From positions 6,448,001 to 6,512,000 of the forward strand of contig NZ_VFOZ01000001.1 of the NCBI RefSeq assembly GCF_006716425.1: DNA of 64,000 bases, in the 5' to 3' direction. The position numbers were made by a program, and so were the translations under genes. Origin of the DNA: Actinoallomurus bryophytorum. Lineage in GTDB: Bacteria; Actinomycetota; Actinomycetes; Streptosporangiales; Streptosporangiaceae. Shown one piece after another: positions 1 to 64,000 of this stretch (positions are counted from its first letter, which is position 1; every line of letters begins with the position of its first letter). Under the pieces are notes generated by a model. The model was given only the letters and a program-made list of their open reading frames with translations. It was not told the origin of the DNA and searched no databases.

Positions 1-1
1 C

Positions 2-937
2 GACCGGCTGGCCTACTTCCGGGAAGCCCTGCTGCACGACCTGATGCCGGTGGAGATCTACGGAGACCCGAGCGCGAGCTTCTCGGCACATCTGGAGGCC
101 GACAGGCTCGGGCCCATCACACTCAGGCGGCTGACCGGGCGTACCCCCGGCCGCCACGGCCTGCGGCGTACTCCCGGTCTGATCCGCCGCGGTGATCCCG
201 GCAACTACGGCCTGGTCATGTACGAGCAGGGGTCCGCCGTGCTGACGCACGGCGACCGCCAGGTCGAGCTCACCGCCGGCGAGATGACCCTGATCGACAC
301 CTCGCGCCCCTACGACGGGTCGTACGTGTCAGGGCACGGCCGGCTGCTCAGCATCGTCTTCCCCCGCGAGGCCCTCCCTTTGCCGGGGGCCTCCGTCGAC
401 CGGCTCTGCGGCGCGCGCCTGTGCGCCCGCAGCGGAGTGGGCGCCCTCCTGGGTGCCTTCACCACCCAGCTCGCCCGTGACATCGACGGCTACCGGCCGT
501 CGGACGCCGCGCGTGTGTCCGCGACGCTGACCGACCTCATCGGCGCCGCCCTCGCGCACGAGCTCGAGGCCGCCGAGACGCTTCCGGCCGAGTCCCGGCA
601 GCGGGTGCTCTTTCTGCAGGTCCAGACCTTCATCGAGCGGCGGCTCGGCGACCCCGGCCTGACACCGGCCTCCGTCGCCGTGGCCCACCACGTCTCCGCG
701 CGCACCCTGCACCGTCTCTTCGAACCGCAGGGCCGCACCGTCGCCGAATGGATCCGCCTCCGCCGGCTGGAACGCTGCCGACGCGACCTCGCCGACCCTT
801 CGATGGACGACCGGCCGATCCACGCCATCGCCACGCGATGGGGCCTGCCCTGCGCCGCCCATTTCAGCCGGGTCTTCCGCGCGGCGTACGGACTCAGCCC
901 GCAGGAGTTCCGCACGGCCGGCCGCGCCCGTGGCTGA
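2..937 (+). CDS. AraC-family transcriptional regulator (5' end outside window)
   Basis: The reading frame is open from base 2, and the residues before the first in-window ATG (position 44; YFREALLHDLMPVEI) look like normal AraC-binding-like domain sequence, so the true start lies upstream. The N-terminal half resembles the cupin-like ligand-binding domain of AraC regulators (ITLRRLTG, LTAGEMTLIDTSRPY). The C-terminal ~100 residues hold two helix-turn-helices (TPASVAVAHHVSARTLHRLF and IHAIATRWGLPCAAHFSRVF) ending with the family signature YGLSPQEFR. It is a DNA-binding regulator of unknown target. It converges on the amidohydrolase gene with a 7-bp gap, so that gene is not an obvious target. 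Confidence 0.9.
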   Translation, partial: DRLAYFREALLHDLMPVEIYGDPSASFSAHLEADRLGPITLRRLTGRTPGRHGLRRTPGLIRRGDPGNYGLVMYEQGSAVLTHGDRQVELTAGEMTLIDTSRPYDGSYVSGHGRLLSIVFPREALPLPGASVDRLCGARLCARSGVGALLGAFTTQLARDIDGYRPSDAARVSATLTDLIGAALAHELEAAETLPAESRQRVLFLQVQTFIERRLGDPGLTPASVAVAHHVSARTLHRLFEPQGRTVAEWIRLRRLERCRRDLADPSMDDRPIHAIATRWGLPCAAHFSRVFRAAYGLSPQEFRTAGRARG

Positions 938-944
938 GGCAGGA

Positions 945-2321
945 TCAGCCGGCCCGGGTGTCGTCGACGACGCCGGAGAGGTCGGCGCGGGCGAGGAGAC
1001 GCCGCCGGGACGTCTCGATGAGGCGGTGCACCCGTGCGGCGGCCGGGCCGGTGAGACGGCCGTCCCGTTTGAGGATCCTTCCGTCGACGATGACCGTGTC
1101 GACGTCGGCCGCGCTCGCGTTGAGCACGAGGGTGCCGGCCGCGTCGTTCAGCGGGCACAGCTGCGGCTGTGCCGGATCGATGAGAACCAGGTCGGCGCGC
1201 TTGCCCGGAGTGATCGTGCCGATCCGGTCGCTCAGGTGCCACGCCGCCGCGCCGGCGACGGTGCAGAACCGCAGGACGTCACGCTGGCCGAGCTCGACCG
1301 GCTCGTCGGGGTCGGCGCGTCCGCGAGCGGCCGCGTTCGCCCGTGCGCGCTCGGCCGTCAGCGCGATCCGCATCTCCCCGAACAGGTCGGGGCCGGTGCC
1401 GGTCGGTGTGTCGGTCGCGAGGGCGGGCAGGAGGCCGTGCGCCACGGCCCGGCCGGTGACGGGATAGGTGCTCATCGCCATGGACATGTCGACGATCGGG
1501 CACGGGGTGACGGACCCGCCGGTGGCGGCGATCCGGTCCAGGTCGCCGCCGGAGAACCGCACCCCGTGGGTGTGGTGCACGTCCGGGCCGAGCAGGCCGC
1601 GCTCGTCGAGGGTCTCGATCGTGCGGTACCTCGCCAGGTACGCCGGGAGCCCGGAGTGGATGCTGATCGGCAGCGCCAGGTCCCGCGCCAGGTGGAAGTC
1701 GTGCTCGGTGACCTCGGGGGTGGAGAACTCCGGGCCGCGCAGCGCCAGCCCCATCGTGACCCGCGCCGTGTCGTCGGACAGCCGTTCGGCCCGCATCCGT
1801 TCCACGTCGGGGGGATGCCGCTCCGTGCTCTCCACGAACCACTTCATGACGTTCCGGCCGATCGGCGGGCCGTACAGGAACAACCCGCGGATCCCGGAGT
1901 CCTCCAGGGCGCGGACGTTCTCGTCGGCGTGGGCGGGCGTCGTGCCGATGGGGGACCAGTCGGCGACCATCGTGATCCCGGCGTCGATCGCCTGCAGCGC
2001 GCCCCAGAGCACCCCCGCGTACACGTCTTCGGGCGCGTAGCCGTCGCGCAGCCTCGCCAGGGCGAGGTCGAGGTGCCCGCCCGGTGACCGCCTGCCGCCG
2101 ATCGCGCTCTGCCAGACATGCCGATGCGAGTCGACCAGGCCGGGGATGACGATCTTGCCGGCGGCGTCGATGACCGTGGTACGGCCGGGACCGCACACGT
2201 CCAGGTCGGTGCCGACGGCCACGATGGTGTCGCCGTCGATGAGCACGTCACCGCGCGGAAGGTCGTCGATGGTGTCATCGAGGCTGATGATGTGCCCGTT
2301 GCGCAGAAGTGTGGTGGACAA
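945..2321 (-). CDS. Amidohydrolase (AtzA/TrzN/SsnA-type deaminase-hydrolase)
   Basis: The 458-residue product belongs to the metal-dependent amidohydrolase superfamily, the branch with chlorohydrolases, 8-oxoguanine and guanine deaminases. It hydrolyses C-N or C-Cl bonds of cyclic substrates in the cytoplasm. The N-terminal beta-sandwich strand LLRNGHIISLDD leads to the metal motif GLVDSHRHVWQS (HxH). A later His occurs in ISIHSGLPAY, another in HTHGVRFSGG, and the metal Asp in ALATDTPTG. I place the start at a TTG (2319-2321) because GGGAG lies just upstream and the family's first strand begins there; a longer frame upstream has no family similarity. It is divergent from a LysR gene with a palindromic operator between them, so it is probably LysR-controlled. 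The substrate cannot be read from sequence. Confidence 0.85.
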   Translation of the reverse strand: MSTTLLRNGHIISLDDTIDDLPRGDVLIDGDTIVAVGTDLDVCGPGRTTVIDAAGKIVIPGLVDSHRHVWQSAIGGRRSPGGHLDLALARLRDGYAPEDVYAGVLWGALQAIDAGITMVADWSPIGTTPAHADENVRALEDSGIRGLFLYGPPIGRNVMKWFVESTERHPPDVERMRAERLSDDTARVTMGLALRGPEFSTPEVTEHDFHLARDLALPISIHSGLPAYLARYRTIETLDERGLLGPDVHHTHGVRFSGGDLDRIAATGGSVTPCPIVDMSMAMSTYPVTGRAVAHGLLPALATDTPTGTGPDLFGEMRIALTAERARANAAARGRADPDEPVELGQRDVLRFCTVAGAAAWHLSDRIGTITPGKRADLVLIDPAQPQLCPLNDAAGTLVLNASAADVDTVIVDGRILKRDGRLTGPAAARVHRLIETSRRRLLARADLSGVVDDTRAG

Positions 2322-2369
2322 CGCTCTCCCGTTTTCGGCCGCTCCTCCCTCGATGTTCGGCACTCCCGT

Positions 2370-2421
2370 CCATCGATGTCCAACATCGAACTTGGATGGC
2401 TCCATCTCGATCGCCGATAAT
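2370..2421 (+). promoter_or_regulatory. LysR operator overlapping a leaderless promoter
   Basis: A perfect inverted repeat TCGATGT-CCA-ACATCGA occupies 2373-2389. It is flanked by CCATC (2370) and GATGG (2395), with a further half-site CGATGTT at 2351. A sigma70-like promoter TTGGAT (2392-2397), 18 bp, GATAAT (2416-2421) places transcription start at or one base from the ATG at 2427, so the LysR mRNA is probably leaderless. The operator abuts the -35, which fits LysR autoregulation plus control of the divergent amidohydrolase. Confidence 0.72.
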
Positions 2422-2426
2422 GGTCC

Positions 2427-3308
2427 ATGGACACGCGAAAGCTCGAGGTGTTCCTGGCGGTGGCCGAGGAGCGGAGCTTCACCAAGGCGGCCGAGCGCCT
2501 GCACACCGTGCAGTCGGGGGTCTCGACCTCGGTGCGGTCCTTGGAGCGGGAGCTGGGGACACCGCTGTTCGACCGCACGACACAGCGCGTCGACCTGACC
2601 GACGCGGGACGTGCCCTGGCACCCGAGGCCAGGCGGGTGCTGACGGCGGTGCGCGAGGCACGGCAGGCCGTCGAGGGGGCGCGCACCGGGCTGCGCGGCA
2701 CCCTCGAACTCGGGATCCTGTTCGGCCTGACGCCCGGCGACGTACGGGAGTCGCTGGCCGCGTTCCACGAGCGGTACCCCCTGGTGGAGATCAAGCTCAT
2801 CGCGCCGGGGGCACACGGCTCCAGCAGCCATGCCGAGCGGCTGCGCGAGGGCAGCATGGACCTCGCCGTGGTGATCTCTGTCGGCTCACTGCCGGGCATC
2901 AACCTGTATCCGCTGGTCAGCGAGCAGGTGGTCCTGGCCTGCGCTCCCGGCCACCGTCTCGCCGGCGCATCCCACGTCGGCCTCGTCGAGATCACCGACG
3001 AGTCGTTCATCGACTTCCCGCTCGGCTGGGGCGTCCGCAGCGCCGTGGACCGCGCGTTCTCGGCGGCCGGCATCCAGCAGCGTCACATCACATTCGAGAT
3101 GAACGACATGTCAACCGTCCTGGACCTCGTACGGCTGAGGCTCGGCGTCGCGTTCGTCCCGGAGCCGATCACCGCGAACGCCGGCGACCTGCGTTTCCTG
3201 CCGGTACGGCCGGACCCGGTGACGTACGAGATCGCGATCGGAGCGTCGCGGGCGCGCAGGCTCAGTCCGGTCTCCGAGCGGTTCCTCCGCATCGCGCTGG
3301 CCCGCTGA
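2427..3308 (+). CDS. LysR-family transcriptional regulator
   Basis: This is a 293-residue LysR protein. The winged HTH fills residues 1-60 (MDTRKLEVFLAVAEERSFTK, LHTVQSGVSTSVRSLERELG, PLFDRTTQRVDLTDAGR). The periplasmic-binding-like effector domain follows (LELGILFGLTPGDV, VEIKLIAPG, VVLACAPGHRLA, GVAFVPEP). There is no Shine-Dalgarno; a -10 box six bases upstream indicates a leaderless transcript. It is divergent from the amidohydrolase and is presumably its regulator, with the amidohydrolase substrate or product as effector (inference). Confidence 0.93.
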   Translation: MDTRKLEVFLAVAEERSFTKAAERLHTVQSGVSTSVRSLERELGTPLFDRTTQRVDLTDAGRALAPEARRVLTAVREARQAVEGARTGLRGTLELGILFGLTPGDVRESLAAFHERYPLVEIKLIAPGAHGSSSHAERLREGSMDLAVVISVGSLPGINLYPLVSEQVVLACAPGHRLAGASHVGLVEITDESFIDFPLGWGVRSAVDRAFSAAGIQQRHITFEMNDMSTVLDLVRLRLGVAFVPEPITANAGDLRFLPVRPDPVTYEIAIGASRARRLSPVSERFLRIALAR

Positions 3309-3447
3309 CGGTGCGGTAGTGCTGGCGGAGGACACCGATGAGTGCTCTGGGCTGGGCGTTGTCCCGCCGGGTGCCGCGCCGGCGGCCGGAGGTCAGTCCC
3401 CAGGAGGACACGAGAACCGTGCCGGCGGGTGATGTGCCGGCTCCCGG

Positions 3448-3461
3448 ACGTTACCTAACGT
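3448..3461 (+). promoter_or_regulatory. Inverted repeat upstream of pspC-like gene
   Basis: ACGTTA-CC-TAACGT is a perfect 6-bp dyad with a 2-bp centre, one base before the first Shine-Dalgarno of the PspC-domain gene. Its position suits a repressor site or a 5'-UTR element. No cognate regulator is apparent. Confidence 0.45.
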
Positions 3462-3491
3462 AGGAGGTAGCCGATGCAAGGAGGACGTGAC

Positions 3492-3695
3492 ATGAACGGT
3501 CTTTACCGTCCGCGCCAGGGCCGGATGATCGCTGGCGTGTGCGCAGGTCTCGCCCGCCGCTACGGGCTCGGCGCGGGGACCGTACGGCTGCTGGCGGTCC
3601 TGTCCTGCCTGCTTCCCGGACCGCAGTTCGTGGTCTACATCGTTTTGTGGATCATGATGCCGAACGAGGAGAAGTACGCCGCCTCGCGCGTCTGA
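3492..3695 (+). CDS. PspC-domain small membrane protein
   Basis: This 67-residue protein consists almost entirely of a PspC domain: RMIAGVCAGLARRYGL, then one hydrophobic segment (TVRLLAVLSCLLPGPQFVVY, IVLWIMMP) and a short polar tail. PspC proteins are inner-membrane stress or envelope modulators; single-domain forms are common in actinomycetes. I chose the ATG at 3492 because AAGGAGG precedes it by 7 bases and family members begin shortly before the LYR..R motif. An in-frame ATG at 3474 has its own AGGAGG (3462-3467), adding MQGGRD; both starts may be used. It stands alone, ending just before a strong terminator. Confidence 0.85.
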   Translation: MNGLYRPRQGRMIAGVCAGLARRYGLGAGTVRLLAVLSCLLPGPQFVVYIVLWIMMPNEEKYAASRV

Positions 3696-3717
3696 GCGCG
3701 GCGAGCACCCATAGAGC

Positions 3718-3748
3718 GGCCCCCGGACTCACGGCGAGTCCGGGGGCC
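3718..3748. terminator. Bidirectional hairpin terminator
   Basis: A perfect 13-bp stem (GGCCCCCGGACTC / GAGTCCGGGGGCC) with a 5-base loop ACGGC lies between the convergent pspC-like gene and lipoprotein gene. There is no long U-tract, as is usual in high-GC actinomycetes. Confidence 0.8.
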
Positions 3749-3768
3749 GCCGGCCGTTCGGCCGCGGA

Positions 3769-4551
3769 TCAGCCGGGGCTGGGGGTGTCGGTGGTCTTGA
3801 CCGCCGAGTCGGGCGGCGGGGTGATGCTGACCTTTGTCCCGTAGTCGTAGAGGTCCAGCGTGCTGGTCGTCGTGGTCGGCGTCTTGCCCGTGGGGAAGGT
3901 GACGCTGTACTTCTCACGGGCGACGCGTTTCTGTGCGTCCAGCCAGATATCGACCGAGAGCGTGCTGGAGCCGGTCTCCTTGATCAGCGATCGGAAGACC
4001 TGCTGTTCGGCCGGCGACCGTTGCCCGGCGGCGACCTTGTTCAGGTCGACCGCCGCCCGGTACCCCTGGGCCTGGCCGCCTCTGATCGTGGCGGCGCCGA
4101 TCGGTGTCGTCCGCGTGACGCTGTTGAGGAAGGACAGGCCGGCCGTAGGTGAGCTGTCCCGTGTGATGCCCCCCGTCATCTGGTCGCCCTCTACTTTGTG
4201 CCAGCTCCCGGCGCTCGTGCGGAGATAGGCGGAATCACCGATCGCGCGGATCTCCGTCGACTTTCCCTTACTGGAGAACGTCAGGGACGAAGCCGGCGGT
4301 TTGAAGGAGATCTTTCCCTCTCCGGTGACCTTGGTGCTCGTCGTGCCGCCGGTCACCTCCCCCGTCAGCGAGAGACCGGCGGACCCGGAATTGACCGTGT
4401 TCGTGTACGCGGCGGCGAGCGGTGAGGCGCCGGCGGGCGACGAGGCCGAGGTGGGGGAGGCCTTGTCATCGCCGGTGTGTTCGCCGCCGCAGCCGGTCAA
4501 TGCCGTCATGGCGGTCCCTGTCACCACAGCGCAATACGCGAAGCGTCGCAC
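3769..4551 (-). CDS. Lipoprotein, LppX/LolA-like predicted fold
   Basis: This is a 260-residue exported lipoprotein. A GTG start at 4549-4551 follows GGAGGAG by six bases and gives a compact signal peptide (MRRFAYCAVVTGTAMTALTGC) with lipobox LTGC; an upstream ATG (4566) uses the Shine-Dalgarno itself as codons and is less likely. After a Ser/Thr/Gly-rich linker the mature part is a series of beta-strand-like segments (GEGKISFKPPASSLTFSS, IRAIGDSAYLRTS) and LSVDIWLDAQKRVAREKYSV, as in LppX/LprG or LolA-like beta-clam proteins that carry lipids. Function is not assigned. It is monocistronic. Confidence 0.75.
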   Translation of the reverse strand: MRRFAYCAVVTGTAMTALTGCGGEHTGDDKASPTSASSPAGASPLAAAYTNTVNSGSAGLSLTGEVTGGTTSTKVTGEGKISFKPPASSLTFSSKGKSTEIRAIGDSAYLRTSAGSWHKVEGDQMTGGITRDSSPTAGLSFLNSVTRTTPIGAATIRGGQAQGYRAAVDLNKVAAGQRSPAEQQVFRSLIKETGSSTLSVDIWLDAQKRVAREKYSVTFPTGKTPTTTTSTLDLYDYGTKVSITPPPDSAVKTTDTPSPG

Positions 4552-4718
4552 CGAAATCTCCTCCATATTCGTTGCTTACTGATGTCCTCTCTTCTTGTTG
4601 ATCATCATTTCCGACATCAGGGGACTGCGCCTCGATCCGAGGGCCGGTATTCACCGGTGCGACTCAGCCTTTTGGCCGAGACGCACCGGTGTGATAATTG
4701 CGAAAAGGCGACCGGGCG

Positions 4719-6398
4719 TCAGGTCGCGTAGACCTCCATTCCGGAGAGCTGGCCTGCGGGCCAGCCGGTGTTCGCCGTGACCGTGACCCGGACGTAGCGG
4801 GCGGTCGTGGGGGAGAAGGTGACCGTCACCGCGTTGCCCGACGCCGGGTCGAACGTACGGGCGGCTGGTCCGCTGAGATTGCTGAACGACGAGCCGTTGG
4901 TGCTGCCCTGCACCGCGAGGGTCTGCCCGCGCGCGCCCCACGAGGAGGGCAGCTTCAGCACCACGCGGCCGATGCTCGCCGCCGAGCCCAGGTCCACCTG
5001 CACCCACTGCGGGAAGGCGTTGTTGGCGCTCTCCCAGTAGCTGCCCGCGTCGCCGTCCACGACGTTCGCCGACGCGTAGTTCTGCGTGTGGCTGCTCTCC
5101 GCCGTCGCCCTGCCCGCCGCCAGGTCGCCGTTCCCGTTGCCACCACCGACGACGGGCTGCGTCGGCCGGTTCGGCGTCAGGGCGATCTGGCCCTTGAGCA
5201 TCCGGCCGCCGTCGGCCGTCAGCCGCAGGTAGTAGTCCGAGGAGCAGGGTGTGCCGTCCTCGTCCAGTGCCAGCAGGCCGGAGCCGGCGGGCACCATGCC
5301 GGCGTTCTCGGCGGTCTTGGCGATCTGGTTGCCCTCGTTGTACTCGTCGAACATCGAGATGTAGATGCCCTGCGCGCCGACCCGGACCATGTTGTAGAAC
5401 TGCCGCCACATGAAGTCGCCGTGTCTGCGCTGGCGGCCCGAGACGTCACCGGGCAGCACGCAGGGCTGGTAGTCGATGCCGTGGGCGTTGCAGTCCGCCT
5501 GGTCGGGGACGTTGATGTCCTGGTAGATCGCGTCGGACCCGGCCGCGTCGCTGATGGCGCCCACCATCCACGGCGAGATCATGTTGAGCGCGTGGTACAC
5601 GTCGCCGAACCCGGGGCGCGAGCCACCGGTCCCGGTACGCCACTCGCGCGGCACCCCGCCGATGACGTAGCAGCCCTGTCCCTTGAACCAGTTGATGACG
5701 TCCAGGCACGCGGCGGCGCTGAACGGATGGTTGTCGTCGTTGTAGCCGAAGCCCCAGATGCACACCACCGGCTTGCCGTTCTGCCGGGCGTACGCCGGTG
5801 ACGAGGTGTGCGCCGACATCTTCGACGTCCAGTCGGACTTGATCTCCGGCTGCATGTTCGCCCAGCCGCTGACGTCGTACATGATGTAGAACTTGCGGCC
5901 GGTCGACTCGGCGGCGCCGCGCACCTTGGCCGCCATGGCGTCACGGGTCGGGCCTTCGCCGCCGGTCGGGTTGAAGCGCTGCAGCGCGGCCGTGTCGCAG
6001 CCGTTGTCCCGCATCCAGCCGAAGTGCGTGTCGACGGTCTGCTGGTCATAGGAGGAGAACAGCGTGGCGGGCTGCCCGTTGTTCAGGTTCGGGTAAGCCG
6101 TCTGGTACCCGTGGGCGTACTCGCGCATGTCCGGCCAGGCCCTGAGGGTGCCGTTGTTGGTCGGAGAGGGCGGCCGGCTCCAGTCCTGGCTCCAGTGCCA
6201 CCAGGCGTTGATCGGCGAGCCGTCACCGGCACAGGCGAACCAGCCCTGGTAGCCCACGGTGATCTTGCCGACGACGTCGCCGGCCGGGCTCGCCGCGCTC
6301 GCCGGGTTCGTCAGTGCCGATATCAGCGGCGAGGACGTCGCTGCGAGGACCGAGCCGGCCATCGCGGAGGTCATGAACCTCCGTCGTGAAATGCTCAC
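4719..6398 (-). CDS. Secreted GH99/GH71-like glycosidase with C-terminal discoidin (CBM32-like) domain
   Basis: This 559-residue enzyme is exported by the Tat route (N-terminal SISRRRFMTSAMAG, then an Ala-rich segment ending ASA). The catalytic part resembles the GH71/GH99 (alpha/beta)8 group (VGYQGWFACAGDG, INAWWHWSQDW, KPVVCIWGFGYNDDN). The motif FDEYNEG places two glutamates three apart, as in the GH99 active site. Residues ~420-559 form an F5/8-type C (discoidin) domain (SYWESANNAFPQWVQVDLG, YVRVTVTANTGWPAG) that would bind glycans. A GTG start at 6396-6398 begins the Tat motif. It lies 11 bp after the GH3 gene and is cotranscribed with it, so both probably act on the same polysaccharide outside the cell. 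The substrate (mannan or other alpha-glycan) is uncertain. Confidence 0.82.
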   Translation of the reverse strand: MSISRRRFMTSAMAGSVLAATSSPLISALTNPASAASPAGDVVGKITVGYQGWFACAGDGSPINAWWHWSQDWSRPPSPTNNGTLRAWPDMREYAHGYQTAYPNLNNGQPATLFSSYDQQTVDTHFGWMRDNGCDTAALQRFNPTGGEGPTRDAMAAKVRGAAESTGRKFYIMYDVSGWANMQPEIKSDWTSKMSAHTSSPAYARQNGKPVVCIWGFGYNDDNHPFSAAACLDVINWFKGQGCYVIGGVPREWRTGTGGSRPGFGDVYHALNMISPWMVGAISDAAGSDAIYQDINVPDQADCNAHGIDYQPCVLPGDVSGRQRRHGDFMWRQFYNMVRVGAQGIYISMFDEYNEGNQIAKTAENAGMVPAGSGLLALDEDGTPCSSDYYLRLTADGGRMLKGQIALTPNRPTQPVVGGGNGNGDLAAGRATAESSHTQNYASANVVDGDAGSYWESANNAFPQWVQVDLGSAASIGRVVLKLPSSWGARGQTLAVQGSTNGSSFSNLSGPAARTFDPASGNAVTVTFSPTTARYVRVTVTANTGWPAGQLSGMEVYAT

Positions 6399-6409
6399 GT
6401 CTGTCCCTC

Positions 6410-9322
6410 TCAGTCGTTGATGAGGTCGAACTCTTCCCACGGGCCGATCGCGCCGCGGTTCGCGACGAGTGCGGCGGCCCCGGCGTTCTCCGCCGTCACG
6501 TACTGGTTGTTCGCGTGCGCCCGCAGGCTGACGCTGCCGTCGGAGTTGTGCACGACGTCGAAGGTCTGCGCCGCGCCGGCACTGGTCGCGTCGGCGATCA
6601 GCGGTGCCGATCCGGCCGTGACGTACTGGTTGTTGGCGTGTGAGCGGAGCGCGATCGCGCCGCCCTGGTCGACCTGGTCGAACTGCTCCCAGGCCCCGAT
6701 CGCCCCGCGATTGGCGATCAGCGGGGAGGCGCCGGCGTCGTCCGCCGTCACGTACTGGCCGTTGACGCGCGCCCGCAGGCTGACCACCTGGTTCGCGGGC
6801 GGCGACGAGCCGACCTGGCCGGTGAGGCGGATGTCGCGGGAGGACGCGCCGACGAAGATCTGGTTCGTGCCGCTCGCCGTCGTCCACCCGCTGCCGCCCC
6901 AGTACTGGAAGCTGCGGGCGTCCAGCGTCACCGTCGCGTGCTTGGTCTGGCCGGGGTCGAGCGTGACCCGGGAGAAGCCGCGCAGGTTCTTGGGCGGCTC
7001 GCCGGCCGAGGACGGCTGGCCGACGTAGACCTGGGCGACCTCGGTCCCGGCGCGCGACCCGGTGTTGGTGACGTCGAAGCCCACCGCGACGTTGCCGGAG
7101 GAGTCCGGCGTCCCCACGGTCAGGTTCTTGTAGCCGAAGGTCGTGTACGAAAGCCCGTAGCCGAACGGGAACATCGGCGTCTTGTTCTTCGCGTCGTACC
7201 AGCGGTAGCCGACATCGAGACCTTCGGAGTACTGCACGGTCCCGTTCTGGCCGGGCCACTGCGCCGCCGAGCTCGCGGGCACGTCGGCCAGGCTCTGCGG
7301 GAAGGTGACCGGGAGCTTCCCGGAGAACCCGACGTCGCCGTACAACAGTGCCGCGATGGCGGTCCCGTCGACCTGTCCCGGGTACCAGTTCTCGACGATG
7401 CCCTTCACCGCGTTCGCCCAGGGCATCGTGACCGCCGAGCCGCTGTTGACCACGACCACGGTGTTCGGGTTCGCTGCGGCCACGTCGCTGACGAGTTTGT
7501 TCTGGTCACCGGACAGGTCGATGTTGCCGAGGTCGCCCCCCTCGCCCTCGCCGTTCGAGACGAAGACCACCGCGACCTGCGCGGCGCGGGCCGCGGCGAC
7601 GGCCTGGTCGTGCAGGTTCTGGTTCGGGATCTGCCAGCCGAGGCCGACCTGGCTGCCGCCGCCGTCCTGGAAGTAGTCGACCTCGATGCTGACCGGCTGC
7701 CCGGCGGTGAGCGAGACGCTCGCGGTCTTGGTCGTCGGCGGCTGGTTCGCCCAGTTGCCGATCACCTGCTGGCCGTTGATGAACAGCCGGCTGCCGTCGT
7801 CGCTGGTGAGGGCGAACTGGTACGTGCCGGTGGTCGGTGGCTTGAGCGTGCCCGTCCACTTCGCCGACCAGCCGTTCCCCGGCATGCCGGACATCGGGGG
7901 CTGGCCGCCCCACAGGAAGTTGACGTTCGGGTCGGTCCTCGTGACGACCGGGGTACCCGACAGGCCGGTGTTGTCGTAGTACTGGCCGGTCAGCCCGCTG
8001 CCGGAGCCCGATGCGGGGGTCAGGTAGGAGGAGTCGACGATCTGACCGTTCGGCGAGGCCACGCCCTGGGCGTACGTGACGGTGCCGCCCGCCCGTGCCT
8101 TGATGCCCTGGTAGGGCGTGACGACGGATGCCAGCGTCGAGGGGTTCACGTGGGCGCTGCCGCCGCCGGCGGTCATCGCGTTCGCCCCGGCGTCGTCGCC
8201 GATCACCGCGACCGAGGACGCCGAGGATCCGAGCGGCAGGGTCCCGGCGTTCTTCAGCAGCACGCTGCCCTCTTCGGCGACCTTGGTCGCGGTCGAGACG
8301 TGCGCCGCGGAGGTGACGGTCGCGCCCATCGTGCCGGTCGGCGGGGAGTCGAACAGGCCGCGCGTGAACATCGAGGTGAGGATCCGGCGTACGTGGTCGT
8401 CGATGGTCGCCTGGGAGACCTGCCCGCTGTTCACCGCGGCCGTGAGGGCGTCGCCGAAGTACGTGCTGCCCGTCATCTCCTGGTCCAGGCCGTTGTCAAC
8501 CGAGGCCACCGTGGAGTGGGTGCCGCCCCAGTCGGAGGTGATGAACCCGGAGAAACCCCACTGCTGTTTGAGGATCGTGTTCTGCAGCAGGCCGTTCTCG
8601 CAGGCGAAGGTGCCGTTGACCGACGCGTACGAGCACATGACCGAGTCGGCCTTGCCCTGCTTGACGGCGGCCTCGAAGGCGGGCAGGTAGATCTCGCGCT
8701 CGGTGCGGTCGGTGACGACGGCGTTGTCCTGTGCGGTGTTGCGGTAGGTCTCCTGGTTGTAGACGGCGTAGTGCTTCACCTGCGCCATCGGGCCCTGACT
8801 CTGGATCCCCTGGATCTCGGAGGCGCCGAGCTGGGCGGCGAGGTACGGGTCCTCGCTCAGCGACTCGAACGACCGTCCCCAGCGCGGGTCGCGGTCGATG
8901 TTGATCGTCGGGCCGAGCACGGTGTTCGCGCCCTTGCCCCACTCCTCGGCGCCGATGACCTTGCCGTACTCGCCCATCAGGTCGGTGTCCCAGGTCGCCG
9001 CGCCGGCCACCGGCGCGGGCAGCTGCGTGACACCGGTCGCGCCGTCGGCGACGCCGGCCGGGCCGTCCTGCAGCCGCAGCTGGGGGATGCCGAGGCGGGT
9101 GTTGCCGTCGACGCAGGCGCCGTAGTCGCATGCCGCGCCCTGGTGCATCATGGTGATCTTCTCCGCCAGGGTCATCTGCGCGAGCAGCGCGTTCGCCCGG
9201 TCCACCGGAGCCAGGGCCGCGTTCTTCCACGGCCGTGGCGCGGCGGTCGCGGGTGTGGCGCCCAGCAACCCTCCGATCAGCGCCCCGATGACGGCGACGG
9301 TTGCGAACAGATGTCTTCTCAC
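6410..9322 (-). CDS. Secreted GH3 beta-glycosidase with PA14 insert and C-terminal fascin/trefoil-like repeats
   Basis: The ~970-residue protein has a Sec signal peptide (FATVAVIGALIGGLLGATPATAA). The GH3 N-domain carries the catalytic Asp in GFITSDWGG. A PA14 domain (TGQYYDNTGLSGTPV ... SDDGSRLFINGQQV) is inserted in the GH3 C-domain, followed by a fibronectin-III-like domain (GTEVAQVYVG). About 130 C-terminal residues contain three repeats of the type SLRA.ANNQYVTA, a beta-trefoil/fascin-like carbohydrate-binding fold. A GTG at 9322 is preferred over the ATG one codon earlier because CGGAG is five bases before it. It leads an operon with the GH99-like gene and has a recognisable TTGACA-17-GATAAG promoter. 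It is likely a beta-glucosidase or beta-xylosidase. Confidence 0.9.
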   Translation of the reverse strand: MRRHLFATVAVIGALIGGLLGATPATAAPRPWKNAALAPVDRANALLAQMTLAEKITMMHQGAACDYGACVDGNTRLGIPQLRLQDGPAGVADGATGVTQLPAPVAGAATWDTDLMGEYGKVIGAEEWGKGANTVLGPTINIDRDPRWGRSFESLSEDPYLAAQLGASEIQGIQSQGPMAQVKHYAVYNQETYRNTAQDNAVVTDRTEREIYLPAFEAAVKQGKADSVMCSYASVNGTFACENGLLQNTILKQQWGFSGFITSDWGGTHSTVASVDNGLDQEMTGSTYFGDALTAAVNSGQVSQATIDDHVRRILTSMFTRGLFDSPPTGTMGATVTSAAHVSTATKVAEEGSVLLKNAGTLPLGSSASSVAVIGDDAGANAMTAGGGSAHVNPSTLASVVTPYQGIKARAGGTVTYAQGVASPNGQIVDSSYLTPASGSGSGLTGQYYDNTGLSGTPVVTRTDPNVNFLWGGQPPMSGMPGNGWSAKWTGTLKPPTTGTYQFALTSDDGSRLFINGQQVIGNWANQPPTTKTASVSLTAGQPVSIEVDYFQDGGGSQVGLGWQIPNQNLHDQAVAAARAAQVAVVFVSNGEGEGGDLGNIDLSGDQNKLVSDVAAANPNTVVVVNSGSAVTMPWANAVKGIVENWYPGQVDGTAIAALLYGDVGFSGKLPVTFPQSLADVPASSAAQWPGQNGTVQYSEGLDVGYRWYDAKNKTPMFPFGYGLSYTTFGYKNLTVGTPDSSGNVAVGFDVTNTGSRAGTEVAQVYVGQPSSAGEPPKNLRGFSRVTLDPGQTKHATVTLDARSFQYWGGSGWTTASGTNQIFVGASSRDIRLTGQVGSSPPANQVVSLRARVNGQYVTADDAGASPLIANRGAIGAWEQFDQVDQGGAIALRSHANNQYVTAGSAPLIADATSAGAAQTFDVVHNSDGSVSLRAHANNQYVTAENAGAAALVANRGAIGPWEEFDLIND

Positions 9323-9655
9323 CATGACTCCGATCGGACTGTTCGGATTTTGCAAGTACTTATCCAGCTTTTGCAAGACTTTGTCAAGGTTGCCAAGTCA
9401 GGACGTTCTTGACAGGGGCTGTGACGGGCGTCACTCTGTCTGAGAGCGCTCTCAGTGCCGAGAGTGTCCCTCCGCCCTCCGCCCGCCCCCCGCCTCACAC
9501 CCCGCCAGGTGTGGCAGGACCGGTACGGCGTGCCGGCTCTGGACGCTCGCCCTTCCTCCGGGCAGGCGCCCGCGAAGCCGTGCCGCGCGACGCCCGGACC
9601 CGGCCACCACCTCGATTCGCCGGTGCCCCGCACCTCCACCGGCCGAGGAGCTTTC
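9323..9655. promoter_or_regulatory. Divergent GH3/GH3 control region with back-to-back promoters
   Basis: This 333-bp region has no gene. Minus-strand promoter: TTGACA (complement of 9382-9387), 17 bp, GATAAG (complement of 9359-9364). Plus-strand promoter: TTGACA (9409-9414), 17 bp, CACTCT (9432-9437), start near 9444. Between and around the -35s are TTGCAAG at 9350, TTGCAAG at 9371, TTGTCAAG at 9381 and TTGCCAAG at 9390. A LacI-type palindrome follows at 9440. The remaining ~200 bp up to GAGGAG (9645-9650) is a long G/C-rich leader with no clear feature. Confidence 0.72.
9440..9455. promoter_or_regulatory. LacI-family operator palindrome
   Basis: CTGAGAGCGCTCTCAG is a perfect 16-bp palindrome with the GAGCGCTC core typical of LacI-family sugar regulators in actinomycetes (for example CebR-type sites). 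It covers the predicted transcription start of the plus-strand GH3 gene, a roadblock position. No LacI regulator gene is in the window. Confidence 0.8.
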
Positions 9656-12600
9656 ATGCCGCGCGTTCGCCCCAGACGCACCCTCGACTCGCTGCGCTCG
9701 CTGATCGTCGTGCTGGTGACCCTCACCGGGCTCATCGCCGCGTCGGCCGCCGTCGCACCGCCCGGTCACGCCGCGCCGGTCCTGCTGTCCCAGGGCCGGC
9801 CGACCACCGCCTCGTCGACCGAGAACGCCGGCACCCCGGCGTCGGCGGCCACCGACGGCGACGCGGGCACCCGCTGGTCCAGCGCGGCCGCCGACCCGCA
9901 GTGGGTACGCGTCGACCTCGGCACGAGCTCCGCGATCAGCCAGGTGGTCCTCCAGTGGGAGGCCGCGTACGCGACGGCGTTCCAGGTCCAGACCTCCACC
10001 GACGGGAACTCCTGGACATCGATCTACTCGACGACGGCGGGCACCGGCGGCACCCAGACCCTGAACGTCACCGGCACCGGCCGCTACGTGCGCATGTACG
10101 GCACCGGCCGCGCGACCGCGTACGGCTACTCGCTGTGGGAGTTCAAGGTGTACGGCGCGGGGGCGTCCGCGACCTGCGGCACCGCCGACACCGCCCTGCA
10201 CCGGCCGGCGACCGCCTCCTCCGCCGAGAACGCCGGCACGCCGGCCACCTCCGCCACCGACGGCGACGCGGGGACACGCTGGTCCTCGGGCTTCGGCGAC
10301 CCGCAGTGGCTGCAGGTGGACCTCGGCTCGTCACAGCAGGTCTGCGGGGCCCGGCTGGACTGGGAGGCCGCGTACGCCACCGCGTTCCAGATCCAGGTGT
10401 CGGACAACGCGTCGACGTGGACCACGATCTACTCGACCACGACGGGTACGGGCGGGGCCCAGGCCCTGAACATCACGGGCACCGGCCGCTACGTGCGGAT
10501 GTACGGCACCGCACGCGCGACCCCGTACGGCTACTCGCTGTGGGAGTTCGCGGTGTTCACCGTGGGTGGCGGCGACGGCGGGGGCGGCGGAGGCGACGGC
10601 TCCTGCCCGTGGGTGGGCTCGACCGCGCCGGTGTCACAGCGGGTCGCGCAGCTCATGGCGCAGATGACCCAGGACCAGAAGATCTCGATGCTGCACGGCA
10701 ACGGCAGCTCCTCGCCCTACATCGGCAATACGAGCGCGATCCCGTCGCTGTGCGTCCCCGCGCTCGGCCTCCATGACGGTCCGGGTGGCGTCGGCGACGG
10801 GTTCGGCGGCGTCACCCAGCTGCCCGCCCCGGTGGCCGGCGCCGCGACCTTCGACACGGCGCTGGAACAGCAGTACGGCGTGGTGGCCGGCAGTGAGTTC
10901 AAGGGCAAGGGCGCGGACGTCGCGCTCGGCCCGACACTGAACATCGACCGGGACCCGCGCTGGGGCCGCGGCTTCGAGAGCTTCAGCGAGGACCCGTACC
11001 TGACGAGCCAGATGGCCGTCGCCCAGATCAAGGGCGTGCAGAGCCAGGGCGTCATGGCGCAGGCCAAGCACGCCGCGGTCTACAACCAGGAGACCTACCG
11101 CAACGGTGCTTCCGACAACGCGATCGTCGACACCCACACGCTGCAGGAGATCTACCTGCCCGGTTTCCAGGCGGCCGTCACGCAGGGCGCCACGGCCTCG
11201 GTGATGTGCGGCTACAGCGTGATCAACGGGACGTTCGCGTGCCAGCACCCGTACATCCTCAACACCGCGCTCTACCAGCAGGCGGGCTTCGGCGGGTTCG
11301 TCACCTCCGACTGGGGTGCGCTGCACTCGGCGGCCCCCGCGGCCAACGCCGGCATGACCATGGAGATGCCCGGCTCGGCGTTCTTCGGTGACCAGCTCCG
11401 GCAGGCCGTGGCGTCCGGCCAGGTCAGCCAGGCCACCCTGGACACGATGGTCAGCCGGGTGCTGACCCAGATGTTCGCCTTCGGGCTTTTCGACCACGCC
11501 AAGACGGGCACGCCCGGCGCGATCGTCACGACGGACGCGCACAAGACCACCGCCCGCCAGATCGCCGAGGAGAGCACCGTCCTGCTCAAGAACGCCGGCG
11601 TGCTGCCGCTGTCCACCTCCACCACGAAGAAGATCGCGGTCATCGGCACCGACGGCGGCGCCGGGGTGGCGAGCGTCGGCGGCGGTAGCGCCACCGTCAC
11701 CTCCTCCGGCACGGTCTCGCCGCTGACCGGGATCACGTCCCGCGCCGGCTCGGGCGCGACGGTGCAGTACGAGGCGGCGGACGGGTCCGGGGGCATCGAC
11801 CGCGCCGTCGCCCTGGCCAAAACCGTGGACGTGCCGATCGTGTTCGGGACGTACCCGCAGAACGAGGGCACCGACAACACCTCGATCGATCTGCCCGGCC
11901 AGCAGAACCAGCTGATCTCCTCGGTGGCCGCGGCCAACCCGAAGACGATCGTGGTGCTGCACACCGGCTCCGCGGTGACCATGCCGTGGCTGAACCAGGT
12001 CGCCGGGGTGCTCGAGGGCTGGTACTCGGGCCAGGAGGTCGGCAACGCGCTGGCCGCGATCCTGTTCGGCGACGTCAGCCCGTCCGGCAAGCTGCCGGTG
12101 ACCTTCCCCGCGAGTCTGGCCGACGTGCCGGCGCACACCACCGCGCAGTGGCCCGGCGCGAACAACCAGGTGCAGTACTCCGAGGGCGTGGACGTCGGCT
12201 ACCGCTGGTACGACGCGAAGAACATCACGCCGCTCTTCCCGTTCGGGTACGGCCTGTCGTACACGAACTTCGGCTTCGGCGGCCTGCAGGTCGGCGCGCT
12301 CGGGTCCGGCGGCGCGACCGTGACGGCCACGGTCACCAACACGGGAAGCCGGGCCGGCGCGGAGGTGGCCCAGCTCTATGTCGGCGATCCCGCCTCGACC
12401 GGTGAGCCGGTGCACCAGCTGAAGGGCTTCCAGCGGGTCGAGCTGCAGCCCGGCGAGAGCCAGACCGTGCGGTTCACCGTGACCGCACGCGACCTCGCGC
12501 ACTGGGCGGACTCGGCCGGCGGCTGGACGACCACGCCGGGTACCTACCAGATCCTCGTCGGCGACTCCTCGCGCAATCTGCCACTGAGCGGATCGATCAA

Positions 12601-12937
12601 CGTCGCGAGCACACTCAGGAGCGACGTGGCCGGGACGCCGAGCCGTGGCGGAACGGTGACCGTCGCCAATCCGTACGGCATGAGCAGCCCCGTCGGCGCC
12701 AAGGTCTCGCTGCCGGTGACGGCGCGGAGCACCGCGGGCGGGCGGCTGACCTTCTCCGCCACCGGCCTGCCCGCCGGCCTGTCGATCAGCAGGGCCGGGA
12801 TCATCTCGGGCGCGGCCCACCACGCGGGCACCGGGACGGTCACCGTGACGGCCACCGACGCCGGCGGAGCCGCGGGTACCGCCACCTTCGTCTGGACCAC
12901 GACCAAGGCCGCGGACCGGCCGAGGGCCGACCATTAG
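9656..12937 (+). CDS. Secreted GH3 beta-glycosidase with two N-terminal discoidin domains and a C-terminal Ig-like domain
   Basis: The ~1093-residue exported enzyme starts at the ATG at 9656, five bases after GAGGAG, and begins with a Sec signal peptide. Residues ~40-170 and ~175-310 are two near-identical F5/8 type C modules (ATDGDAGTRWSS, LQWEAAYATAFQVQ, YVRMYGTGRATAYGYSLWEF repeated). A Gly-rich linker (GGGDGGGGGGDG) leads to GH3 with nucleophile region GGFVTSDWGALHS, then GH3-C and Fn3-like (GAEVAQLYVGDP) domains. The last ~100 residues look like a putative-Ig (He_PIG) domain (GLPAGLSISRAGIISG). It is divergent from another GH3 enzyme and shares its control region. The duplicated CBMs suggest binding to insoluble or cell-wall glycan. 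Confidence 0.9.
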   Translation: MPRVRPRRTLDSLRSLIVVLVTLTGLIAASAAVAPPGHAAPVLLSQGRPTTASSTENAGTPASAATDGDAGTRWSSAAADPQWVRVDLGTSSAISQVVLQWEAAYATAFQVQTSTDGNSWTSIYSTTAGTGGTQTLNVTGTGRYVRMYGTGRATAYGYSLWEFKVYGAGASATCGTADTALHRPATASSAENAGTPATSATDGDAGTRWSSGFGDPQWLQVDLGSSQQVCGARLDWEAAYATAFQIQVSDNASTWTTIYSTTTGTGGAQALNITGTGRYVRMYGTARATPYGYSLWEFAVFTVGGGDGGGGGGDGSCPWVGSTAPVSQRVAQLMAQMTQDQKISMLHGNGSSSPYIGNTSAIPSLCVPALGLHDGPGGVGDGFGGVTQLPAPVAGAATFDTALEQQYGVVAGSEFKGKGADVALGPTLNIDRDPRWGRGFESFSEDPYLTSQMAVAQIKGVQSQGVMAQAKHAAVYNQETYRNGASDNAIVDTHTLQEIYLPGFQAAVTQGATASVMCGYSVINGTFACQHPYILNTALYQQAGFGGFVTSDWGALHSAAPAANAGMTMEMPGSAFFGDQLRQAVASGQVSQATLDTMVSRVLTQMFAFGLFDHAKTGTPGAIVTTDAHKTTARQIAEESTVLLKNAGVLPLSTSTTKKIAVIGTDGGAGVASVGGGSATVTSSGTVSPLTGITSRAGSGATVQYEAADGSGGIDRAVALAKTVDVPIVFGTYPQNEGTDNTSIDLPGQQNQLISSVAAANPKTIVVLHTGSAVTMPWLNQVAGVLEGWYSGQEVGNALAAILFGDVSPSGKLPVTFPASLADVPAHTTAQWPGANNQVQYSEGVDVGYRWYDAKNITPLFPFGYGLSYTNFGFGGLQVGALGSGGATVTATVTNTGSRAGAEVAQLYVGDPASTGEPVHQLKGFQRVELQPGESQTVRFTVTARDLAHWADSAGGWTTTPGTYQILVGDSSRNLPLSGSINVASTLRSDVAGTPSRGGTVTVANPYGMSSPVGAKVSLPVTARSTAGGRLTFSATGLPAGLSISRAGIISGAAHHAGTGTVTVTATDAGGAAGTATFVWTTTKAADRPRADH

Positions 12938-13040
12938 CGATCCTGCCGGAGGGCCATAACGAAGTTCTATCGCCGGGACCGTACACCTTCACGAACAGCC
13001 GTATCGGCGCGGAATTCTCGTCACAGAACAGCCTCTGAGC

Positions 13041-13071
13041 TGGACTTTCTCACCGTTGGTGGTCATATAGC
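13041..13071 (+). promoter_or_regulatory. Near-leaderless promoter of LysR gene
   Basis: TGGACT (13041-13046), 17 bp, CATATA (13064-13069; or TATAGC at 13066) lies about ten bases before the GTG start at 13080. With no Shine-Dalgarno, the transcript is leaderless or nearly so. Confidence 0.5.
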
Positions 13072-13079
13072 TTGTTTGT

Positions 13080-14000
13080 GTGGAGCTCCGTCAACTGGAG
13101 TCGTTCCTCGCCGTTGTGGAGGAGGGGCAGTTCGCCCGCGCGGCCAGCCGGCTCTTCCTGTCACCACCCGCGGTGACAGGTCACATCCGCCAGCTCGAGC
13201 GCGAGATCGGGATGCCGATCCTCCAGCGCTCCCCGGTCATGCTGACACCGGCGGGCGAACGCCTCATCCCGCACGCCCGCGCGATCGTCGGCGCGGCCAA
13301 GGCGGCCTCCGACGCCGTTCGCGACATCCGGACCGAAGGCCCGGCCCCGCTACGGGTAGGGGTGATGGCGCCCGGCTCGGCCGAGCTGACCCCCGCGGTC
13401 CTGCGTGCCTTCCGGCAGGCCCAGCCGCAGACCCGTATCACCATCGAGAGCCTGGGCTTCACCGACTACATCACCCCGCTGCTCGAGCACCGGGTGGACG
13501 CCGCCTTCGTACGCCCGGCTCCCGACGACGAGCGCATCGCGGCGGAGGTGCTCACCGCCGAACCCCGGGTCATCATCGCCCCGGCCACGAGCGAGCTCGC
13601 CGACGCGGAGGAGCTCCGGCTCGCCGACGTGCTCGAGGTCGACTACGTCCGCCTCCCCGACGCCACTCCGCGCGGCTTCATGGAGTACGCCTACTTCGCG
13701 ACGGCGCGCGACGGCATGCGCCCGCCCCTCGGACTGGACCAGGTGCGGACCGCCCAGGACCTGTTGAACAGCGTCGCCTCCGGACAGGGAATCGGCGCCA
13801 CGCTCTACTCCCTGGGCCGCTTCTACCGCTGGCCCGGCATCCGCTGCGTCCCCGTGGTCGACGCACCGTGGGAGGCGAGCGTCCTGGCGACACGCAGAAA
13901 CGACCCGCGACCCGAGGTACAGGCATTTCGCGCACTGGCCGTGATGATCGCCCGCGACCTCGGCCCCAAACTCGTCCCCGCCCCGAAGCCGCCGTCCTAG
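13080..14000 (+). CDS. LysR-family transcriptional regulator
   Basis: This 306-residue LysR protein begins with a GTG giving MELRQLESFLAVVEEGQFAR, the canonical LysR start. The HTH (RAASRLFLSPPAVTGHIRQL) is followed by an effector-binding domain (PLRVGVMAPGSAELTPAVLR, TRITIESLGFTDYI, VDAAFVRPAP, GQGIGATLYSL). It follows the GH3 gene by 142 bp on the same strand with its own promoter. No divergent target is present; a second LysR gene follows downstream. Effector unknown. Confidence 0.92.
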   Translation: MELRQLESFLAVVEEGQFARAASRLFLSPPAVTGHIRQLEREIGMPILQRSPVMLTPAGERLIPHARAIVGAAKAASDAVRDIRTEGPAPLRVGVMAPGSAELTPAVLRAFRQAQPQTRITIESLGFTDYITPLLEHRVDAAFVRPAPDDERIAAEVLTAEPRVIIAPATSELADAEELRLADVLEVDYVRLPDATPRGFMEYAYFATARDGMRPPLGLDQVRTAQDLLNSVASGQGIGATLYSLGRFYRWPGIRCVPVVDAPWEASVLATRRNDPRPEVQAFRALAVMIARDLGPKLVPAPKPPS

Positions 14001-14006
14001 GACGGC
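13991..14006. repeat. Palindrome spanning the LysR stop codon
   Basis: GCCGTCCTAGGACGGC is a perfect 16-bp palindrome centred on the TAG stop of the preceding gene. It may act as an RNA 3' structure or protein site. A second imperfect hairpin with 9-bp arms GCGGCAGGG / CCCTGCCGC lies at 14025-14061 and is a better terminator candidate. Confidence 0.5.
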
Positions 14007-14133
14007 GTCACCGCGGATCGGCGGGCGGCAGGGTGGTGACCGGCGCGGTCATCCCTGCCGCTCAGGTGACGAACACCCCGCGGCATGGGTAGTTCATCGG
14101 TGATCCCCATCGGGTTCCGGCGGGAGGTGATGA

Positions 14134-15006
14134 ATGGAGCGGCGCCAGCTGGAGTACTTCCTTGCCGTCATCGACGCCGGTGGCTTCACCGCCGCGGCGG
14201 CCGCGCAGCATGTGTCCCAGCCGGGCCTCTCCCATGCGATCAAGACGCTGGAGCGCGAGCTCGGGGCGGCCCTGTTCCACCGCCTGCCGCGTGGGGCGCG
14301 GCTCACGGCCGCCGGCGAGGTACTCGCCGAGTCCGCCCGCCGCATCGTGCGGGAGACGGAGATCGCCAGGGCCCGGGTGGCCGACGTGGCGGGCGTGGTG
14401 ATCGGCCGGCTCGACCTGGTCGCCCTGCCGGGCCTGCTGGTGGACCCGCTGGCGGAGACGATCGGACGGTTCCGCGCCCTCCATCCGCAGGTGCAGATCC
14501 GGATCGTGCCCGCCGAGACCCCCGCCACCATCCGGGAGGCGGTGCGCGGCGGGACGGCCGAGCTCGGTATGACCGACGAGGAACCCGGCAGCGGAGAGCT
14601 CGCCGTCGACCTGGTGACCGACCAGGAGTTCCTCGCCGTGCTTCCGCCGGGCAGCGCCGTTCCGGAGGGGGACCTGCCCCTGCGCACGCTGCTCGGCATG
14701 GACGTGGTCACCGGGCCGGTCGGCACGACCGTCCGTGACTTCCTGGCCTTCCACGCCGCCGGGCTCGGCATCGAGGTCACCCCGGTCGTCGAGGTCGCGC
14801 TGCGCGGTTCGGCGGCCTACCTCGCCATCGCGGGTGCCGGGGTCGCGGTGCTGCCACTGCCGATGGCCGAGATGTGCCGCTCGTACGGAGTGATCCTCAG
14901 GTCGCTGGACCCGCCGCTGCGCCGAAACGTCTACCTGCTGCGCCGTACGGGCTCGCTCTCACCGGCGGCGCGGGCCATGCGGGCACTTCTCCTGCCCGAC
15001 GCGTAG
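14134..15006 (+). CDS. LysR-family transcriptional regulator
   Basis: This is a second, unrelated-looking LysR gene of 290 residues. The ATG at 14134 is six bases after GGGAGG. The N-terminus MERRQLEYFLAVIDAGGFTA and HTH (AAQHVSQPGLSHAIKTLERE) are typical, followed by ligand-domain strands (IGRLDLVALPGLLVDPLAET, VQIRIVPAE, FLAVLPPGS, GAGVAVLPLP). It is tandem with the upstream LysR gene after a palindrome and hairpin. It has no divergent partner, so its regulon is elsewhere or it controls the convergent M6 protease (inference). Confidence 0.92.
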   Translation: MERRQLEYFLAVIDAGGFTAAAAAQHVSQPGLSHAIKTLERELGAALFHRLPRGARLTAAGEVLAESARRIVRETEIARARVADVAGVVIGRLDLVALPGLLVDPLAETIGRFRALHPQVQIRIVPAETPATIREAVRGGTAELGMTDEEPGSGELAVDLVTDQEFLAVLPPGSAVPEGDLPLRTLLGMDVVTGPVGTTVRDFLAFHAAGLGIEVTPVVEVALRGSAAYLAIAGAGVAVLPLPMAEMCRSYGVILRSLDPPLRRNVYLLRRTGSLSPAARAMRALLLPDA

Positions 15007-15017
15007 ACGGGTCGAGC

Positions 15018-15203
15018 TCAGTGGTTCCGGACGAGGTGGTCGGCATCGCCGACGTAGATCTGCGCGACCGCGCTGACGTAACGGCCGCCCTTGCCGTCGC
15101 CGGGCACGACCAGGCGTGGCCCCTCGGTGTCCAGCGGGGTTCCGCCGGGCGTATCCGGCCCGAAGGCCGCGGCCGGCGCTGGGCCGGCCGCGGCCTGTCC
15201 GGA
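15018..15203 (-). other. In-frame, coding-like 61-codon extension after the M6 protease stop codon
   Basis: On the minus strand, the codons following the protease TGA (15204-15206) stay open for 61 codons to a second TGA (15018-15020). The last half reads RLVVPGDGKGG then RYVSAVAQIYVGDADHLVRN, with almost exclusively G/C third bases and balanced amino-acid use. This is what real coding sequence looks like in this genome. It is either a C-terminal tail cut off by a recent nonsense change or a readthrough extension. Confidence 0.55.
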
Positions 15204-17303
15204 TCAGCCGACGACCGCGCAGGTGGTCGTCGCCTTCTTCGCCGGGTCGCTCTCGGAGGTGGCGGTCAGCTTCACCTGGCCCAGATGGGCCCCGCCCGTG
15301 GCGTGCTCGGCGTAGACCTGCACCGTCGTACGCTGCCCGGCCTTCGCCGTGGCGAGTGCGTTGGGCAGCCAGGCCGACCAGCCACGGCCCGAGGCGGTCG
15401 CCGACAGCCGGTAGACGTCGGAGTCGGCGTAGGGCGCGGTGCCGGCCTTACCGGTGTTGGTCAGCGGCAGCGTGCACTTCGCCCATCCTCGCTGGGGCGC
15501 CGCGATGCCGATGCCGGGGGAGAGCCGTACGCCTCGGGCCTGCGAGCCCGAGCCGTCCAGCGACCGGACCGCCACCGTGTAGGACAGCACGCCCGACTTG
15601 TCGCGCTTGATGTCCAGCACGTAGAAGTGGAGCCGGTTGGCCTGGTCGGTGTACTCGTACTGGCTGCCCGAGTCGGCGCCGGCGTGGAAGAGCGCGTCGG
15701 ACAGCTGCCGGTAGTCGCCGATGGTCATCTTCTGCGGCGTGCCGTTCGGCAGCACGAAGTCCACCTTGTCGATGTCCTCCGGGTGGGCGTCCACGACCCA
15801 GATGAACGGCGCCGCGTCGCGGTCCTTGGTCTTGGACAGCAGCACGCCGCTGTCCGGCGTGAACGAGTCGAACCCCATCCGGTCGACGACCTCGACGGTG
15901 TAGTTGTTGTAGCCGCCGCCGTCGCACATGGGATCGGTGGAGACGTCGCAGGTCGGATCGCGGTCATCGCCCATCGCCAGGTTGACGCCGGTCAGCTCGC
16001 CGGGTCCGGCCTGCACTTCGCGGGCCTTCACCTTGGCCACCACCACGCCGGAGCCGGCCACGCCGTCGCGGGTCAGGTTGAGGACGGTCGACGGGTCGAC
16101 GATGCCGAGCTTCACCTTCTCGCGGAGCATGTGCTCGGCACCCATCGAGCTGCCCGCGGTGCCGGGGATCAGCCATCGGCTGTGCGGGCCGCCGGGGCCG
16201 TTGAAGGTGCCACGGCTCAGCATGTCCCAGGGCCCGGAGTAGTCGCGGCGTGCCGGGATCGAGTACGGGTTGTTGTAGTTGTCGCCGATGCCCAGGATGT
16301 GGCTGAACTCATGGGCGAAGGTGCCCATGCCCGAGCTCTCCGCCTGGATGGAGCTGCCCGAGGCGGCGTTCGGCCAGATGTTGGCCGAGGCCTGCCACGA
16401 GGTCCAGGGCACGTAGCGGGTCTTGTTCCAGTTGGGCAGCGCGGGGTCCGGCGGTCCCCAGGCGTCGGTGACCTCGTCCTGGGTGTTGAACTTCATCTGC
16501 CCGAACTCCTGCCAGGTCGAGCTCTCGTCCTGACCGGCGCTGAGGAAGAACACGAAGTCGTACTGCGCGGCGACGTCCTCGCCGACGTCCGCGACCCACG
16601 CCGCGCGGGCGTCCTTGCGGAAGTCGCGGTTGCAGGTGTCGCCCGCCGGGCAGCCCATGGTCCCCTGGAAACTGCCCTCGACGCCGTACTCATGGCTCTT
16701 CGCGGGCATCTGGTACGGGCCGAAGTCGCCCAGGTCGATGCCGTAGCGCCCGCCGGAGTCCTCCATCCAGTACTCATTGATCGTGTGCCCGCGGTTGAGC
16801 GCGTTCGGGGTGTTGAGGAAGTCCTTGTAGAACCCCGGCACCTGGTCCCGCGGGACGTCGCTGACCGACGTCGGGTTGCCGTAGATGGTGGAGTTCTTGG
16901 GCTGCGACACGACGAACGACTCGTTGGGGTAGTCCACCAGGACGAGCGCGCCCTTGAAGTTCTTGATCGACCCCTTACGCGCCGGGTCGTTCCACGTCGT
17001 GTCCGGGATCGCCTTGTAGTCGTCCCAGGTCATCGTGTCCGGCAGCTCGTAGTTCTGCGGATCGATCGGCTTGGGCGCGCCTTGCCCGAAGGACCGCGAG
17101 GTCTGCTTCTGCTGCCAGGGCTGGGTCTGCGGCCAGTGCCGCATCTGCCAGGGGTTCGTGGTCGGCTTCGGATGGCTGACGGGCGCGGCCGTGGCAGGTG
17201 TCGCGGACAGCAGCAGCGCCGCTACGGCGAGCAGCGCTCCGATCACCGTCCATCCGCTGAACACGGCACGCGGGGTGCGCGTGCCGGTGAAGGGATTACC
17301 CAT
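15204..17303 (-). CDS. Secreted M6-family (immune inhibitor A-like) metalloprotease
   Basis: This 699-residue secreted zinc protease starts at the ATG at 17303, preceded by AAGGAA. Residues 10-40 form a signal peptide ending ATPATAA. The M6 domain carries the zinc motif HEFSH at 331-335 followed by ILGIGDNY (Asp341 as likely third ligand), within a domain having NEYWMEDSGGRYGIDLGDFG typical of M6 peptidases. Cys pairs (CPAGDTC, CDVSTDPMC) suggest extracellular disulfides. The C-terminus is a NEW3/NPCBM-associated-like beta-sandwich (GRGWSAWLPN, AGQRTTVQVYAEH). The reading frame looks coding beyond the TGA (see 15018-15203). It is monocistronic and probably digests extracellular proteins. Confidence 0.9.
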   Translation of the reverse strand: MGNPFTGTRTPRAVFSGWTVIGALLAVAALLLSATPATAAPVSHPKPTTNPWQMRHWPQTQPWQQKQTSRSFGQGAPKPIDPQNYELPDTMTWDDYKAIPDTTWNDPARKGSIKNFKGALVLVDYPNESFVVSQPKNSTIYGNPTSVSDVPRDQVPGFYKDFLNTPNALNRGHTINEYWMEDSGGRYGIDLGDFGPYQMPAKSHEYGVEGSFQGTMGCPAGDTCNRDFRKDARAAWVADVGEDVAAQYDFVFFLSAGQDESSTWQEFGQMKFNTQDEVTDAWGPPDPALPNWNKTRYVPWTSWQASANIWPNAASGSSIQAESSGMGTFAHEFSHILGIGDNYNNPYSIPARRDYSGPWDMLSRGTFNGPGGPHSRWLIPGTAGSSMGAEHMLREKVKLGIVDPSTVLNLTRDGVAGSGVVVAKVKAREVQAGPGELTGVNLAMGDDRDPTCDVSTDPMCDGGGYNNYTVEVVDRMGFDSFTPDSGVLLSKTKDRDAAPFIWVVDAHPEDIDKVDFVLPNGTPQKMTIGDYRQLSDALFHAGADSGSQYEYTDQANRLHFYVLDIKRDKSGVLSYTVAVRSLDGSGSQARGVRLSPGIGIAAPQRGWAKCTLPLTNTGKAGTAPYADSDVYRLSATASGRGWSAWLPNALATAKAGQRTTVQVYAEHATGGAHLGQVKLTATSESDPAKKATTTCAVVG

Positions 17304-17524
17304 GACAGTTCCTTTTTCGCGGGCCAGGGGCGTGTGGCGTCGTTGCCGCTTCGGGCGGCGGAGGGTGGATGCCGGCGGTAGGAGCCGTGGAAGCGGCCCG
17401 GACATCCCCGATGATCTACTGTCGCTTTACTTTTCGCCAGGGTCTGCCCAGGTGCCGGAACCGGTCAGATGACACGGCCCGCGGGGACTCCTGGACGAGG
17501 CGGGCGCCGCGGGTCTGGGCGGGG

Positions 17525-18508
17525 CTACCGTTCGTGGCCCGCCCGCAGCCAGTCGACGTAGTCGCGCACGGCGGCCTCGGTGTCGTAGGCGTGCCGGTAG
17601 CCGGTGTCCTGCCGGAGGCGGGAGATGTCGAGGTGGACGTCCCGGCCCAGCCCGTTCGGGTCGCGGCCCTCGCGAAGGTCGATCTCCGCGTCCGGGATGA
17701 CTCCGGTGATCGCGGTCGCGAACTCCCGGTACGTCGTGGCGCGCCCGCCGGAGACGTTGTAGGTGCGGTGGCCGAGCCGCTCCGCCGTGTGCAGCAGCGC
17801 GATCGCGCGTCCGCAGTCCTTCACGTAGATCGTGTCCATGCCGTCGTCGGCGTACGCGGCCGGACCCGCAGGGGCCGCGCCCGCGGGGCCCGGACCGGAG
17901 AGGGCCGGCACCGTCCCCCGAACCGCACGGTGCACCAGCTGGGGGACGGCGAAGAACCGTGACGCCGGCCGGCCGAGCGGTCCCCAGACCGCGCCGATGC
18001 GGTAGTGCAGGACCTCGAGACCGGCGGCGCCGCCGATGTGGTCGCCGATCAGTTCGCCGACCTTCTTGGCCGCCGGGATCGGGTGGCCCGCGGTCATCGG
18101 CAGCGGCATGTCCTCGCGCAGCGGGCCGTCGCCGGTGACGTCGTAGACGCCGATCGTGCTCGCCAGGCCGACGCGCGGCACCCCCCACTCGACGGCGGCC
18201 TCGAACAGGTTGACCAGGCCGTCGACCCCGGCGCGTACGCCGCCGACGGGGTCGGCCGGGTCCGTGCCGAACGCTCCCGCGAGGTACACGATGCTGGTGA
18301 TCTCGTGCCGCTCGCCGACCGCGAGCAGCGACTTCAGGTCGGTCACGTCCGCCTGCTCGACGGAGACCGGGCCGCCGATCTCGCCGGCGAGCAGGTCCGG
18401 CACACCACCGGTACGGCGCTGGGCGAGGACGCACGGCCGGCCCAGGTCGACCAGCGCCCGCGTGACGTGCGATCCGATGAAGCCCAGACCGCCGATGAGA
18501 AGGATCAT
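17525..18508 (-). CDS. NAD-dependent epimerase/dehydratase family protein with altered active site
   Basis: This is a 327-residue extended short-chain dehydrogenase. The Rossmann motif GGLGFIG lies at residues 6-12, followed by VEQADVTDLKSL and a YLAGAFG strand. The expected YxxxK catalytic pair aligns with the segment IPAAKK: Lys is kept but Tyr is replaced by Ile. Oxidoreduction by the standard mechanism is therefore doubtful, and it may bind NAD(P) in another role. It is divergent from a MarR gene with an operator between them, so it is probably MarR-controlled. The start is ATG 18508. Confidence 0.85.
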   Translation of the reverse strand: MILLIGGLGFIGSHVTRALVDLGRPCVLAQRRTGGVPDLLAGEIGGPVSVEQADVTDLKSLLAVGERHEITSIVYLAGAFGTDPADPVGGVRAGVDGLVNLFEAAVEWGVPRVGLASTIGVYDVTGDGPLREDMPLPMTAGHPIPAAKKVGELIGDHIGGAAGLEVLHYRIGAVWGPLGRPASRFFAVPQLVHRAVRGTVPALSGPGPAGAAPAGPAAYADDGMDTIYVKDCGRAIALLHTAERLGHRTYNVSGGRATTYREFATAITGVIPDAEIDLREGRDPNGLGRDVHLDISRLRQDTGYRHAYDTEAAVRDYVDWLRAGHER

Positions 18509-18574
18509 CTCCGTGCCTTCCGTCCCTCGCCGGCACCTGCCGCGCAGGTGGCGGTGCCGATATCAGTACCTCTG

Positions 18575-18610
18575 ATCGTCAGTGACGCTGACGATTACGG
18601 TAGCGATAGC
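18575..18610. promoter_or_regulatory. MarR operator and near-leaderless promoter
   Basis: A perfect inverted repeat ATCGTCAG-TGACG-CTGACGAT spans 18575-18595. A -10-like GATAGC at 18605-18610 sits eight bases before the MarR ATG, which lacks a Shine-Dalgarno. The dyad overlaps the -35 position and lies between the epimerase and MarR starts, an arrangement typical for MarR autoregulation and divergent repression. Confidence 0.75.
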
Positions 18611-18618
18611 ATCCCGGC

Positions 18619-19086
18619 ATGTCCAGCGGAGCACGGGACCGGGGAGACGAGGACGGGCCGAGCCCGGAGCTGACCAGCCGGCTCGGCTATCTCTTCAAGC
18701 ACGCGCGGCTGCGGCTGTCGGAGCTGACCGGCGCCGCCCTGGAGCCGTACGGAGTGGACGGCAGGGATCTGGCGGTGCTGACCGTGCTGGCCGCCAACGA
18801 ACAGGCGTCGCAGCTGCAACTCGCCCGGCGGCTCGGCGTCGACCGCACGACGATGGTCGCCCTCCTCGACGGGCTGCAGCGCAGGGGACTGGTCACGCGC
18901 CGGGCCCACAGCGAGGACCGGCGGCGCAACGCCGTCGAACTGACCGCGACGGGCCGCGAGGTGTTCGAGCGCGCGACCGAGGCCGGTGACGAGGCCGAAC
19001 GCCGTTTTCTCGCCCCGCTCACCCAGCGCGACGCGGAGCAGCTGAGACAGGCCCTGCGGCTCCTGATCCGGCCCGAGCACGAGTGA
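18619..19086 (+). CDS. MarR-family transcriptional regulator
   Basis: This 155-residue MarR protein has N-terminal dimerisation helices (LTSRLGYLFKHARLRLSELT), the wHTH with recognition helix QLARRLGVDRTTMVALLDGL and the wing motif GLVTRRAHSEDRRRNAVELT (DxRxR-type). The C-terminal dimer helix ends RQALRLLIRPEHE. It probably represses itself and the divergent epimerase gene through the dyad at 18575. It is followed by a strong terminator. Confidence 0.93.
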   Translation: MSSGARDRGDEDGPSPELTSRLGYLFKHARLRLSELTGAALEPYGVDGRDLAVLTVLAANEQASQLQLARRLGVDRTTMVALLDGLQRRGLVTRRAHSEDRRRNAVELTATGREVFERATEAGDEAERRFLAPLTQRDAEQLRQALRLLIRPEHE

Positions 19087-19113
19087 GCCGGCCGGGGATC
19101 TCCGGCTCCGGGG

Positions 19114-19141
19114 CCTCCCGGCCGCCGAGGCGGCCGGGAGG
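19114..19141. terminator. Bidirectional hairpin terminator
   Basis: CCTCCCGGCCGCC and GGCGGCCGGGAGG are perfect 13-bp arms separated by GA (effective loop 4-6 bases). They lie between the convergent MarR and lipoprotein genes. Confidence 0.8.
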
Positions 19142-19194
19142 TTCACCGGCGGTTCACGCGGACGCCGGGCGGCCCTCCCGGCCTGATCCTTATG

Positions 19195-19845
19195 TCAGGT
19201 CGCCGCCCACACGATGGGCTTGTCGAAGTAGGGCGTGACCTCGTTGGCCTTGGACGGCCCGCTGTTCCACTGGACCTTCTGGATCGAGCCGCCGCCCGGC
19301 ATCAGGTAGGCCAGGCAACTGTCATACGACTTCCCGTTCGCGAAGGGCTTCGGCGGCCTGGCGTCGTCGCACCGTGCGAAGGTCCCGAGGAAGATGATGT
19401 TGCTCTGCTGCTGGCCGCGGTCGTCGATGGCGTCGATCGTGACGTCCGGGTCGTCGTTGGTCCCCGACGGCGGAGTGCTGCCGAGCGCCTTGATCCGCAC
19501 CTTCACGTAGTACGGGGTCGAGGTCCGCTCGGCCGACTTCAGCCGCACGTTCTTGAAGTCGGCGATCGTGCCCTTCTCGACGGACCTGACGGTGACCTGG
19601 AGCTTGAGCGCCTTGTGTGCGGCCGTGCCGGTGTCGAGCGACGTGGGGACCCATCCCGCGGTCGCCGGCTGCCCGAACTTGAGATGCGTCCCGGGCGGGG
19701 TCAGGTGGCCCGCGATCGCGGCCGCCGTCGGCGTAGGCGTGGCGGCGGCGCTCGTGCCGGAGCTCCCCCCGGAGCCGCTTCCCCCACACGCGGCGAGGGC
19801 GAGTACGGCGACCCCGATACCCGCCGCGGCACGGCCTGCCCTCAT
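19195..19845 (-). CDS. Putative lipoprotein of unknown function
   Basis: From the ATG at 19845 the product is ~216 residues with a short signal peptide (MRAGRAAAGIGVAVLALAAC) and lipobox LAAC, then a Gly/Ser/Thr linker. The mature domain (LKLQVTVRSVEKGTI, YYVKVRIKALGS) alternates strands as in DUF4352-type immunoglobulin-like lipoproteins and has two cysteines (FARCDDARPP, YDSCLAYLMP). An in-frame start at 19977 behind GGGGG would add an Arg-rich cytoplasmic 44-residue tail, turning it into a membrane-anchored protein. I prefer the lipoprotein start but the Shine-Dalgarno is weak. Confidence 0.65.
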   Translation of the reverse strand: MRAGRAAAGIGVAVLALAACGGSGSGGSSGTSAAATPTPTAAAIAGHLTPPGTHLKFGQPATAGWVPTSLDTGTAAHKALKLQVTVRSVEKGTIADFKNVRLKSAERTSTPYYVKVRIKALGSTPPSGTNDDPDVTIDAIDDRGQQQSNIIFLGTFARCDDARPPKPFANGKSYDSCLAYLMPGGGSIQKVQWNSGPSKANEVTPYFDKPIVWAAT

Positions 19846-20123
19846 CCGTGACCGTTCGTCCCCTCGCGCGCCGGACGGCGCCTTGCGGCGGCCCGGTCCG
19901 GCGCCGGATGGCGGACGGGCGGCGGCGCGCCCTGAACGGTCGGTTCGGTCGGTACGGTCGTCGGCTGTCCCCATCATGTCTGCCCCCGGGTGGTAGCGAA
20001 TCGGTCGGGCGTTGCACGATGAACGCCGCCGGACGGTTCACCGGATGGATGGCAGGATCCGGCCACGGGTGGCGACGGCCCCGTGGCCCTCGGCGACGGA
20101 GCCGCGAGCCACGGCGATGCCGT

Positions 20124-20984
20124 TCAGGCGGAGGGGCCGCGCAGGGTTCTCAGGCCGTCGACGTCGTTAATGATCTTCTGGCCGGCACGGCGCGCGCCCT
20201 CGGGCGTGTAGTGGACGGTGTCGGAGCGCAGCCGTACGCCGCCGACCACCTGCTGGCACGGCGGACCGCCGGGGCAGACCACCGGCGTCAGGTCGACCAC
20301 CGTGACCCGGTCCGCATGGCGGCGAGCCCACGAGCGGAACAGCACGCGCTGCCGGTCCACGGGGAACGCGGCAGGGTGGCCCGCGGGCGCCCCGGCCCAC
20401 CAGCTCGGCAGGACGAGGACCAGGTGGGCGTCGCCGAGGCGGGCCAGCAGCCGGTCCCAGCTCTCCAGGATCCTGCGCTGCCATTCGCCGGTGCCCGCGG
20501 TGATGGTCCGGCCGTCCTCGGCCTGGATGCCGGACCACTCCATGATGTCGGACCAGACGACGACCTTCGGGCGGTACCGGCTCGTCATCTCGCGCTGCTT
20601 CGCCGGCCCCTCCCAGACGCAGTTCTGGTGGCTTCGGAGATAGTCCAGGTTCTGGAACGTGAGCACGACGTCGGTCGGCTGGCAGCCGCCCACGGTCGCG
20701 ATGACCACGCCCACGTCACGGTGGCGCAGCTCATCGGCCAGCGCGCCGGCGAGCTGGCTGCCGGTCGAATCGCCGATGACGCCGACGTACGGGGCCGCCG
20801 GGCTCTGGGGTTCCGCACGCAGCACCCACAGACGCGGAGCCGCGTGTGAGCTCACCGCCGACGGTCCGGCCAGGGTCGCGCCGGGCGGTGAACCCGGCGG
20901 CGGCGGGCCGGCACCCACCGGTGCGGCGAGCAGCGGTCCGCCCGGCGTCATCAGGACGAGGACCAGCGCAGCGCCCCACATCAC
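20124..20984 (-). CDS. Secreted SGNH/GDSL-type hydrolase
   Basis: This 286-residue protein has a hydrophobic N-terminal export segment (WGAALVLVLMTPGGPLLAAP) and a Pro/Gly-rich linker. The SGNH fold follows: block I VIGDSTGSQL (nucleophile Ser), a Gly/Asn-containing central region, and block V SDTVHYTPEG with the Asp-x-x-His pair. It resembles the SGNH domain at the C-terminus of OafA-type acyltransferases, here as a stand-alone exported protein, so deacetylation of a cell-surface sugar is plausible. Two cysteine pairs (GGCQP, QNCVWE; VVCPGGPPC) are likely disulfides. GTG 20984 and ATG 20981 are both possible starts. Confidence 0.82.
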   Translation of the reverse strand: MMWGAALVLVLMTPGGPLLAAPVGAGPPPPGSPPGATLAGPSAVSSHAAPRLWVLRAEPQSPAAPYVGVIGDSTGSQLAGALADELRHRDVGVVIATVGGCQPTDVVLTFQNLDYLRSHQNCVWEGPAKQREMTSRYRPKVVVWSDIMEWSGIQAEDGRTITAGTGEWQRRILESWDRLLARLGDAHLVLVLPSWWAGAPAGHPAAFPVDRQRVLFRSWARRHADRVTVVDLTPVVCPGGPPCQQVVGGVRLRSDTVHYTPEGARRAGQKIINDVDGLRTLRGPSA

Positions 20985-20998
20985 CGTGGCTCACCGAT

Positions 20999-21036
20999 GA
21001 TCGTTACTGCCGTCACGCAGATCGACAGTAGCGATC
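20999..21036. promoter_or_regulatory. Inverted repeat upstream of the SGNH gene
   Basis: GATCGTTACTG (20999-21009) and CAGTAGCGATC (21026-21036) form an 11-bp dyad with one mismatch and a 16-bp centre, immediately upstream of the SGNH start. It is a possible regulator-binding site. Confidence 0.4.
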
Positions 21037-21283
21037 GGCGTCGCAACCGATCGGCGGCCGGGCGCAAAGAACGTCTCAACAGATCCGGGGGCCTTCACGG
21101 AAAGACCACCGGCACGTGTTGCTCGCCCCGTCCCGCGTTGGACGCCAGGTCCGGCGTACCACCGCGGGGACGTGACGGACCATGTGCCGATTGTGGCCAT
21201 CCGGCTACGCCCGGTGTTCTTTGCGTCGTGGCCGGGTTATGAACGTTCAGGAGGCCGGTCACCTACGGCTACGGAGGACTCTC

Positions 21284-21832
21284 ATGCCCGTCACCGAATC
21301 CCAGGCACATGCGCTCGCGGTGCGTTTCCAGCACTGGGACCGCGACCACAACGGCCACATGGAGTGGTCCGACATGGAGAACGCCGTGCGACGGCTCGGC
21401 GAGGCGTTCGGACGGACCGAGGACTCGCGCGAGTGGGGCGCGCTCGCCGAGTCCTGCCGGCGCTACTGGCAGGTCCTCGTCCAGCACGCCGACACCGACC
21501 GCGACGGCCGGATCAGCCAGGACGAGTACGTCACCGCCTTCGGTGACGGGGTGATGGCCGACCCCGCCGCCTTCGACGGCGTGTTCCGGTCACTGCTGGA
21601 GAACGTCGTCAGGCTCGCCGACGTCGATGGCGACGGACGGCTCGGCAAGGAGGAGTACACCCGTCTGATGGGCAGCTGGTACAACGCCGGCGAGTCCGAC
21701 GCCGAGGCGTTGTTCGGCCGGCTGGACGCCGACCGCGACGGCTTCCTCACCCTCGACGAGCTGGTGCGGTCCGCGAGCAGCACCTTCGTCGACGACGATC
21801 CGGTCCTGACGGAACCGCCTCCGAGCAGGTGA
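21284..21832 (+). CDS. Four-EF-hand calcium-binding protein (calerythrin/CabD-like)
   Basis: This 182-residue protein starts at ATG 21284, six bases after GGAGG. It has four complete EF-hand loops at residues 19-30 (DRDHNGHMEWSD), 70-81 (DTDRDGRISQDE), 113-124 (DVDGDGRLGKEE) and 148-159 (DADRDGFLTLDE). Each has Asp at position 1, Gly at 6 and an acidic residue at 12, so all four should bind Ca2+. It has no signal peptide and is cytoplasmic. This is the sarcoplasmic-calcium-binding/calerythrin type known from actinomycetes. It is monocistronic; an upstream candidate start at 21182 has no family similarity. Confidence 0.92.
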   Translation: MPVTESQAHALAVRFQHWDRDHNGHMEWSDMENAVRRLGEAFGRTEDSREWGALAESCRRYWQVLVQHADTDRDGRISQDEYVTAFGDGVMADPAAFDGVFRSLLENVVRLADVDGDGRLGKEEYTRLMGSWYNAGESDAEALFGRLDADRDGFLTLDELVRSASSTFVDDDPVLTEPPPSR

Positions 21833-21842
21833 TCTGACCTTT

Positions 21843-21884
21843 CGGACACCATGTCGGACATGCTGTCCGATGTTGGGCTATATT
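21843..21884 (+). promoter_or_regulatory. TetR-type operator and promoter of the aldehyde dehydrogenase operon
   Basis: A 27-bp near-perfect palindrome at 21843-21869 has outer arms CGGACA / TGTCCG and inner arms ATGTC / GACAT around a central G, with only one mismatched pair besides the centre. The -35-like CGGACA (21855-21860) lies inside it, 18 bp before the -10 TATATT (21879-21884). Repressor binding would block the promoter. The cognate factor is probably the TetR gene two genes downstream. Confidence 0.8.
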
Positions 21885-21953
21885 GACTCCCGTTCAAGGG
21901 TCATGCGCCGCCGACCTGGCACATGACCGGATCGAATCGGGGGAAACGCCATC

Positions 21954-23375
21954 GTGTCCAGATTCCTGTTGCCCGGCATTCCGAGCCTGACGATCGACGG
22001 TGCGGGGGTCACCGCCGGTCAGAGTTTCGAGGTGACCAATCCCGCCACGGGAGAGCGGTTCGCGAGCGCGCCGGACGCGTCTCCTGCGCAGCTCGACGCG
22101 GCCTTCGAGGCCGCCGCGCGTGCGTTCCGTACCTGGCGCACCGACGACGACGCCCGCCGGGCGGCCCTGCACGCGATGGCCGACACGATCGCCGGCGCCA
22201 CGGGCGAGCTCGCCCCGATCCTCACCGCGGAGCAGGGCAAGCCCCTGCCCTGGTCGGAGTTCGAGGTCCAGGGCGCGGCCGGCTGGCTGCGGTACTACGC
22301 GGACCTCGAACGCGGCCGTCAGGTGCTCCGCGACGACGAGACCGCCCTGGTCGAGCTGGTACACGCCCCCATCGGGCCGGTCGCCACGATCGTGCCGTGG
22401 AACTTCCCGATCTTCATCGCCGTCGCGAAGGTCGCTGCCGCGCTGCGCGCCGGCAACACCGTCGTGCTCAAGCCGTCGCCGTACACACCGCTGGCGACGC
22501 TGAGGCTCGGCGAGCTCGTACGCGACCTGCTGCCCGGAGGCGTGTTCAACGTCATCAGCGGAGGCGACGCGCTCGGGCCCGCGATGTCCGCGCATCCGCT
22601 GGCCCGGAAGATCAGCTTCACCGGCTCCATCGCGACCGGGAAGAAGGTCGCGTCGGCGGCCGCCGACGACCTCAAGCGGCTCACCCTGGAGCTCGGCGGC
22701 AACGACCCGGCGATCGTGCTCGACGACGCGGACCCGGGCGTTGTCGCCGAGCAGCTCTTCGCCACCGCCTTCAACAACAACGGCCAGGCGTGTGTGGCGC
22801 CCAAACGCGTCTACGTCGCCGAGGCTCTGCGCCCCGCTCTCGTGGAGGCGCTCGCCGAGCACGCGCGCGCCGCCAAGGTCGGCGACGGCGCGGACGCCGG
22901 CACCGACCTCGGGCCGCTCAACAACGCCGCCCAGCGCGACCGTGTCCGCGAGCTCGTCGACGGCGCCGTGGCCGGCGGCGCCACCGCGGTGACCGGCGGC
23001 AGGGCGCCGGAGGGCCCGGGTTACTTCTACGAGCCGACGATCCTCACCGACGTCTCCGACGGAGCGCGGATCGTCGACGAGGAGCAGTTCGGCCCGGCTC
23101 TGCCAGTGATCGCCTACCGCGACGTCGAGGACGCGCTGGACCGCGCGAACGGGACGATGTTCGGCCTCGGGGCGTCGGTCTGGAGCGCCGACGCCGACCG
23201 GGCCGCGGCCGTCGCCGAGCAGATCGACGCGGGGATGACCTGGATCAACACCCACACCGCGATCGCGTTCGACCAGCCGTTCGCCGGGGCGAAGTGGAGC
23301 GGCATCGGCGTCGAGGCGGGCGAGCTCGGTCTCGACGCCTACACCGACGTACGCGTCCTCCACCGGGCCAAGTAG
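21954..23375 (+). CDS. NAD(P)-dependent aldehyde dehydrogenase
   Basis: This is a 473-residue ALDH-superfamily enzyme oxidising an aldehyde to its acid. The catalytic set is intact: Asn150 in IVPWNFP, Glu246 in LTLELGGN and Cys280 in NNNGQACVAPKR; the cofactor loop is FTGSIATGK. The length is normal for the family. The start is GTG 21954 behind GGGGGAAA. It is the first gene of an operon with a TetR gene (19 bp downstream) and an MDR oxidoreductase, controlled by the palindrome at 21843. Aldehyde detoxification or catabolism is likely; the exact substrate is unknown. Confidence 0.93.
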   Translation: MSRFLLPGIPSLTIDGAGVTAGQSFEVTNPATGERFASAPDASPAQLDAAFEAAARAFRTWRTDDDARRAALHAMADTIAGATGELAPILTAEQGKPLPWSEFEVQGAAGWLRYYADLERGRQVLRDDETALVELVHAPIGPVATIVPWNFPIFIAVAKVAAALRAGNTVVLKPSPYTPLATLRLGELVRDLLPGGVFNVISGGDALGPAMSAHPLARKISFTGSIATGKKVASAAADDLKRLTLELGGNDPAIVLDDADPGVVAEQLFATAFNNNGQACVAPKRVYVAEALRPALVEALAEHARAAKVGDGADAGTDLGPLNNAAQRDRVRELVDGAVAGGATAVTGGRAPEGPGYFYEPTILTDVSDGARIVDEEQFGPALPVIAYRDVEDALDRANGTMFGLGASVWSADADRAAAVAEQIDAGMTWINTHTAIAFDQPFAGAKWSGIGVEAGELGLDAYTDVRVLHRAK

Positions 23376-23394
23376 GCACTCCTAGGATCCGGTC

Positions 23395-24021
23395 ATGCCT
23401 TCGATCACCAGACGCCCCCAGGGCCCCGACCACCGCGCCGCCGTCGAGGCCGCCGTGCTGGCCGCCACCGAGCGGCTGCTCGCCGGCGGCGCGCGCTTCA
23501 CCGAGCTCGGCGTCAAGCAGATCGCCGACGAGGCGGGCATCGCGCGGTCAACGTTCTACCTGCACTTTCGCGACAAGACGGATCTGATGGTCCGCCTGGC
23601 TCGCGACACGCGGCGGGAGATCTTCGAGGTCGGGGAGAACTGGCTGCCGACCAACGGTGGTCTGGAGGCGCTCATCGACGGGTTCACGGCCATCATCGCC
23701 ATCTACCGCGAGCGTGTCGCCGTGGTGGCCGCGATCCACGAGACCATCGCCTACGACCCGGTCGTCCGTGAGTTCTGGGACGGCGGGCTCACCGGCTTCA
23801 TCGAGCGCATGCGCACGACGCTGGTGGAGGAGCAGTGCGCCGGGCGGGTGGCGGCGGACATGGACCCCGACACGGCGGCGCGGGTCATGTCCTGGAGCGG
23901 AGAGTCGGTCATCGCCCGCCACGTGACGGTCCGCGACGCGGCCGACGACGCGAAGCTGGCCCGTGAGCTGGCCATGCAGCGCTGGTACGGGGTGTACGCG
24001 CGTACGGCCGAGGCGCCGTAG
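23395..24021 (+). CDS. TetR-family transcriptional regulator
   Basis: This 208-residue TetR protein has its HTH at ~25-70 (FTELGVKQIADEAGIARSTF then YLHFRDKTDLMVRL), the classic TetR signature, followed by a divergent helical ligand domain. It is 19 bp after the aldehyde dehydrogenase gene, so it is cotranscribed. It probably represses the operon through the 27-bp palindrome in front of it, giving feedback control by an aldehyde or related ligand (inference). Confidence 0.92.
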   Translation: MPSITRRPQGPDHRAAVEAAVLAATERLLAGGARFTELGVKQIADEAGIARSTFYLHFRDKTDLMVRLARDTRREIFEVGENWLPTNGGLEALIDGFTAIIAIYRERVAVVAAIHETIAYDPVVREFWDGGLTGFIERMRTTLVEEQCAGRVAADMDPDTAARVMSWSGESVIARHVTVRDAADDAKLARELAMQRWYGVYARTAEAP

Positions 24022-24065
24022 CGCCGAGTTGTACAGAGATACCGAACCGACAGGGGGATACACCC

Positions 24066-25058
24066 ATGTACGAAGGACGATCCTGGCAGGCGGCCGAGTT
24101 CGGCGCGCCCAAGGACGTGATGCGTGTCGTGGAGGCCGCGTGGTCCGAACCACGCGAAGGGCAGGTGCTGGTCCGCGTACGCGCGGCGGGCGTCGGGTAC
24201 GCCGACGTGCTGCAGGTCCTCGGCCACTACCCGGGCGTGACCCCGCCGGTGGTGCCGGGCCTGGAGGTCTCCGGCGAGGTCGTCGCGGTCCCGGCGGGCT
24301 CGGGGTTCGCGGTCGGTGGCCGGGTCATGGGGATCACACCCGCCGCGATGGCCGAGCCGTACGGCGGCTACTCCGACTACGCGTACGTGCGCGAGGAAAG
24401 GACGCTCCCGATCCCGGCGGCGCTCTCCTTCGAGGAGGCGGCCGGGTTCGTGATCCCGTTCCGTACCGCCCACCAGGCGCTCGCGGAACGCATCCGGATG
24501 GAGCCAGGCGAGGTCCTGGCGATCCTCGGCGCGGGCGGGGCCGTGGGCAGCGCCGCGATCCAGCTCGGCAAGGCGCTCGGCGCCACGGTCATCGCGATCG
24601 CGGGCGGCGAGGAGAAGCTGAAGTTCTGCGTGGCCGCCGGTGCCGACCACGGCGTGAACCACCGCGAACAGGACGTCGCGGCGGAACTGAAGCGGCTCAC
24701 CGGCGGTGCCGGCGTGGACGTGCTCCTCGACCCGGTCGGCGGCGAGCTGGCGACCCGGACCCTGCAGGGCGTCGGATTCGGGGGACGCGTGCTCGTGGCC
24801 GGCTTCGCCAGCGGTTCGTTCCTCACCGTCGACGCCGCCGACCTGCTGATGCGCAACTACTCGGTCGTCGGCGTGTACGGCGGCGGAACCGCACCCGAGC
24901 AGGACGCCGCCGCCCACCGGAGGCTCATCGGCCTGGTCGAGGAGGGCGCCATCCGTACCCCCGTCGGCACGGTCAGCGAGTTCGGCGAGGTGCCGGACGT
25001 ACTCAGCAGCCTCACCTCGGGCGGCCCGGCGGGCAAGCACATCATCCGCGTCTCCTGA
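24066..25058 (+). CDS. NADPH:quinone oxidoreductase-like MDR protein
   Basis: This 330-residue medium-chain dehydrogenase/reductase is of the zinc-free quinone oxidoreductase type. The N-terminal GroES-like part includes VRVRAAGVGYADVLQVLGHY and PVVPGLEVSGEV. The Rossmann motif is AILGAGGAVGSAAIQLGKAL and the late motif LLDPVGGELATRTLQ. No structural zinc cysteine cluster is seen. ATG 24066 follows GGGGG. It lies 44 bp after the TetR gene on the same strand, so it is probably the third gene of the aldehyde operon. It would reduce quinones or alpha,beta-unsaturated carbonyls, which suits reactive-carbonyl detoxification. Confidence 0.9.
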   Translation: MYEGRSWQAAEFGAPKDVMRVVEAAWSEPREGQVLVRVRAAGVGYADVLQVLGHYPGVTPPVVPGLEVSGEVVAVPAGSGFAVGGRVMGITPAAMAEPYGGYSDYAYVREERTLPIPAALSFEEAAGFVIPFRTAHQALAERIRMEPGEVLAILGAGGAVGSAAIQLGKALGATVIAIAGGEEKLKFCVAAGADHGVNHREQDVAAELKRLTGGAGVDVLLDPVGGELATRTLQGVGFGGRVLVAGFASGSFLTVDAADLLMRNYSVVGVYGGGTAPEQDAAAHRRLIGLVEEGAIRTPVGTVSEFGEVPDVLSSLTSGGPAGKHIIRVS

Positions 25059-25139
25059 CACCTCCCCGGTGCGGCGTGGCGGGGGCACGTCGCACCGGGG
25101 GCCGAAGCCGTCGCGCACGGCCTAACCGCCAAAGTTCAT

Positions 25140-25200
25140 TTGACAGGTTACATCGGATCGCGCTTGAATTCTAACCATCTAGAATTGCTAAGAGGGTTAG
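25140..25200. promoter_or_regulatory. AT-rich palindromic island upstream of VOC gene
   Basis: This stretch is strikingly AT-rich for the genome. It contains TTGACA (25140-25145), a perfect dyad AATTCTA-ACCATC-TAGAATT (25167-25186), a -10-like TAGAAT (25180-25185), and CTAA-GAGGG-TTAG (25188-25200). CTAACC/GGTTAG half-sites recur (25121, 25171, 25195). It looks like an operator-promoter, though the -35/-10 spacing from TTGACA is not standard. Confidence 0.55.
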
Positions 25201-25249
25201 GTGTCGGGTCGCGGGACACCGCGATCGGCTGCGAGCGAGGGAGCGGGCG

Positions 25250-25327
25250 ATGGGGCGGATGCACATGCGGTTCGGCGGGGAGTGGCCGGTCGACGGTACG
25301 ACGCACCGAGATCTCTACGCGCGCTGA
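25250..25327 (+). CDS. Possible 25-residue leader peptide coupled to the VOC gene
   Basis: The ATG at 25250 lies behind a purine-rich GAGGGAGCGGG and opens 25 codons (start MGRMHMRFGGEWPVDG) with strong G/C third-base bias. Its TGA (25325-25327) overlaps the VOC ATG (25327-25329) as TGATG, the usual sign of translational coupling. The VOC gene itself has no Shine-Dalgarno. This could be a leader peptide or simply fortuitous; no family is recognised. Confidence 0.35.
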   Translation: MGRMHMRFGGEWPVDGTTHRDLYAR

Positions 25328-25758
25328 TGGACTACCGCATCGAGGTCATCACCCTGCCCGTCGGCGACGTCGACCGGGCTAAGCGGTTCTATACCGAGCA
25401 AGCGGGCTTCACGCTCGATGTCGACTACCACCCGAACAGCGAATTCCGCGTCGTCCAGGTCACGCCGCCGGGATCGTCCTGTTCGGTGCAGTTCGGTATC
25501 GGGCTCACCACCGCGATGCCGGCCTCGGCCCGCGCCATCTACCTCGTGGTGGACGACATCGAGGCCGCGAGCCGCGAGCTGACCGCGCGCGGGCTCGCGG
25601 TCGGCCCGCTCCGGCACAAGACCTCCGTCGGCGACTGGCAGGGGGACCACGCGCCCGGAGCCGATCCCCGGCGGCGGGACTACGCGAGCTTCGTCGACTT
25701 CGCCGACCCGGACGGCAACACCTGGATCGTCCAGGAGCGCGGCTTCGACGTCACTTGA
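25327..25758 (+). CDS. Glyoxalase/VOC-superfamily protein
   Basis: This 143-residue protein has one vicinal-oxygen-chelate domain: MDYRIEVITLPVGDVDRAKR then FYTEQAGFTLDVDYHP, the central strand SARAIYLVVDDIEAASREL and the C-terminal strand FVDFADPDGNTWIVQER. VOC proteins include glyoxalases, dioxygenases and antibiotic-binding proteins. The usual first metal His is not evident in the first strand, so metal use is uncertain. It follows a TGATG overlap with a small ORF and an AT-rich palindromic promoter. A GTG at 25201 is possible, but the extra residues have non-coding third-base use. Confidence 0.82.
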   Translation: MDYRIEVITLPVGDVDRAKRFYTEQAGFTLDVDYHPNSEFRVVQVTPPGSSCSVQFGIGLTTAMPASARAIYLVVDDIEAASRELTARGLAVGPLRHKTSVGDWQGDHAPGADPRRRDYASFVDFADPDGNTWIVQERGFDVT

Positions 25759-25784
25759 ACGAGGGGTGCCACGAGAACCACGGC

Positions 25785-26558
25785 TCAGGCGGCGGGGTCG
25801 CCGGCGAGGGGGTTGTCGGACAGTGTCACCGCGTCCCCTTGCAGCGGGCGGACGTCGACGCCGAGTGCGTCCGCGACGACGACGTGGCGGTCCGGTACGG
25901 GGATCCAGCCGGGGTCGTCGTCGTGCGGCTCGCTGGCCACCAGTACGCCGTCCTCCTCCGCCCGGTAGCAGAGCGTCTCGGCCCATGTCGTCGCCACGAT
26001 CCGGGTGCCGTCGGTGGCGAGCAGGTTCAGGCAGGCGCCCGGGTCGAGTGCGGCCAGTTCGTGCAGGAGCCCGGTCACGGCGGACTCCAGCGACAGGCCG
26101 CGGTCGAGGCGCTGCCACAGCAGCGTGGCGAGCAGCGCCGCGTCGCACGTCGACTCCGGCACGTATCCCGGCTCCAGCAGATGTGTGGTCTTCTCCCGGC
26201 TGACGTGGCCGTTCAGGCTGAGCAGGCAGCCGCCGTTGGTGAAGGGCGCGGTGGCGGCCTCCTCGATCGGCATGCCGGGGCTCGCGCCGCGGACCGCGCC
26301 GAGCACGCAGGACGCCGAGATCTGCGCGGCGAGCGCGGCGAACCCCTCATCGGCCTCGAACGGCACCGCCCGACGGTAGGACATCGCGGGAACCGGCTCA
26401 CCGGGCGGGAACCAGCCGGCCCCGAACCCGTCACGGTTGACGAGGTCGATGTTCTGCCAGCGCGGCCTGGCGGCCTGGCGCGGCAGCCCGTACGAGGGTT
26501 CGAGGATGAGTTCGGCCAGGGTCCGTGGCCTGCCCAGCCAGGCGAAGTGACGGCACAT
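25785..26558 (-). CDS. Class II glutamine amidotransferase, EgtC-like
   Basis: This 257-residue Ntn-hydrolase begins MCRHFAWLG, so Cys2 becomes the N-terminal nucleophile after Met removal. Family motifs are NRDGFGAGWF, GAVRGASPGMPIE, LLSLNGHV and VASEPHDDDPGW. It closely resembles EgtC, which removes gamma-glutamate from gamma-Glu-hercynylcysteine sulfoxide in ergothioneine synthesis. No egtB, egtD or egtE homologue is nearby. It is the last gene of an operon with an asparagine-synthase-type amidotransferase (54 bp upstream) and a ligase fusion. It may therefore deglutamylate the product of that pathway rather than ergothioneine (inference). Confidence 0.85.
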   Translation of the reverse strand: MCRHFAWLGRPRTLAELILEPSYGLPRQAARPRWQNIDLVNRDGFGAGWFPPGEPVPAMSYRRAVPFEADEGFAALAAQISASCVLGAVRGASPGMPIEEAATAPFTNGGCLLSLNGHVSREKTTHLLEPGYVPESTCDAALLATLLWQRLDRGLSLESAVTGLLHELAALDPGACLNLLATDGTRIVATTWAETLCYRAEEDGVLVASEPHDDDPGWIPVPDRHVVVADALGVDVRPLQGDAVTLSDNPLAGDPAA

Positions 26559-26612
26559 CTACGTGGGTTCCCCTTTCGCTGATTACGTTGGCCAAGAGGG
26601 TGTCTGACACCC

Positions 26613-28379
26613 TTATGCTCCGTGCGCCTGGAGCCAGAGCTCCAGCAGCGCCAGTTGCCACAGCGCACTGGCGCCCAGAGTCGTCCGGTGCTCGTCGGGC
26701 GCGGCCAGCAGCTCGTCGACGTGGTCCTGCCGGAACAGCCCACGTGACTTCGCCGCCGGGTCGTGCAGCGCCTCGCGCACCAATTCAAGATAGGGACCGG
26801 ACAAGTGACGGATCGCGGGCACCGGGAAGTACCCCTTGGTCCGGTCGATCACTTCGTCGGGCACCATGCCCCGCGCGGCGTCCTTCAACACGCCCTTGCC
26901 GTCGGCGGCGAGCTTGAGTTCGGGCGGGCAGGACGCGGCCAGCTCGACCAGCTCGTGGTCGAGGAAGGGGGTGCGTGCCTCCAGGCCCCAGGCCATCGTC
27001 ATGTTGTCGACGCGTTTGACCGGGTCGTCGACCAGCATGACGGTGGTGTCGAGCCGCAGGGCTGCGTCGAGCGCGGTATCCGCGCCCGGCGCGCCGAGAT
27101 GCGTGCGCGCGAAGTCGCCGCTGACGTCGTTCTCCAGCAGGTACGCCGGGCTGAGCACGCCGGCCAGTGCGGAGTGCGGCCGGTCGAAGAACACCTTGGC
27201 GTAGGCATCGGTGACACCGGCCCGCGGGACGCCGGCGAGCGGCGGATACCAGTCATATCCGGCGAAGACCTCGTCCGCCCCCTGACCGGACTGCACGACC
27301 TTGACGTGGCGTGCGACCTCCTGGGACAGCAGGTAGAACGCGACGGCGTCGTGGCTGACCATCGGCTCGCTCATCGCCGTGACCGCGCCCGTGAGCGCGG
27401 GCAGCAGCCGTGAGTCCTCGATCCGGATCTGGTGATGGTCGGTGCCGAACCGCTCGGCGACCAGGTCGGAGTAGGCGAACTCGTCGCCCGACTCGCCGCC
27501 CGCCGAGGCGAACCCGATGCTGAACGTTTTCAGGTCCCGCTGCCCGGCCTCGGCCAGCAGCGCCACGATGAAGCTGGAGTCCAGTCCGCCGGACAGCAGC
27601 ACGCCGACGGGCACGTCGGCGACCATCCGCCGGTCCACCGCGGTCCGCAACGCCGCGAGCACCGCGTCGCTCCAGTCGTCGCGGCTCAGGTCCCGGGTGA
27701 ACGAGGGCCGCCAGTAGACCAGGTCCTCGGCGCTGCCGTCCGGCCGGATGGTGCGCACCGTGGCGGGAGGGAGCTTCTGCACCGAGGTGAAGATCGTGCG
27801 CGGCGGCGGCACCACCGAGTGGAAGGTCATGTAGTGGTGGAGCGCCGCCAGGTCGATGTCGGTGGAGATGCCGCCGCCGGCCAGCAGCGCGGGCAGGGTG
27901 GAGGCGAACCTCAGCCGCCGCGCGTCCCGCGTGACGTACAGGGGCTTGATGCCCAGGCGGTCACGGCCGAGGACGACCAGCCCGGAGTCGCGCTCGACGA
28001 TGGCGAAGGCGAACATCCCCATGAAGCGGCCGACGCACTCGGCACCCCATCGGTGGTAGGCCTTGAGCAGGACCTCGGTGTCAGAGGTGGAGAAGAACCG
28101 GTAGCCCTCGGCTCGCAGCTCCTCGCGCAGGTCCTTGTAGTTGTAGAGACAGCCGTTGAAGACCGCGGTCAGGCCCAGGTCGCTGTCCGTCATCGGCTGG
28201 GCGGCACGGTCCGACAGGTCGATGATCTTCAGGCGCCGGTGGCCGAGCGCCACCGGGCCCTGGGACCACAGGCCGCTGCCGTCCGGGCCGCGGGGCTCCA
28301 TCGCCCGGGTCATCGCCGCCACGGCGGTGACGTCGGCGACGTCACCGTCCAGCCGGATCTCTCCGCTCAGTCCGCACAT
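26613..28379 (-). CDS. Asparagine synthase-family amidotransferase (N-acetylglutaminylglutamine amidotransferase-like)
   Basis: This 588-residue two-domain enzyme has an N-terminal class II glutaminase starting MCGLSGEI (Cys2 nucleophile; RGPDGSG, FNGCLYNYKDL, DRLGIKPLYV). The C-terminal ATP-pyrophosphatase synthetase has PP-loop SGGLDSSF, followed by the motifs FSIGFASAGG, GQGADEVFAGYDW and ARTPFLDHELVELA. It resembles the amidotransferase of the N-acetylglutaminylglutamine amide (NAGGN) osmoprotectant trio rather than housekeeping AsnB. It would convert a carboxylate to an amide using glutamine. It lies 36 bp after the ligase-fusion gene and before the EgtC-like gene. The usual NAGGN partner (GNAT-ATP-grasp) is missing and is replaced by a different ligase. 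Confidence 0.88.
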   Translation of the reverse strand: MCGLSGEIRLDGDVADVTAVAAMTRAMEPRGPDGSGLWSQGPVALGHRRLKIIDLSDRAAQPMTDSDLGLTAVFNGCLYNYKDLREELRAEGYRFFSTSDTEVLLKAYHRWGAECVGRFMGMFAFAIVERDSGLVVLGRDRLGIKPLYVTRDARRLRFASTLPALLAGGGISTDIDLAALHHYMTFHSVVPPPRTIFTSVQKLPPATVRTIRPDGSAEDLVYWRPSFTRDLSRDDWSDAVLAALRTAVDRRMVADVPVGVLLSGGLDSSFIVALLAEAGQRDLKTFSIGFASAGGESGDEFAYSDLVAERFGTDHHQIRIEDSRLLPALTGAVTAMSEPMVSHDAVAFYLLSQEVARHVKVVQSGQGADEVFAGYDWYPPLAGVPRAGVTDAYAKVFFDRPHSALAGVLSPAYLLENDVSGDFARTHLGAPGADTALDAALRLDTTVMLVDDPVKRVDNMTMAWGLEARTPFLDHELVELAASCPPELKLAADGKGVLKDAARGMVPDEVIDRTKGYFPVPAIRHLSGPYLELVREALHDPAAKSRGLFRQDHVDELLAAPDEHRTTLGASALWQLALLELWLQAHGA

Positions 28380-28415
28380 CGGCGCATCCCCATTTACCGT
28401 CCTCTTCGCGAAGTG

Positions 28416-30935
28416 TCACTGCATCAGCCAAGTGTCCTTGGATCCGCCTCCCTGCGAGGAGTTGACGATGCGGCTGCCGGCCGGCGCCACACGGGTCAGT
28501 GCCATGGGTACCACCACCGGGTCGTCTCCGGCGCAGACGAATACTCGCAGGTCGACCGCTCTCGGTTCCAACCCGCCCTTCACGAACGTCGGATGGGTCG
28601 ACAGGCGCACGGTCTCCTGTGCCACCCAGCGATCGGGGTCGGCCTCGATCAGGCCGCGGACCTCGGCGAGCTCACGGGGCGAGGCGTCCGGGCCGATGAC
28701 CACGCCCTGGCCGCCGTACCCGTCCACCGGCTTGGCCACGAGCTCCTCCAGCCGGTCGAGCACCTCGGCGCGCTGGCCGGAGTCACGGCAGAGGTAGGTC
28801 GGCACGTTCGGCAGCAGCGGCCGCTCGCCGAGGTAGTACTCCACGAGCCGGGGCACGTACGCGTACAGGGACTTGTCGTCGGCGACCCCGTTGCCGGGGG
28901 CGTTGGCGAGCCGGAGCGTCCCGCGTTCGAGGGCGTCCAGCAGGCCGGGGCCCAGCGGGCGGCCGTCCGCCCCCTCGGCGCCGAACAGCTCGTCCTCGTC
29001 GATGCGCCGGTAGAGCACGCACAACCGGTCGCCGCCGGTGGTCCGCACGCCGTCGCCGTCCACGACCAGCTCGCCGGGCCGGACCAGGGGGATGTCCATC
29101 TCGTCGGCGAGCAGCCGGTGCTCGAAGAACGCCGAGTCCTCGGGACCGAGGGTGATGAGGGCCGCGTCGGACGAGGCGGCGGTCAGCGCCGCCTTCAGCA
29201 TGGACACCGCCCGGGCGGGTGAGGGCGTGTGCGCGGCCAGTACCAGCTCGGGCAGCACCCGGCCGGCGAGCCAGCGGTTGGCCATCGCGTACCCGATGCC
29301 GGAGGGTACCCGCAGGTTGTCCTCGAGCACGGTCCAGCGGCCGGCTCCGTCGCTGACCAGGTCGATGCCTGCCACGGCGCAGCGTACGACGCCGTGCGGC
29401 ACCCGGTATCCGGCCTGGTGCAGGCCGGGGGAGTCGTCGATCGTCCAGGCGGGGACGATGCCGTCACGTACCGCCGAACGCTCCCCGTAGGCGTCCTGCA
29501 GGAACGCCTCCAGGGCGCGCACCCGCTGCGTCAGCCCGGTCCGCAGGAACTCCCAGTCCTCCGCGGTGACCACCCGGGGCACCAGGTCGAACGGGAACAG
29601 CCGGTCCTCCTCGCCCTCGAGGTGGAACGTCATGCCCAGCCCGCGCTGGACCTCGTCGCGCCGCCGCTCGCGGTCGCGCAGCCCGTCGGCGCCGATCCGG
29701 TCCAGCGCGGTCAGCACCATGCCGTAGGGCCCGCGGGCGCTGCCGTCGAAGACGATCGCCTCGTCGCACGACGCGTCGTAACCGGCCAGCATCTCGGTCA
29801 CCGCACGGCGTGCCGGACCGGCGCCCGGCACCCAGTCGGTGTTGGCACGGGTCTCGGCGACCAGCAGGTCAACGACCTCCGCCAGGCCGCCGCGCGCGAA
29901 CGCCTCGCGCTGGCGGGCGGCCGAGCTGCCACGCGCCAGCGCGGCCTCGGTCAGCTCCGTGACCAGCTCCCAGTCGCCGGCGGCCTCCAGCCGGGGACGC
30001 TGCCGCTCCAGAAGCCTGCGCAGCAACTGCCGGGCCGGCACCGGGGTGCCGTCGGCGGGGTCGACGAGCTCGCCCTCCAGACCGGAACGCGCGGCCCGCC
30101 ACGTCGCGGCCCGTACGACCTCGGTACGGGTCGCGGACGCGGGGCGCCCGGCGGTCACGGCGTCGATCTCCTCGACGACGATCGCGCGGAACAGGCCGGC
30201 CAGCAGGACGACGTCCTCCAGGCGCGGGCAGGCGTCGGCGATCCGCAGCTCCAGTGTGGGCAGGTGCGCGGACGGCCGGACATCGAAATAGATCATGCCG
30301 GGATCGGTGATCGCGCCGGAGCTCACGAGGTCGGCGACCATCGCGTCGTACTCGGCGGCGGACCCGAACGCGCCGAGCGGTCCGGTGGTGGGCCAGCGCG
30401 ACCACAGCAGCGTGCGGTAGCTGGCGTACCCGGTGTCAGTGCCCAGCCAGAACGGTGAGCTGGCCGACAGCGCGAGGAGCGCCGGCAGCCAGGGCGACAC
30501 CCGGTGTGCCACGGCCACCGCGAGGTCGCGGTCGCCGACGTCGACGTGCACCTGGGCGCCGCAGATGAGCTGTTCGCGCGCGAGCAGCTGGTACTCGTCC
30601 AGCATGTTCTCGTAGCGCGGGTCGGGTGTGACCTTGAGCGACTCGAGGTCCGCGACGGGCACGGTGCCGGCCGCCACGATGCCCATGCCGAGCCCCTCGG
30701 CCGCCGCCACGACACCGCGGCGCAGCGCCGCGAGGTCCTCGGCCAGGTCGATGAGCCGGACGTACGGGCGGCTGTTGGTCTCCACCACCGACCGCTGCAA
30801 CTCCGCGCCGAAGCGCTCCTGCGGGAGCTGTGCGAGCAGGCTGTCGGCCCTCGGGATGAGCCGGCGATCCTCCAGGTCGACGGTGTGGAACTCTTCCTCG
30901 ACACCGATCGCCACGAGCTCGGTCCGTTGTGCCAT
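28416..30935 (-). CDS. Carboxylate-amine ligase (GCS2/YbdK type) fused to circularly permuted ATP-grasp
   Basis: This 839-residue fusion has residues ~1-370 as a GCS2-family glutamate-cysteine ligase-like domain (VAIGVEEEFHTVDLE, ICGAQVHVDVGDR, TLELRIADACP). Residues ~390-839 are a type-2 circularly permuted ATP-grasp (EDRLFPFDLVPRVV, GLTQRVRALEAFL, TVLEDNLRVPSGIGYAMANR, AKPVDGYGGQGVVIG). Both halves form amide bonds at ATP cost, so one polypeptide could make two successive peptide bonds, possibly starting from glutamate. It is first in a three-gene operon with two class II amidotransferases. The start ATG has no Shine-Dalgarno, and a -10-like TACTCT ends six bases before it, so it is probably leaderless. 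The product is unknown. Confidence 0.86.
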   Translation of the reverse strand: MAQRTELVAIGVEEEFHTVDLEDRRLIPRADSLLAQLPQERFGAELQRSVVETNSRPYVRLIDLAEDLAALRRGVVAAAEGLGMGIVAAGTVPVADLESLKVTPDPRYENMLDEYQLLAREQLICGAQVHVDVGDRDLAVAVAHRVSPWLPALLALSASSPFWLGTDTGYASYRTLLWSRWPTTGPLGAFGSAAEYDAMVADLVSSGAITDPGMIYFDVRPSAHLPTLELRIADACPRLEDVVLLAGLFRAIVVEEIDAVTAGRPASATRTEVVRAATWRAARSGLEGELVDPADGTPVPARQLLRRLLERQRPRLEAAGDWELVTELTEAALARGSSAARQREAFARGGLAEVVDLLVAETRANTDWVPGAGPARRAVTEMLAGYDASCDEAIVFDGSARGPYGMVLTALDRIGADGLRDRERRRDEVQRGLGMTFHLEGEEDRLFPFDLVPRVVTAEDWEFLRTGLTQRVRALEAFLQDAYGERSAVRDGIVPAWTIDDSPGLHQAGYRVPHGVVRCAVAGIDLVSDGAGRWTVLEDNLRVPSGIGYAMANRWLAGRVLPELVLAAHTPSPARAVSMLKAALTAASSDAALITLGPEDSAFFEHRLLADEMDIPLVRPGELVVDGDGVRTTGGDRLCVLYRRIDEDELFGAEGADGRPLGPGLLDALERGTLRLANAPGNGVADDKSLYAYVPRLVEYYLGERPLLPNVPTYLCRDSGQRAEVLDRLEELVAKPVDGYGGQGVVIGPDASPRELAEVRGLIEADPDRWVAQETVRLSTHPTFVKGGLEPRAVDLRVFVCAGDDPVVVPMALTRVAPAGSRIVNSSQGGGSKDTWLMQ

Positions 30936-30946
30936 TGGCAGAGAGT

Positions 30947-30957
30947 ACGTCGGACGT
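30947..30957. promoter_or_regulatory. Palindrome upstream of ligase operon
   Basis: ACGTCGGACGT is a perfect 11-bp palindrome just upstream of the predicted -10 of the ligase operon. GGACGT recurs 11 bp further on (30963-30968), giving helically phased half-sites. It is a possible regulator-binding site. Confidence 0.4.
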
Positions 30958-31079
30958 GTTACGGACGTATGTCACAAAATGCGTACATCCGCGTGTCAGG
31001 GTGACCCGGCGCGGATCCTCAAGTGGGTGGCACGGATCGTCAATGACCGCGGTCCGTCTCCGTACCAACACTGAGAGGC

Positions 31080-33128
31080 ATGCGATCTTTACTCTCCAGA
31101 CACAGGACGCGCGCCGGCGTCTACGCCGCCGCCACGGTGGCGATGACGCTCACCCTCGGCTCCCTGGGCACCGCCCACGCCGCCTCCACGTCCGACACCA
31201 CGGTCTCGTACCGGGGACACCGGTTCACCGTGCCCAGCACGTGGAAGGTCATCGACCTGGCCAAGTCCCCCACGACGTGTGTCCGGTTCGACCGGCACGC
31301 GGTCTACCTCGGTACTCCCGGCACTCAGCAGAACTGCCCGTCCAGGGCCCGGGGCCGCACCGAGGCCCTGCTGGTCCAGCCGGCCGCGCCCACGGGCCGG
31401 GCGGCCCGCGTCGCGCGTAACGGCACCTCGCGGACGTACCAGGCCACCACGGACGGCATCGCGGTCACCGCGACGTACGGCGCCGACCGGGCACGGATCG
31501 AGAAGGTCCTGCGCAGCGACGCCCTTCCGGTCGACGCGGCCTCCGCGCAGCGGCAGCCGGCCGCACCCGCCGCGGTTCCCGCCGACGCGACCTCCTTCCA
31601 GGGCAAGGGCTTCGACGCCTGCGCCGCGCCGAGCACCGGGCAGATGAACGCCTGGAAGGGCCCCTCGCCGTACGGGGCCGTCGGCGTCTACATCGGCGGC
31701 GTGAACCGCAGCTGCGACCAGCCGAACCTGAACGCCGCCTGGGTCACGGCCCAGTACGGCAACGGCTGGCGCTTCTTCCCCCTGTACGTGGGCCTGCAGG
31801 TGCAGCGGACCGACAGCTGCGGCAGCTGCGAGCTGATCACGGACCCCGCGCCGCAGGGCGCGGATGCGGCCAGGGACGTGGCCGACCAGGCGGCCGCGCT
31901 CGGCTTCGCCAAGGGGTCGGTGCTCTACTTCGACATGGAGTCCTATGACCGCGGCGGCTCCAACACCACCCGGTCGATGACCTTCCTGGACGCCTGGAGC
32001 GACACCCTGCACCAGCTGGGCTACCGATCCGGTGTCTACGGTCAGGTGTCCGGCGTCATCCTCGACCTCGTGGACGCGGCCGGCGGCGGCCGGTACACCA
32101 TGCCGGACGTCATCGACTTCGCGCACTGGGACGGCGACGGCGGGACCGGCGACTCGCAGATCCCGGCGAACCTGTGGCCCGACCACCAGCGGATCAAGCA
32201 GTACCAGGGTGGTCACAACGAGACGTACGGCGGCGCGACCATCAACGTCGACAGCGACACGCTCGACGTGGGCGCGGGCGGCACCACACCGCCGGCGAAG
32301 AAGGACACCAAGCTCGCGTACGCCGGTCCCGCCACGGTGGCGAACGGTGCGGCGGCCAAGCCGTCGGCCAAGCTCACCGACGCGGACGGCAAGGCCGTCG
32401 CCGGCCGCCCGGTCACGTTCACGCTGGGCTCGGGGGCCTCAGCGCAGACGTGCAAGGGCACCACGGACGCCCAGGGGCAGGCGGGCTGCACGATCGACCC
32501 GGTCAGGCAGCCGCTCACCGGCGACGCCACCGTGCCGGTGAAGGCGGAGTTCGCCGGCGACGACGCGTACAACGCGTCGAACGTCACCGCCACGGTCAAG
32601 CTGACCTACGTCACCGGCCGCGCCTACGGGCTGTCGGCGACCGCACCACTGGTCTCCGTCAAGCCCACGCCCGACACCGGCGAGGTGCGTACGGCCGACA
32701 CCACCACGGTGGCGCCCGCGTGCACGCAGAACATCAGCACGCTCCTGCTGTCGGCCAAGGCCCTGTGCGCGAAGGTCGCCGCGGGCCCGGGCACCGTGAC
32801 GTCCACCGCGAACCTGCAGGAGGCGTCCATCGGGCTGGTCGGCCTGCCGGTGATCGGCCTGTCCGGCGTCAAGGCGAGCTCGACCAGCACGTGCACGGCG
32901 CAGACGGGTGACGTCGACATGGGCCTCACGGTCGCCGGGGTCCCGGTCACCCTTGGTGACACGCCGAACCTCAACGTCGACCTGGGCGTCCTCGGCACCA
33001 AGCTCGTCGTCGACGAGCAGACCAGGAACGCCGACGGTGGCCTGACCGTCAACGCGGCGCACCTGACCGCGCCCGGCATCGACATCGTGGTCGCGTCCAG
33101 CACCAGCGCGACCCACAACTGTTCCTGA
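31080..33128 (+). CDS. Secreted DUF1906 glycoside-hydrolase-like protein with Ig-like and anchor-type C-terminal domains
   Basis: The 682-residue exported protein has a signal peptide of ~35 residues ending TAHAAS. A poorly characterised N-terminal domain (YRGHRFTVPSTWKVIDL) precedes a DUF1906 (Rv2525c-like) TIM-barrel at ~175-400: GKGFDACAAPSTGQMNAW, VGVYIGGVNRSC, GSVLYFDMESYD, GYRSGVYGQVSGV, IKQYQGGHNETYGG. The acidic DME pair is the probable active site. An Ig-like domain follows (~415-520), then a domain resembling choice-of-anchor P (AYGLSATAPLVSVKPTPDTG). Such proteins are thought to act on peptidoglycan or surface glycans. ATG 31080 follows GAGAGG. It is monocistronic, ended by a very strong terminator. 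Confidence 0.85.
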   Translation: MRSLLSRHRTRAGVYAAATVAMTLTLGSLGTAHAASTSDTTVSYRGHRFTVPSTWKVIDLAKSPTTCVRFDRHAVYLGTPGTQQNCPSRARGRTEALLVQPAAPTGRAARVARNGTSRTYQATTDGIAVTATYGADRARIEKVLRSDALPVDAASAQRQPAAPAAVPADATSFQGKGFDACAAPSTGQMNAWKGPSPYGAVGVYIGGVNRSCDQPNLNAAWVTAQYGNGWRFFPLYVGLQVQRTDSCGSCELITDPAPQGADAARDVADQAAALGFAKGSVLYFDMESYDRGGSNTTRSMTFLDAWSDTLHQLGYRSGVYGQVSGVILDLVDAAGGGRYTMPDVIDFAHWDGDGGTGDSQIPANLWPDHQRIKQYQGGHNETYGGATINVDSDTLDVGAGGTTPPAKKDTKLAYAGPATVANGAAAKPSAKLTDADGKAVAGRPVTFTLGSGASAQTCKGTTDAQGQAGCTIDPVRQPLTGDATVPVKAEFAGDDAYNASNVTATVKLTYVTGRAYGLSATAPLVSVKPTPDTGEVRTADTTTVAPACTQNISTLLLSAKALCAKVAAGPGTVTSTANLQEASIGLVGLPVIGLSGVKASSTSTCTAQTGDVDMGLTVAGVPVTLGDTPNLNVDLGVLGTKLVVDEQTRNADGGLTVNAAHLTAPGIDIVVASSTSATHNCS

Positions 33129-33140
33129 AACCCACCATCT

Positions 33141-33180
33141 GACGGCGGGCGGAGCCACCAGGACGGCTCCGCCCGCCGTC
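33141..33180. terminator. Strong bidirectional hairpin terminator
   Basis: GACGGCGGGCGGAGCC and GGCTCCGCCCGCCGTC form a perfect 16-bp stem with an 8-base loop (ACCAGGAC) between the convergent DUF1906 and SDR genes. Confidence 0.87.
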
Positions 33181-33191
33181 CACGCCCCGGG

Positions 33192-33965
33192 TCAGGCCGT
33201 CGCGGACAGGCCTCCGTCGACGGTGAAGACGGCGCCACTGGTGTACGCCGAGCGCTCGGAGGCGAGGAAGGCGATGAGGTCGGCGACCTCCCGCGGCGTC
33301 GCCGGCCGGCCGAGCGGGTAGCCGGCCGTCAGCTCGAGGTAGCGGTCCTCGTCTCCCAGCTCGGTACGCGCGCGGCCCTTGAGATGGCCGATGACGCGGT
33401 CGGTCGCCACCGGGCCGGGGTTGACCCCGACGACACGGATGCCGTCGGCGAGGCTGCGGCCTCCGAGGGCTCTGGTGAAGGCCATCAGTGCCGCGTTGCC
33501 GCTGCTGCCGGCGATGTACCGGCCGTCCACGCGCTCGCCCGCGCTCCCGATGTTGTTCACGATCACACCGTGTCCCCGGCTCTTCATCTCCGCGTAGAAC
33601 ACGCGGGTGAGGTTGACGTAGCCGAAGACCTTGAGGTCCCACGCGTGACGCCACGTGGCCTCGTCGATCGCGTCGATCGTGCCGCCCGGGATGTCGCCGG
33701 CGTTGTTGACGAGGATGTCGACCTCGGAGACGGACGCGGTGAGCGCGGTGAGCTGCTCGCCGTCTCGCAGGTCCACCGCATGAGTACGCACATGCGTGCC
33801 GTACGCGTTCCGGAGGCGCTCGCCCAGCGCGTCCAGAGCGGCCGCGCTGCGAGCGGCCAGGTGGAGTGCGCAGCCCTCCTCGGCCAGCACCTCCGCGGTC
33901 ACCGCGCCGATGCCCCGTGACGCGCCGGTGACCAGCGCGGTCTTCCCTCGAAGCTTGAGATCCAC
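33192..33965 (-). CDS. Short-chain dehydrogenase/reductase with displaced active site
   Basis: This 257-residue classical-length SDR has cofactor motif TGASRGIG (residues 14-21), NNAG, and the C-terminal GGLSA. Where the active-site YxxxK is expected, the sequence runs GRYIAGSSGNAALMAFTRAL. The Lys position aligned with normal SKAAL is Asn, and the nearby Tyr is four residues out of register, so the tetrad is non-canonical. A catalytic role needs testing. The aldo/keto reductase gene lies 65 bp upstream on the same strand with a G/C hairpin between, so the two may be partly cotranscribed. Confidence 0.87.
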   Translation of the reverse strand: MDLKLRGKTALVTGASRGIGAVTAEVLAEEGCALHLAARSAAALDALGERLRNAYGTHVRTHAVDLRDGEQLTALTASVSEVDILVNNAGDIPGGTIDAIDEATWRHAWDLKVFGYVNLTRVFYAEMKSRGHGVIVNNIGSAGERVDGRYIAGSSGNAALMAFTRALGGRSLADGIRVVGVNPGPVATDRVIGHLKGRARTELGDEDRYLELTAGYPLGRPATPREVADLIAFLASERSAYTSGAVFTVDGGLSATA

Positions 33966-33992
33966 TTCTTGTCACCCCAATACCGATCGGCC

Positions 33993-34010
33993 CCGCCCCC
34001 GCGGGGGCGG
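33993..34010. terminator. G/C hairpin between aldo/keto reductase and SDR genes
   Basis: CCGCCCCCGCGGGGGCGG is a perfect 18-bp palindrome able to fold into a 7-bp stem with a 4-base loop. It could attenuate transcription from the aldo/keto reductase gene into the SDR gene. Confidence 0.45.
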
Positions 34011-34030
34011 CCGGCCTATTGCCGCGTCGC

Positions 34031-35023
34031 CTATCGCTCGATGCCGGCGTCCTGCGGAGAGGTACGCGCGCCCGCGATCTCGCCGCCGGAGACGGCCTCG
34101 GCGAGAGCCGCCAGCGTGTCCGCGTCCAGGGGCGCCGTGGCGGCCTCGACGTTCTCCGTCAGGTGAGTACGCCGTCGCGTGCCGGGGATGGGGACGATGT
34201 CCTCGCCCTGGGCGAGCACCCAGGCGAGGGCGAGCCGGCCGCCGCCGACCCCGAGGTCGGCCGCGATCTTCTCGATCCGCCTCAGGAGCGCGAGATTGGC
34301 CTCGAGGTTCTCCTCCTCGAAGCGAGGGAAGATACGGCGCAGATCGGTCGGGCCGAGCGCGCTCGCGGACCGCACCGCGCCGGTGAGGAACCCCCGGCCG
34401 AGCGGTGCGTAACCGACGAAGCCGATGCCCAGCTCCCGTACGGTCTCCAGCACGCCGTTGGACTCGACGTCGCGGGAGAACAGCGAGTACTCGCTCTCCA
34501 CCGCCGACAGCGGCGCGGCCGCGTGGGCGCGGCGAATGGTGCCGGACCGTGCCTCGCTGATCCCGAGATAGCGGACCTTTCCGGCGGCGACCAGCTCGCC
34601 CAGAGCGCCGAAGGTCTCCTCGACCGGCACCTTCGGGTCGACGCGATGCTGGTAGTACAGGTCGATCCGGTCGGTGTTCAGATTGCGGAGAGAGCGCTCG
34701 ACACTCGCGCGCACGTACTCCGGACGGCCGTTCGCGCCGCCGGTCACCGTGCCGGCGTCGTCCATCTCCGCGCCACCGAACTTGGTGGCCACGATCACCT
34801 TGTCGCGGCGTCCGGCGAGCGCGCGCCCGAGCAGCCTTTCATTGGTGAAGGGACCGTACACATCGGCCGTGTCGAACATATTCACGCCGAGGTCGATGGC
34901 CCGATGAATGGTCGCGGTGGACTCCGCGTCGTCCACCGGTCCATAGGATCCCGTCATGCCCATACATCCCAGTCCCAGGGCGGAGGTAGTCAGCCCCTGG
35001 CCACCGATCGCACGCTTTTCCAT
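34031..35023 (-). CDS. Aldo/keto reductase
   Basis: This 330-residue AKR of the YghZ/AKR13-like group is a cytosolic NADPH-dependent carbonyl reductase. It starts with SALGLGCMGMTGSYG; the catalytic tetrad is represented by FDTADVYG (Asp, Tyr), ATKFGG (Lys) and LYYQHRVDP (His). The NADPH-binding end reads IPGTRRRTHLTENVEAA. It is divergent from an XRE-family regulator and upstream of an SDR. A role in reduction of small carbonyl compounds under control of that regulator is plausible. Confidence 0.92.
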   Translation of the reverse strand: MEKRAIGGQGLTTSALGLGCMGMTGSYGPVDDAESTATIHRAIDLGVNMFDTADVYGPFTNERLLGRALAGRRDKVIVATKFGGAEMDDAGTVTGGANGRPEYVRASVERSLRNLNTDRIDLYYQHRVDPKVPVEETFGALGELVAAGKVRYLGISEARSGTIRRAHAAAPLSAVESEYSLFSRDVESNGVLETVRELGIGFVGYAPLGRGFLTGAVRSASALGPTDLRRIFPRFEEENLEANLALLRRIEKIAADLGVGGGRLALAWVLAQGEDIVPIPGTRRRTHLTENVEAATAPLDADTLAALAEAVSGGEIAGARTSPQDAGIER

Positions 35024-35174
35024 TTCCGTCTTTCCCCCGTCTTCACGATCGTCGTCCGGCGTCAGTCAAACACGGGATTCGGCGGCCGGTGACCCTGTGA
35101 GGTGGCCGGGCCGTGCCTAGGAACGCCAGTGCTACGCTCCTTCGGATGAAGGCGTTTCCCCAGGGGTCCTGACC

Positions 35175-36029
35175 GTGAGCGCGAAGCGAAATCCCGAGCT
35201 CGGGGCGTTCCTGCACACGCGCCGTTCCCGCCTCGGCCCGGCGGACGTCGGGCTGCCGGCACAGGGCCGCCGCCGGGTCCCCGGTCTTCGCCGGGAGGAG
35301 CTCGCCCTGCTGGCGGGGGTGAGCCCGGACTACTACACGCGCCTCGAACAGGGACGCCAGCCGACCGCCTCACCCTCGGTGCTCGACGCCGTGGCCAGGG
35401 CACTCCGGCTCTCGGCCGAGGAGCGGTCGCACCTGTACACCCTCGCCGGCGAGGCGGAGCCGGGCGTGAGCTCCCCGGTGCCGCCGGGCGACACCATCGA
35501 CCCCAGGGTCCGTCGTGTGCTGGACGTTCTCGGCGACACACCCGCCATCCTGTGCGGTCCGTACGTCGACATCCTCACGGCGAACGAGGCGGCCCGCTTT
35601 CTCTTCACCGACTTCGGCGAACTCCCGCCGCGCGAACGCAATGCCGTCCGCTGGATGCTGCTCTCACCGCTGGCGCGCGAGCTCTATCGCGATCAATGGG
35701 AAAACTCCGCGGGTGAGATGGTGGGCATGCTCAGGCTCGAGGTCGGCCGCCATCCGGGCGATCCGCGGGTGGCCGAAATCGTGGACGAGCTTCTCGACCA
35801 GAGTCCGCTGTTCCGCCGCCTCTGGACGGAGCATCGCGTCTCCGCATGGCAGACCGATGAAAAGACCCTTCACCATCCGGCCGCCGGCGCCCTGCGCTTC
35901 TTCAATTCGTCCATAACGGTGAGCGGCGTCCCGGACCAGGTCATTTACCTGGTGGTCCCCGAAGACGTGACGGCCTTCGAGACGGCCCTTCGCCGATCCA
36001 GGACCGTACGGTCCGCAGTTGAGTCCTGA
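35175..36029 (+). CDS. XRE-family regulator with MmyB-like ligand-binding domain
   Basis: This 284-residue regulator has an N-terminal helix-turn-helix (ELGAFLHTRRSRLGP, RRVPGLRREELALLAGVSPD, YYTRLEQGRQ), the actinomycete HTH_31 type. A C-terminal MmyB-like domain follows (LDVLGDTPAILCGPYVDILT, NEAARFLFTDF, FRRLWTEHRVSA). A GTG start at 35175 is preceded by AGGGG. A -10-like TACGCT (35133-35138) is flanked by near-complementary GGAACGCC (35120) and GGCGTTTCC (35151), possibly its own site. It is divergent from the aldo/keto reductase, the likely target; this pairing of MmyB-type regulator with a reductase or SDR is common in actinomycetes. Confidence 0.9.
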   Translation: MSAKRNPELGAFLHTRRSRLGPADVGLPAQGRRRVPGLRREELALLAGVSPDYYTRLEQGRQPTASPSVLDAVARALRLSAEERSHLYTLAGEAEPGVSSPVPPGDTIDPRVRRVLDVLGDTPAILCGPYVDILTANEAARFLFTDFGELPPRERNAVRWMLLSPLARELYRDQWENSAGEMVGMLRLEVGRHPGDPRVAEIVDELLDQSPLFRRLWTEHRVSAWQTDEKTLHHPAAGALRFFNSSITVSGVPDQVIYLVVPEDVTAFETALRRSRTVRSAVES

Positions 36030-36382
36030 CGAGGACGAGTAAGGCTCTGGTCGGTGACGGCGCGACAGTGCCCGGCTCCGGCGAAGCCCCTGAACGACGG
36101 GCCAGAGATTCCCGGCTGAAAGTCCGTGCACGTCACGGGCATCCCCGCGCAGCGCGGGCACAGGCTCCGCGACGGCGTTCCCGGCCGGCGTCCGCCTGCA
36201 GGCGGCCCCGATCCGGCTCGCTATGGTTGACAACCGCAGTCAACGCCTCGGATGTGCCGTACGTGCCGGAGTCTCGAACCCCTGAGCCTCTCCGGCCGCT
36301 GTCGTACGGGATCGGCGCCCACCCCCGCGCCGCACTCTGGAGGCCCGATCACCGAACCCCTCGACGGAAAGATTCACTGAGC
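36030..36382. other. Intergenic region with palindromes and a candidate promoter
   Basis: No convincing gene is seen in these 353 bp; the open frame through it has Arg/Pro-rich, non-coding composition. It holds CCCGCGC-A-GCGCGGG (36144-36158), a perfect CCGCCTGCAGGCGG palindrome (36192-36205), GGTTG-A-CAACC (36225-36235), and an overlapping dyad GTTGAC-N7-GTCAAC (36226-36244) whose TTGACA could be the -35 of the cupin operon. The first two may end the XRE transcript. Confidence 0.5.
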
Positions 36383-36817
36383 ATGCGCAACAGTCTTCGT
36401 GCCGGGCTCGTCGGAACGGCCGTCGCCGGCCTCTGTGTCACGGCGGGCACGGCCGGGGCCACTCCGCCCGGGCCGGGGGTCACCGGCACGATCATCGCCC
36501 AGGAGACGGTGGGCACGCGGGACTACATCCTCCGGGAGATCACCCTTCCTCCCCACCAGAGCACGGGCTGGCACTTCCACAAGGGCACCCTGTACGGCGT
36601 GGTGAAGAAGGGGACGCTGAGCCACTACGACTCCACCTGCGAGTCCGACGGCGTCTACCGGCAGGGCAGCCCGATCGTCGAGCCGAGCGGGTCGAACCAC
36701 GTGCACATCGGCCGCAACCTCGGTGACACCCCGGTCGTACTCGACGTGCTGTACGTGCTGCCGCACGGCAGCGCCCTGGCCGAGGACGCGCCCAACCCCG
36801 GCTGCGACTTCCAGTGA
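36383..36817 (+). CDS. Secreted cupin-domain protein
   Basis: This 144-residue protein has a signal peptide (RAGLVGTAVAGLCVTAGTAGA) and a single cupin barrel: ITLPPHQSTGWHFHKGTLYG gives the first metal motif (His-x-His), followed by a second His in NHVHIGRN. Two cysteines (DSTCESDG, NPGCDFQ) suggest a disulfide in the exported protein. ATG 36383 was chosen because it begins the signal peptide; the Shine-Dalgarno is weak. Its stop overlaps a possible GTG of the next gene, so the two are coexpressed. Substrate unknown; exported cupins of this kind are poorly characterised. Confidence 0.82.
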   Translation: MRNSLRAGLVGTAVAGLCVTAGTAGATPPGPGVTGTIIAQETVGTRDYILREITLPPHQSTGWHFHKGTLYGVVKKGTLSHYDSTCESDGVYRQGSPIVEPSGSNHVHIGRNLGDTPVVLDVLYVLPHGSALAEDAPNPGCDFQ

Positions 36818-36843
36818 ACCGGCCGGCCGCGGAGGGGGCTCCG

Positions 36844-37299
36844 GTGACGTCACCGGACGACGTCGCGTTCGCCGAACTGCTGGCCGCCAGCCACGAGCGT
36901 GTCGTCGGCACGCGGATCCTGCCCGAAGGCCTGGCCGGTGCGGAGGCGGCCCGCTGGCTGTACGGCGAGGCCCCGTTCGGCCTGCTCGCGCACGACACGT
37001 CGGCGGACCCGGCCTTCGTGTACGCGAACGCCACGGCCCAGAAATGCTTCGAGTACTCCTGGGAGGAGTTCGCGGGCATGCCGTCCCGGCTGTCGGCCGA
37101 GGCGGACAACCGGGACAAGCGCCAGGAGTTCATGGACGGCGTCCTGCGGCAGGGGTACGTCAGCGGCTACCGCGGCGTGCGCATCGCCAAGTCGGGCCGC
37201 CGCTTCTGGATCGAGGACACCACGGTGTGGAACCTCCTCGACCGCGACGGCGGCCTCCGGGGGCAGGCCGCACTGATCCGCGGATGGGCCGACGTCTGA
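36844..37299 (+). CDS. MEKHLA-domain (PAS-like) protein
   Basis: This 151-residue protein fits the MEKHLA family, a PAS-like sensor domain: YGEAPFGLLAHDTSADPAFV, ANATAQKCFEYSWEEFAGMP, SRLSAEADNRDKRQEF, GVRIAKSGRRFWIEDTTVWN. It has no HTH or kinase and no signal peptide, so it is a stand-alone cytoplasmic sensor. The GTG at 36844 has GGAGGGGG five bases upstream and is preferred over the GTG at 36814 that overlaps the cupin stop. It is cotranscribed with the cupin gene. In plants MEKHLA occurs in HD-ZIP III factors; bacterial single-domain roles are unknown. Confidence 0.82.
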   Translation: MTSPDDVAFAELLAASHERVVGTRILPEGLAGAEAARWLYGEAPFGLLAHDTSADPAFVYANATAQKCFEYSWEEFAGMPSRLSAEADNRDKRQEFMDGVLRQGYVSGYRGVRIAKSGRRFWIEDTTVWNLLDRDGGLRGQAALIRGWADV

Positions 37300-37344
37300 C
37301 CGGCGCCGGCCGCCCGGGAAACCGGCCCGGTGAGGCCGGGCTCA

Positions 37345-37368
37345 TCATCGATTCATCGATTCATCGAT
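37345..37368 (+). repeat. Three tandem copies of TCATCGAT in the KARI leader
   Basis: Three exact 8-bp copies of TCATCGAT follow one another and end just before AGAAGG, the Shine-Dalgarno of the reductoisomerase. Each contains the palindrome ATCGAT. Upstream, GCCCGG-TGAGG-CCGGGC (37325-37341) is a hairpin. The repeat could be a protein-binding array or a slippage-prone element that alters the leader. Confidence 0.8.
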
Positions 37369-37372
37369 CTGA

Positions 37373-38866
<1,494 letters not shown>

Positions 38867-38971
38867 CCGACGCCGCCGAACAGTACGAGGCCGGCCCACT
38901 CGACGAGTGAGCCGGCCTCGGCCGATTCTGAGCCTGTGGGCCTTGGCCCTGGAACCTCTCCCGAAGCCCTC

Positions 38972-39247
38972 GGTCTGGGGCCCGTCCGGTCTGGGGCCCG
39001 TCCGGTCTGGGGCCCGTCCGGTCTGGGGCCCGTCCGGTCTGGGGCCCGTCCGGTCTGGGGCCCACCCGCATGGGGCCCACCCACCTGGAGCCCACCCACC
39101 TGGAGCCCACCCACCTGGAGCCCACCCGCCCGGGGGTGCCATCCCACTCTCATTGTCCAGCCGGAACAGCGGCGCACGGAAGTAGAGCGGGGTTCTGTGG
39201 ATAACGCCGTGTGGCGCCGCCCAGGCGGCGCCACAGGGCAACCAGCA
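38972..39247 (-). repeat. Repeat element copy A: minisatellites plus conserved core with DnaA box
   Basis: On the plus strand, six 16-bp units GGTCTGGGGCCCGTCC (38972-39067, the last diverged) are followed by three 15-bp units CACCTGGAGCCCACC (39082-39126). A non-repetitive core holds TGTGGATAA (39196-39204, i.e. DnaA box TTATCCACA on the minus strand), then a perfect 11-bp-arm hairpin GTGGCGCCGCC/GGCGGCGCCAC (39211-39234). The core matches copy B at 54.4 kb in inverted orientation, with about four mismatches over ~120 bp by eye. The region lies between the KARI and DUF5709 stop codons and has no gene. Confidence 0.85.
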
Positions 39248-39264
39248 TGACTTCGAGACAGGCC

Positions 39265-39684
39265 TTATTCCTCGTCTTCGGGAACGACGTGAACGGCGGC
39301 TTCCTCCGCCGACGCGGCGCCTCCGTCGATGCCGACGTCGTCCGCCCAGGAGTCGGACTGGCTGTCGAAGTCGTCGAGGTCGGACGCGACGAGGCGGCCG
39401 GCGCGTACGTCGCCGACCTCGTCGTCGATCAGTTCCCCGTCGGTGTCGGAGCTGTCGCCGAGTCCGTCGCCGTCATCGGGGCTCTGGTCGCTCTCTTCCC
39501 GGGCCAGGCGGTGCGTGAGGTCCTCACGCGTACTCTGCTCGCGCTCTGTGGTGCCCCAGGCGGTGCTGCCCAGGGGACGCTCGGCGGGGGAGTATCCCGC
39601 TTCGATGTCGCCGAGCTCGTCGTCGTCGAGGCTTTCCTCGGGCGAGAGCAGGGCGGGATCGACGTCTCCGTCGGACGCTGTCAT
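39265..39684 (-). CDS. DUF5709-family acidic protein
   Basis: This 139-residue, strongly acidic protein has no cysteines and no membrane segment. The pattern LDDDELGDIEAGYSPAERPL, STAWGTTEREQ, HRLAREE, DTDGELIDDEVGDVRAGRL and DVGIDGGAASAEEAAVH is the DUF5709 family found almost only in actinomycetes; function unknown. It is the last gene after DUF427 (45-bp gap, same strand) and may be cotranscribed with it. Repeat element copy A starts just beyond its stop. Confidence 0.85.
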   Translation of the reverse strand: MTASDGDVDPALLSPEESLDDDELGDIEAGYSPAERPLGSTAWGTTEREQSTREDLTHRLAREESDQSPDDGDGLGDSSDTDGELIDDEVGDVRAGRLVASDLDDFDSQSDSWADDVGIDGGAASAEEAAVHVVPEDEE

Positions 39685-39729
39685 TTCAGGACTCCTCGTG
39701 TGGTCTTGAGCCGCCGGTATTCGGCGGGG

Positions 39730-40497
39730 TCACTTGAAGAAGTGCGTCACGGGCCGGGGAAGCGTCTCCCCGTCGACGATCACATCGACCTTCTCGTTGT
39801 AGAAGCCGACCAGACCGGCGATCGGGATCAGCTGCCTGGTCGGAAAATCGTAGGCCCAGACGAGATCCTTGTGCACGGTGTCACCGATCCGGATCGACCA
39901 GTAACCCGTGGTCATGCCCTTGTACGGGCATGAGGTCACGGTATCGCTGGGTTCGAGGCGGGTGAAATCGACCTCGGTACGATTGAAGTAGTAGCGGGTC
40001 GGCAGTCCCGTCTCGAAGACCATCACGGTCGACGTCGACTCGGCCAGCCTTACGCCCTCCAGCTCCACGCGTACGTGCCGGGTCGAGCGCAGCGCGTCCA
40101 CCCTGACGTACGGGTTGCGCGGATGGACGAACACCTCCTCGTCCTCTTCGTACCAGGAGTCCAGCGCCCCCCACTCGAACCTCACGGTGCCCGCGAGCCC
40201 CTCGGCCGCGTCGTCGGTGTAGACGCGTGCGGCGCCCGGCCTGGTCACCTCACCGACGCGCAGGCCGTGCCGCCGGGCCGTTCCCCGTTTCAGGCGCTGG
40301 ACGTGCTCCTCGTCGACGAGCACGCCGGGCTTGACGTCGGCCGCCGGGATGTAGAACTGGGGATACGGCGGCCACTCCCACACGTAGAGCGCGCGGGTCG
40401 TGTCCAGCACCACCTCACCGCCCAGCGTGGCGCGGATGCGCCGGGGCACGGGCTCGATCCGGTCGACCTCAGCGATCATCATCGGGTAGTCGCTCAT
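39730..40497 (-). CDS. DUF427 protein with two domain copies
   Basis: This 255-residue protein has two DUF427 beta-barrel modules: residues ~15-115 (RIRATLGGEVVLDTTRALYV, WEWPPYPQFYIPAADV) and ~135-245 (VRVELEGVRLAESTSTVMVF, ETGLPTRYYFNRTEVDF, TSCPYKGMTTGYWSI, WAYDFPTRQLIPIAGLVGFY). The second has the conserved CPYKG motif. The function of DUF427 proteins is unknown. ATG 40497 is chosen; an upstream GTG (40512) is possible. Confidence 0.88.
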   Translation of the reverse strand: MSDYPMMIAEVDRIEPVPRRIRATLGGEVVLDTTRALYVWEWPPYPQFYIPAADVKPGVLVDEEHVQRLKRGTARRHGLRVGEVTRPGAARVYTDDAAEGLAGTVRFEWGALDSWYEEDEEVFVHPRNPYVRVDALRSTRHVRVELEGVRLAESTSTVMVFETGLPTRYYFNRTEVDFTRLEPSDTVTSCPYKGMTTGYWSIRIGDTVHKDLVWAYDFPTRQLIPIAGLVGFYNEKVDVIVDGETLPRPVTHFFK

Positions 40498-40710
40498 GAC
40501 CTCAGTCTCCACCGGGCCGCTGCCCAGGGTTCAGCCGCGGCATGTACAACAAGCGGGCTCGAATCCTGCGGCCGTCGGTCCGTGGACCTCAGGTGCGTCC
40601 GTCAACGACAGACCGGGCTCGACCGGCGAGAGGCCCCACGCCGCCCGCGACGCGTTCGTGACACGGCGATCGTGCGACGGGGTCCGGCTCACCACCGGCC
40701 CGCCGCGCTG

Positions 40711-41331
40711 TCAAAGGACTCCGGCGCGCAGGGCGAAGGCCACGGCGTGGGTGCGGTTGCGGAGCTTGAGCCGGGTCGTGAGCTCGTACAGGACATGTTT
40801 GACGGTGCTCTCGGAGTAGGCGAGCTCCTTGGCGATCTCGCTGGTGTCGGCGCCGTCGGCGACGAGACGCAGGACGTCGACCTCGCGCGGGGACAGCCCG
40901 GCCGCGTTGATGCCCATGGGGGCCAGCACGTCGGTCTGCATCTGCTGGACCAGGCTCATCAGCCTGCCCAGAGTGGCCTTGGGCATCACGCCCTCGCCGG
41001 CCGCCGCCGCGATGACCGCCTCGGTCAGGTCCTCGTTGGTAGTGGACTTGCGGTCCAGGAAGGCGACCACCCCGCATTCGATCAGCGTCAGCAGGGACGC
41101 TTCGCGGAAGCTGTTGGCCAGGAGCACGACGGGCAGCTGCAGCTTGGCCATCTCGTGGAGCTGCTGCATCGCCGATGGCAGCAGCGTCCCGGCCGTGAAC
41201 AGCACGACCTGGGCCGGCATGTCGCCGGGCTCCTGGACAGGAGTGATCTGAGGATGCTTCCCCAGGATCGTGGTCAGGCCGATCGAGATGATCGGGTCCC
41301 GGGCCACGATGCGCACAGTGACCTGACTCAC
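40711..41331 (-). CDS. LuxR/NarL-type regulator with degenerate receiver domain
   Basis: This 206-residue protein has an N-terminal receiver-like fold (VRIVARDPIISIGLTTIL, VVLLANSFREASLL, GVVAFLDRKS) in which the strand that should carry the phosphoacceptor Asp reads AQVVLFTAG. It cannot be phosphorylated in the usual way. The C-terminal LuxR HTH is intact (GLSPREVDVLRLVADGADTS, EIAKELAYSESTVKHVLYEL). A GTG start lies behind GGAGGA. It follows the first BTAD regulator gene on the same strand by 250 bp. It probably acts with that regulator, which lacks its own HTH at the C-terminus. Confidence 0.9.
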   Translation of the reverse strand: MSQVTVRIVARDPIISIGLTTILGKHPQITPVQEPGDMPAQVVLFTAGTLLPSAMQQLHEMAKLQLPVVLLANSFREASLLTLIECGVVAFLDRKSTTNEDLTEAVIAAAAGEGVMPKATLGRLMSLVQQMQTDVLAPMGINAAGLSPREVDVLRLVADGADTSEIAKELAYSESTVKHVLYELTTRLKLRNRTHAVAFALRAGVL

Positions 41332-41581
41332 CGTTCCTCCGGATGTTAGATCGATCTCCGGAAGTGTGGAACAACGACCCTTCAGACCGTCTTGATGCGA
41401 TCTGGATGGAGTGGTCCGGTATCAGCGCGTTGCCGCGACTCTAGGCCCCGGACTCGCCATCGCCAAGACATCGCGCGAAGAAGATGTACAGCGCTGCACG
41501 AAAGCCTGGGGATAATTGTCCGATGAGGCGAACGGCGGATCGGCGATCATCCAGACCGCCCTCCGCACAAAGAAACGGGCG

Positions 41582-44500
41582 TTACGAGACGGGACGGTAG
41601 GTGACGGCGCGCAGGTTCGTGAGCCTGGCCTTGAGATCCTCCGCCCACCAGTGGGCGCCGAAGCTCCGGTACAGCCGCACCGACTCGGTCACGGCGGTGC
41701 GGGCCTCGTCGGGCCGGTCGCCCGCCGCGAACAGCCCGGCCGCCTCGGCCAGCGCCTCCGCCCGCTCCAGGCGGCGCCCCACCTCGCGATAGTGCGCGGC
41801 CGCGCGTACGGCGAGGCCGGGCTCGCGGAGGGCCAGGGCCTGGCATCGGTACAACGCCATCTGCGCCCCACGGGATCCGACCGTCCGGCGGGCCTCGCGC
41901 CGCGCCGCCTCCATGACGCGGTCGACCTTGTCCTGGTCCGCCATTTCCTGTGCCAGGCGCAGGAGATACGGAAACCATTTGTAGGGCGTCTGCAGGGGAG
42001 CGAACTCCGGGTCGAGCGAGGTCTCTCCCAGCTTCGCGAACGCGGCCGCCGGGTCTCCTTCGTGCTCCAGCTCGAACGCCTCGGCGCGGAGGAAGAAACT
42101 GCAGGCCTCTCTCTCCACCGCACCCTCGATGGGGATCGGCCGAAGGGTGTCGAGGTGGCGCGCCACCGCCGGCCGGTCGCCGCGGAGCTGGCAGATGTAG
42201 GCGGCCAGACCGTGCCCGATCAGGTTGGCGGACGGGCCGACCTCCGCCATCACGCCCAGAGACGTCGCGTCACTGGGCCGGCGGACCGACTCGAGCGCGG
42301 CGAGGTCGGCATCCCACGCGCCGGTCCAGAAGTGGTGCAACGCCTCCGGTATCCACATCAACGCCGGATCGGTCCGGTCCTTGTCCGCGTGGCAACGCTC
42401 GATGACCTCGGCGGCCTCGGGGAACCGGTCGACGTAGTGCAGGGAGTGCACCAGCAACTCGTGGAGGTCGGCCTGCGGGCCGTCGGCCTCCGGGTGCGCG
42501 CGGATCAGCTCGATGGCGTCGCGCACGTTCTCGAGCGCGGCCGGATGATTTCTCGCCGCCGTGTTGGAGTACCAGGACGCGGTGAGCCGGTGCACGACCG
42601 CGACGGGATCCGCCGCGGGCGTTCCAGGTGAGCCTTCGGCCCGCGGTACGCGGAACCTGCTCGCGTCGACCGCCCTCTCCAGGTGCCTCATGAGCAGGCG
42701 CCGGCGTGTGTCCCAGACCTGCGGGACCAGGGGGCCGGAACGGGTGCGATTCAGGGTCTCGACGCCGGCCTCGGGGCGGCCGGCTCTCAGCTGTACCGCC
42801 GCCAGGAGCAGGTTGAGCTCGGCGAGGTGAACGGGATCCACCGCGGTCGCGAGGACCTGCCTGATCGAGGACTCCGGCAGTCGCGCCAGCCGGAAGAGCA
42901 GGCGGACCAGGATCATGCGGAGCGTCTCCCTGGTCGCCCGGTCCATCCGGCATTCGAGGAGCGCACGCTCGATGAGCTGCGCCGTCACCTCAGGTGCCGT
43001 GTCTCCCAGGTGCGGGGCGTTGGCCGAGAGCCACTCCACGGCCCAGTCGTCCATGTCGGTGTCCTCACCCACCAGGTGTTCGGCCACCGAGACCCCGGGA
43101 GCTCCCGTGACGGCGAGGGCCCTCGCCGCCTGCGCGTGCATGACGCCGCGGAAGGACCGGGCGATCTCCTCGTAGACGACCTCTCTCAGCAACGGGTGGC
43201 GGAAGCGCAGCCGGTCGCCGGCGTCGACCAGCAGACCGGCGGAGACGGACTCCTCGATCGAGTCCTGAAGCTCGTTCCGCCCGGCGGGCATCAGGACCTC
43301 GAACAGCCGCTGGACCGGCACGTCATCGCCGAGGACGGCGAGCCAGCGCAGCATGTCCCGGGAGTGCTCGGACACCGTACGGCTCGCCCGGTCGAGCGCC
43401 GACTGCAATGTACGCGGCGCGAGACCGGCCTGCCGGGGCTCGACCGTCGCCATGCCGTCGACGATCTCGATCGACTGCGTTCGCATGAGGCCGCGGACCA
43501 GCTCGGTGATGTAGAGGGGGTTCCCCTCGGCGCGGGTGGTCAGCCGCCGCAGGATCGGCCCCTGCCGGGCGCCGACCAGGTGTCCCGTGAGCTCGTCCGC
43601 CTCGCCCGCGGACAGCGGTCCGAGCCGCACGACCGTCCCGCCGGTGGCCGCGACACGGTCGTGCACCGCGGACATGCCGGTGCCCTTCCAGCCGGACCTC
43701 GCGGTGGTGACCAGGAGCAACGGCATCTCACCGCTCGCCGGCAGGAGACGCTCGACCAGGCGCAGGGTCACCGCGTCCGCCCAGTGCAGGTCGTCCAGGA
43801 CCAGCACCAGGGGACGTTCGGCGCACAGCGCCTCGATGTGCTCGCGTAGCCGCCGGCTCGGGGCGTACGTCGGGTCCTGGGTGGCGAATCCGTAACCCGC
43901 CGGCTCCGGTTCCCACAGGTTCTGCGCCAGCAGGGCGCGCTCGGTCTCCGCGGTCTCGGGATGGATGCCCAGGCAGTCCAGCATGACCTGAAGGGGGAAC
44001 CGGGAGGTGAGTTCGTCCGCCGTCGCCCAGGCGACGTGATGGTCGCGCCGGTCCGGCTCGTGCAGCGCGACGGCGACGACCTCGGACTTGCCGATGCCCG
44101 GGTCGCCCTCGAGCCAGACCGAGCCGCCACGGCCGTGCCGGAGCTCGGCGAGGTGGTGGCGCAGCAGATCCAGTACGTCCGTGCGTCCGACGAACCGGGG
44201 TGCGGCGGGCCGGCGGACCGCGGCCGGCCCGTGCTGTGACTCAGGCGCGGCCGGCTTCCGTACCGCCGTGCCGGGTCCGTCATCGGTGAGGATCCGCTGG
44301 TGCAGCCGCCGCAGGGACCCAGAGGGCTCCGCGCCGAGTTCGCGGCGCAGGATCTCTCTCGTGTCGCTGAAGAGGGCCAGCGCCTCGACGTGGCGGCCCG
44401 CCCGGTGCAGCGCGCGCATGCGCAGTTCGCGCAGCGACTCCCGCAGGGGGAACAGGTCGATCAGGGACGCCAGCTCGGCGGCGACCTCCGCGTGCGCGCC

Positions 44501-45028
44501 GTGTTCCAGCCGTGCCGCCGCGTGTGCCTCCTGCGTGGCCAGCAGCGCGGCGCCGAGTTGTTCCCGCCTCGATTCGGCGAACGGTCCGGGCACACCGGAC
44601 AGGGGCTCGCCGCGTGAGAGGTGGAGCGCCCTGGCGTAGGTCTCGATGCCCTTCCTGTCGTCGCCGCCCGCGACCAGGGCCGCCGCCTCGGCGCTCAGCC
44701 GGGTGAACGCGGTGAGGTCGAGCGCCTCGGGCGGGATCGCCAGTCGATAGCCGTCTCGGTCCGACACGAGAAGGTCGGGTGCGCCGGCGGCCGCGAGAGC
44801 GCGTCGCAGCCCCGCGACGTACGTGTAGACGCTGCCGTCGGCGGTGGCCGGCGGCCGTGCCCCCCAGAGGGCGTTGACGAGTTCGCGACGCGTCACGGCA
44901 CGGCCCTCGCCGCTCGCGAGAACCACGAAGGCGGCCAGCCGCAGGCCGGAGCCCAGCGCGACCGGCCGGGCGTCCACGGACATGCGCACCGGGCCCAGGA
45001 GGTCGACGCGCGGTGAGGTTCGGGCCAT
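41582..45028 (-). CDS. Large BTAD (SARP-type) NTPase regulator
   Basis: This 1148-residue regulator has an N-terminal OmpR-like DNA-binding domain (residues ~8-95: VDLLGPVRMS, RRELVNALWGARPP, VYTYVAGLRRAL) and BTAD at ~100-250 (LDLTAFTRLSAEAAAL). An AfsR/MalT-type NTPase follows, with Walker A GDPGIGKS at 308-315, Walker B LVLVLDDLHWAD and TTARSG. About 500 residues of TPR-like helices complete it. Unlike its divergent neighbour it has no C-terminal LuxR HTH. Such proteins switch on secondary-metabolite or differentiation genes after sensing a ligand or ATP state. The target cluster is not evident in the window. Confidence 0.9.
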   Translation of the reverse strand: MARTSPRVDLLGPVRMSVDARPVALGSGLRLAAFVVLASGEGRAVTRRELVNALWGARPPATADGSVYTYVAGLRRALAAAGAPDLLVSDRDGYRLAIPPEALDLTAFTRLSAEAAALVAGGDDRKGIETYARALHLSRGEPLSGVPGPFAESRREQLGAALLATQEAHAAARLEHGAHAEVAAELASLIDLFPLRESLRELRMRALHRAGRHVEALALFSDTREILRRELGAEPSGSLRRLHQRILTDDGPGTAVRKPAAPESQHGPAAVRRPAAPRFVGRTDVLDLLRHHLAELRHGRGGSVWLEGDPGIGKSEVVAVALHEPDRRDHHVAWATADELTSRFPLQVMLDCLGIHPETAETERALLAQNLWEPEPAGYGFATQDPTYAPSRRLREHIEALCAERPLVLVLDDLHWADAVTLRLVERLLPASGEMPLLLVTTARSGWKGTGMSAVHDRVAATGGTVVRLGPLSAGEADELTGHLVGARQGPILRRLTTRAEGNPLYITELVRGLMRTQSIEIVDGMATVEPRQAGLAPRTLQSALDRASRTVSEHSRDMLRWLAVLGDDVPVQRLFEVLMPAGRNELQDSIEESVSAGLLVDAGDRLRFRHPLLREVVYEEIARSFRGVMHAQAARALAVTGAPGVSVAEHLVGEDTDMDDWAVEWLSANAPHLGDTAPEVTAQLIERALLECRMDRATRETLRMILVRLLFRLARLPESSIRQVLATAVDPVHLAELNLLLAAVQLRAGRPEAGVETLNRTRSGPLVPQVWDTRRRLLMRHLERAVDASRFRVPRAEGSPGTPAADPVAVVHRLTASWYSNTAARNHPAALENVRDAIELIRAHPEADGPQADLHELLVHSLHYVDRFPEAAEVIERCHADKDRTDPALMWIPEALHHFWTGAWDADLAALESVRRPSDATSLGVMAEVGPSANLIGHGLAAYICQLRGDRPAVARHLDTLRPIPIEGAVEREACSFFLRAEAFELEHEGDPAAAFAKLGETSLDPEFAPLQTPYKWFPYLLRLAQEMADQDKVDRVMEAARREARRTVGSRGAQMALYRCQALALREPGLAVRAAAHYREVGRRLERAEALAEAAGLFAAGDRPDEARTAVTESVRLYRSFGAHWWAEDLKARLTNLRAVTYRPVS

Positions 45029-45467
45029 GTCGACATTCCCCCGGTCGGTCGATCGGTCCGTTCGTCGTGGTCAAAAGGTCTGTTTCGGGCGTACAGAGAC
45101 GCCTTTGCGGTCTTGATGGGGAATCTTACGGTTCCTTACCTCGCGGATCGAGGGAGGTCAATCGGCCGGAGGCTGTGGGACGATCAGCCAGTGCGGTGAA
45201 CCGATCCGGGGGGACGGGCGTCATGATCGACCGCGAGGGGGGCCATTCTCATGGCCGAGCGGATCTCCGCCGTGATCCATCTTTTGGCCGAAGAGGAGTC
45301 CGGGTGGGGCGCAGCACAATGATCGCGGCGAGGGGTCCGGATCATGGTGTCCGATAGTGCAGTCCGAGCTGACCGTAAGTGCCGGACTTCGTTGATTGGT
45401 CTGGACGGTGGTGGCCGGGGCGTCGCGTACGTGCCCGGCGTCATCCGGCTTGAGGAGCGTGGGGGAG
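45029..45467. other. Divergent control region of two BTAD regulators
   Basis: No gene is recognised in these 439 bp. The motif CGGTCTTGATG (45108-45118) shares GTCTTGATG with 41389-41397, upstream of the LuxR-type gene and in the same orientation to it, which may be a shared regulator site. The plus-strand regulator has GAGGAG ten bases before its ATG. No clean promoter or long dyad was found. Confidence 0.4.
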
Positions 45468-48400
45468 ATGGAGGTCGGGCGGCTACGGGTGGAGCTTCTT
45501 GGCCCGGTACGACTGACAGGGGGGCGACGCGAGCTGCAGGCCGGCTCGGCGAAGCAGCGGCTCGTTCTCGCGGTCCTGGCGCTTCAGGCGGACCGGGTGG
45601 TCTCCCGTGAGGCGCTGATCGACGCGGTCTGGGGTGAGGAGCCGCCGGACGCCGCGGAGGACGGCCTGTACACCTACGTCTCGCGACTGCGAAGAGTGCT
45701 GGACCCGTCACGTACCGGCGAGATCCTGGTGACGGAGGGCAGCGGGTACCGGCTGCGGGCCGACGCGGTGGAGGTGGACGTCGAGGAGTTCGTCCGGCTG
45801 GGCGAGCTCGGCCGCCGCCGTGGTGAGGCCGGCGACCCGGACGGAGCGCTGGACGCCCTGGAGTCCGCGCTGGGCCTGTGGCGCGGCGAGCCGCTCTCCG
45901 ACGTCCAGGGCTCCTTCGTCACCGCGCAGCGCGCGCGGATGACCGAGCTGCGGCTGCTGGCCGTCGAACGACGTGCCGGTGCCCTGATCCAGCGCGGGCG
46001 GCAGGCCGAGGTCATCACGGACCTGACACCGCTGGTCGCCGAATATCCGCTGCGGGAGGAGCTCAACGCCCTGCTGATGCTCGCGCTGCACGAGAACGGC
46101 GGGAGCGCCGAGGCGCTGGAGGTTTTCGAACGTGTCGAGATGACGCTGGCGGACCAGCTCGGGCTCGGGCCGGGAGACCGGCTCCACGGGATGCGCCAGC
46201 GGGTCCTGGACAAGCTCCTGCAGCGGCCGCTCGCCGGCCGGTCGGCCGAGAAGGCGCTCCTGCGCGAACGGCTCGCGGACCTGCGAGCCGGCCAGGGGAG
46301 CGTCATCTGGGTCGAGGGCGGGCCACGGGTGGGAAAGTCCGCGCTGCTCGCCGCCGGCATGGCCGGTGCGGAGGAGTCCGGCTGCCGGGTGTTCCGGCTG
46401 GCGGCGGAGGACGGCGGTCCCAACTCACCGGCGGACCTGATGCGGTGCTTTCGCGGCATCGAGGCCGACCCCGCCGAGCCCGTCTACGTGACCATCGACC
46501 GGCTCGTCAGGGACGTACGCGCCATGTGCGACCGCCGGCCGATCCTGCTGGTCGTCGACGACTTCCACCACGTGGACGAGGGGGGACTGCTCGCCTGGCG
46601 GCGGCTGGTCAAGGTCGCGGCGGACCGGCCGCTCTGCCTGGTCGCGGCCGGCAGGCCCGACGAGAACAGGAGAGAGCTGCGACGGCTGGCCGAGACGATC
46701 TCCAACGTCGGTCATGCCATCGAGCTGAAGCCGCTCGGCGAGGCCGGGGTGGCGGAGCTGGTGACCGACGTGACGGGTACGGCGCCGGGACCGGAACTGC
46801 TCGAGGTGCTCGGCTGCGCGGCGGGAAACCCCGGCCGGTTGATCGACATCATCGAGGCGCTGGCCTCCGCCTCCCTCCTGAGGATCGAAGAGGGGCGGCT
46901 CGTACTCGCCCGCGCCTACTACGAGGACACGCTGAGCGAGGTCGTACGGCCGTGGCTGAGGGTCCTCACGCAGCCCTGCCTGCGGCTCGTACGCGCCGCG
47001 GCCCTGCTCGGCTTCGAGTTCGACCTCGACGACCTCACCGCCCTGCTCGGGCAGGCTCTGCCCGCGCTGGCGCGCCCGCTCTCCGAGGCCGTCGAGAACG
47101 GCGTCCTCCGCCAGCTCGGCCGGCGGATGGCGTTCCAGCACCCGATGCTGTGCCGGGCGGTCGAGCTGACCTCGCCGGAGTCGGAGAGACCGATCCGGCA
47201 TCGCGAGGCGGCCCGCGCACTGGAGGAGGCCGGCGCGATGCCCGATCGCGTCGCCGCGCAGCTCCTGCTCGCCGAGCTCCCGCCGGACGCCTGGACGATC
47301 CGCTGGCTGCTGACCCATGCGGAGGTTCTGGCGATCCAGGCGCCGAAGCTCGCGGTGGGGCTGGTCGAGCGCGTGCTGGCCTGGCGGGGTCTGCGCAGCG
47401 CCAGCCGGGTGGATCTCACGGCACTGCTGGTCCGGCTGGTGTGGAGGCAGGGCGGGCGGCCGGTGGAAGAGGCCGCCTTCGTCGAGCTGGCGACGACGGA
47501 CGCCGAGCTGGCGGCGGAGATGCGGCTCGTCACCGCCTACCTCCAGTCCGACGGGGGGGAGCCGGCGGTCGCACAGGACACCATCCGGCGAGCACTGGCC
47601 GACCCGGCCCTGCACGTGCGCTGGCGGATACGGCTCGAGTGCCTGCGGGGGCAGATCGAGTACGCCGAACACGGGCGCGACTTCGCGACGAAGGCCGTTC
47701 GTGCCGCGGAGGAGGCCGGCGACGTGCTGGGAGTCGCGTACGCGCGACACCGGCTCTGGCAGCTTCAGTGGCAGCTCGGCGATCACGATGGCGCGCTGGC
47801 TCATGTGGAGGCGGGCATCGAGGCGGTCTCGGGGCAGCGGGACGCCATCGAGGTCGAGCTGGGGCTGTGGGGCGACAAGGTCTTCAGCCTGCAGCAGCTC
47901 GACCGGCTGGAGGAGGCCGAGCGCGCGCTGGCCACCGCGCGTGCGCTGGCGATCCGCCGGGGAGTCGCCGGTGGGATCGCGCCGCTGGCGGCGGTGCACT
48001 GGTACTGGTTGGGGCGATGGGACGACGCGATCGCCGATCTGGAGTACACGATGTACGACGGCTGGTACTGCCTGCGGCGCAGTGGGGTGTTCCGGCTGGT
48101 ACAGGGGCTACGGGCGGTCATCGCCGCGCACCGGGACGACTCCGTCGGCCTCGAGGCGGCGCTCAAGACCACCTGGTCATCGGGCGAGGAGGCGACGCGG
48201 ACCGCCACGTTCGACTTCCTGCTGGTCGGTGCAGCGATGGCGGCCGAGCAGGACGGCCGTCCGCTCGACGCGCTGGCCATCCTCGAGCCGCTGCTGTCCG
48301 GCCCGGCCACCGGCGGCGTGGCGGCGCACCAGTGGCTGCCGCGGATGGCGCGGCTGGCCGTCGAGGTGGGCGACCTCCCGCTCGCGCGCAGGATCGTCGC

Positions 48401-48950
48401 GGCCTGCGAGGCCGAGGCGGCGAAGGAGTGGAGTCCCGCGCGAGCCGGCGTGACGCTGCGGTGGTGCGCCGGGTTGGCGGAGTCCGACCCGGAACCGGTG
48501 CTCGCCGCCGCCGAGCGGTTCGCGGCGCTCGGGCGCAGGATCGAGCAGGCGATGGCCCTGGAGGACGCGGCCGGGATCTTTGCCCGTTCGTCGATGATCC
48601 AGGCCGCGGCGCTCCATGGTCATCAGGCGATGGAGCTCTACGCCGAGCTCGGGGCTCTGTGGGACCTCCGCCGTACCGAGACGCTCCTGGCCGGCCACGG
48701 GATCGTGAGGGCCGGGGGGCGCCGGGCGCCGTCACACCTCTCCCCGACGGAGTACAAGGTCGCCGAGCTGGTCGCCGCCGGATGGGCGAACGGCGAGATC
48801 GGCATGGCCCTGTCACTGCCGCGTGCCGCCGTACAGGAGCACATCCTGAACGTCGTCGCGAAGACGGGCGCCCGATCCCGGCTGTCCGTCACCCCCCAGC
48901 TGGTCGAGTCCCTGCGGGGCTCGGCGGGCACCGGCCGTCCGCGGGGCTGA
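45468..48950 (+). CDS. Large BTAD NTPase regulator with C-terminal LuxR helix-turn-helix
   Basis: This 1160-residue protein has an OmpR-like DNA-binding domain (RVELLGPVRLT, REALIDAVWGEEPP, LYTYVSRLRRVLDP), BTAD (~100-250) and an NTPase with Walker A GGPRVGKS at 284-291 and Walker B ILLVVDDFHHVDE. A TPR-rich middle follows, then a C-terminal LuxR HTH (HLSPTEYKVAELVAAGWANG, EIGMALSLPRAAVQEHILNV). It therefore has two separate DNA-binding modules. The ATG at 45468 starts the conserved domain; GAGGAG precedes it. It is divergent from a paralogue whose LuxR part is a separate gene. Confidence 0.9.
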   Translation: MEVGRLRVELLGPVRLTGGRRELQAGSAKQRLVLAVLALQADRVVSREALIDAVWGEEPPDAAEDGLYTYVSRLRRVLDPSRTGEILVTEGSGYRLRADAVEVDVEEFVRLGELGRRRGEAGDPDGALDALESALGLWRGEPLSDVQGSFVTAQRARMTELRLLAVERRAGALIQRGRQAEVITDLTPLVAEYPLREELNALLMLALHENGGSAEALEVFERVEMTLADQLGLGPGDRLHGMRQRVLDKLLQRPLAGRSAEKALLRERLADLRAGQGSVIWVEGGPRVGKSALLAAGMAGAEESGCRVFRLAAEDGGPNSPADLMRCFRGIEADPAEPVYVTIDRLVRDVRAMCDRRPILLVVDDFHHVDEGGLLAWRRLVKVAADRPLCLVAAGRPDENRRELRRLAETISNVGHAIELKPLGEAGVAELVTDVTGTAPGPELLEVLGCAAGNPGRLIDIIEALASASLLRIEEGRLVLARAYYEDTLSEVVRPWLRVLTQPCLRLVRAAALLGFEFDLDDLTALLGQALPALARPLSEAVENGVLRQLGRRMAFQHPMLCRAVELTSPESERPIRHREAARALEEAGAMPDRVAAQLLLAELPPDAWTIRWLLTHAEVLAIQAPKLAVGLVERVLAWRGLRSASRVDLTALLVRLVWRQGGRPVEEAAFVELATTDAELAAEMRLVTAYLQSDGGEPAVAQDTIRRALADPALHVRWRIRLECLRGQIEYAEHGRDFATKAVRAAEEAGDVLGVAYARHRLWQLQWQLGDHDGALAHVEAGIEAVSGQRDAIEVELGLWGDKVFSLQQLDRLEEAERALATARALAIRRGVAGGIAPLAAVHWYWLGRWDDAIADLEYTMYDGWYCLRRSGVFRLVQGLRAVIAAHRDDSVGLEAALKTTWSSGEEATRTATFDFLLVGAAMAAEQDGRPLDALAILEPLLSGPATGGVAAHQWLPRMARLAVEVGDLPLARRIVAACEAEAAKEWSPARAGVTLRWCAGLAESDPEPVLAAAERFAALGRRIEQAMALEDAAGIFARSSMIQAAALHGHQAMELYAELGALWDLRRTETLLAGHGIVRAGGRRAPSHLSPTEYKVAELVAAGWANGEIGMALSLPRAAVQEHILNVVAKTGARSRLSVTPQLVESLRGSAGTGRPRG

Positions 48951-49067
48951 GCATCGAGCGCACGGGAGGGCCTGCTAGATCGTGGTAATTTCGCTGGAAT
49001 GTGCGTTCTGTTTTCGCGACCGCCGACCGAGCGGGCCTGAGGGTCCGCCGGCCCAGGGGGAGTCCGC

Positions 49068-49967
49068 GTGCCGGCGCCGTCGGTGAAGAAGACGGCTCTC
49101 GTCAGTGGCCGCCGGATGGCGTACGTGGAGGACGGCGAGGGCGCTCCGATCGTGTTCCAGCACGGAAACGGCACCTCCTCCTACCTGTGGCGCAACGTGC
49201 TGCCGCACGTGACCCCGCTCGGCCGGGCGATCGCGTGTGACCTCATCGGCATGGGGGATTCGGACAAACTGCTGCCGTCCGGGCCGGAGCGTTACGACTA
49301 CTTCGAGCATCGCGACTATCTGTTCGGGCTGTGGGAGCAGCTCGGCCTGGAACGCGACGTCATTCTCGTGCTGCACAGCTTCGCGGCGACGCTGGGGTTC
49401 GAGTGGGCCAGGTGGCATCCGGACCGGGTGGCCGGGATCGTGTATCTCGACGCGGTGGTCAAGTCGCTGACCTGGGACGAGGTCGGACCCAACCGCGACT
49501 TCTACCGGGATCTGCGCTCCGACCTCGGTGAGGAGCTCGTGCTCGACCGCAACCTCCTCATCGAGGGGGTGCTGCCGTCGATGACCCTGCGCACGCTGAC
49601 CGAACACGAGCACGCCGCGTACCGCGAGCCCTTCGTGAACCCCGGAGAGGATCGCCGGCCGATGCTGAGCTGGTCACGCCAGCTGCCGATCGAGGGTGAA
49701 CCGGCCGACGTCGTCAAGGTCGTGGAGGAGTGCGCCGACTGGCTCTCCCGGTCCCCGGTCCCGAAGCTGTTCATCAACACCGAGCCGGGATCGGTCCTCG
49801 TCGGGCGCGGCCGGGAGTTCTGCCGGACCTGGCCGAACCAGACCGAGGTCACCGTACGGGGGCGGCACTTCGCCCCCGAGGACAGCCCGGACGAGATCGG
49901 TGCCGCGATCGCGGACTTCGTACGCGCCGTCCGCGCCGGACCCGGAGGCCACGGGGCGTCGCGGTGA
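49068..49967 (+). CDS. Haloalkane dehalogenase-like alpha/beta hydrolase (LinB subfamily) with Ser nucleophile
   Basis: This 299-residue protein is unmistakably of the HLD-II/LinB group (FQHGNGTSSYLWRNVLPHV, CDLIGMGDSDKLLPSGPERY, PKLFINTEPGSVL, EFCRTWPNQTEVTV, HFAPEDSPDEIGAAIADFV). But the nucleophile elbow HDWGSALGF of LinB is here HSFAATLGF: Asp becomes Ser104 and the halide-binding Trp becomes Phe105. The acid is Asp128 (Glu in LinB), the base His267, and Asn34 is kept. The resulting Ser-Asp-His triad predicts an esterase-like hydrolase and loss of dehalogenation. GTG 49068 follows GGGGGAG. It lies alone downstream of the BTAD regulator. Confidence 0.9.
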   Translation: MPAPSVKKTALVSGRRMAYVEDGEGAPIVFQHGNGTSSYLWRNVLPHVTPLGRAIACDLIGMGDSDKLLPSGPERYDYFEHRDYLFGLWEQLGLERDVILVLHSFAATLGFEWARWHPDRVAGIVYLDAVVKSLTWDEVGPNRDFYRDLRSDLGEELVLDRNLLIEGVLPSMTLRTLTEHEHAAYREPFVNPGEDRRPMLSWSRQLPIEGEPADVVKVVEECADWLSRSPVPKLFINTEPGSVLVGRGREFCRTWPNQTEVTVRGRHFAPEDSPDEIGAAIADFVRAVRAGPGGHGASR

Positions 49968-50076
49968 CGGCGGCGCCGGTCCGATCGGCAGCGGAACCCG
50001 CTCCGATCATTCCTCCACGTGGGAGAGGTCCGGTCCCCGGACTCTGGTCGTATCGAGGGCCCGGCCTCCCCGCCTT

Positions 50077-51480
50077 CTAGTGGTGGAAGCTCGGGACGTC
50101 CTCGGGGCCGAGCATGGGCGCGGTCTGCCTGCGCAGCCACGGCAGCAGGTTGTTCAGGTCCTCGATCAGCCGGTCCGCCAGGTCGAAGGAGAACCCGTTG
50201 CGGCAGACGATCCGGAGCACGGCGAGGTCCTGGCGGTTCGCCGGGAAGGTGTAGGCCGGGACGAGCCAGCCGAACTCCCGCAGCCGCCGGGAGACGTCGA
50301 AGACGTCGAACGAGGTGACGTCGTCCGTGGTGGTGAAGGCGAACACCGGCAGCTGGTCCCCGCGGGTGATCAGCCGGAAGCAGCCCATCTCCTCGATCCG
50401 CCTGGCCAGGTGCATCGCCACGTCCCGGCTGTTCTGCTGGACGAGGCGGAAGCCCTCATACCCCAGCCGCAGGAAGTTGTAGTACTGCGCGATCACCTGT
50501 GAGCCGGGACGGGAGAAGTTGAGCGCGAACGTCGGCATGTTGCCGCCCAGGTAGTTGACCCGCTCCACCAGCTCCTCGGGCAGGGCGTCCTGATCACGCC
50601 AGAGCGCCCATCCGACCCCTGGGTACACGAGCCCGTACTTGTGGCCCGACGTGTTGATCGACGCGACCCGCGGCTGCCGGAAGTCCCACACCATCTCCGG
50701 GTCGATGAAGGGCGCGATCATGCCGCCGGACGCGCCGTCCACGTGGACCGGGACGTTCAGCCCCGTACGCTCCTGCAGGGCGTCCAGCGCCTCGCAGATC
50801 CTGGCGACCGGCTCGTAGCTGCCGTCCATCGTCGAGCCGAGGACGGCGACCACGCCGATGGTGTTCTCGTCGCACAGCTCCACGGCCTGCTCGGGGGAGA
50901 GGTGGTAGCGGTCGCCCTCCATCGGGGCCAGGCGCGCCTCCACCTCCCAGAAGTTGCAGAACTTCTCCCAGCACACCTGGACGTTCGTGCCCATGACCAG
51001 GTTGGGGCGTGCCCCGGAGGCGTACCGCTCGGCGTTGCTGCGCATCCAGCGGCGCTTGAGCGCCATCCCGGCCAGCATGCACGCCTCACTGGAGCCGGTG
51101 GTGGAACACCCGACCGCGGCGGCGGGATCCGGGGCGTTCCACAGGTCGGCCAGGATCGCGACGCAGCGCTGCTCCATCTCGGCCGTCCGCGGGTACTCGT
51201 CCTTGTCGATGATGTTCTTGTCCGCGCTCTCGGCCATCAGCCGTTCCGCCTGGGGCTCCATCCAGGTGGTCACGAAGGTGGCGAGGTTCAGGCGCGAGTT
51301 GCCGTCCAGCATCAGCTCGTCGTGGATGAGCTGATAGGCCGTTCCCGGCACCATCGGGCCGTCCGGGAGCCGGTACTTCGGCAGGGACCCGCCGACACCG
51401 GAGATCGGGTTCGCCTCGCCGATCATCGGGCTCACGTGTATCGGCTGCTGCTGTCCGGCCCCGCCGCTCTGCAAGGACAT
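50077..51480 (-). CDS. gadB: Glutamate decarboxylase
   Basis: This 467-residue PLP-dependent decarboxylase converts glutamate to GABA plus CO2, consuming a proton. Family signatures include SVSGVGGSLPKYRLPDG-like N-terminal sequence (ISGVGGSLPKYRLPDGPM), GCSTTGSSEACMLAGMALKR, VHVDGASGGMIAPFI and the PLP lysine in INTSGHKYGLVYPGVGW. The length equals that of bacterial Gad enzymes. It converges on the LinB-like gene, and a small membrane-protein gene lies 96 bp upstream on the same strand. No glutamate/GABA antiporter is present. Likely roles are acid stress or GABA-shunt metabolism. Confidence 0.95.
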   Translation of the reverse strand: MSLQSGGAGQQQPIHVSPMIGEANPISGVGGSLPKYRLPDGPMVPGTAYQLIHDELMLDGNSRLNLATFVTTWMEPQAERLMAESADKNIIDKDEYPRTAEMEQRCVAILADLWNAPDPAAAVGCSTTGSSEACMLAGMALKRRWMRSNAERYASGARPNLVMGTNVQVCWEKFCNFWEVEARLAPMEGDRYHLSPEQAVELCDENTIGVVAVLGSTMDGSYEPVARICEALDALQERTGLNVPVHVDGASGGMIAPFIDPEMVWDFRQPRVASINTSGHKYGLVYPGVGWALWRDQDALPEELVERVNYLGGNMPTFALNFSRPGSQVIAQYYNFLRLGYEGFRLVQQNSRDVAMHLARRIEEMGCFRLITRGDQLPVFAFTTTDDVTSFDVFDVSRRLREFGWLVPAYTFPANRQDLAVLRIVCRNGFSFDLADRLIEDLNNLLPWLRRQTAPMLGPEDVPSFHH

Positions 51481-51576
51481 CTACCACTCCTGAGTACGTG
51501 TGACAGCGAAGAACGTGCCTGCCGGGCGGGCGCCCGGTCGTGTTGGTCGTGCCCGTTGGTCGTGCCCGGTCCGGGC

Positions 51577-52176
51577 CTAACGGACCGCCGGCCGGGTGCC
51601 GTTGCCCCCGTGGACCGGCGCCGTGTCCGTACGCCGCAGCGTCATCTCGTAGCGCAGGACGACGAGGGCGGGGATGAGGTATCCGGCGACCTCGATGAGG
51701 CTCTGGAGGCCCTCGGAGCCCGTCGTGGCCGACTCGACCATGCCGAGGATGCCGGCGGTGACGGTGAAGGCCGCCGCCCAGATCACGCTGGCGCGAAGGT
51801 GCCAGCGGTAGAGGGGGTGGCGCGGCCAGCGCGGGCGCGGAACGGAACGCAGCTGGGCTCCCAGGGTGAACGGCCGCTGGAGCACGAGCGAGAGCCAGGC
51901 GGTCAGGGCCTGCCATCCCGCCGACAGCGCGGCGATGAACTCCCTCAGCGGCGCCTGGGGGGCCGCGAAGGAGATGACCATGGCGATGGCGCAGAAGACC
52001 GCGGCGCTCGTCTCGATGAACGCCTCGCCCAGGCTGTTCCCACGGCGCCGGTTGTCCAGCAGCAGTACGAGGCTGAGCGACAGGGCGATGACCGTGCCGA
52101 TGCGCCAGTTGGTGAAGACGCTGATCACGCCGCAGGCGACGAACGGGGCACAGCCGAGCAATGTACGAAGAACCAA
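51577..52176 (-). CDS. Integral membrane protein of unknown function
   Basis: This ~199-residue protein has about five hydrophobic helices (APFVACGVISVF, IGTVIALSLSLVLLL, AVFCAIAMVISFA, VIWAAAFTVTAGILGM, EVAGYLIPALVVL). I choose the TTG at 52174-52176 because GGGGGGAAG is five bases upstream. A -10-like TAGATT (complement of 52212-52217) would give a ~28-base leader. It precedes the glutamate decarboxylase gene and may be cotranscribed, but it does not resemble the GadC antiporter. No family is recognised. Confidence 0.65.
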   Translation of the reverse strand: MVLRTLLGCAPFVACGVISVFTNWRIGTVIALSLSLVLLLDNRRRGNSLGEAFIETSAAVFCAIAMVISFAAPQAPLREFIAALSAGWQALTAWLSLVLQRPFTLGAQLRSVPRPRWPRHPLYRWHLRASVIWAAAFTVTAGILGMVESATTGSEGLQSLIEVAGYLIPALVVLRYEMTLRRTDTAPVHGGNGTRPAVR

Positions 52177-52517
52177 GAGACTTCCCCCCAAGCAAGCCGT
52201 CCAACGGGGCGAATCTACGGTCCTGCCGGGGTATCCGTCGGAGAATTAGGGAAAAGTAAACTATCGGCCATCAAGGCATGGAGTGGTATAGACAGGGCGT
52301 TTGTCCTCGGCTACGACGCTCGCCAGGTGCGCCGCTCACGCAACACCGGCACGAGTGGCCACGCTGTCACCGTTCCGGCGTACGCGACAGGGCCCGGAGC
52401 CGAACCATTCGCGAAATCTAAGCGGACCGGCCGGAAGTTTCATGCCCTGGAGGGGTGTGGCTTCGCGGCGGGTGACTAGTTTGGGGTTGATTCCGGAGTC
52501 GGCGAGGGGGGATTCGG
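52177..52517. other. Divergent intergenic region
   Basis: This 341-bp region has no convincing gene. It includes a locally AT-rich stretch around 52240-52265 (GAATTAGGGAAAAGTAAAC) and the minus-strand -10 candidate noted for the membrane-protein gene. For the MOSC fusion gene only a GAGGGGG Shine-Dalgarno just before the ATG at 52518 is clear. Confidence 0.35.
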
Positions 52518-54227
52518 ATGGCGTCGCTTCTGTCGGTCAACGTCGGGCTGCCGAAGGATGTCGCGTGGCAGGGAAAGACGGTCCACACGGGCATCTGGAA
52601 GGAGCCGGTCGACGGCCCGCGGATGGTGCGCAGGCTCAATGTCGACGGCGACGGCCAGGGCGACCTGAACGGGCACGGCGGCGAGCAGCGGGCCGTGCTC
52701 GTGTACCAGATCGAGTCCTACGAGCACTGGCAGAAGCACTTCGAGCGTGACGACTTCACCTTCGGCCAGTTCGGGGAGAACTTCACGGTCGACGGTCTCG
52801 CCGACGACGAGGTGTGCGTCGGTGACCGCTACCGCATCGGCGAGGCGGAGTTCGAGGTCACGCAGCCGCGCGTCACCTGCTACCGCGTCGGCCTCCGCCT
52901 CGGTGAGCCGGCCATGCCCTCGCTGCTCGTGGCCCATCACCGCCCCGGCTTCTATCTGCGCGTCATCACCGAGGGCCGTGTCCAGGCCGGCGACGAGATC
53001 ACCAGGACGAAGGTCGGCCCCGGAGCGCTGAGCGTCGCCGACATCGACGCGCTGCTCTATCTGCCCGACCGCGACCTCGCCAAGCTGCGTACCGCCCTGA
53101 ACATCCCGGCGCTCAGCCCCGGCTGGCAGCAGTCCTTCCGCGACATCGCCGACGCCGCCGACCGCGGGGACAGCCCGGACCTGCCCTCGATGGGCGTCGA
53201 GCCGGGCTGGAGCGGTTTCCGCCGGCTCCGCGTCGCACGGATCACGCCGGAGAGCTCGTCGGTGTCCTCCATCTACCTGGAGGCCGACGACGGCGCCCCG
53301 CTGCCGCGGGCCCGGCCGGGCCAGTACCTGACGCTCCGCGTCACCGGCGCCGGCCGGCCCGCCCCGGTGCGCAGCTACTCCCTGTCATCGGCGCCGGGCG
53401 CGGACGTCTACCGGGTCAGCGTGAAACGCGAGTCGCACGGCCTGGTGAGTGGCTACCTCCACGCCTCGCTGCGTACGGGGGCGGTCCTCGACGTGGCGGC
53501 CCCGCGCGGAGACTTCGTGCTCCAGGACGGCACCGGCCCGGTGCTGCTGATCTCGGCGGGAATCGGCGTGACACCGGTGCTGGCCATGCTGCACGAGCTG
53601 GCCGCCCGGCAGAGCCGGCGGCCGGTGTGGTGGATCCACACCGTTCGCGACCGTGCCCAGCACGCCCTCGCCGGCGAGGCACACGACCTGATCGCCGCGC
53701 TCCCGGACGCACGGGAGCACGTCTTCTACACGGCGGTCGGTGGCCGACTGACCGGGGAAGGGCTCGCCGGACTCGGCGTCCCCGCAGACGCGACCGCCTA
53801 CATCTGCGGACCCGCCGCGTTCATGACCGACATCCACGACGCACTGGCCGGGCTCGGCCTCGCCGAGGACCGCATCCGCACCGAGCTGTTCGGCGCGATG
53901 CCCGCCATCAACCCCGGCGTGACCGGCCACGCACGTACACCGCCGCACCAGCCGCCCGGTGAGCCGGGCACCGGACCGGCGATCACCTTCGCCCGCAGCG
54001 GCCTGACGGTGCCCTGGTCCGAACAGCAGCCGTCCGTCCTCGACCTGGCCGACGCGTGCGACGTCCCGACACGCTGGTCATGCCGCACGGGCGTCTGCCA
54101 CACGTGTACGACGACGCTCCTCTCGGGCGAGGTGGCCTACTCACCGCCACCACTCGAACCGCCCGGCCCGGATGACGTCCTGATCTGCTGCGCTCGCCCC
54201 GCCACCGACATCGTCCTCGACCTCTAA
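52518..54227 (+). CDS. MOSC domain-FNR reductase-2Fe-2S ferredoxin fusion
   Basis: This 569-residue three-part protein has an N-terminal MOSC/YiiM module (residues 1-210; LNGHGGEQRAVLVYQIESY, FGENFTVDGLADDEVCVGD, with the molybdenum-cofactor ligand Cys121 in QPRVTCYRVGLR). Then come an FAD-binding and NAD-binding ferredoxin reductase (PGQYLTLRV, VRSYSLSSAP, LLISAGIGVTPVLAML, YICGPAAFM) and a C-terminal plant-type 2Fe-2S ferredoxin (WSCRTGVCHTCTTTLLSGEV, CCARP). Electrons can flow NAD(P)H-FAD-FeS-Mo within one chain. By analogy to YiiM and mARC it should reduce N-hydroxylated or N-oxide compounds, for example base-analogue detoxification. It ends at repeat element B. Confidence 0.93.
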   Translation: MASLLSVNVGLPKDVAWQGKTVHTGIWKEPVDGPRMVRRLNVDGDGQGDLNGHGGEQRAVLVYQIESYEHWQKHFERDDFTFGQFGENFTVDGLADDEVCVGDRYRIGEAEFEVTQPRVTCYRVGLRLGEPAMPSLLVAHHRPGFYLRVITEGRVQAGDEITRTKVGPGALSVADIDALLYLPDRDLAKLRTALNIPALSPGWQQSFRDIADAADRGDSPDLPSMGVEPGWSGFRRLRVARITPESSSVSSIYLEADDGAPLPRARPGQYLTLRVTGAGRPAPVRSYSLSSAPGADVYRVSVKRESHGLVSGYLHASLRTGAVLDVAAPRGDFVLQDGTGPVLLISAGIGVTPVLAMLHELAARQSRRPVWWIHTVRDRAQHALAGEAHDLIAALPDAREHVFYTAVGGRLTGEGLAGLGVPADATAYICGPAAFMTDIHDALAGLGLAEDRIRTELFGAMPAINPGVTGHARTPPHQPPGEPGTGPAITFARSGLTVPWSEQQPSVLDLADACDVPTRWSCRTGVCHTCTTTLLSGEVAYSPPPLEPPGPDDVLICCARPATDIVLDL

Positions 54228-54246
54228 GGCCCTGTCTCAAAGTCAT

Positions 54247-54600
54247 GCTGTTGCCGTGTGGCGCCGCCTGGGCGCCGCCTGGGCGCCGCCTGGGCGCCGC
54301 CTGGGCGCCGCCTGGGCGCCGCCTGGGTGGCGCCTGGGTGGCGCCGCGCGGGGTTATCCACAGAACCCCGCTCTACTTCCGCCCGGCGCTGTTCTGGCTG
54401 GACAATGAGAGTGGGATGGCACCCCCGGGCGGGTGGGCTCCAGGTGGGTGGGCTCCAGGTGGGTGGGCTCCAGGTGGGTGGGCTCCAGGCGGCAGGGCTC
54501 CAGGCGGCAGGGCTCCAGGCGGCAGGGCTCCAGGCGGCAGGGCTCCAGGCGGCAGGGCTCCAGACGGGAGGGCTCCAGACGGGGCGGGGTCCCAGACCGA
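54247..54600 (+). repeat. Repeat element copy B: minisatellites flanking a core with DnaA box
   Basis: Six exact 11-bp units GCGCCGCCTGG (54261-54326) and degenerate copies lead to the core. The core contains DnaA box TTATCCACA (54354-54362) and the segments CCCCGCTCTACTTCCG and GGACAATGAGAGTGGGATGG shared with copy A. It is followed by 15-bp units, first of type GGTGGGTGGGCTCCA (three) and then GGCGGCAGGGCTCCA (about five), decaying near 54595. The core is the same as copy A at 39.2 kb but inverted, and both sit directly after a gene's 3' end. The remaining bases to 54738 contain only the leader of the glycosyltransferase gene. Confidence 0.87.
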
Positions 54601-54738
54601 GGAATTCCAGACAGGCCCAGCGGGGAGCGACGGTCCTGACGGGGAGCCGCGGGTGTGACGGGAGTTTGCACCTGCGTCCCGTTGTTCTGGCGTGATCCGG
54701 CAGTCCGGTGGGAGCCCGGCGGGGTGCACCGTGAACAC

Positions 54739-56001
54739 ATGGCCGGACGTGTAGTGATCTTCGCAGGTGGGTCCCGTGGCGACATCCAGCCCTGCTCGGC
54801 GCTGGGGCGGGCGCTCGCGGACCGTGGGCACACGGTACGGCTGATCGCCAGTGGTGTGTACGCTCCGCTCGCCGCCGGACTGGAGTTCGCGCCGCTGTCC
54901 GTCGACCCGGCGCACGTCCTGCAGACCGAGGAGGGCCAGGCGTGGCTGGCGGGCGGGCGGAACCCGCTCCGGTTCGTCACCGGGTTCAAGAGGATCCTCG
55001 GGCCGATCGTGGAGCGCATCCTCGCCGAGACCCTGGACGCCTGCGCCGGTGCCGACCTGATCCTCTATCCGACACTGGGGTTCGTCGGGCACCACATCGC
55101 CGAGCATCTGGGCATCGCCGAGGCCCTGATCCACTTTCAGCCCAGCCGGACGACGCGTGCCTTCCCGCATCCCCTCATGCGGCACGCGTTCGGTGCCAAC
55201 CGGCTGAGCTTCGGCGCCGTCGACCAGCTCGGCTGGCAGCTGCTGCGGCCGTTCGTGAACCCCTGGCGGCGCGACGTGCTCGGCCTGCCGAAACTGCCGC
55301 TGCGGGGGCCCATGCACCGCGTACGCGATGTGACCGTGCTCTGCTGTTTCAGCGAGGTGGTGGTTCCGCGGCCCGCGGACTGGCCGTCGAACGTGCATCT
55401 GACCGGCTACTGGTTCCTCGACGAGCCGGCCTGGACGCCGAGCACCGCCCTCACGGAGTTCCTGGCCGCCGGTCCGCCGCCCGTCTACGTCGGGTTCGGC
55501 AGCATGGTGCCGCGCGACCCGGAGGAGACGTTCCAGGTCGTACGCTCCGCGCTGCGCCGGGCGGGCCTGCGCGGCGTGTTGACCGGCGGCGCGTGCCGTG
55601 AGACCGGGAGGCTCACGGCCTCGGCGGCCTCGGCGGCCACGGCGGACGACGCGCTCTTCCTCGTCGAGGACGTGCCGCACTCGTGGCTGTTCCCGCGTGT
55701 GGCCGCGGTCGTCCACCACGGCGGCGCCGGCACCACGGCCGCCGGCCTGCGGGCGGGGACACCGACCGTCGTGTGCCCGTTCTTCGGCGACCAGTTGTTC
55801 TGGGGCGAGCGGGTCGCCGCCCTCGGCGCGGGACCGCCTCCGCTTCCCGTCAAGGGACTCGACGCCTCCACCCTCGCCGCACGCGTGTCGGCCGGGGTGG
55901 GAGACCCGGGCATCCGTACGCGCGCGGCCGCGGCCGGCCGCCGGATACGTGCCGAGGACGGCATCGGCCGCGCCTGCGCGATCCTGGAGCCCATGACGTG
56001 A
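54739..56001 (+). CDS. UDP-glycosyltransferase-like protein (GT1/MGT type)
   Basis: This 420-residue GT-B glycosyltransferase has the N-terminal acceptor motif VIFAGGSRGDIQPCSALGRA, as in sterol/macrolide and vancomycin-type glycosyltransferases. The nucleotide-sugar site is VYVGFGSMVPRD and VVHHGGAGTTAAGLRAGTPT then PFFGDQLFWGERV. It would move a sugar from a nucleotide donor to a lipid, sterol or natural product. The ATG at 54739 begins the conserved strand; the Shine-Dalgarno is weak. It stands between repeat copy B and a small membrane protein on the opposite strand. Confidence 0.9.
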   Translation: MAGRVVIFAGGSRGDIQPCSALGRALADRGHTVRLIASGVYAPLAAGLEFAPLSVDPAHVLQTEEGQAWLAGGRNPLRFVTGFKRILGPIVERILAETLDACAGADLILYPTLGFVGHHIAEHLGIAEALIHFQPSRTTRAFPHPLMRHAFGANRLSFGAVDQLGWQLLRPFVNPWRRDVLGLPKLPLRGPMHRVRDVTVLCCFSEVVVPRPADWPSNVHLTGYWFLDEPAWTPSTALTEFLAAGPPPVYVGFGSMVPRDPEETFQVVRSALRRAGLRGVLTGGACRETGRLTASAASAATADDALFLVEDVPHSWLFPRVAAVVHHGGAGTTAAGLRAGTPTVVCPFFGDQLFWGERVAALGAGPPPLPVKGLDASTLAARVSAGVGDPGIRTRAAAAGRRIRAEDGIGRACAILEPMT

Positions 56002-56017
56002 CGCGGCCGGGCGGGCG

Positions 56018-56215
56018 TCACTTGCTGGGCTGGGGCATCCGGCAGGAGACCTGGGGGTTGATGCCCGCGTAGTTGAGCGGGCCGGACAGGATCGTCAGGA
56101 CGATCGTGGTCGTCTTGGCACAGCTCGCGTCGAAGTGGGAGTAGTCGTGGCGTTGCCCCGCGGCGACCGCGCCGATGACGAACCAGACGACGATGAACGA
56201 CGGTCCGGCCCGCAT
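56018..56215 (-). CDS. Small membrane protein of unknown function
   Basis: This 65-residue protein starts at ATG 56215, five bases after GGAGG. It has a hydrophobic N-terminal helix (SFIVVWFVIGAVAAG) and a second weakly hydrophobic stretch (TTTIVLTILSGPL). Two cysteines (DASCAKT, QVSCRMP) could pair outside the membrane. It may be a single-pass or secreted small protein. No family is recognised; the good ribosome-binding site supports it as real. Confidence 0.6.
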   Translation of the reverse strand: MRAGPSFIVVWFVIGAVAAGQRHDYSHFDASCAKTTTIVLTILSGPLNYAGINPQVSCRMPQPSK

Positions 56216-56356
56216 TGCCACCTCCGGCGCCCCGCCCGCGTGGAACGGTGACTACGACAAAGATCGCCCATAGTTAAGCAAGTTCGGCTTGGCAGTGTCA
56301 TCCGGACAAGGTCTCGAGTTCGCGTCGTTGCGGGCGACAGGGCCCGAATCGGACGC

Positions 56357-58501
56357 CTACCGCACGCCGTCTTCACGCGGGTGGTCGTCAAGACGCTCCA
56401 GGTGAACGACGGTGCTGGCGTACTCCCCGGGCGGCAGGTCGAGGGTGAGACCGTGGTGGGTCAACACGCCCGCGTCGTACACGGTGCCGGTCCGCGTGTC
56501 GCGGTACCGGGCCCGCCGGGGCAGGCCGGCCAGCGGCAGCGGCGGCACGCCGAAGCCCATCCGTGGCGTCTCACGGAAGCCGAAGACCACGACGTCGCGG
56601 TCGGCGAACTGCACCGCGCTGAGCCCGTCGGAGCACGGCGGGCGGAGCCGGTACTGCCGGCCGTGCTGCACGAGCGGGCGGATCCGCTTGTAGAGGGCGA
56701 CCAGTTCGGCGGCCTCCTCCCGGTCCGCCACCGGCCAGGCGCTCAGGTCGCCGCCGAGCCCGAGCACGCCGGTCATCGCGACGTGGAACCGGAACGCGAG
56801 CGGCGTACGGCGCCCGGTCACCTTGTTCGGGCTGTCGGTCACCCATGCCTCCAGCGCACCCGGCGGGTAGAGCTGGGTGAACCCGTGCTGGATCCGCAGC
56901 CGGTCCGAGGCGTCGGTGTTGTCCGAGGCCCACACCTGGTCCGTACGCGCGAGGATGGCGAGGTCGAGCCGGCCTCCGCCGCCGCTGCACGACTCGATGC
57001 GCAACTCCGGATTGGCGGCGCGCAGCCGGTCCATGACCAGGTGCACGCCGCGGGTGTGCTCGATCCACAGGCGCTCCGGATCGGGGGCCTCCGGCCAGCC
57101 GGCCTCGCTGAACGTACGGTTCATGTCCCATTTCAGGAACTCGATCCCGGTGCCGTGTACGAGCCGGTTCAGCCAGGCGAAGGCCCATGAGCGCACGTCG
57201 TCGCGGCCGAAGTTCAGCACGAGCTGGTTGCGCAGCTCCGAGCGTGCCCGGTGCGGCTGGTGCAGCACCCAGTGCGGGCGGCTCCGGTACAGGCCACTGT
57301 CCGGGTTCACCATCTCCGGCTCCACCCAGATCCCGAACGCCATGCCGAGCCCGTGCACGTGCTCGATCAGCGGCTGGAGGCCGTCGGGGAAGATCTCGGC
57401 GTTGATCCGCCAGTCGCCGAGCCCCGCCCGGTCGTCCTTGTACGGGCGGAACCAGCCGTCGTCCACGACGAACAGCTCGACACCGAGCTCGGCCGCCCGC
57501 GACGCCAGGTCGGCCTGCCGGCCGGCGTCGATGTCGAAGAACGTCGCCTCCCAGGAGTTGAACAGCACGGGCCGTGGCTCCGAGGGTTCCGGCAGCACGT
57601 GCCGCCAGACGTAGGAGTGCCAGCCGCGGCTCGCGCCGCCGAACCCGCCGGTCGAGAACATCCCGGCGCTCACCGGCGTCGCCAGCCGCTCGCCGGGGGC
57701 GAGCCGCCACGACACTCCGTCGTGGCCGAAGCCGGTCGTCACGCTGGTCCGGCTCAGCGGCGTCCGCTGGACGGTCATGCGCCACGTGCCGCTCCACGCG
57801 AGGGCGACGCCCCACACCTCGCCGTGCTCCTCGGTGGCCGAGCCGTCGTCGACCATGACCCAGGGGTTCGCGTGATGGCCGGTGATGCCGCGGCGGCTGG
57901 TGAAGACGGTCTCGCCGACGGCCGCCGCCTCCCGCCGTACCTGCGTCTCCGCGCCCCACATCCCGGTGACGTGGGAGAGCCGGTAGTCCTCGCGGTGGGG
58001 GAGCACCCAGGCGGCGGAGTCGAAGCGCAGCACCTCGATGTCGTCGGAGGCACCCGCGTTGGTGAGCGTGGCGGACCGTTCGATGACGTCTCCGCGCACG
58101 CGGTAGCGCAGGCCCACCTCCAGCGGGTAGTGCCGGTCGCGCAGTGTGATCGTGAGCGAGTCACCGGTGATCTCGTGACCGCTGTGGTCGAGTTCGAGGC
58201 CGCGGACGCCGTCGGCGAAGCGCACCTGCAACGACGGCACGCCGTAACGCACGCCGCCGTCCCAGGCGTACTCCTCCGTCCCGTCGAACGGCGCCTCGAA
58301 GCTCGTGCTGCCACGCTGCCGGGCCCCGGACTCAGCGCGGACCGGCAGTGAGGTCGCCTCCGCGTCGGTGAGGGCCGCCCCCCAGTAGACGTGCGCGGGG
58401 CGGCCCTCGGCGAGCCGGAGGGCATAGGTGGTGTCCGGCGTGTGCAGGATCCAGGTCGCGGTGGCCGCGTCGAAGCCGATTCCCCCAGGCCGTGACACCA
58501 C
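56357..58501 (-). CDS. GH36-family alpha-galactosidase
   Basis: This 714-residue intracellular enzyme (no signal peptide) of clan GH-D hydrolyses alpha-galactosides. An N-terminal beta-sandwich (1-310) leads to the TIM barrel: ELFVVDDGWFRPYKDD, GIWVEPEMVNPDSGLY, nucleophile Asp459 in FLKWDMNR, sugar-binding CSGGGGRLDL, acid/base Asp527 in ASDNTDASDR. A beta-sheet C-domain closes it. The start is GTG 58501 behind GGAGAGA. It is the second gene of an operon, 12 bp after a secreted GH43/32-like gene. Oligosaccharides released outside would be imported (binding protein at 63.3 kb) and cut here. Confidence 0.93.
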   Translation of the reverse strand: MVSRPGGIGFDAATATWILHTPDTTYALRLAEGRPAHVYWGAALTDAEATSLPVRAESGARQRGSTSFEAPFDGTEEYAWDGGVRYGVPSLQVRFADGVRGLELDHSGHEITGDSLTITLRDRHYPLEVGLRYRVRGDVIERSATLTNAGASDDIEVLRFDSAAWVLPHREDYRLSHVTGMWGAETQVRREAAAVGETVFTSRRGITGHHANPWVMVDDGSATEEHGEVWGVALAWSGTWRMTVQRTPLSRTSVTTGFGHDGVSWRLAPGERLATPVSAGMFSTGGFGGASRGWHSYVWRHVLPEPSEPRPVLFNSWEATFFDIDAGRQADLASRAAELGVELFVVDDGWFRPYKDDRAGLGDWRINAEIFPDGLQPLIEHVHGLGMAFGIWVEPEMVNPDSGLYRSRPHWVLHQPHRARSELRNQLVLNFGRDDVRSWAFAWLNRLVHGTGIEFLKWDMNRTFSEAGWPEAPDPERLWIEHTRGVHLVMDRLRAANPELRIESCSGGGGRLDLAILARTDQVWASDNTDASDRLRIQHGFTQLYPPGALEAWVTDSPNKVTGRRTPLAFRFHVAMTGVLGLGGDLSAWPVADREEAAELVALYKRIRPLVQHGRQYRLRPPCSDGLSAVQFADRDVVVFGFRETPRMGFGVPPLPLAGLPRRARYRDTRTGTVYDAGVLTHHGLTLDLPPGEYASTVVHLERLDDHPREDGVR

Positions 58502-58513
58502 GGGATCTCTCCT

Positions 58514-60955
58514 TCAGCTGATCGTGTACGAGTACAGGTCGCCGGCCGTGAGATCGAACCGCAGCCGGATGGGCCCGGCCGGCAGCGTGGTCCTCGAACC
58601 CCAGCCGACGGCGGTGCCGAGCGTGTCGGACGTGATCGGGGTGGCGTCCGTGGCCGTGTAGCCGGAGATCGGGTTCCCGTCGGCGTCCAGCACCTCGACC
58701 CTGAGCGAGCCGGAACCGGGGGCGACGTTGACCGTGAGCCGTGACCCGGACGGGCTGAGCGTGCGCGTCGTGACGCTGCCGCCCCCGGCGCCGGCGTGGA
58801 AGGACGCGAACCGGTCCTTCGGCCAGGTCACGAGCCCCACACGAGAGTTGCCGAACGGGGTCGTGCACAGCCCCGCGGAGACGTCGCCGGCGGAGCAGCT
58901 GTGCTGGCCCGCGAACGCGGCGTAGTAGAGCCGGACCTGGTCACCGACGGTCAGCAGGGTCGTGCCGGTCATGTCCCAGCCCCAGTCCCACGACCCGGCC
59001 GCTCCGGGAGCGATGAGGTTGCCCAGGCTCGGGCGGCTCCAGTTCAGCAGGTCCTGGGAGGAGGCGAGCTCGACGTGCTGCCGTCCCTTGTCCGGCCCGG
59101 GGTCGGCCAGCGTCGTCGGGCTGTCGGTGATGTCGAAGACCCAGGGCAGCCCGAGGTACTGCTCGCCGTACCGGATCGCCGGCATGCCGTAGACCTCCGA
59201 CCAGCGCGCGTGCCCGGACGGCGCCGGGTCCGTGATCGCCGCGTCGTCGCGCAGGTCGGCGGCGAACGACGGGCGGGGCGAGGTCCAGTGGACGAAGTCG
59301 GTGCTGGTCGACATCCACACCGTGCGCGGCCCGGCCGGGTTCGTGTTCGCCACGTAGCCGACGGGATACTGCTTGGTCATCGCGACGTACCGGCTCGTGC
59401 TCGGGTCGTAGGTCACGTTGACGACGTCCCAGCCGTTGATCACCGGGTTGCCGGAGTTCATCTCGGTCCAGGTCTTCCCGTCATTCGACTGGGCCGCGTA
59501 GTAGTGGTCGGACTGCGGGCTGTCCGGACCGTGGGAGTGCAGCATGTAGTAGCGCGGGCCGGTCGAGGCGGGGTTCGCCACGACGCCGCCGGGGCCGTAC
59601 GGGTACACCGAGTGGGTCTCCATCGACCGGTCCCAGTGGATGCCGTCGGTGCTCTCGGCGTAGCCGGTGCAGTAACCGCAGGTCGAGCCGTCCGCCGCCG
59701 TGTACCACATCCGGTAGCCGCCGCCGGGCGCCGGCAGCACGGTCCCGCTCACCCGTGGGTTGCCGTCCCAGGCGCCACCGGCCAGCACGACTCCCGTGCC
59801 GACGCTCGCGAGCGCGGGGTCGCCGGTCTTCGTGCCGGGGTGCACCGAGCGGGTGACGTTCGCGTACGACTCGACGCGCTGGTCGCCGACGAACAGCACC
59901 GTGCCGGTGCCGACCGCCTCGGCGTACGCGGAGTCGAGGCTGGAACGGAGCACCACGTCGTCCCAGGTCGTCGTGCCCGTGCTCTTCTGGTCGTCGTAGA
60001 GCCGTACGGAGGTGGTCGTCGCGTCGGACGGCGCGGCCGCGGCCACGGTCACCTTCTTCCAGCCGCTCCCGGTACCCACGTCGACCTTCGACGGTGGCTC
60101 GATACGGGTGCCGTCCGACCGGCGGAACTCCAGGTACAGCGAGCCGGTCGTGCCCGACGCCCACGCCGAGGCGGTGATCGTCTCACCGGCCGTGACCGGG
60201 ACCGCGCGGCTGAGCGCGGAGACCTCGCCGGTGGTCGAGTTGTCCGCGATCCTCAGCGCCCGCAGCCCGGAATGGGCGCCGGAGGTGACCACCGTCGCCG
60301 ATCCGCCGGGGGCGGAGACCGTCCATTCGGTGGGACGTGTGCCCTCGCGCGGCTCCTCGAACCCGGCGTTCGGGACGCGCCGCGCCGGGGGCGGGAGGGT
60401 GGTGACGGTGGTGTCGTCCCAGACCGTCGTGCCCTGGTCGGCGACGTTGCTGTACGCGAGGACGGTCGCGGTCACGGCGTCGTCCGGGACCACGCCGCGG
60501 GCGGTCAGCTGCTGCCAGCCCGTGCCCGTGCCGGCGGCCGTCGAGACCGCGGAGACGCGGGTGGTCCCGTCGGCCTTCCAGAACTCCAGGTACAGGTAGC
60601 CGCCCTGGCCGGAGACCCGGTCCACCCAGGCGCTCGCCGTCAGCTCCTCACCGGGGGAGGCGGCGAGGTGCTCGCTGCGCAGGCTGACGCCCTCGTCGGC
60701 CGAGGTGTCGGCGATCCGCGCCGCCACGTGGCCGCCGTGGACCGGCGAGGACACGACGGAGACGGCGCCGGACTGGCCGGACACCGACCAGCGCGCCGCC
60801 GATGACGTGCTCTCCTCGAACCCGGGGTCGGGGACCAGCCGCGACCCGGTCCAGGACGCCGCCGACGCGGTGAGGGGTAACGCGGCGAGGGAGCAGCACA
60901 CGAGGGCCACGCCGAGTCCGAGCCGAGCCGTCCGGGGGGCGCGATTTCGCATCAT
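58514..60955 (-). CDS. Secreted GH43/GH32-like glycosidase with two N-terminal carbohydrate-binding modules
   Basis: The ~813-residue exported protein has a signal peptide of ~30 residues (LGLGVALVCCSLAALPLTAS) and two CBM4/9/22-like modules (VPDPGFEESTSSAARWSVSG and VPNAGFEEPREGTRPTEWTV, each ending in TTVWDD/TTTWDD). A five-bladed-propeller-like catalytic region follows (YRMWYTAADGSTCGYCTGYA, YAESTDGIHWDR, WSEVYGMPAIRY, LASSQDLLNWSRPSLG). It ends in a beta-sandwich SLRVEVLDADGNPISGYTAT then DLYSYTIS. It resembles GH32/GH43 enzymes, but the exact family is unsure. ATG 60955 follows AGGTGG. It is first in the operon with the alpha-galactosidase and paralogous to the divergent gene at 61111. 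Confidence 0.78.
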   Translation of the reverse strand: MMRNRAPRTARLGLGVALVCCSLAALPLTASAASWTGSRLVPDPGFEESTSSAARWSVSGQSGAVSVVSSPVHGGHVAARIADTSADEGVSLRSEHLAASPGEELTASAWVDRVSGQGGYLYLEFWKADGTTRVSAVSTAAGTGTGWQQLTARGVVPDDAVTATVLAYSNVADQGTTVWDDTTVTTLPPPARRVPNAGFEEPREGTRPTEWTVSAPGGSATVVTSGAHSGLRALRIADNSTTGEVSALSRAVPVTAGETITASAWASGTTGSLYLEFRRSDGTRIEPPSKVDVGTGSGWKKVTVAAAAPSDATTTSVRLYDDQKSTGTTTWDDVVLRSSLDSAYAEAVGTGTVLFVGDQRVESYANVTRSVHPGTKTGDPALASVGTGVVLAGGAWDGNPRVSGTVLPAPGGGYRMWYTAADGSTCGYCTGYAESTDGIHWDRSMETHSVYPYGPGGVVANPASTGPRYYMLHSHGPDSPQSDHYYAAQSNDGKTWTEMNSGNPVINGWDVVNVTYDPSTSRYVAMTKQYPVGYVANTNPAGPRTVWMSTSTDFVHWTSPRPSFAADLRDDAAITDPAPSGHARWSEVYGMPAIRYGEQYLGLPWVFDITDSPTTLADPGPDKGRQHVELASSQDLLNWSRPSLGNLIAPGAAGSWDWGWDMTGTTLLTVGDQVRLYYAAFAGQHSCSAGDVSAGLCTTPFGNSRVGLVTWPKDRFASFHAGAGGGSVTTRTLSPSGSRLTVNVAPGSGSLRVEVLDADGNPISGYTATDATPITSDTLGTAVGWGSRTTLPAGPIRLRFDLTAGDLYSYTIS

Positions 60956-61023
60956 GGGTCCACCTGCACTTCGTCCGGGTCCCGGCGACGGCGCCGGATT
61001 GTCCCCGTTTCTCCATGAAAAGC

Positions 61024-61069
61024 CATTCCATGTCAAGCGTCGCGAGTCTTGACATGGAATGACATTCCA
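61024..61069. promoter_or_regulatory. Divergent promoter/operator of the second carbohydrate locus
   Basis: CATTCCATGTCAAG (61024-61037) and CTTGACATGGAATG (61048-61061) are perfect 14-bp arms around a 10-bp centre. Each arm contains a TTGACA -35 pointing outward. A second dyad TGGAAT-GAC-ATTCCA (61055-61069) overlaps. A nearly identical site precedes the ABC binding-protein gene (63208). One regulator probably controls all three transcripts. Confidence 0.8.
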
Positions 61070-61110
61070 CACGACGCTGAGCGCCCCGGATCCAGGCCCT
61101 GGAGGTCGTG

Positions 61111-63138
61111 ATGGTTCAACGCGAGGGATGGTCGGCCGTACGGCGGCGCATCACCCCCGCCGTCCTCGTGACGGTGATGCTCGGTGCGTTCGTGGCGTAC
61201 CGGCCACCCACGGCGGGCGGCCAGACGCCCCCCGGCACCGACCCCGGAAAGTCCACGACGCTCGTGCCGAACGCCGGCTTCGACGCCGGTGACCGGGCCG
61301 GCCACCCGATCGGGTGGGCGGTCGAGGGCGACGAGGCCGGCGCGAACATCGTCAACCTTTCCGCCTACCGGACGGCGGGCCTGGGTTCGCTGGAGATCAA
61401 CGACAAGGGCGACGCGGTGACGGTCTCCAGCGACCGGATCGTCGCCGCCGCGGGCCGGGAGTACCGGCTGAGCGCGAAGGTCAAGGGCAAGAGCGGGACG
61501 CCGGCCGCGCTCTCGCTCGACTTCACCGGGTTCGACGGCGCCGACCTCGGCGAGCACGTCGCCACACCGGATGCGAGCACGGACTGGCAGACCGCCACGG
61601 TCGCGGGCACCGCGCCCGCCGGCACCGCCAACGTGACCGTGCGGATCCGCGCCGGCGACCCGGGCGTGTCCTACTGGGACGAGGTGAACCTCGCCGAGGC
61701 GCCGCAGGCGTACGACCCGAGCCTGGGCTCGTCGCGGGAGCTGTTCCTCGACGACTACCGGATCGCCTCGTCCAAGGACGTCGGCCGGGTCGTGCACGCG
61801 GCGCACAAGCTGCCCGAGCCGGTCGTACGGCCCGACAAGCCGTGGGAGACGTCGGCGTACACCTACGGCTCGGTCTTCAAGATCGGCGGCGTCTACCGCA
61901 TGTGGTACGACTGCAACAACGACGTCGCGCCGAACTACTACCTCTGCTACGCCGAGAGCCGCGACGGCGAGAAGTGGACCAAGCCGCTGGGCCGGGGGAG
62001 CGTCGGCTACAAGGACATCCCCGCCGCCAAGACCAACCTGGTCATCGCCGGCGGCGGCACCATCGCGTACAACCCCGACGCGAGCCCGGACCGGCGCTTC
62101 GCGCTGATGCAGTTCCACTCCGGCGTGGTCAACCAGACGCTCGGCTACTACGTGTACTTCTCCAAGGACGGCTACGACTGGACGCTGGGCGAGGACAAGC
62201 CCGCGCTGCTCGACGGCGACGTCTCCCAGGTGACCTGGGACCCGCGCCAGAAGCTCTACATCGCCACCATCAAGAAGCGGATGTTCACCTCCCGCACGCC
62301 GGGCATCTACGACCGGGCCGCGTTCGTCTCGACCAGCAAGGACTTCCTCACCTGGAGCACACCCCAGCTCGCGGTGAGCGGCGACTACGCCGACGACGGC
62401 GCCGCCGAGGCGCTGAACGGGCTCGAAGGCCAGATCTACGGCATGCCGGTGCTGCCCTACGAGAGCACCTACATCGGCATCCCGTGGGTCTTCCTCACCA
62501 CCGACTACACCACCGGATCCCAGTCCTCCGCCGGTGCCGGCCCGGTGCTGCCGGAGGTCGCCTCATCGCGTGACCTGACCGACTGGAGCCGCCCGGTACG
62601 CGACCCGATCCTCAGGCCCGGCGACCCCGGGGCATGGGACGACGGCGCGCTCTACACCTCGTCGAACGCGCTGGTGACCGACAAGAAGATCACCATGTAC
62701 TACGGCGCCTTCAACGCCGGTCACGGCGGCCAGGACGCGACCGTCCCCGACCCGGACACCTATCTCGGCCAGACCGGCATGGCGAGCTGGCGGCGCGACG
62801 GTTTCGTGTCGCTGACCAACGCCTCGACGCCGGGCACCGGTGAGCCGGGCGAGGTCACCACCAAGCCGGTCGTCTTCCACGGCGGCGCTCTCAAGGTGAA
62901 CGCCGTCGTCCACTCCCACGGGTCCCTCACCGTTGAGGTGCTCGACGCCGCCGACGGCACGCCCATTCCCGGCTACACCGCGGACGACGCCGTACCGGTC
63001 AAGGGAGACCAGTACCAGGCGACGGTCCGGTGGAAGGGCGGCAGGAGCCTGTCGGCGCTGTCCGGGCGTCAGGTCCAGTTCCGCTTCCACCTCACCGGTA
63101 GCGACCTCTACTCCTACTGGGTGCCCTCCGCCGGCTGA
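61111..63138 (+). CDS. Secreted GH43/GH32-like glycosidase with N-terminal carbohydrate-binding module
   Basis: The 675-residue exported protein starts at ATG 61111, five bases after GGAGG, with a signal/anchor segment (ITPAVLVTVMLGAFVAY). One CBM4/9/22-like module (VPNAGFDAGDRAGHPIGWAV, VSYWDEVNLAEAP) precedes a propeller-like catalytic part (ELFLDDYRIASSKDVGRVVH, YRMWYDCNNDVAPNYYLCYA, YAESRDGEKWTK, GQIYGMPVLPYESTYIGIPW, SSRDLTDWSRPVRDP). It ends in a C-terminal sandwich LTVEVLDAADGTPIPGYTAD then DLYSYWVPSAG. It is clearly paralogous to the divergent 58514-60955 product. Glycosidase activity is inferred, not proven. Confidence 0.78.
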   Translation: MVQREGWSAVRRRITPAVLVTVMLGAFVAYRPPTAGGQTPPGTDPGKSTTLVPNAGFDAGDRAGHPIGWAVEGDEAGANIVNLSAYRTAGLGSLEINDKGDAVTVSSDRIVAAAGREYRLSAKVKGKSGTPAALSLDFTGFDGADLGEHVATPDASTDWQTATVAGTAPAGTANVTVRIRAGDPGVSYWDEVNLAEAPQAYDPSLGSSRELFLDDYRIASSKDVGRVVHAAHKLPEPVVRPDKPWETSAYTYGSVFKIGGVYRMWYDCNNDVAPNYYLCYAESRDGEKWTKPLGRGSVGYKDIPAAKTNLVIAGGGTIAYNPDASPDRRFALMQFHSGVVNQTLGYYVYFSKDGYDWTLGEDKPALLDGDVSQVTWDPRQKLYIATIKKRMFTSRTPGIYDRAAFVSTSKDFLTWSTPQLAVSGDYADDGAAEALNGLEGQIYGMPVLPYESTYIGIPWVFLTTDYTTGSQSSAGAGPVLPEVASSRDLTDWSRPVRDPILRPGDPGAWDDGALYTSSNALVTDKKITMYYGAFNAGHGGQDATVPDPDTYLGQTGMASWRRDGFVSLTNASTPGTGEPGEVTTKPVVFHGGALKVNAVVHSHGSLTVEVLDAADGTPIPGYTADDAVPVKGDQYQATVRWKGGRSLSALSGRQVQFRFHLTGSDLYSYWVPSAG

Positions 63139-63176
63139 CCCCGCGAAGTACCCGCTGTACGGCCACGATTCACCCC

Positions 63177-63228
63177 TTGACGTGGGGACTCCGCGCCTCC
63201 ATTGTGTACATGGAATTATGTTCCATGT
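63177..63228 (+). promoter_or_regulatory. Promoter and operator of the ABC binding-protein gene
   Basis: TTGACG (63177-63182), 17 bp, CATTGT (63200-63205) is followed directly by a perfect dyad ACATGGAA-TTATG-TTCCATGT (63208-63228). The operator covers the start site and matches the ATGGAAT/ATTCCA dyad at 61055-61069, pointing to one regulon. Confidence 0.8.
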
Positions 63229-63281
63229 GGCGCGGATCCCTCTGTTCCCCCGATAAGCCAGACCGATTTGCGAGGTTCGCA

Positions 63282-64000
63282 ATGGCAAGACGGTTCAGAT
63301 ATGGCGCCTTCGGCGTCGCCGTTCTCGCGGCCGTGTCGGCCGCCGCGTGCACCGGACCCGCGTCCGATTCCGGCACCGGCGGCGGAGGCGGGAAGAGCGC
63401 GATCAACGTCTACCTCTACCAGGAACCCGCCGGGATCTTCAGCCCGCTGGCCCCCTCCAGCGGTCCGGACAACCAGGTCATGTCGATGCTCGACCAGAGC
63501 CTGCTGGCCGTGGATCCGGACTACAGGCTCCAGCCGCAGCTGGCCCAGAGCTTCGAGGTCTCCCCGGACGCCAAGACCTTCACCTTCCACCTCCGCCCCG
63601 GGCTGAAGTGGAGCGACGGGCAGCCGCTGACGGCTCAGGACGTGCTGTTCACCTACCGGCTGCTGGCCGACCCCAAGAGCACGAGCGCCACGGCGGGCAG
63701 TTACGCGGCCGTCGAGGGCGTGAGCGACTTCGTCAAGGGCAAGGCCAAGACGATCTCGGGCTTCAGCGCGCCGGACGACAACACCTTCGTCATCAAGGCC
63801 GCCAAGCCCGACATCGGGCTGCTCGCCCAGGTCGGCATCGCGTACGTCGCGCCCAAGCACATCCTGGGCGACGTACCGGTCGCGCAGGTGGCCAAGAACG
63901 CCTACTTCCGCGCCCCGACGGTGACATCCGGGCCGTACAAGTTCGTGGAGTACAAGACCAACCAGTACGTCCACGTGACCGCGAGCCCCACCTACCGCTC
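63282..64000 (+). CDS. ABC transporter family 5 substrate-binding lipoprotein (3' end outside window)
   Basis: The first ~239 residues of a DppA/OppA-type (SBP_bac_5) extracellular solute-binding protein are visible. The signal peptide has lipobox SAAAC (VLAAVSAAACTGPASDSG). The family pattern includes QPQLAQSFEVSPDAKTFTFH, LRPGLKWSDGQPLTAQDVLF, TYRLLADP and APTVTSGPYKFVEY. The start ATG 63282 is six bases after GAGG. Family 5 proteins bind peptides but also oligosaccharides. Here the neighbouring glycosidases and shared operator suggest a sugar ligand, such as a galacto-oligosaccharide. Permease and ATPase genes would be expected beyond the window. Confidence 0.9.
   Translation, partial: MARRFRYGAFGVAVLAAVSAAACTGPASDSGTGGGGGKSAINVYLYQEPAGIFSPLAPSSGPDNQVMSMLDQSLLAVDPDYRLQPQLAQSFEVSPDAKTFTFHLRPGLKWSDGQPLTAQDVLFTYRLLADPKSTSATAGSYAAVEGVSDFVKGKAKTISGFSAPDDNTFVIKAAKPDIGLLAQVGIAYVAPKHILGDVPVAQVAKNAYFRAPTVTSGPYKFVEYKTNQYVHVTASPTYR

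Follow-up and report, generated by a model that had tools for sequence, protein, structure and literature searches.

In Actinoallomurus bryophytorum, three closely spaced genes on the minus strand of the window (the whole stretch of 64,000 nucleotides that was analysed) encode a GCS2–ATP-grasp fusion enzyme, an AsnO-type amidotransferase and an EgtC-like hydrolase, and the chances seem to us about even that this operon specifies a version of the NAGGN osmolyte pathway in which a gamma-glutamyl group takes the place of acetyl. The basis for this is the gene content of the operon, its conservation, the pairing of AsnO with either GCS2 or Ngg, the single origin of GCS2-linked AsnO on one quick tree, the near-identity of the AsnO proteins in the two settings, and fold matches. 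The Ngg encoded in NAGGN operons unites an acetyltransferase with an ATP-grasp and produces acetyl-Gln-Gln, the end of which is amidated by AsnO. The three open reading frames, separated by gaps of 36 and 54 bp, lie exactly where an earlier reading of the sequence alone had placed them, and all three of the family assignments behind its description of a self-contained operon have held. The features are as follows.

28416..30935, minus strand: fusion enzyme (gene 1), 839 aa, N-terminal GCS2 (YbdK-type gamma-glutamyl ligase) and C-terminal circularly permuted type-2 ATP-grasp
30078..30905, minus strand: GCS2 domain, fusion residues 11-286 (Pfam PF04107, 191 bits; TIGR02050, 291.5 bits)
28485..29579, minus strand: CP_ATPgrasp_2 domain, fusion residues 453-817 (Pfam PF14403, 389 bits; PDB 3n6x)
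26613..28379, minus strand: AsnO-type amidotransferase (gene 2), 588 aa, starting Met-Cys-Gly (TIGR03104, 964 bits)
25785..26558, minus strand: EgtC-like class II amidohydrolase (gene 3), 257 aa, starting Met-Cys-Arg-His (TIGR03442, 218.5 bits)
30942..30963, minus strand: conserved promoter-like element, TANNNT box 6 nt ahead of the fusion ATG

Like the NAGGN operon (AsnO TIGR03104, Ngg TIGR03103 and often an M42 peptidase), this operon combines a homologous AsnO with a two-domain capping and ligating enzyme and a third-gene hydrolase. It differs in that the two-domain enzyme is GCS2 with a permuted ATP-grasp, whereas Ngg is a GNAT domain with a RimK-type ATP-grasp, in that the hydrolase is EgtC-like and not M42, and in that the genome has no Ngg. 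Gene 2 scores 964 bits against the AsnO (NAGGN amidotransferase) model TIGR03104, for which the NCBIfam cut-off is 570; it contains the Pfam domains GATase_7 and Asn_synthase, is 62-65% identical to AsnO of Sinorhizobium and Azospirillum, and carries in its Met-Cys-Gly start a Cys that we take to be the class II glutaminase nucleophile. The sequence-only reading had remarked on the missing Ngg, and its absence extends to the whole genome, in which the best match to TIGR03103 (179 bits against a cut-off of 569) is a cyanophycin-synthetase-like protein; a hidden Ngg elsewhere in the genome is thereby ruled out. Ngg was over its cut-off in none of the 21 genomes that carry all or part of this trio with a close gene-3 ortholog, and in 1 of the 68 actinomycete genomes tested, a sample of those carrying the fusion or a GCS2-linked AsnO, while both positive-control records were detected.

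The surroundings of AsnO indicate that GCS2 and Ngg are alternatives. Among 394 genomes of the class, 106 contain AsnO, at 107 places (106 scanned loci and one, in G208, placed by coordinates): 49 have Ngg, 49 have GCS2 (48 of them from the scan), 3 have neither of these nor an S9 peptidase or ATP-grasp, and 6 have S9 or ATP-grasp with no GCS2 seen, although L165 and L166 among these six have short flanks and L086 is on a short contig. At none of the 107 places do Ngg and GCS2 occur together, nor do they among 165 AsnO loci, a set that includes some duplicates between collections. Within 3.5 kb on the same strand at the 106 scanned class loci, S9 peptidases were never found with Ngg and M42 peptidases never with GCS2 (0 of 48 loci); no M42 gene lies beside the AsnO described here. 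It could be argued that NAGGN itself is made, from an acetyltransferase and ligase encoded elsewhere, and that the fusion has some other job, as gene 2 does score as a NAGGN amidotransferase and a Frankia cluster is read as NAGGN in the accessible part of a published account (PMC5563000); the lack of Ngg in all 21 trio genomes and the failure of GCS2 and Ngg to share any AsnO locus make this very improbable.

The AsnO tree, built from 101 of the 165 loci (after an 88% identity filter, with all EgtC-type loci kept) and 2 outgroup rows, places this operon within the Ngg-linked type. The GCS2-linked group forms one branch inside Ngg-linked AsnO, with support of only 80, and the passage from Ngg-linked to GCS2-linked costs one change, so that the group has a single origin on this one quick tree. 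Most of the group has an S9 peptidase as its third gene, and the EgtC-type operons form one clade (SH-aLRT 98) nested in the S9 type. In 22 Ngg-type rows 260 AsnO positions reach 95% conservation, and 189 of them carry the same residue, again at 95%, in 76 GCS2-type rows, a group that in both tree and comparison includes seven rows chosen by S9 or ATP-grasp with no GCS2 within 3.5 kb (L159, L165, L193, L247, L264, L265 and L297) and one, L117, whose contig is cut before the fusion. Near-fixed differences between the two types number only 3 (positions 523, 565 and 569), which suggests that this AsnO acts on a carboxyl end similar to that met by Ngg-linked AsnO.

Close orthologs of gene 3 occur in 21 of 297 family genomes, the window's own among them. 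In all 20 others AsnO lies directly before the gene-3 ortholog (at least 57% identity), and the fusion precedes AsnO in 19, the contig of the twentieth (L117) ending inside AsnO. Since the order is kept in 20 of 20 other genomes, the grouping is not due to chance; 175 of the 210 pairs of trio loci have no flanking-gene homolog in common, and 35 have at least one, the most being 7, for L133/L134. The sequence-only reading had proposed conservation of this trio as a check, and its order is indeed kept in the family, but the exact trio is not widespread: in the 394-genome class sample close gene-3 orthologs were found in the window's own genome only, and no wide conservation outside the family was seen there. 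Five class genomes pass a gene-3 search at E 1e-66, namely the window's own (100%) and four from a single other family (50-56%), in which the EgtC-like gene is far from the fusion or on another contig. The widespread arrangement is instead GCS2(-ATP-grasp)/AsnO followed by an S9 peptidase gene. These operons, found in Frankiaceae, Streptosporangium, Micromonospora noduli, Actinoplanes, Pseudonocardia, Mycobacterium, Microbacteriaceae and Streptomyces, share with the trio their first two genes and the order of these, the trio being a later branch on the AsnO tree, and differ in a third gene of the S9 prolyl-oligopeptidase family in place of the EgtC-like one. Our first guess, that the gene after AsnO in these relatives was Ngg, was discarded when Pfam gave S9 peptidase. 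At several Frankiaceae loci, AhpC-family and CMD-family proteins adjoin the operon.

The fusion enzyme scores over the cut-offs of both its families: 291.5 bits against 176.4 for TIGR02050 (NCBIfam), the YbdK/GCS2 carboxylate-amine ligase model, and 389 bits against 32 for the type-2 permuted ATP-grasp PF14403 (Pfam). In the ATP-grasp half, D525, E538, N540 and K735 are invariant in alignments of 22 and of 29 rows and presumably represent the conserved acidic and lysine residues of permuted ATP-grasps, in their usual roles. Residues 394-838 match PDB 3n6x by sequence, and this is also the best fold match in the Foldseek ranking, followed by YbdK and then by glutathione synthetases, plant GCL and glutathionylspermidine synthetase, with identity to glutathione-synthetase-type folds of only 11-17%. 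The bifunctional glutathione synthetase GshF likewise carries both a gamma-glutamyl ligase and an ATP-grasp peptide ligase on a single polypeptide. The fusion resembles GshF-type enzymes and glutathionylspermidine synthetase in its fold matches (3ln7 and 2io7/2io8), and is unlike them in having a YbdK-type GCS2, a type-2 permuted ATP-grasp and an amidotransferase partner.

All of the chemistry that follows is inferred: the substrates, the product, what the product does and which way the hydrolase acts. The GCS2 half would transfer a gamma-glutamyl group, not acetyl, onto an amino acid, with glutamine the likeliest; a second residue would be joined by the ATP-grasp half, whose fold is glutathione-synthetase-like; and AsnO would convert the terminal carboxylate to an amide. 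The result would be a compound such as gamma-Glu-Gln-Gln-NH2, net neutral and a plausible compatible solute related to NAGGN. The EgtC-like hydrolase may then cut the gamma-glutamyl bond, most likely draining the pool once it is no longer needed, in the slot held by M42 in many NAGGN operons and by S9 peptidases in most relatives. A fixed product of three residues is not assured, since ATP-grasp is absent from some operons: Nonomuraea and most of the Streptomyces loci seen have GCS2 in the operon and no ATP-grasp, unlike locus L195 of Streptomyces sp. DvalAA-14, which carries the fusion. Nor is the coupling of fusion and AsnO strict, as no AsnO was found at E 1e-60 in 8 of 10 tested genomes that have the fusion with no adjoining AsnO; the fusion can therefore act without amidation.

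An osmolyte- or thiol-like product had been suggested from the sequence alone, and of the two we favour an osmolyte-like one, given how little this AsnO differs from Ngg-linked AsnO. A thiol or other specialised metabolite, with cysteine or an unusual amine as acceptor, might be considered given that the GCS2 models matched include glutamate-cysteine ligases and given the AhpC- and CMD-family neighbours in Frankiaceae, yet with 27 bits against the EgtA model (cut-off 371) and only the three near-fixed AsnO differences such a product appears improbable. The least probable reading in our view treats the ATP-grasp and NTN-hydrolase pair as a peptide-tagging or amine-utilisation system with AsnO as an unrelated passenger. 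Iyer et al. reportedly proposed in 2009 tagging systems that combine permuted ATP-grasps with NTN peptidases, and some genomes do have the fusion without AsnO, but AsnO and GCS2 stand together at 49 of the 107 class places and the fold matches are glutathione-synthetase-like.

For the gamma-glutamyl variant of the NAGGN pathway, the hydrolase admits a second reading. Gene 3 scores 218.5 bits against the EgtC model TIGR03442 (NCBIfam), marginally below the cut-off of 218.65, compared to 211.9 for its ortholog at L118 and 261.8 for the genome's own EgtC; its closest solved relatives by sequence are the EgtC structures PDB 4zfk, 4zfj and 4zfl. C2, R90, N116, G117 and D139 are invariant in 28 EgtC-like rows, an alignment that left out trio members L124 and L134 and also L137, L139, L146 and L153 and in which L148 was shortened, so that the N-terminal Cys and the residues we take to matter as nucleophile and pocket are present. 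Gene 3 is homologous to a member of the ergothioneine pathway EgtA/EgtB/EgtC/EgtD, and GCS2 belongs to the EgtA superfamily; unlike EgtC, gene 3 branches separately from the nine other EgtC-like rows in the sample, scores at or below the EgtC cut-off and lies away from the genome's egtABCD. These four genes, all over their cut-offs, stand together at about 988-993 kb on contig C1 of this genome (G000), ~5.5 Mb from the trio, and none of the five proteins scanned there is EgtE-like. The other ergothioneine genes had been thought missing, which is true of the trio locus only, and since egtABCD has its own EgtC, gene 3 is not an EgtC displaced from that operon. No egt or NAGGN set lacking a trio member was found elsewhere in the genome.

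GCS2 and EgtC chemistries are inverses, and in ergothioneine synthesis EgtC is biosynthetic. The gamma-glutamate might accordingly be a temporary cap that the EgtC-like enzyme removes last, leaving a product such as Gln-Gln-NH2, as the sequence-only reading held when it proposed a dipeptide amide; the other way to read the hydrolase is turnover. The constant presence of close gene-3 orthologs in this operon (20 of 20) and their kinship with the EgtC structures would suit such a cap. Against it stand the unrelated S9 peptidase in the same slot in most relatives and the third-gene peptidase of NAGGN operons, which looks dispensable because M42 is missing from the Sinorhizobium locus and, in family f4 (probably mycobacteria), a third-gene peptidase was seen near only one Ngg-type locus. 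We regard the cap as possible though unlikely, and prefer turnover.

Among the papers that the literature searches listed, none was recognised as describing a GCS2–ATP-grasp/AsnO operon, and searches for gamma-glutamylglutamine as a compatible solute gave plant or soil work, none to the point. The fusion itself may be listed by Iyer et al. in 2009. The earlier statement that no such pathway is described is qualified by Frankia, where, as far as the accessible part of the source goes, a cluster published as asnO-ngg (PMC5563000) looks like the S9 relative, with another gene apparently called Ngg; as a whole the earlier interpretation is partly supported. In favour of the proposed pathway, the accessible parts of two further papers report an asnO operon of P. 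aeruginosa induced by osmotic stress (PMC8070244) and a Frankia alni glutamine amidotransferase, assigned to NAGGN by its authors, up 2.2-fold under PEG (PMC5768760); FRAAL1888 is no more than a putative AsnO of an operon of this kind.

Somewhat short of even, in our estimate, are the odds of a broader proposal: that actinomycetes hold a second, undescribed branch of the NAGGN family; that in it a gamma-glutamyl tripeptide synthase resembling glutathione synthetase took over from Ngg on a single occasion in evolution; that its product, a gamma-glutamyl peptide amide, belongs to a new class and is what some genomes taken for NAGGN producers because of AsnO alone, Frankia included, make instead of NAGGN; and that three unrelated hydrolases (M42, S9 and EgtC-like) were recruited to the same step. 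If true, annotation of AsnO alone would no longer imply NAGGN, with nearly half of the AsnO places in the class sample adjoining GCS2; an unseen compatible solute would be predicted across a wide range of actinomycetes; the published Frankia reading would probably be corrected; and there would be a clear case of a finishing enzyme being kept while the capping chemistry was swapped once and the hydrolase twice.

Finally, the promoter-like element ahead of the fusion recurs among the trio loci, its strict pattern occurring in 9 of 20 upstream regions (L117, with no fusion start, was left out) and, in an earlier count covering 18 of the 21 loci, in 9 of 18, where shuffling gave a mean of 0.03; the position of its TANNNT box suggests that the fusion start is leaderless.

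The operon comprises three genes, found exactly where the sequence-only reading had placed its proposed three-gene route to a glutamyl-amide peptide:

28416-30935, minus strand: gene 1, in which a YbdK-type GCS2 ligase (N-terminal part; TIGR02050, 291.5 bits) is fused to a permuted ATP-grasp of type 2 (C-terminal part; PF14403, 389 bits)
26613-28379, minus strand: gene 2, AsnO, the amidotransferase of N-acetylglutaminylglutamine amide (NAGGN) type (TIGR03104, 964 bits)
25785-26558, minus strand: gene 3, EgtC-like (218.5 bits; cut-off 218.65)

When the fusion was modelled with AlphaFold2 (mean pLDDT 85, pTM 0.73), Foldseek ranked 3n6x and YbdK as the top matches, followed by glutathione synthetases, plant glutamate-cysteine ligase and glutathionylspermidine synthetase. 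Sequence alignments assign 3n6x to the ATP-grasp half and YbdK to the GCS2 half; the Foldseek output carries no ranges, and we infer that the glutathione synthetase matches fall on the ATP-grasp half. The expected positions of both active sites, whose roles we assume, are invariant in 22 fusion sequences and likewise in 29. In gene 3, Cys2, Arg90, Asn116-Gly117 and Asp139 are kept in all 28 aligned rows and, by class II amidotransferases, are presumably the gamma-glutamyl pocket.

AsnO was identified in 106 of 394 class genomes at 107 places (E 1e-150), all of which were examined, with partners counted when they lay no more than 3.5 kb away on the same strand. The NAGGN synthetase Ngg (TIGR03103) accompanies AsnO at 49 of these places, 18 of them also with an M42 peptidase, and GCS2 at 49 (48 by scan and one, in genome G208, by coordinates); six have an S9 peptidase or ATP-grasp with GCS2 not seen, and three have no partner. 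Because these tallies never mix Ngg with GCS2 (0/107), AsnO has two alternative partner sets. One is Ngg, alone or accompanied by M42; the other is GCS2, in many cases as the ATP-grasp fusion, plus S9 or, in the window's family, the EgtC-like gene. Ngg and GCS2 were also never together at 165 AsnO loci that included family trios and named records, and among 106 loci scanned S9 never occurred with Ngg, nor M42 with GCS2. The fusion occurs in about 45 of the 394 genomes (41 single matches, four in two pieces, one split over contigs), and named carriers of the GCS2-type set include Streptosporangium canum, Actinoplanes, Micromonospora noduli, Pseudonocardia, Mycobacterium, Microbacteriaceae and Streptomyces. 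Only one of 68 actinomycete genomes carrying the fusion or a GCS2-linked AsnO had Ngg above cut-off, as did both positive-control records; this genome (G064) combines Ngg (855 bits) with a GCS2-ATP-grasp fusion and S9 peptidase at locus L182, and AsnO was not found in it at E 1e-60. Ngg was not found in the window's own genome, where the top match (179 bits) is a cyanophycin-synthetase-like protein.

Several individual loci vary in arrangement. In the S. canum operon the S9 peptidase is followed by another GCS2, this one standalone (L184:12551-13639), and a Modestobacter MAG (L247) has AsnO, S9, then a permuted ATP-grasp, with the GCS2 match absent from the locus. A MAG labelled Nevskia (Gammaproteobacteria; L199) has an actinomycete-type operon whose AsnO groups with Mycobacterium-labelled loci; the label is probably a binning error.

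The trio is real, conserved and coherent, not an isolated oddity. Among 297 family genomes, 20 besides the window's own hold a gene-3 ortholog at 57% identity or more; AsnO adjoins it on the same strand in all 20, and the fusion precedes AsnO in 19, the remaining contig stopping inside AsnO. The 21 trio loci make 210 pairs, of which 175 share no flanking-gene homolog within 9 kb or the contig extent; the 35 pairs with at least one fall chiefly within L130-L135 and within L120, L121, L128 and L129, and the window has only weak homologs (57% or less) in common with three of the loci. Neither the fusion nor AsnO was found near twelve more distant EgtC-like loci (53% identity or less), one of which, L138, examined gene by gene, has EgtB and EgtD above cut-off and EgtA slightly below. 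One branch (100/100) of a midpoint-rooted tree divides 19 trio EgtC-like proteins from nine others. After the window, the next-best gene-3 matches in the class sample (50–56% identity) are in four genomes of family f17, probably Frankiaceae, with the EgtC-like gene far from the fusion or on a different contig. The 9.47 Mb genome holding the window has a separate ergothioneine operon, with EgtA (380 bits), EgtB (423), EgtC (262) and EgtD (383) all above cut-off and no EgtE-like gene among the five proteins scanned there.

On a 103-row AsnO tree from a quick search, the passage from Ngg-linked to GCS2-linked is one change. GCS2-linked AsnO form a single group within the Ngg-linked lineages, which is not firm since its support is 80; the 21 EgtC-type rows form one clade (98), next to an S9-type group holding Streptosporangium, Sphaerisporangium and Nonomuraea. 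Comparison of 22 Ngg-type with 76 GCS2-type rows, seven of the latter typed by S9 or ATP-grasp alone, revealed only three near-fixed differences (90% per group), all within the last 70 residues, and 189 of 260 positions 95%-conserved in the Ngg type are identical at 95% in the GCS2 type. Judged by these alignments, AsnO, the finishing enzyme, seems to have stayed nearly the same when its partner changed.

The original work on NAGGN synthesis is reportedly that of Sagot (2010). In the account given in PMC8070244, Ngg adds an acetyl group to one glutamine and couples it to another, and the terminus is amidated by AsnO. The actinomycete fusion would keep this logic, with GCS2 in place of the acetyltransferase and a permuted ATP-grasp where Ngg has a RimK-type one. 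On the model of glutathione synthesis, the GCS2 half would make gamma-Glu-X and the ATP-grasp half would add Y. As AsnO is conserved between the two types, X and Y would most simply be glutamine, which would give gamma-Glu-Gln-Gln-NH2, with gamma-Glu-Gln-NH2 as the product of operons that lack the ATP-grasp. A gamma-glutamyl variant of the NAGGN pathway, with steps and product as we infer them, is our best explanation of the operon, and we give it an even chance of being correct. Weighing against it, AsnO was not found at E 1e-60 in eight of ten tested genomes having the fusion with no AsnO adjacent, so the fusion has a life of its own; in four of the eight an S9 gene adjoins it. Of the operons seen, those of Nonomuraea and most of those of Streptomyces lack the ATP-grasp half, which is present in that of Streptomyces sp. 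DvalAA-14 (L195).

The hydrolase could act last, uncapping the product, or serve as a drain. A drain is favoured because the peptidase is absent at the Sinorhizobium NAGGN locus and was seen near only one of the Ngg-type loci of family f4, probably mycobacteria, and because the authors of PMC5563000 suggest, in the sections drawn on here, that the peptidase balances the pool. Osmotic induction is only suggested: FRAAL1888, a Frankia alni glutamine amidotransferase of putative correspondence to the operon's AsnO, was 2.2-fold up in PEG and assigned to NAGGN by the authors (PMC5768760, relevant extract), and the osmolyte genes given as induced in Frankia CcI6 in those sections of PMC5563000 are trehalose, glutamate and threonine synthase genes, not asnO.

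The same sections describe a Casuarina Frankia 'asnO-ngg' cluster with AsnO more than 60% identical to others, 'Ngg' less than 15%, and a dipeptidase between. This order matches that of many f17 loci, AsnO, S9, then a small GNAT of 141–144 aa, so the published 'Ngg' is probably this GNAT, the upstream ligase going unmentioned in that description. Two examples from f17 operons are:

L047:3845-4267: small GNAT 3' of the S9 gene
L048:11881-12312: small GNAT 3' of the S9 gene

A Mariana Trench Micromonospora strain, for which the portion of PMC8146288 used here reports asnO and ngg, has NAGGN as a major metabolite; Ngg-linked AsnO therefore accompanies NAGGN in an actinomycete, on that account.

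Elsewhere in the window are the following features:

30942-30963, minus strand: promoter-like motif, CGNAACA, 7–11 bases, then TANNNT ending 6–7 nt before the fusion start
37385-38866, plus strand: ketol-acid reductoisomerase-family protein
41582-45028, minus strand: BTAD/AAA (SARP-like) regulator
45597-48950, plus strand: BTAD/AAA (SARP-like) regulator

The regulators are adjoining, divergent and mutually related, and none of eight other window proteins scanned with the reductoisomerase-family protein is a branched-chain amino acid gene product. The fusion's closest named relative (88% identity) is from an Actinoallomurus MAG. The strict form of the motif occurs at nine of 20 trio loci versus two of 30 S9-type loci, a pattern suggestive of a common regulator and of leaderless transcripts; several f17 loci have a GTAACC/TAGNGT look-alike.
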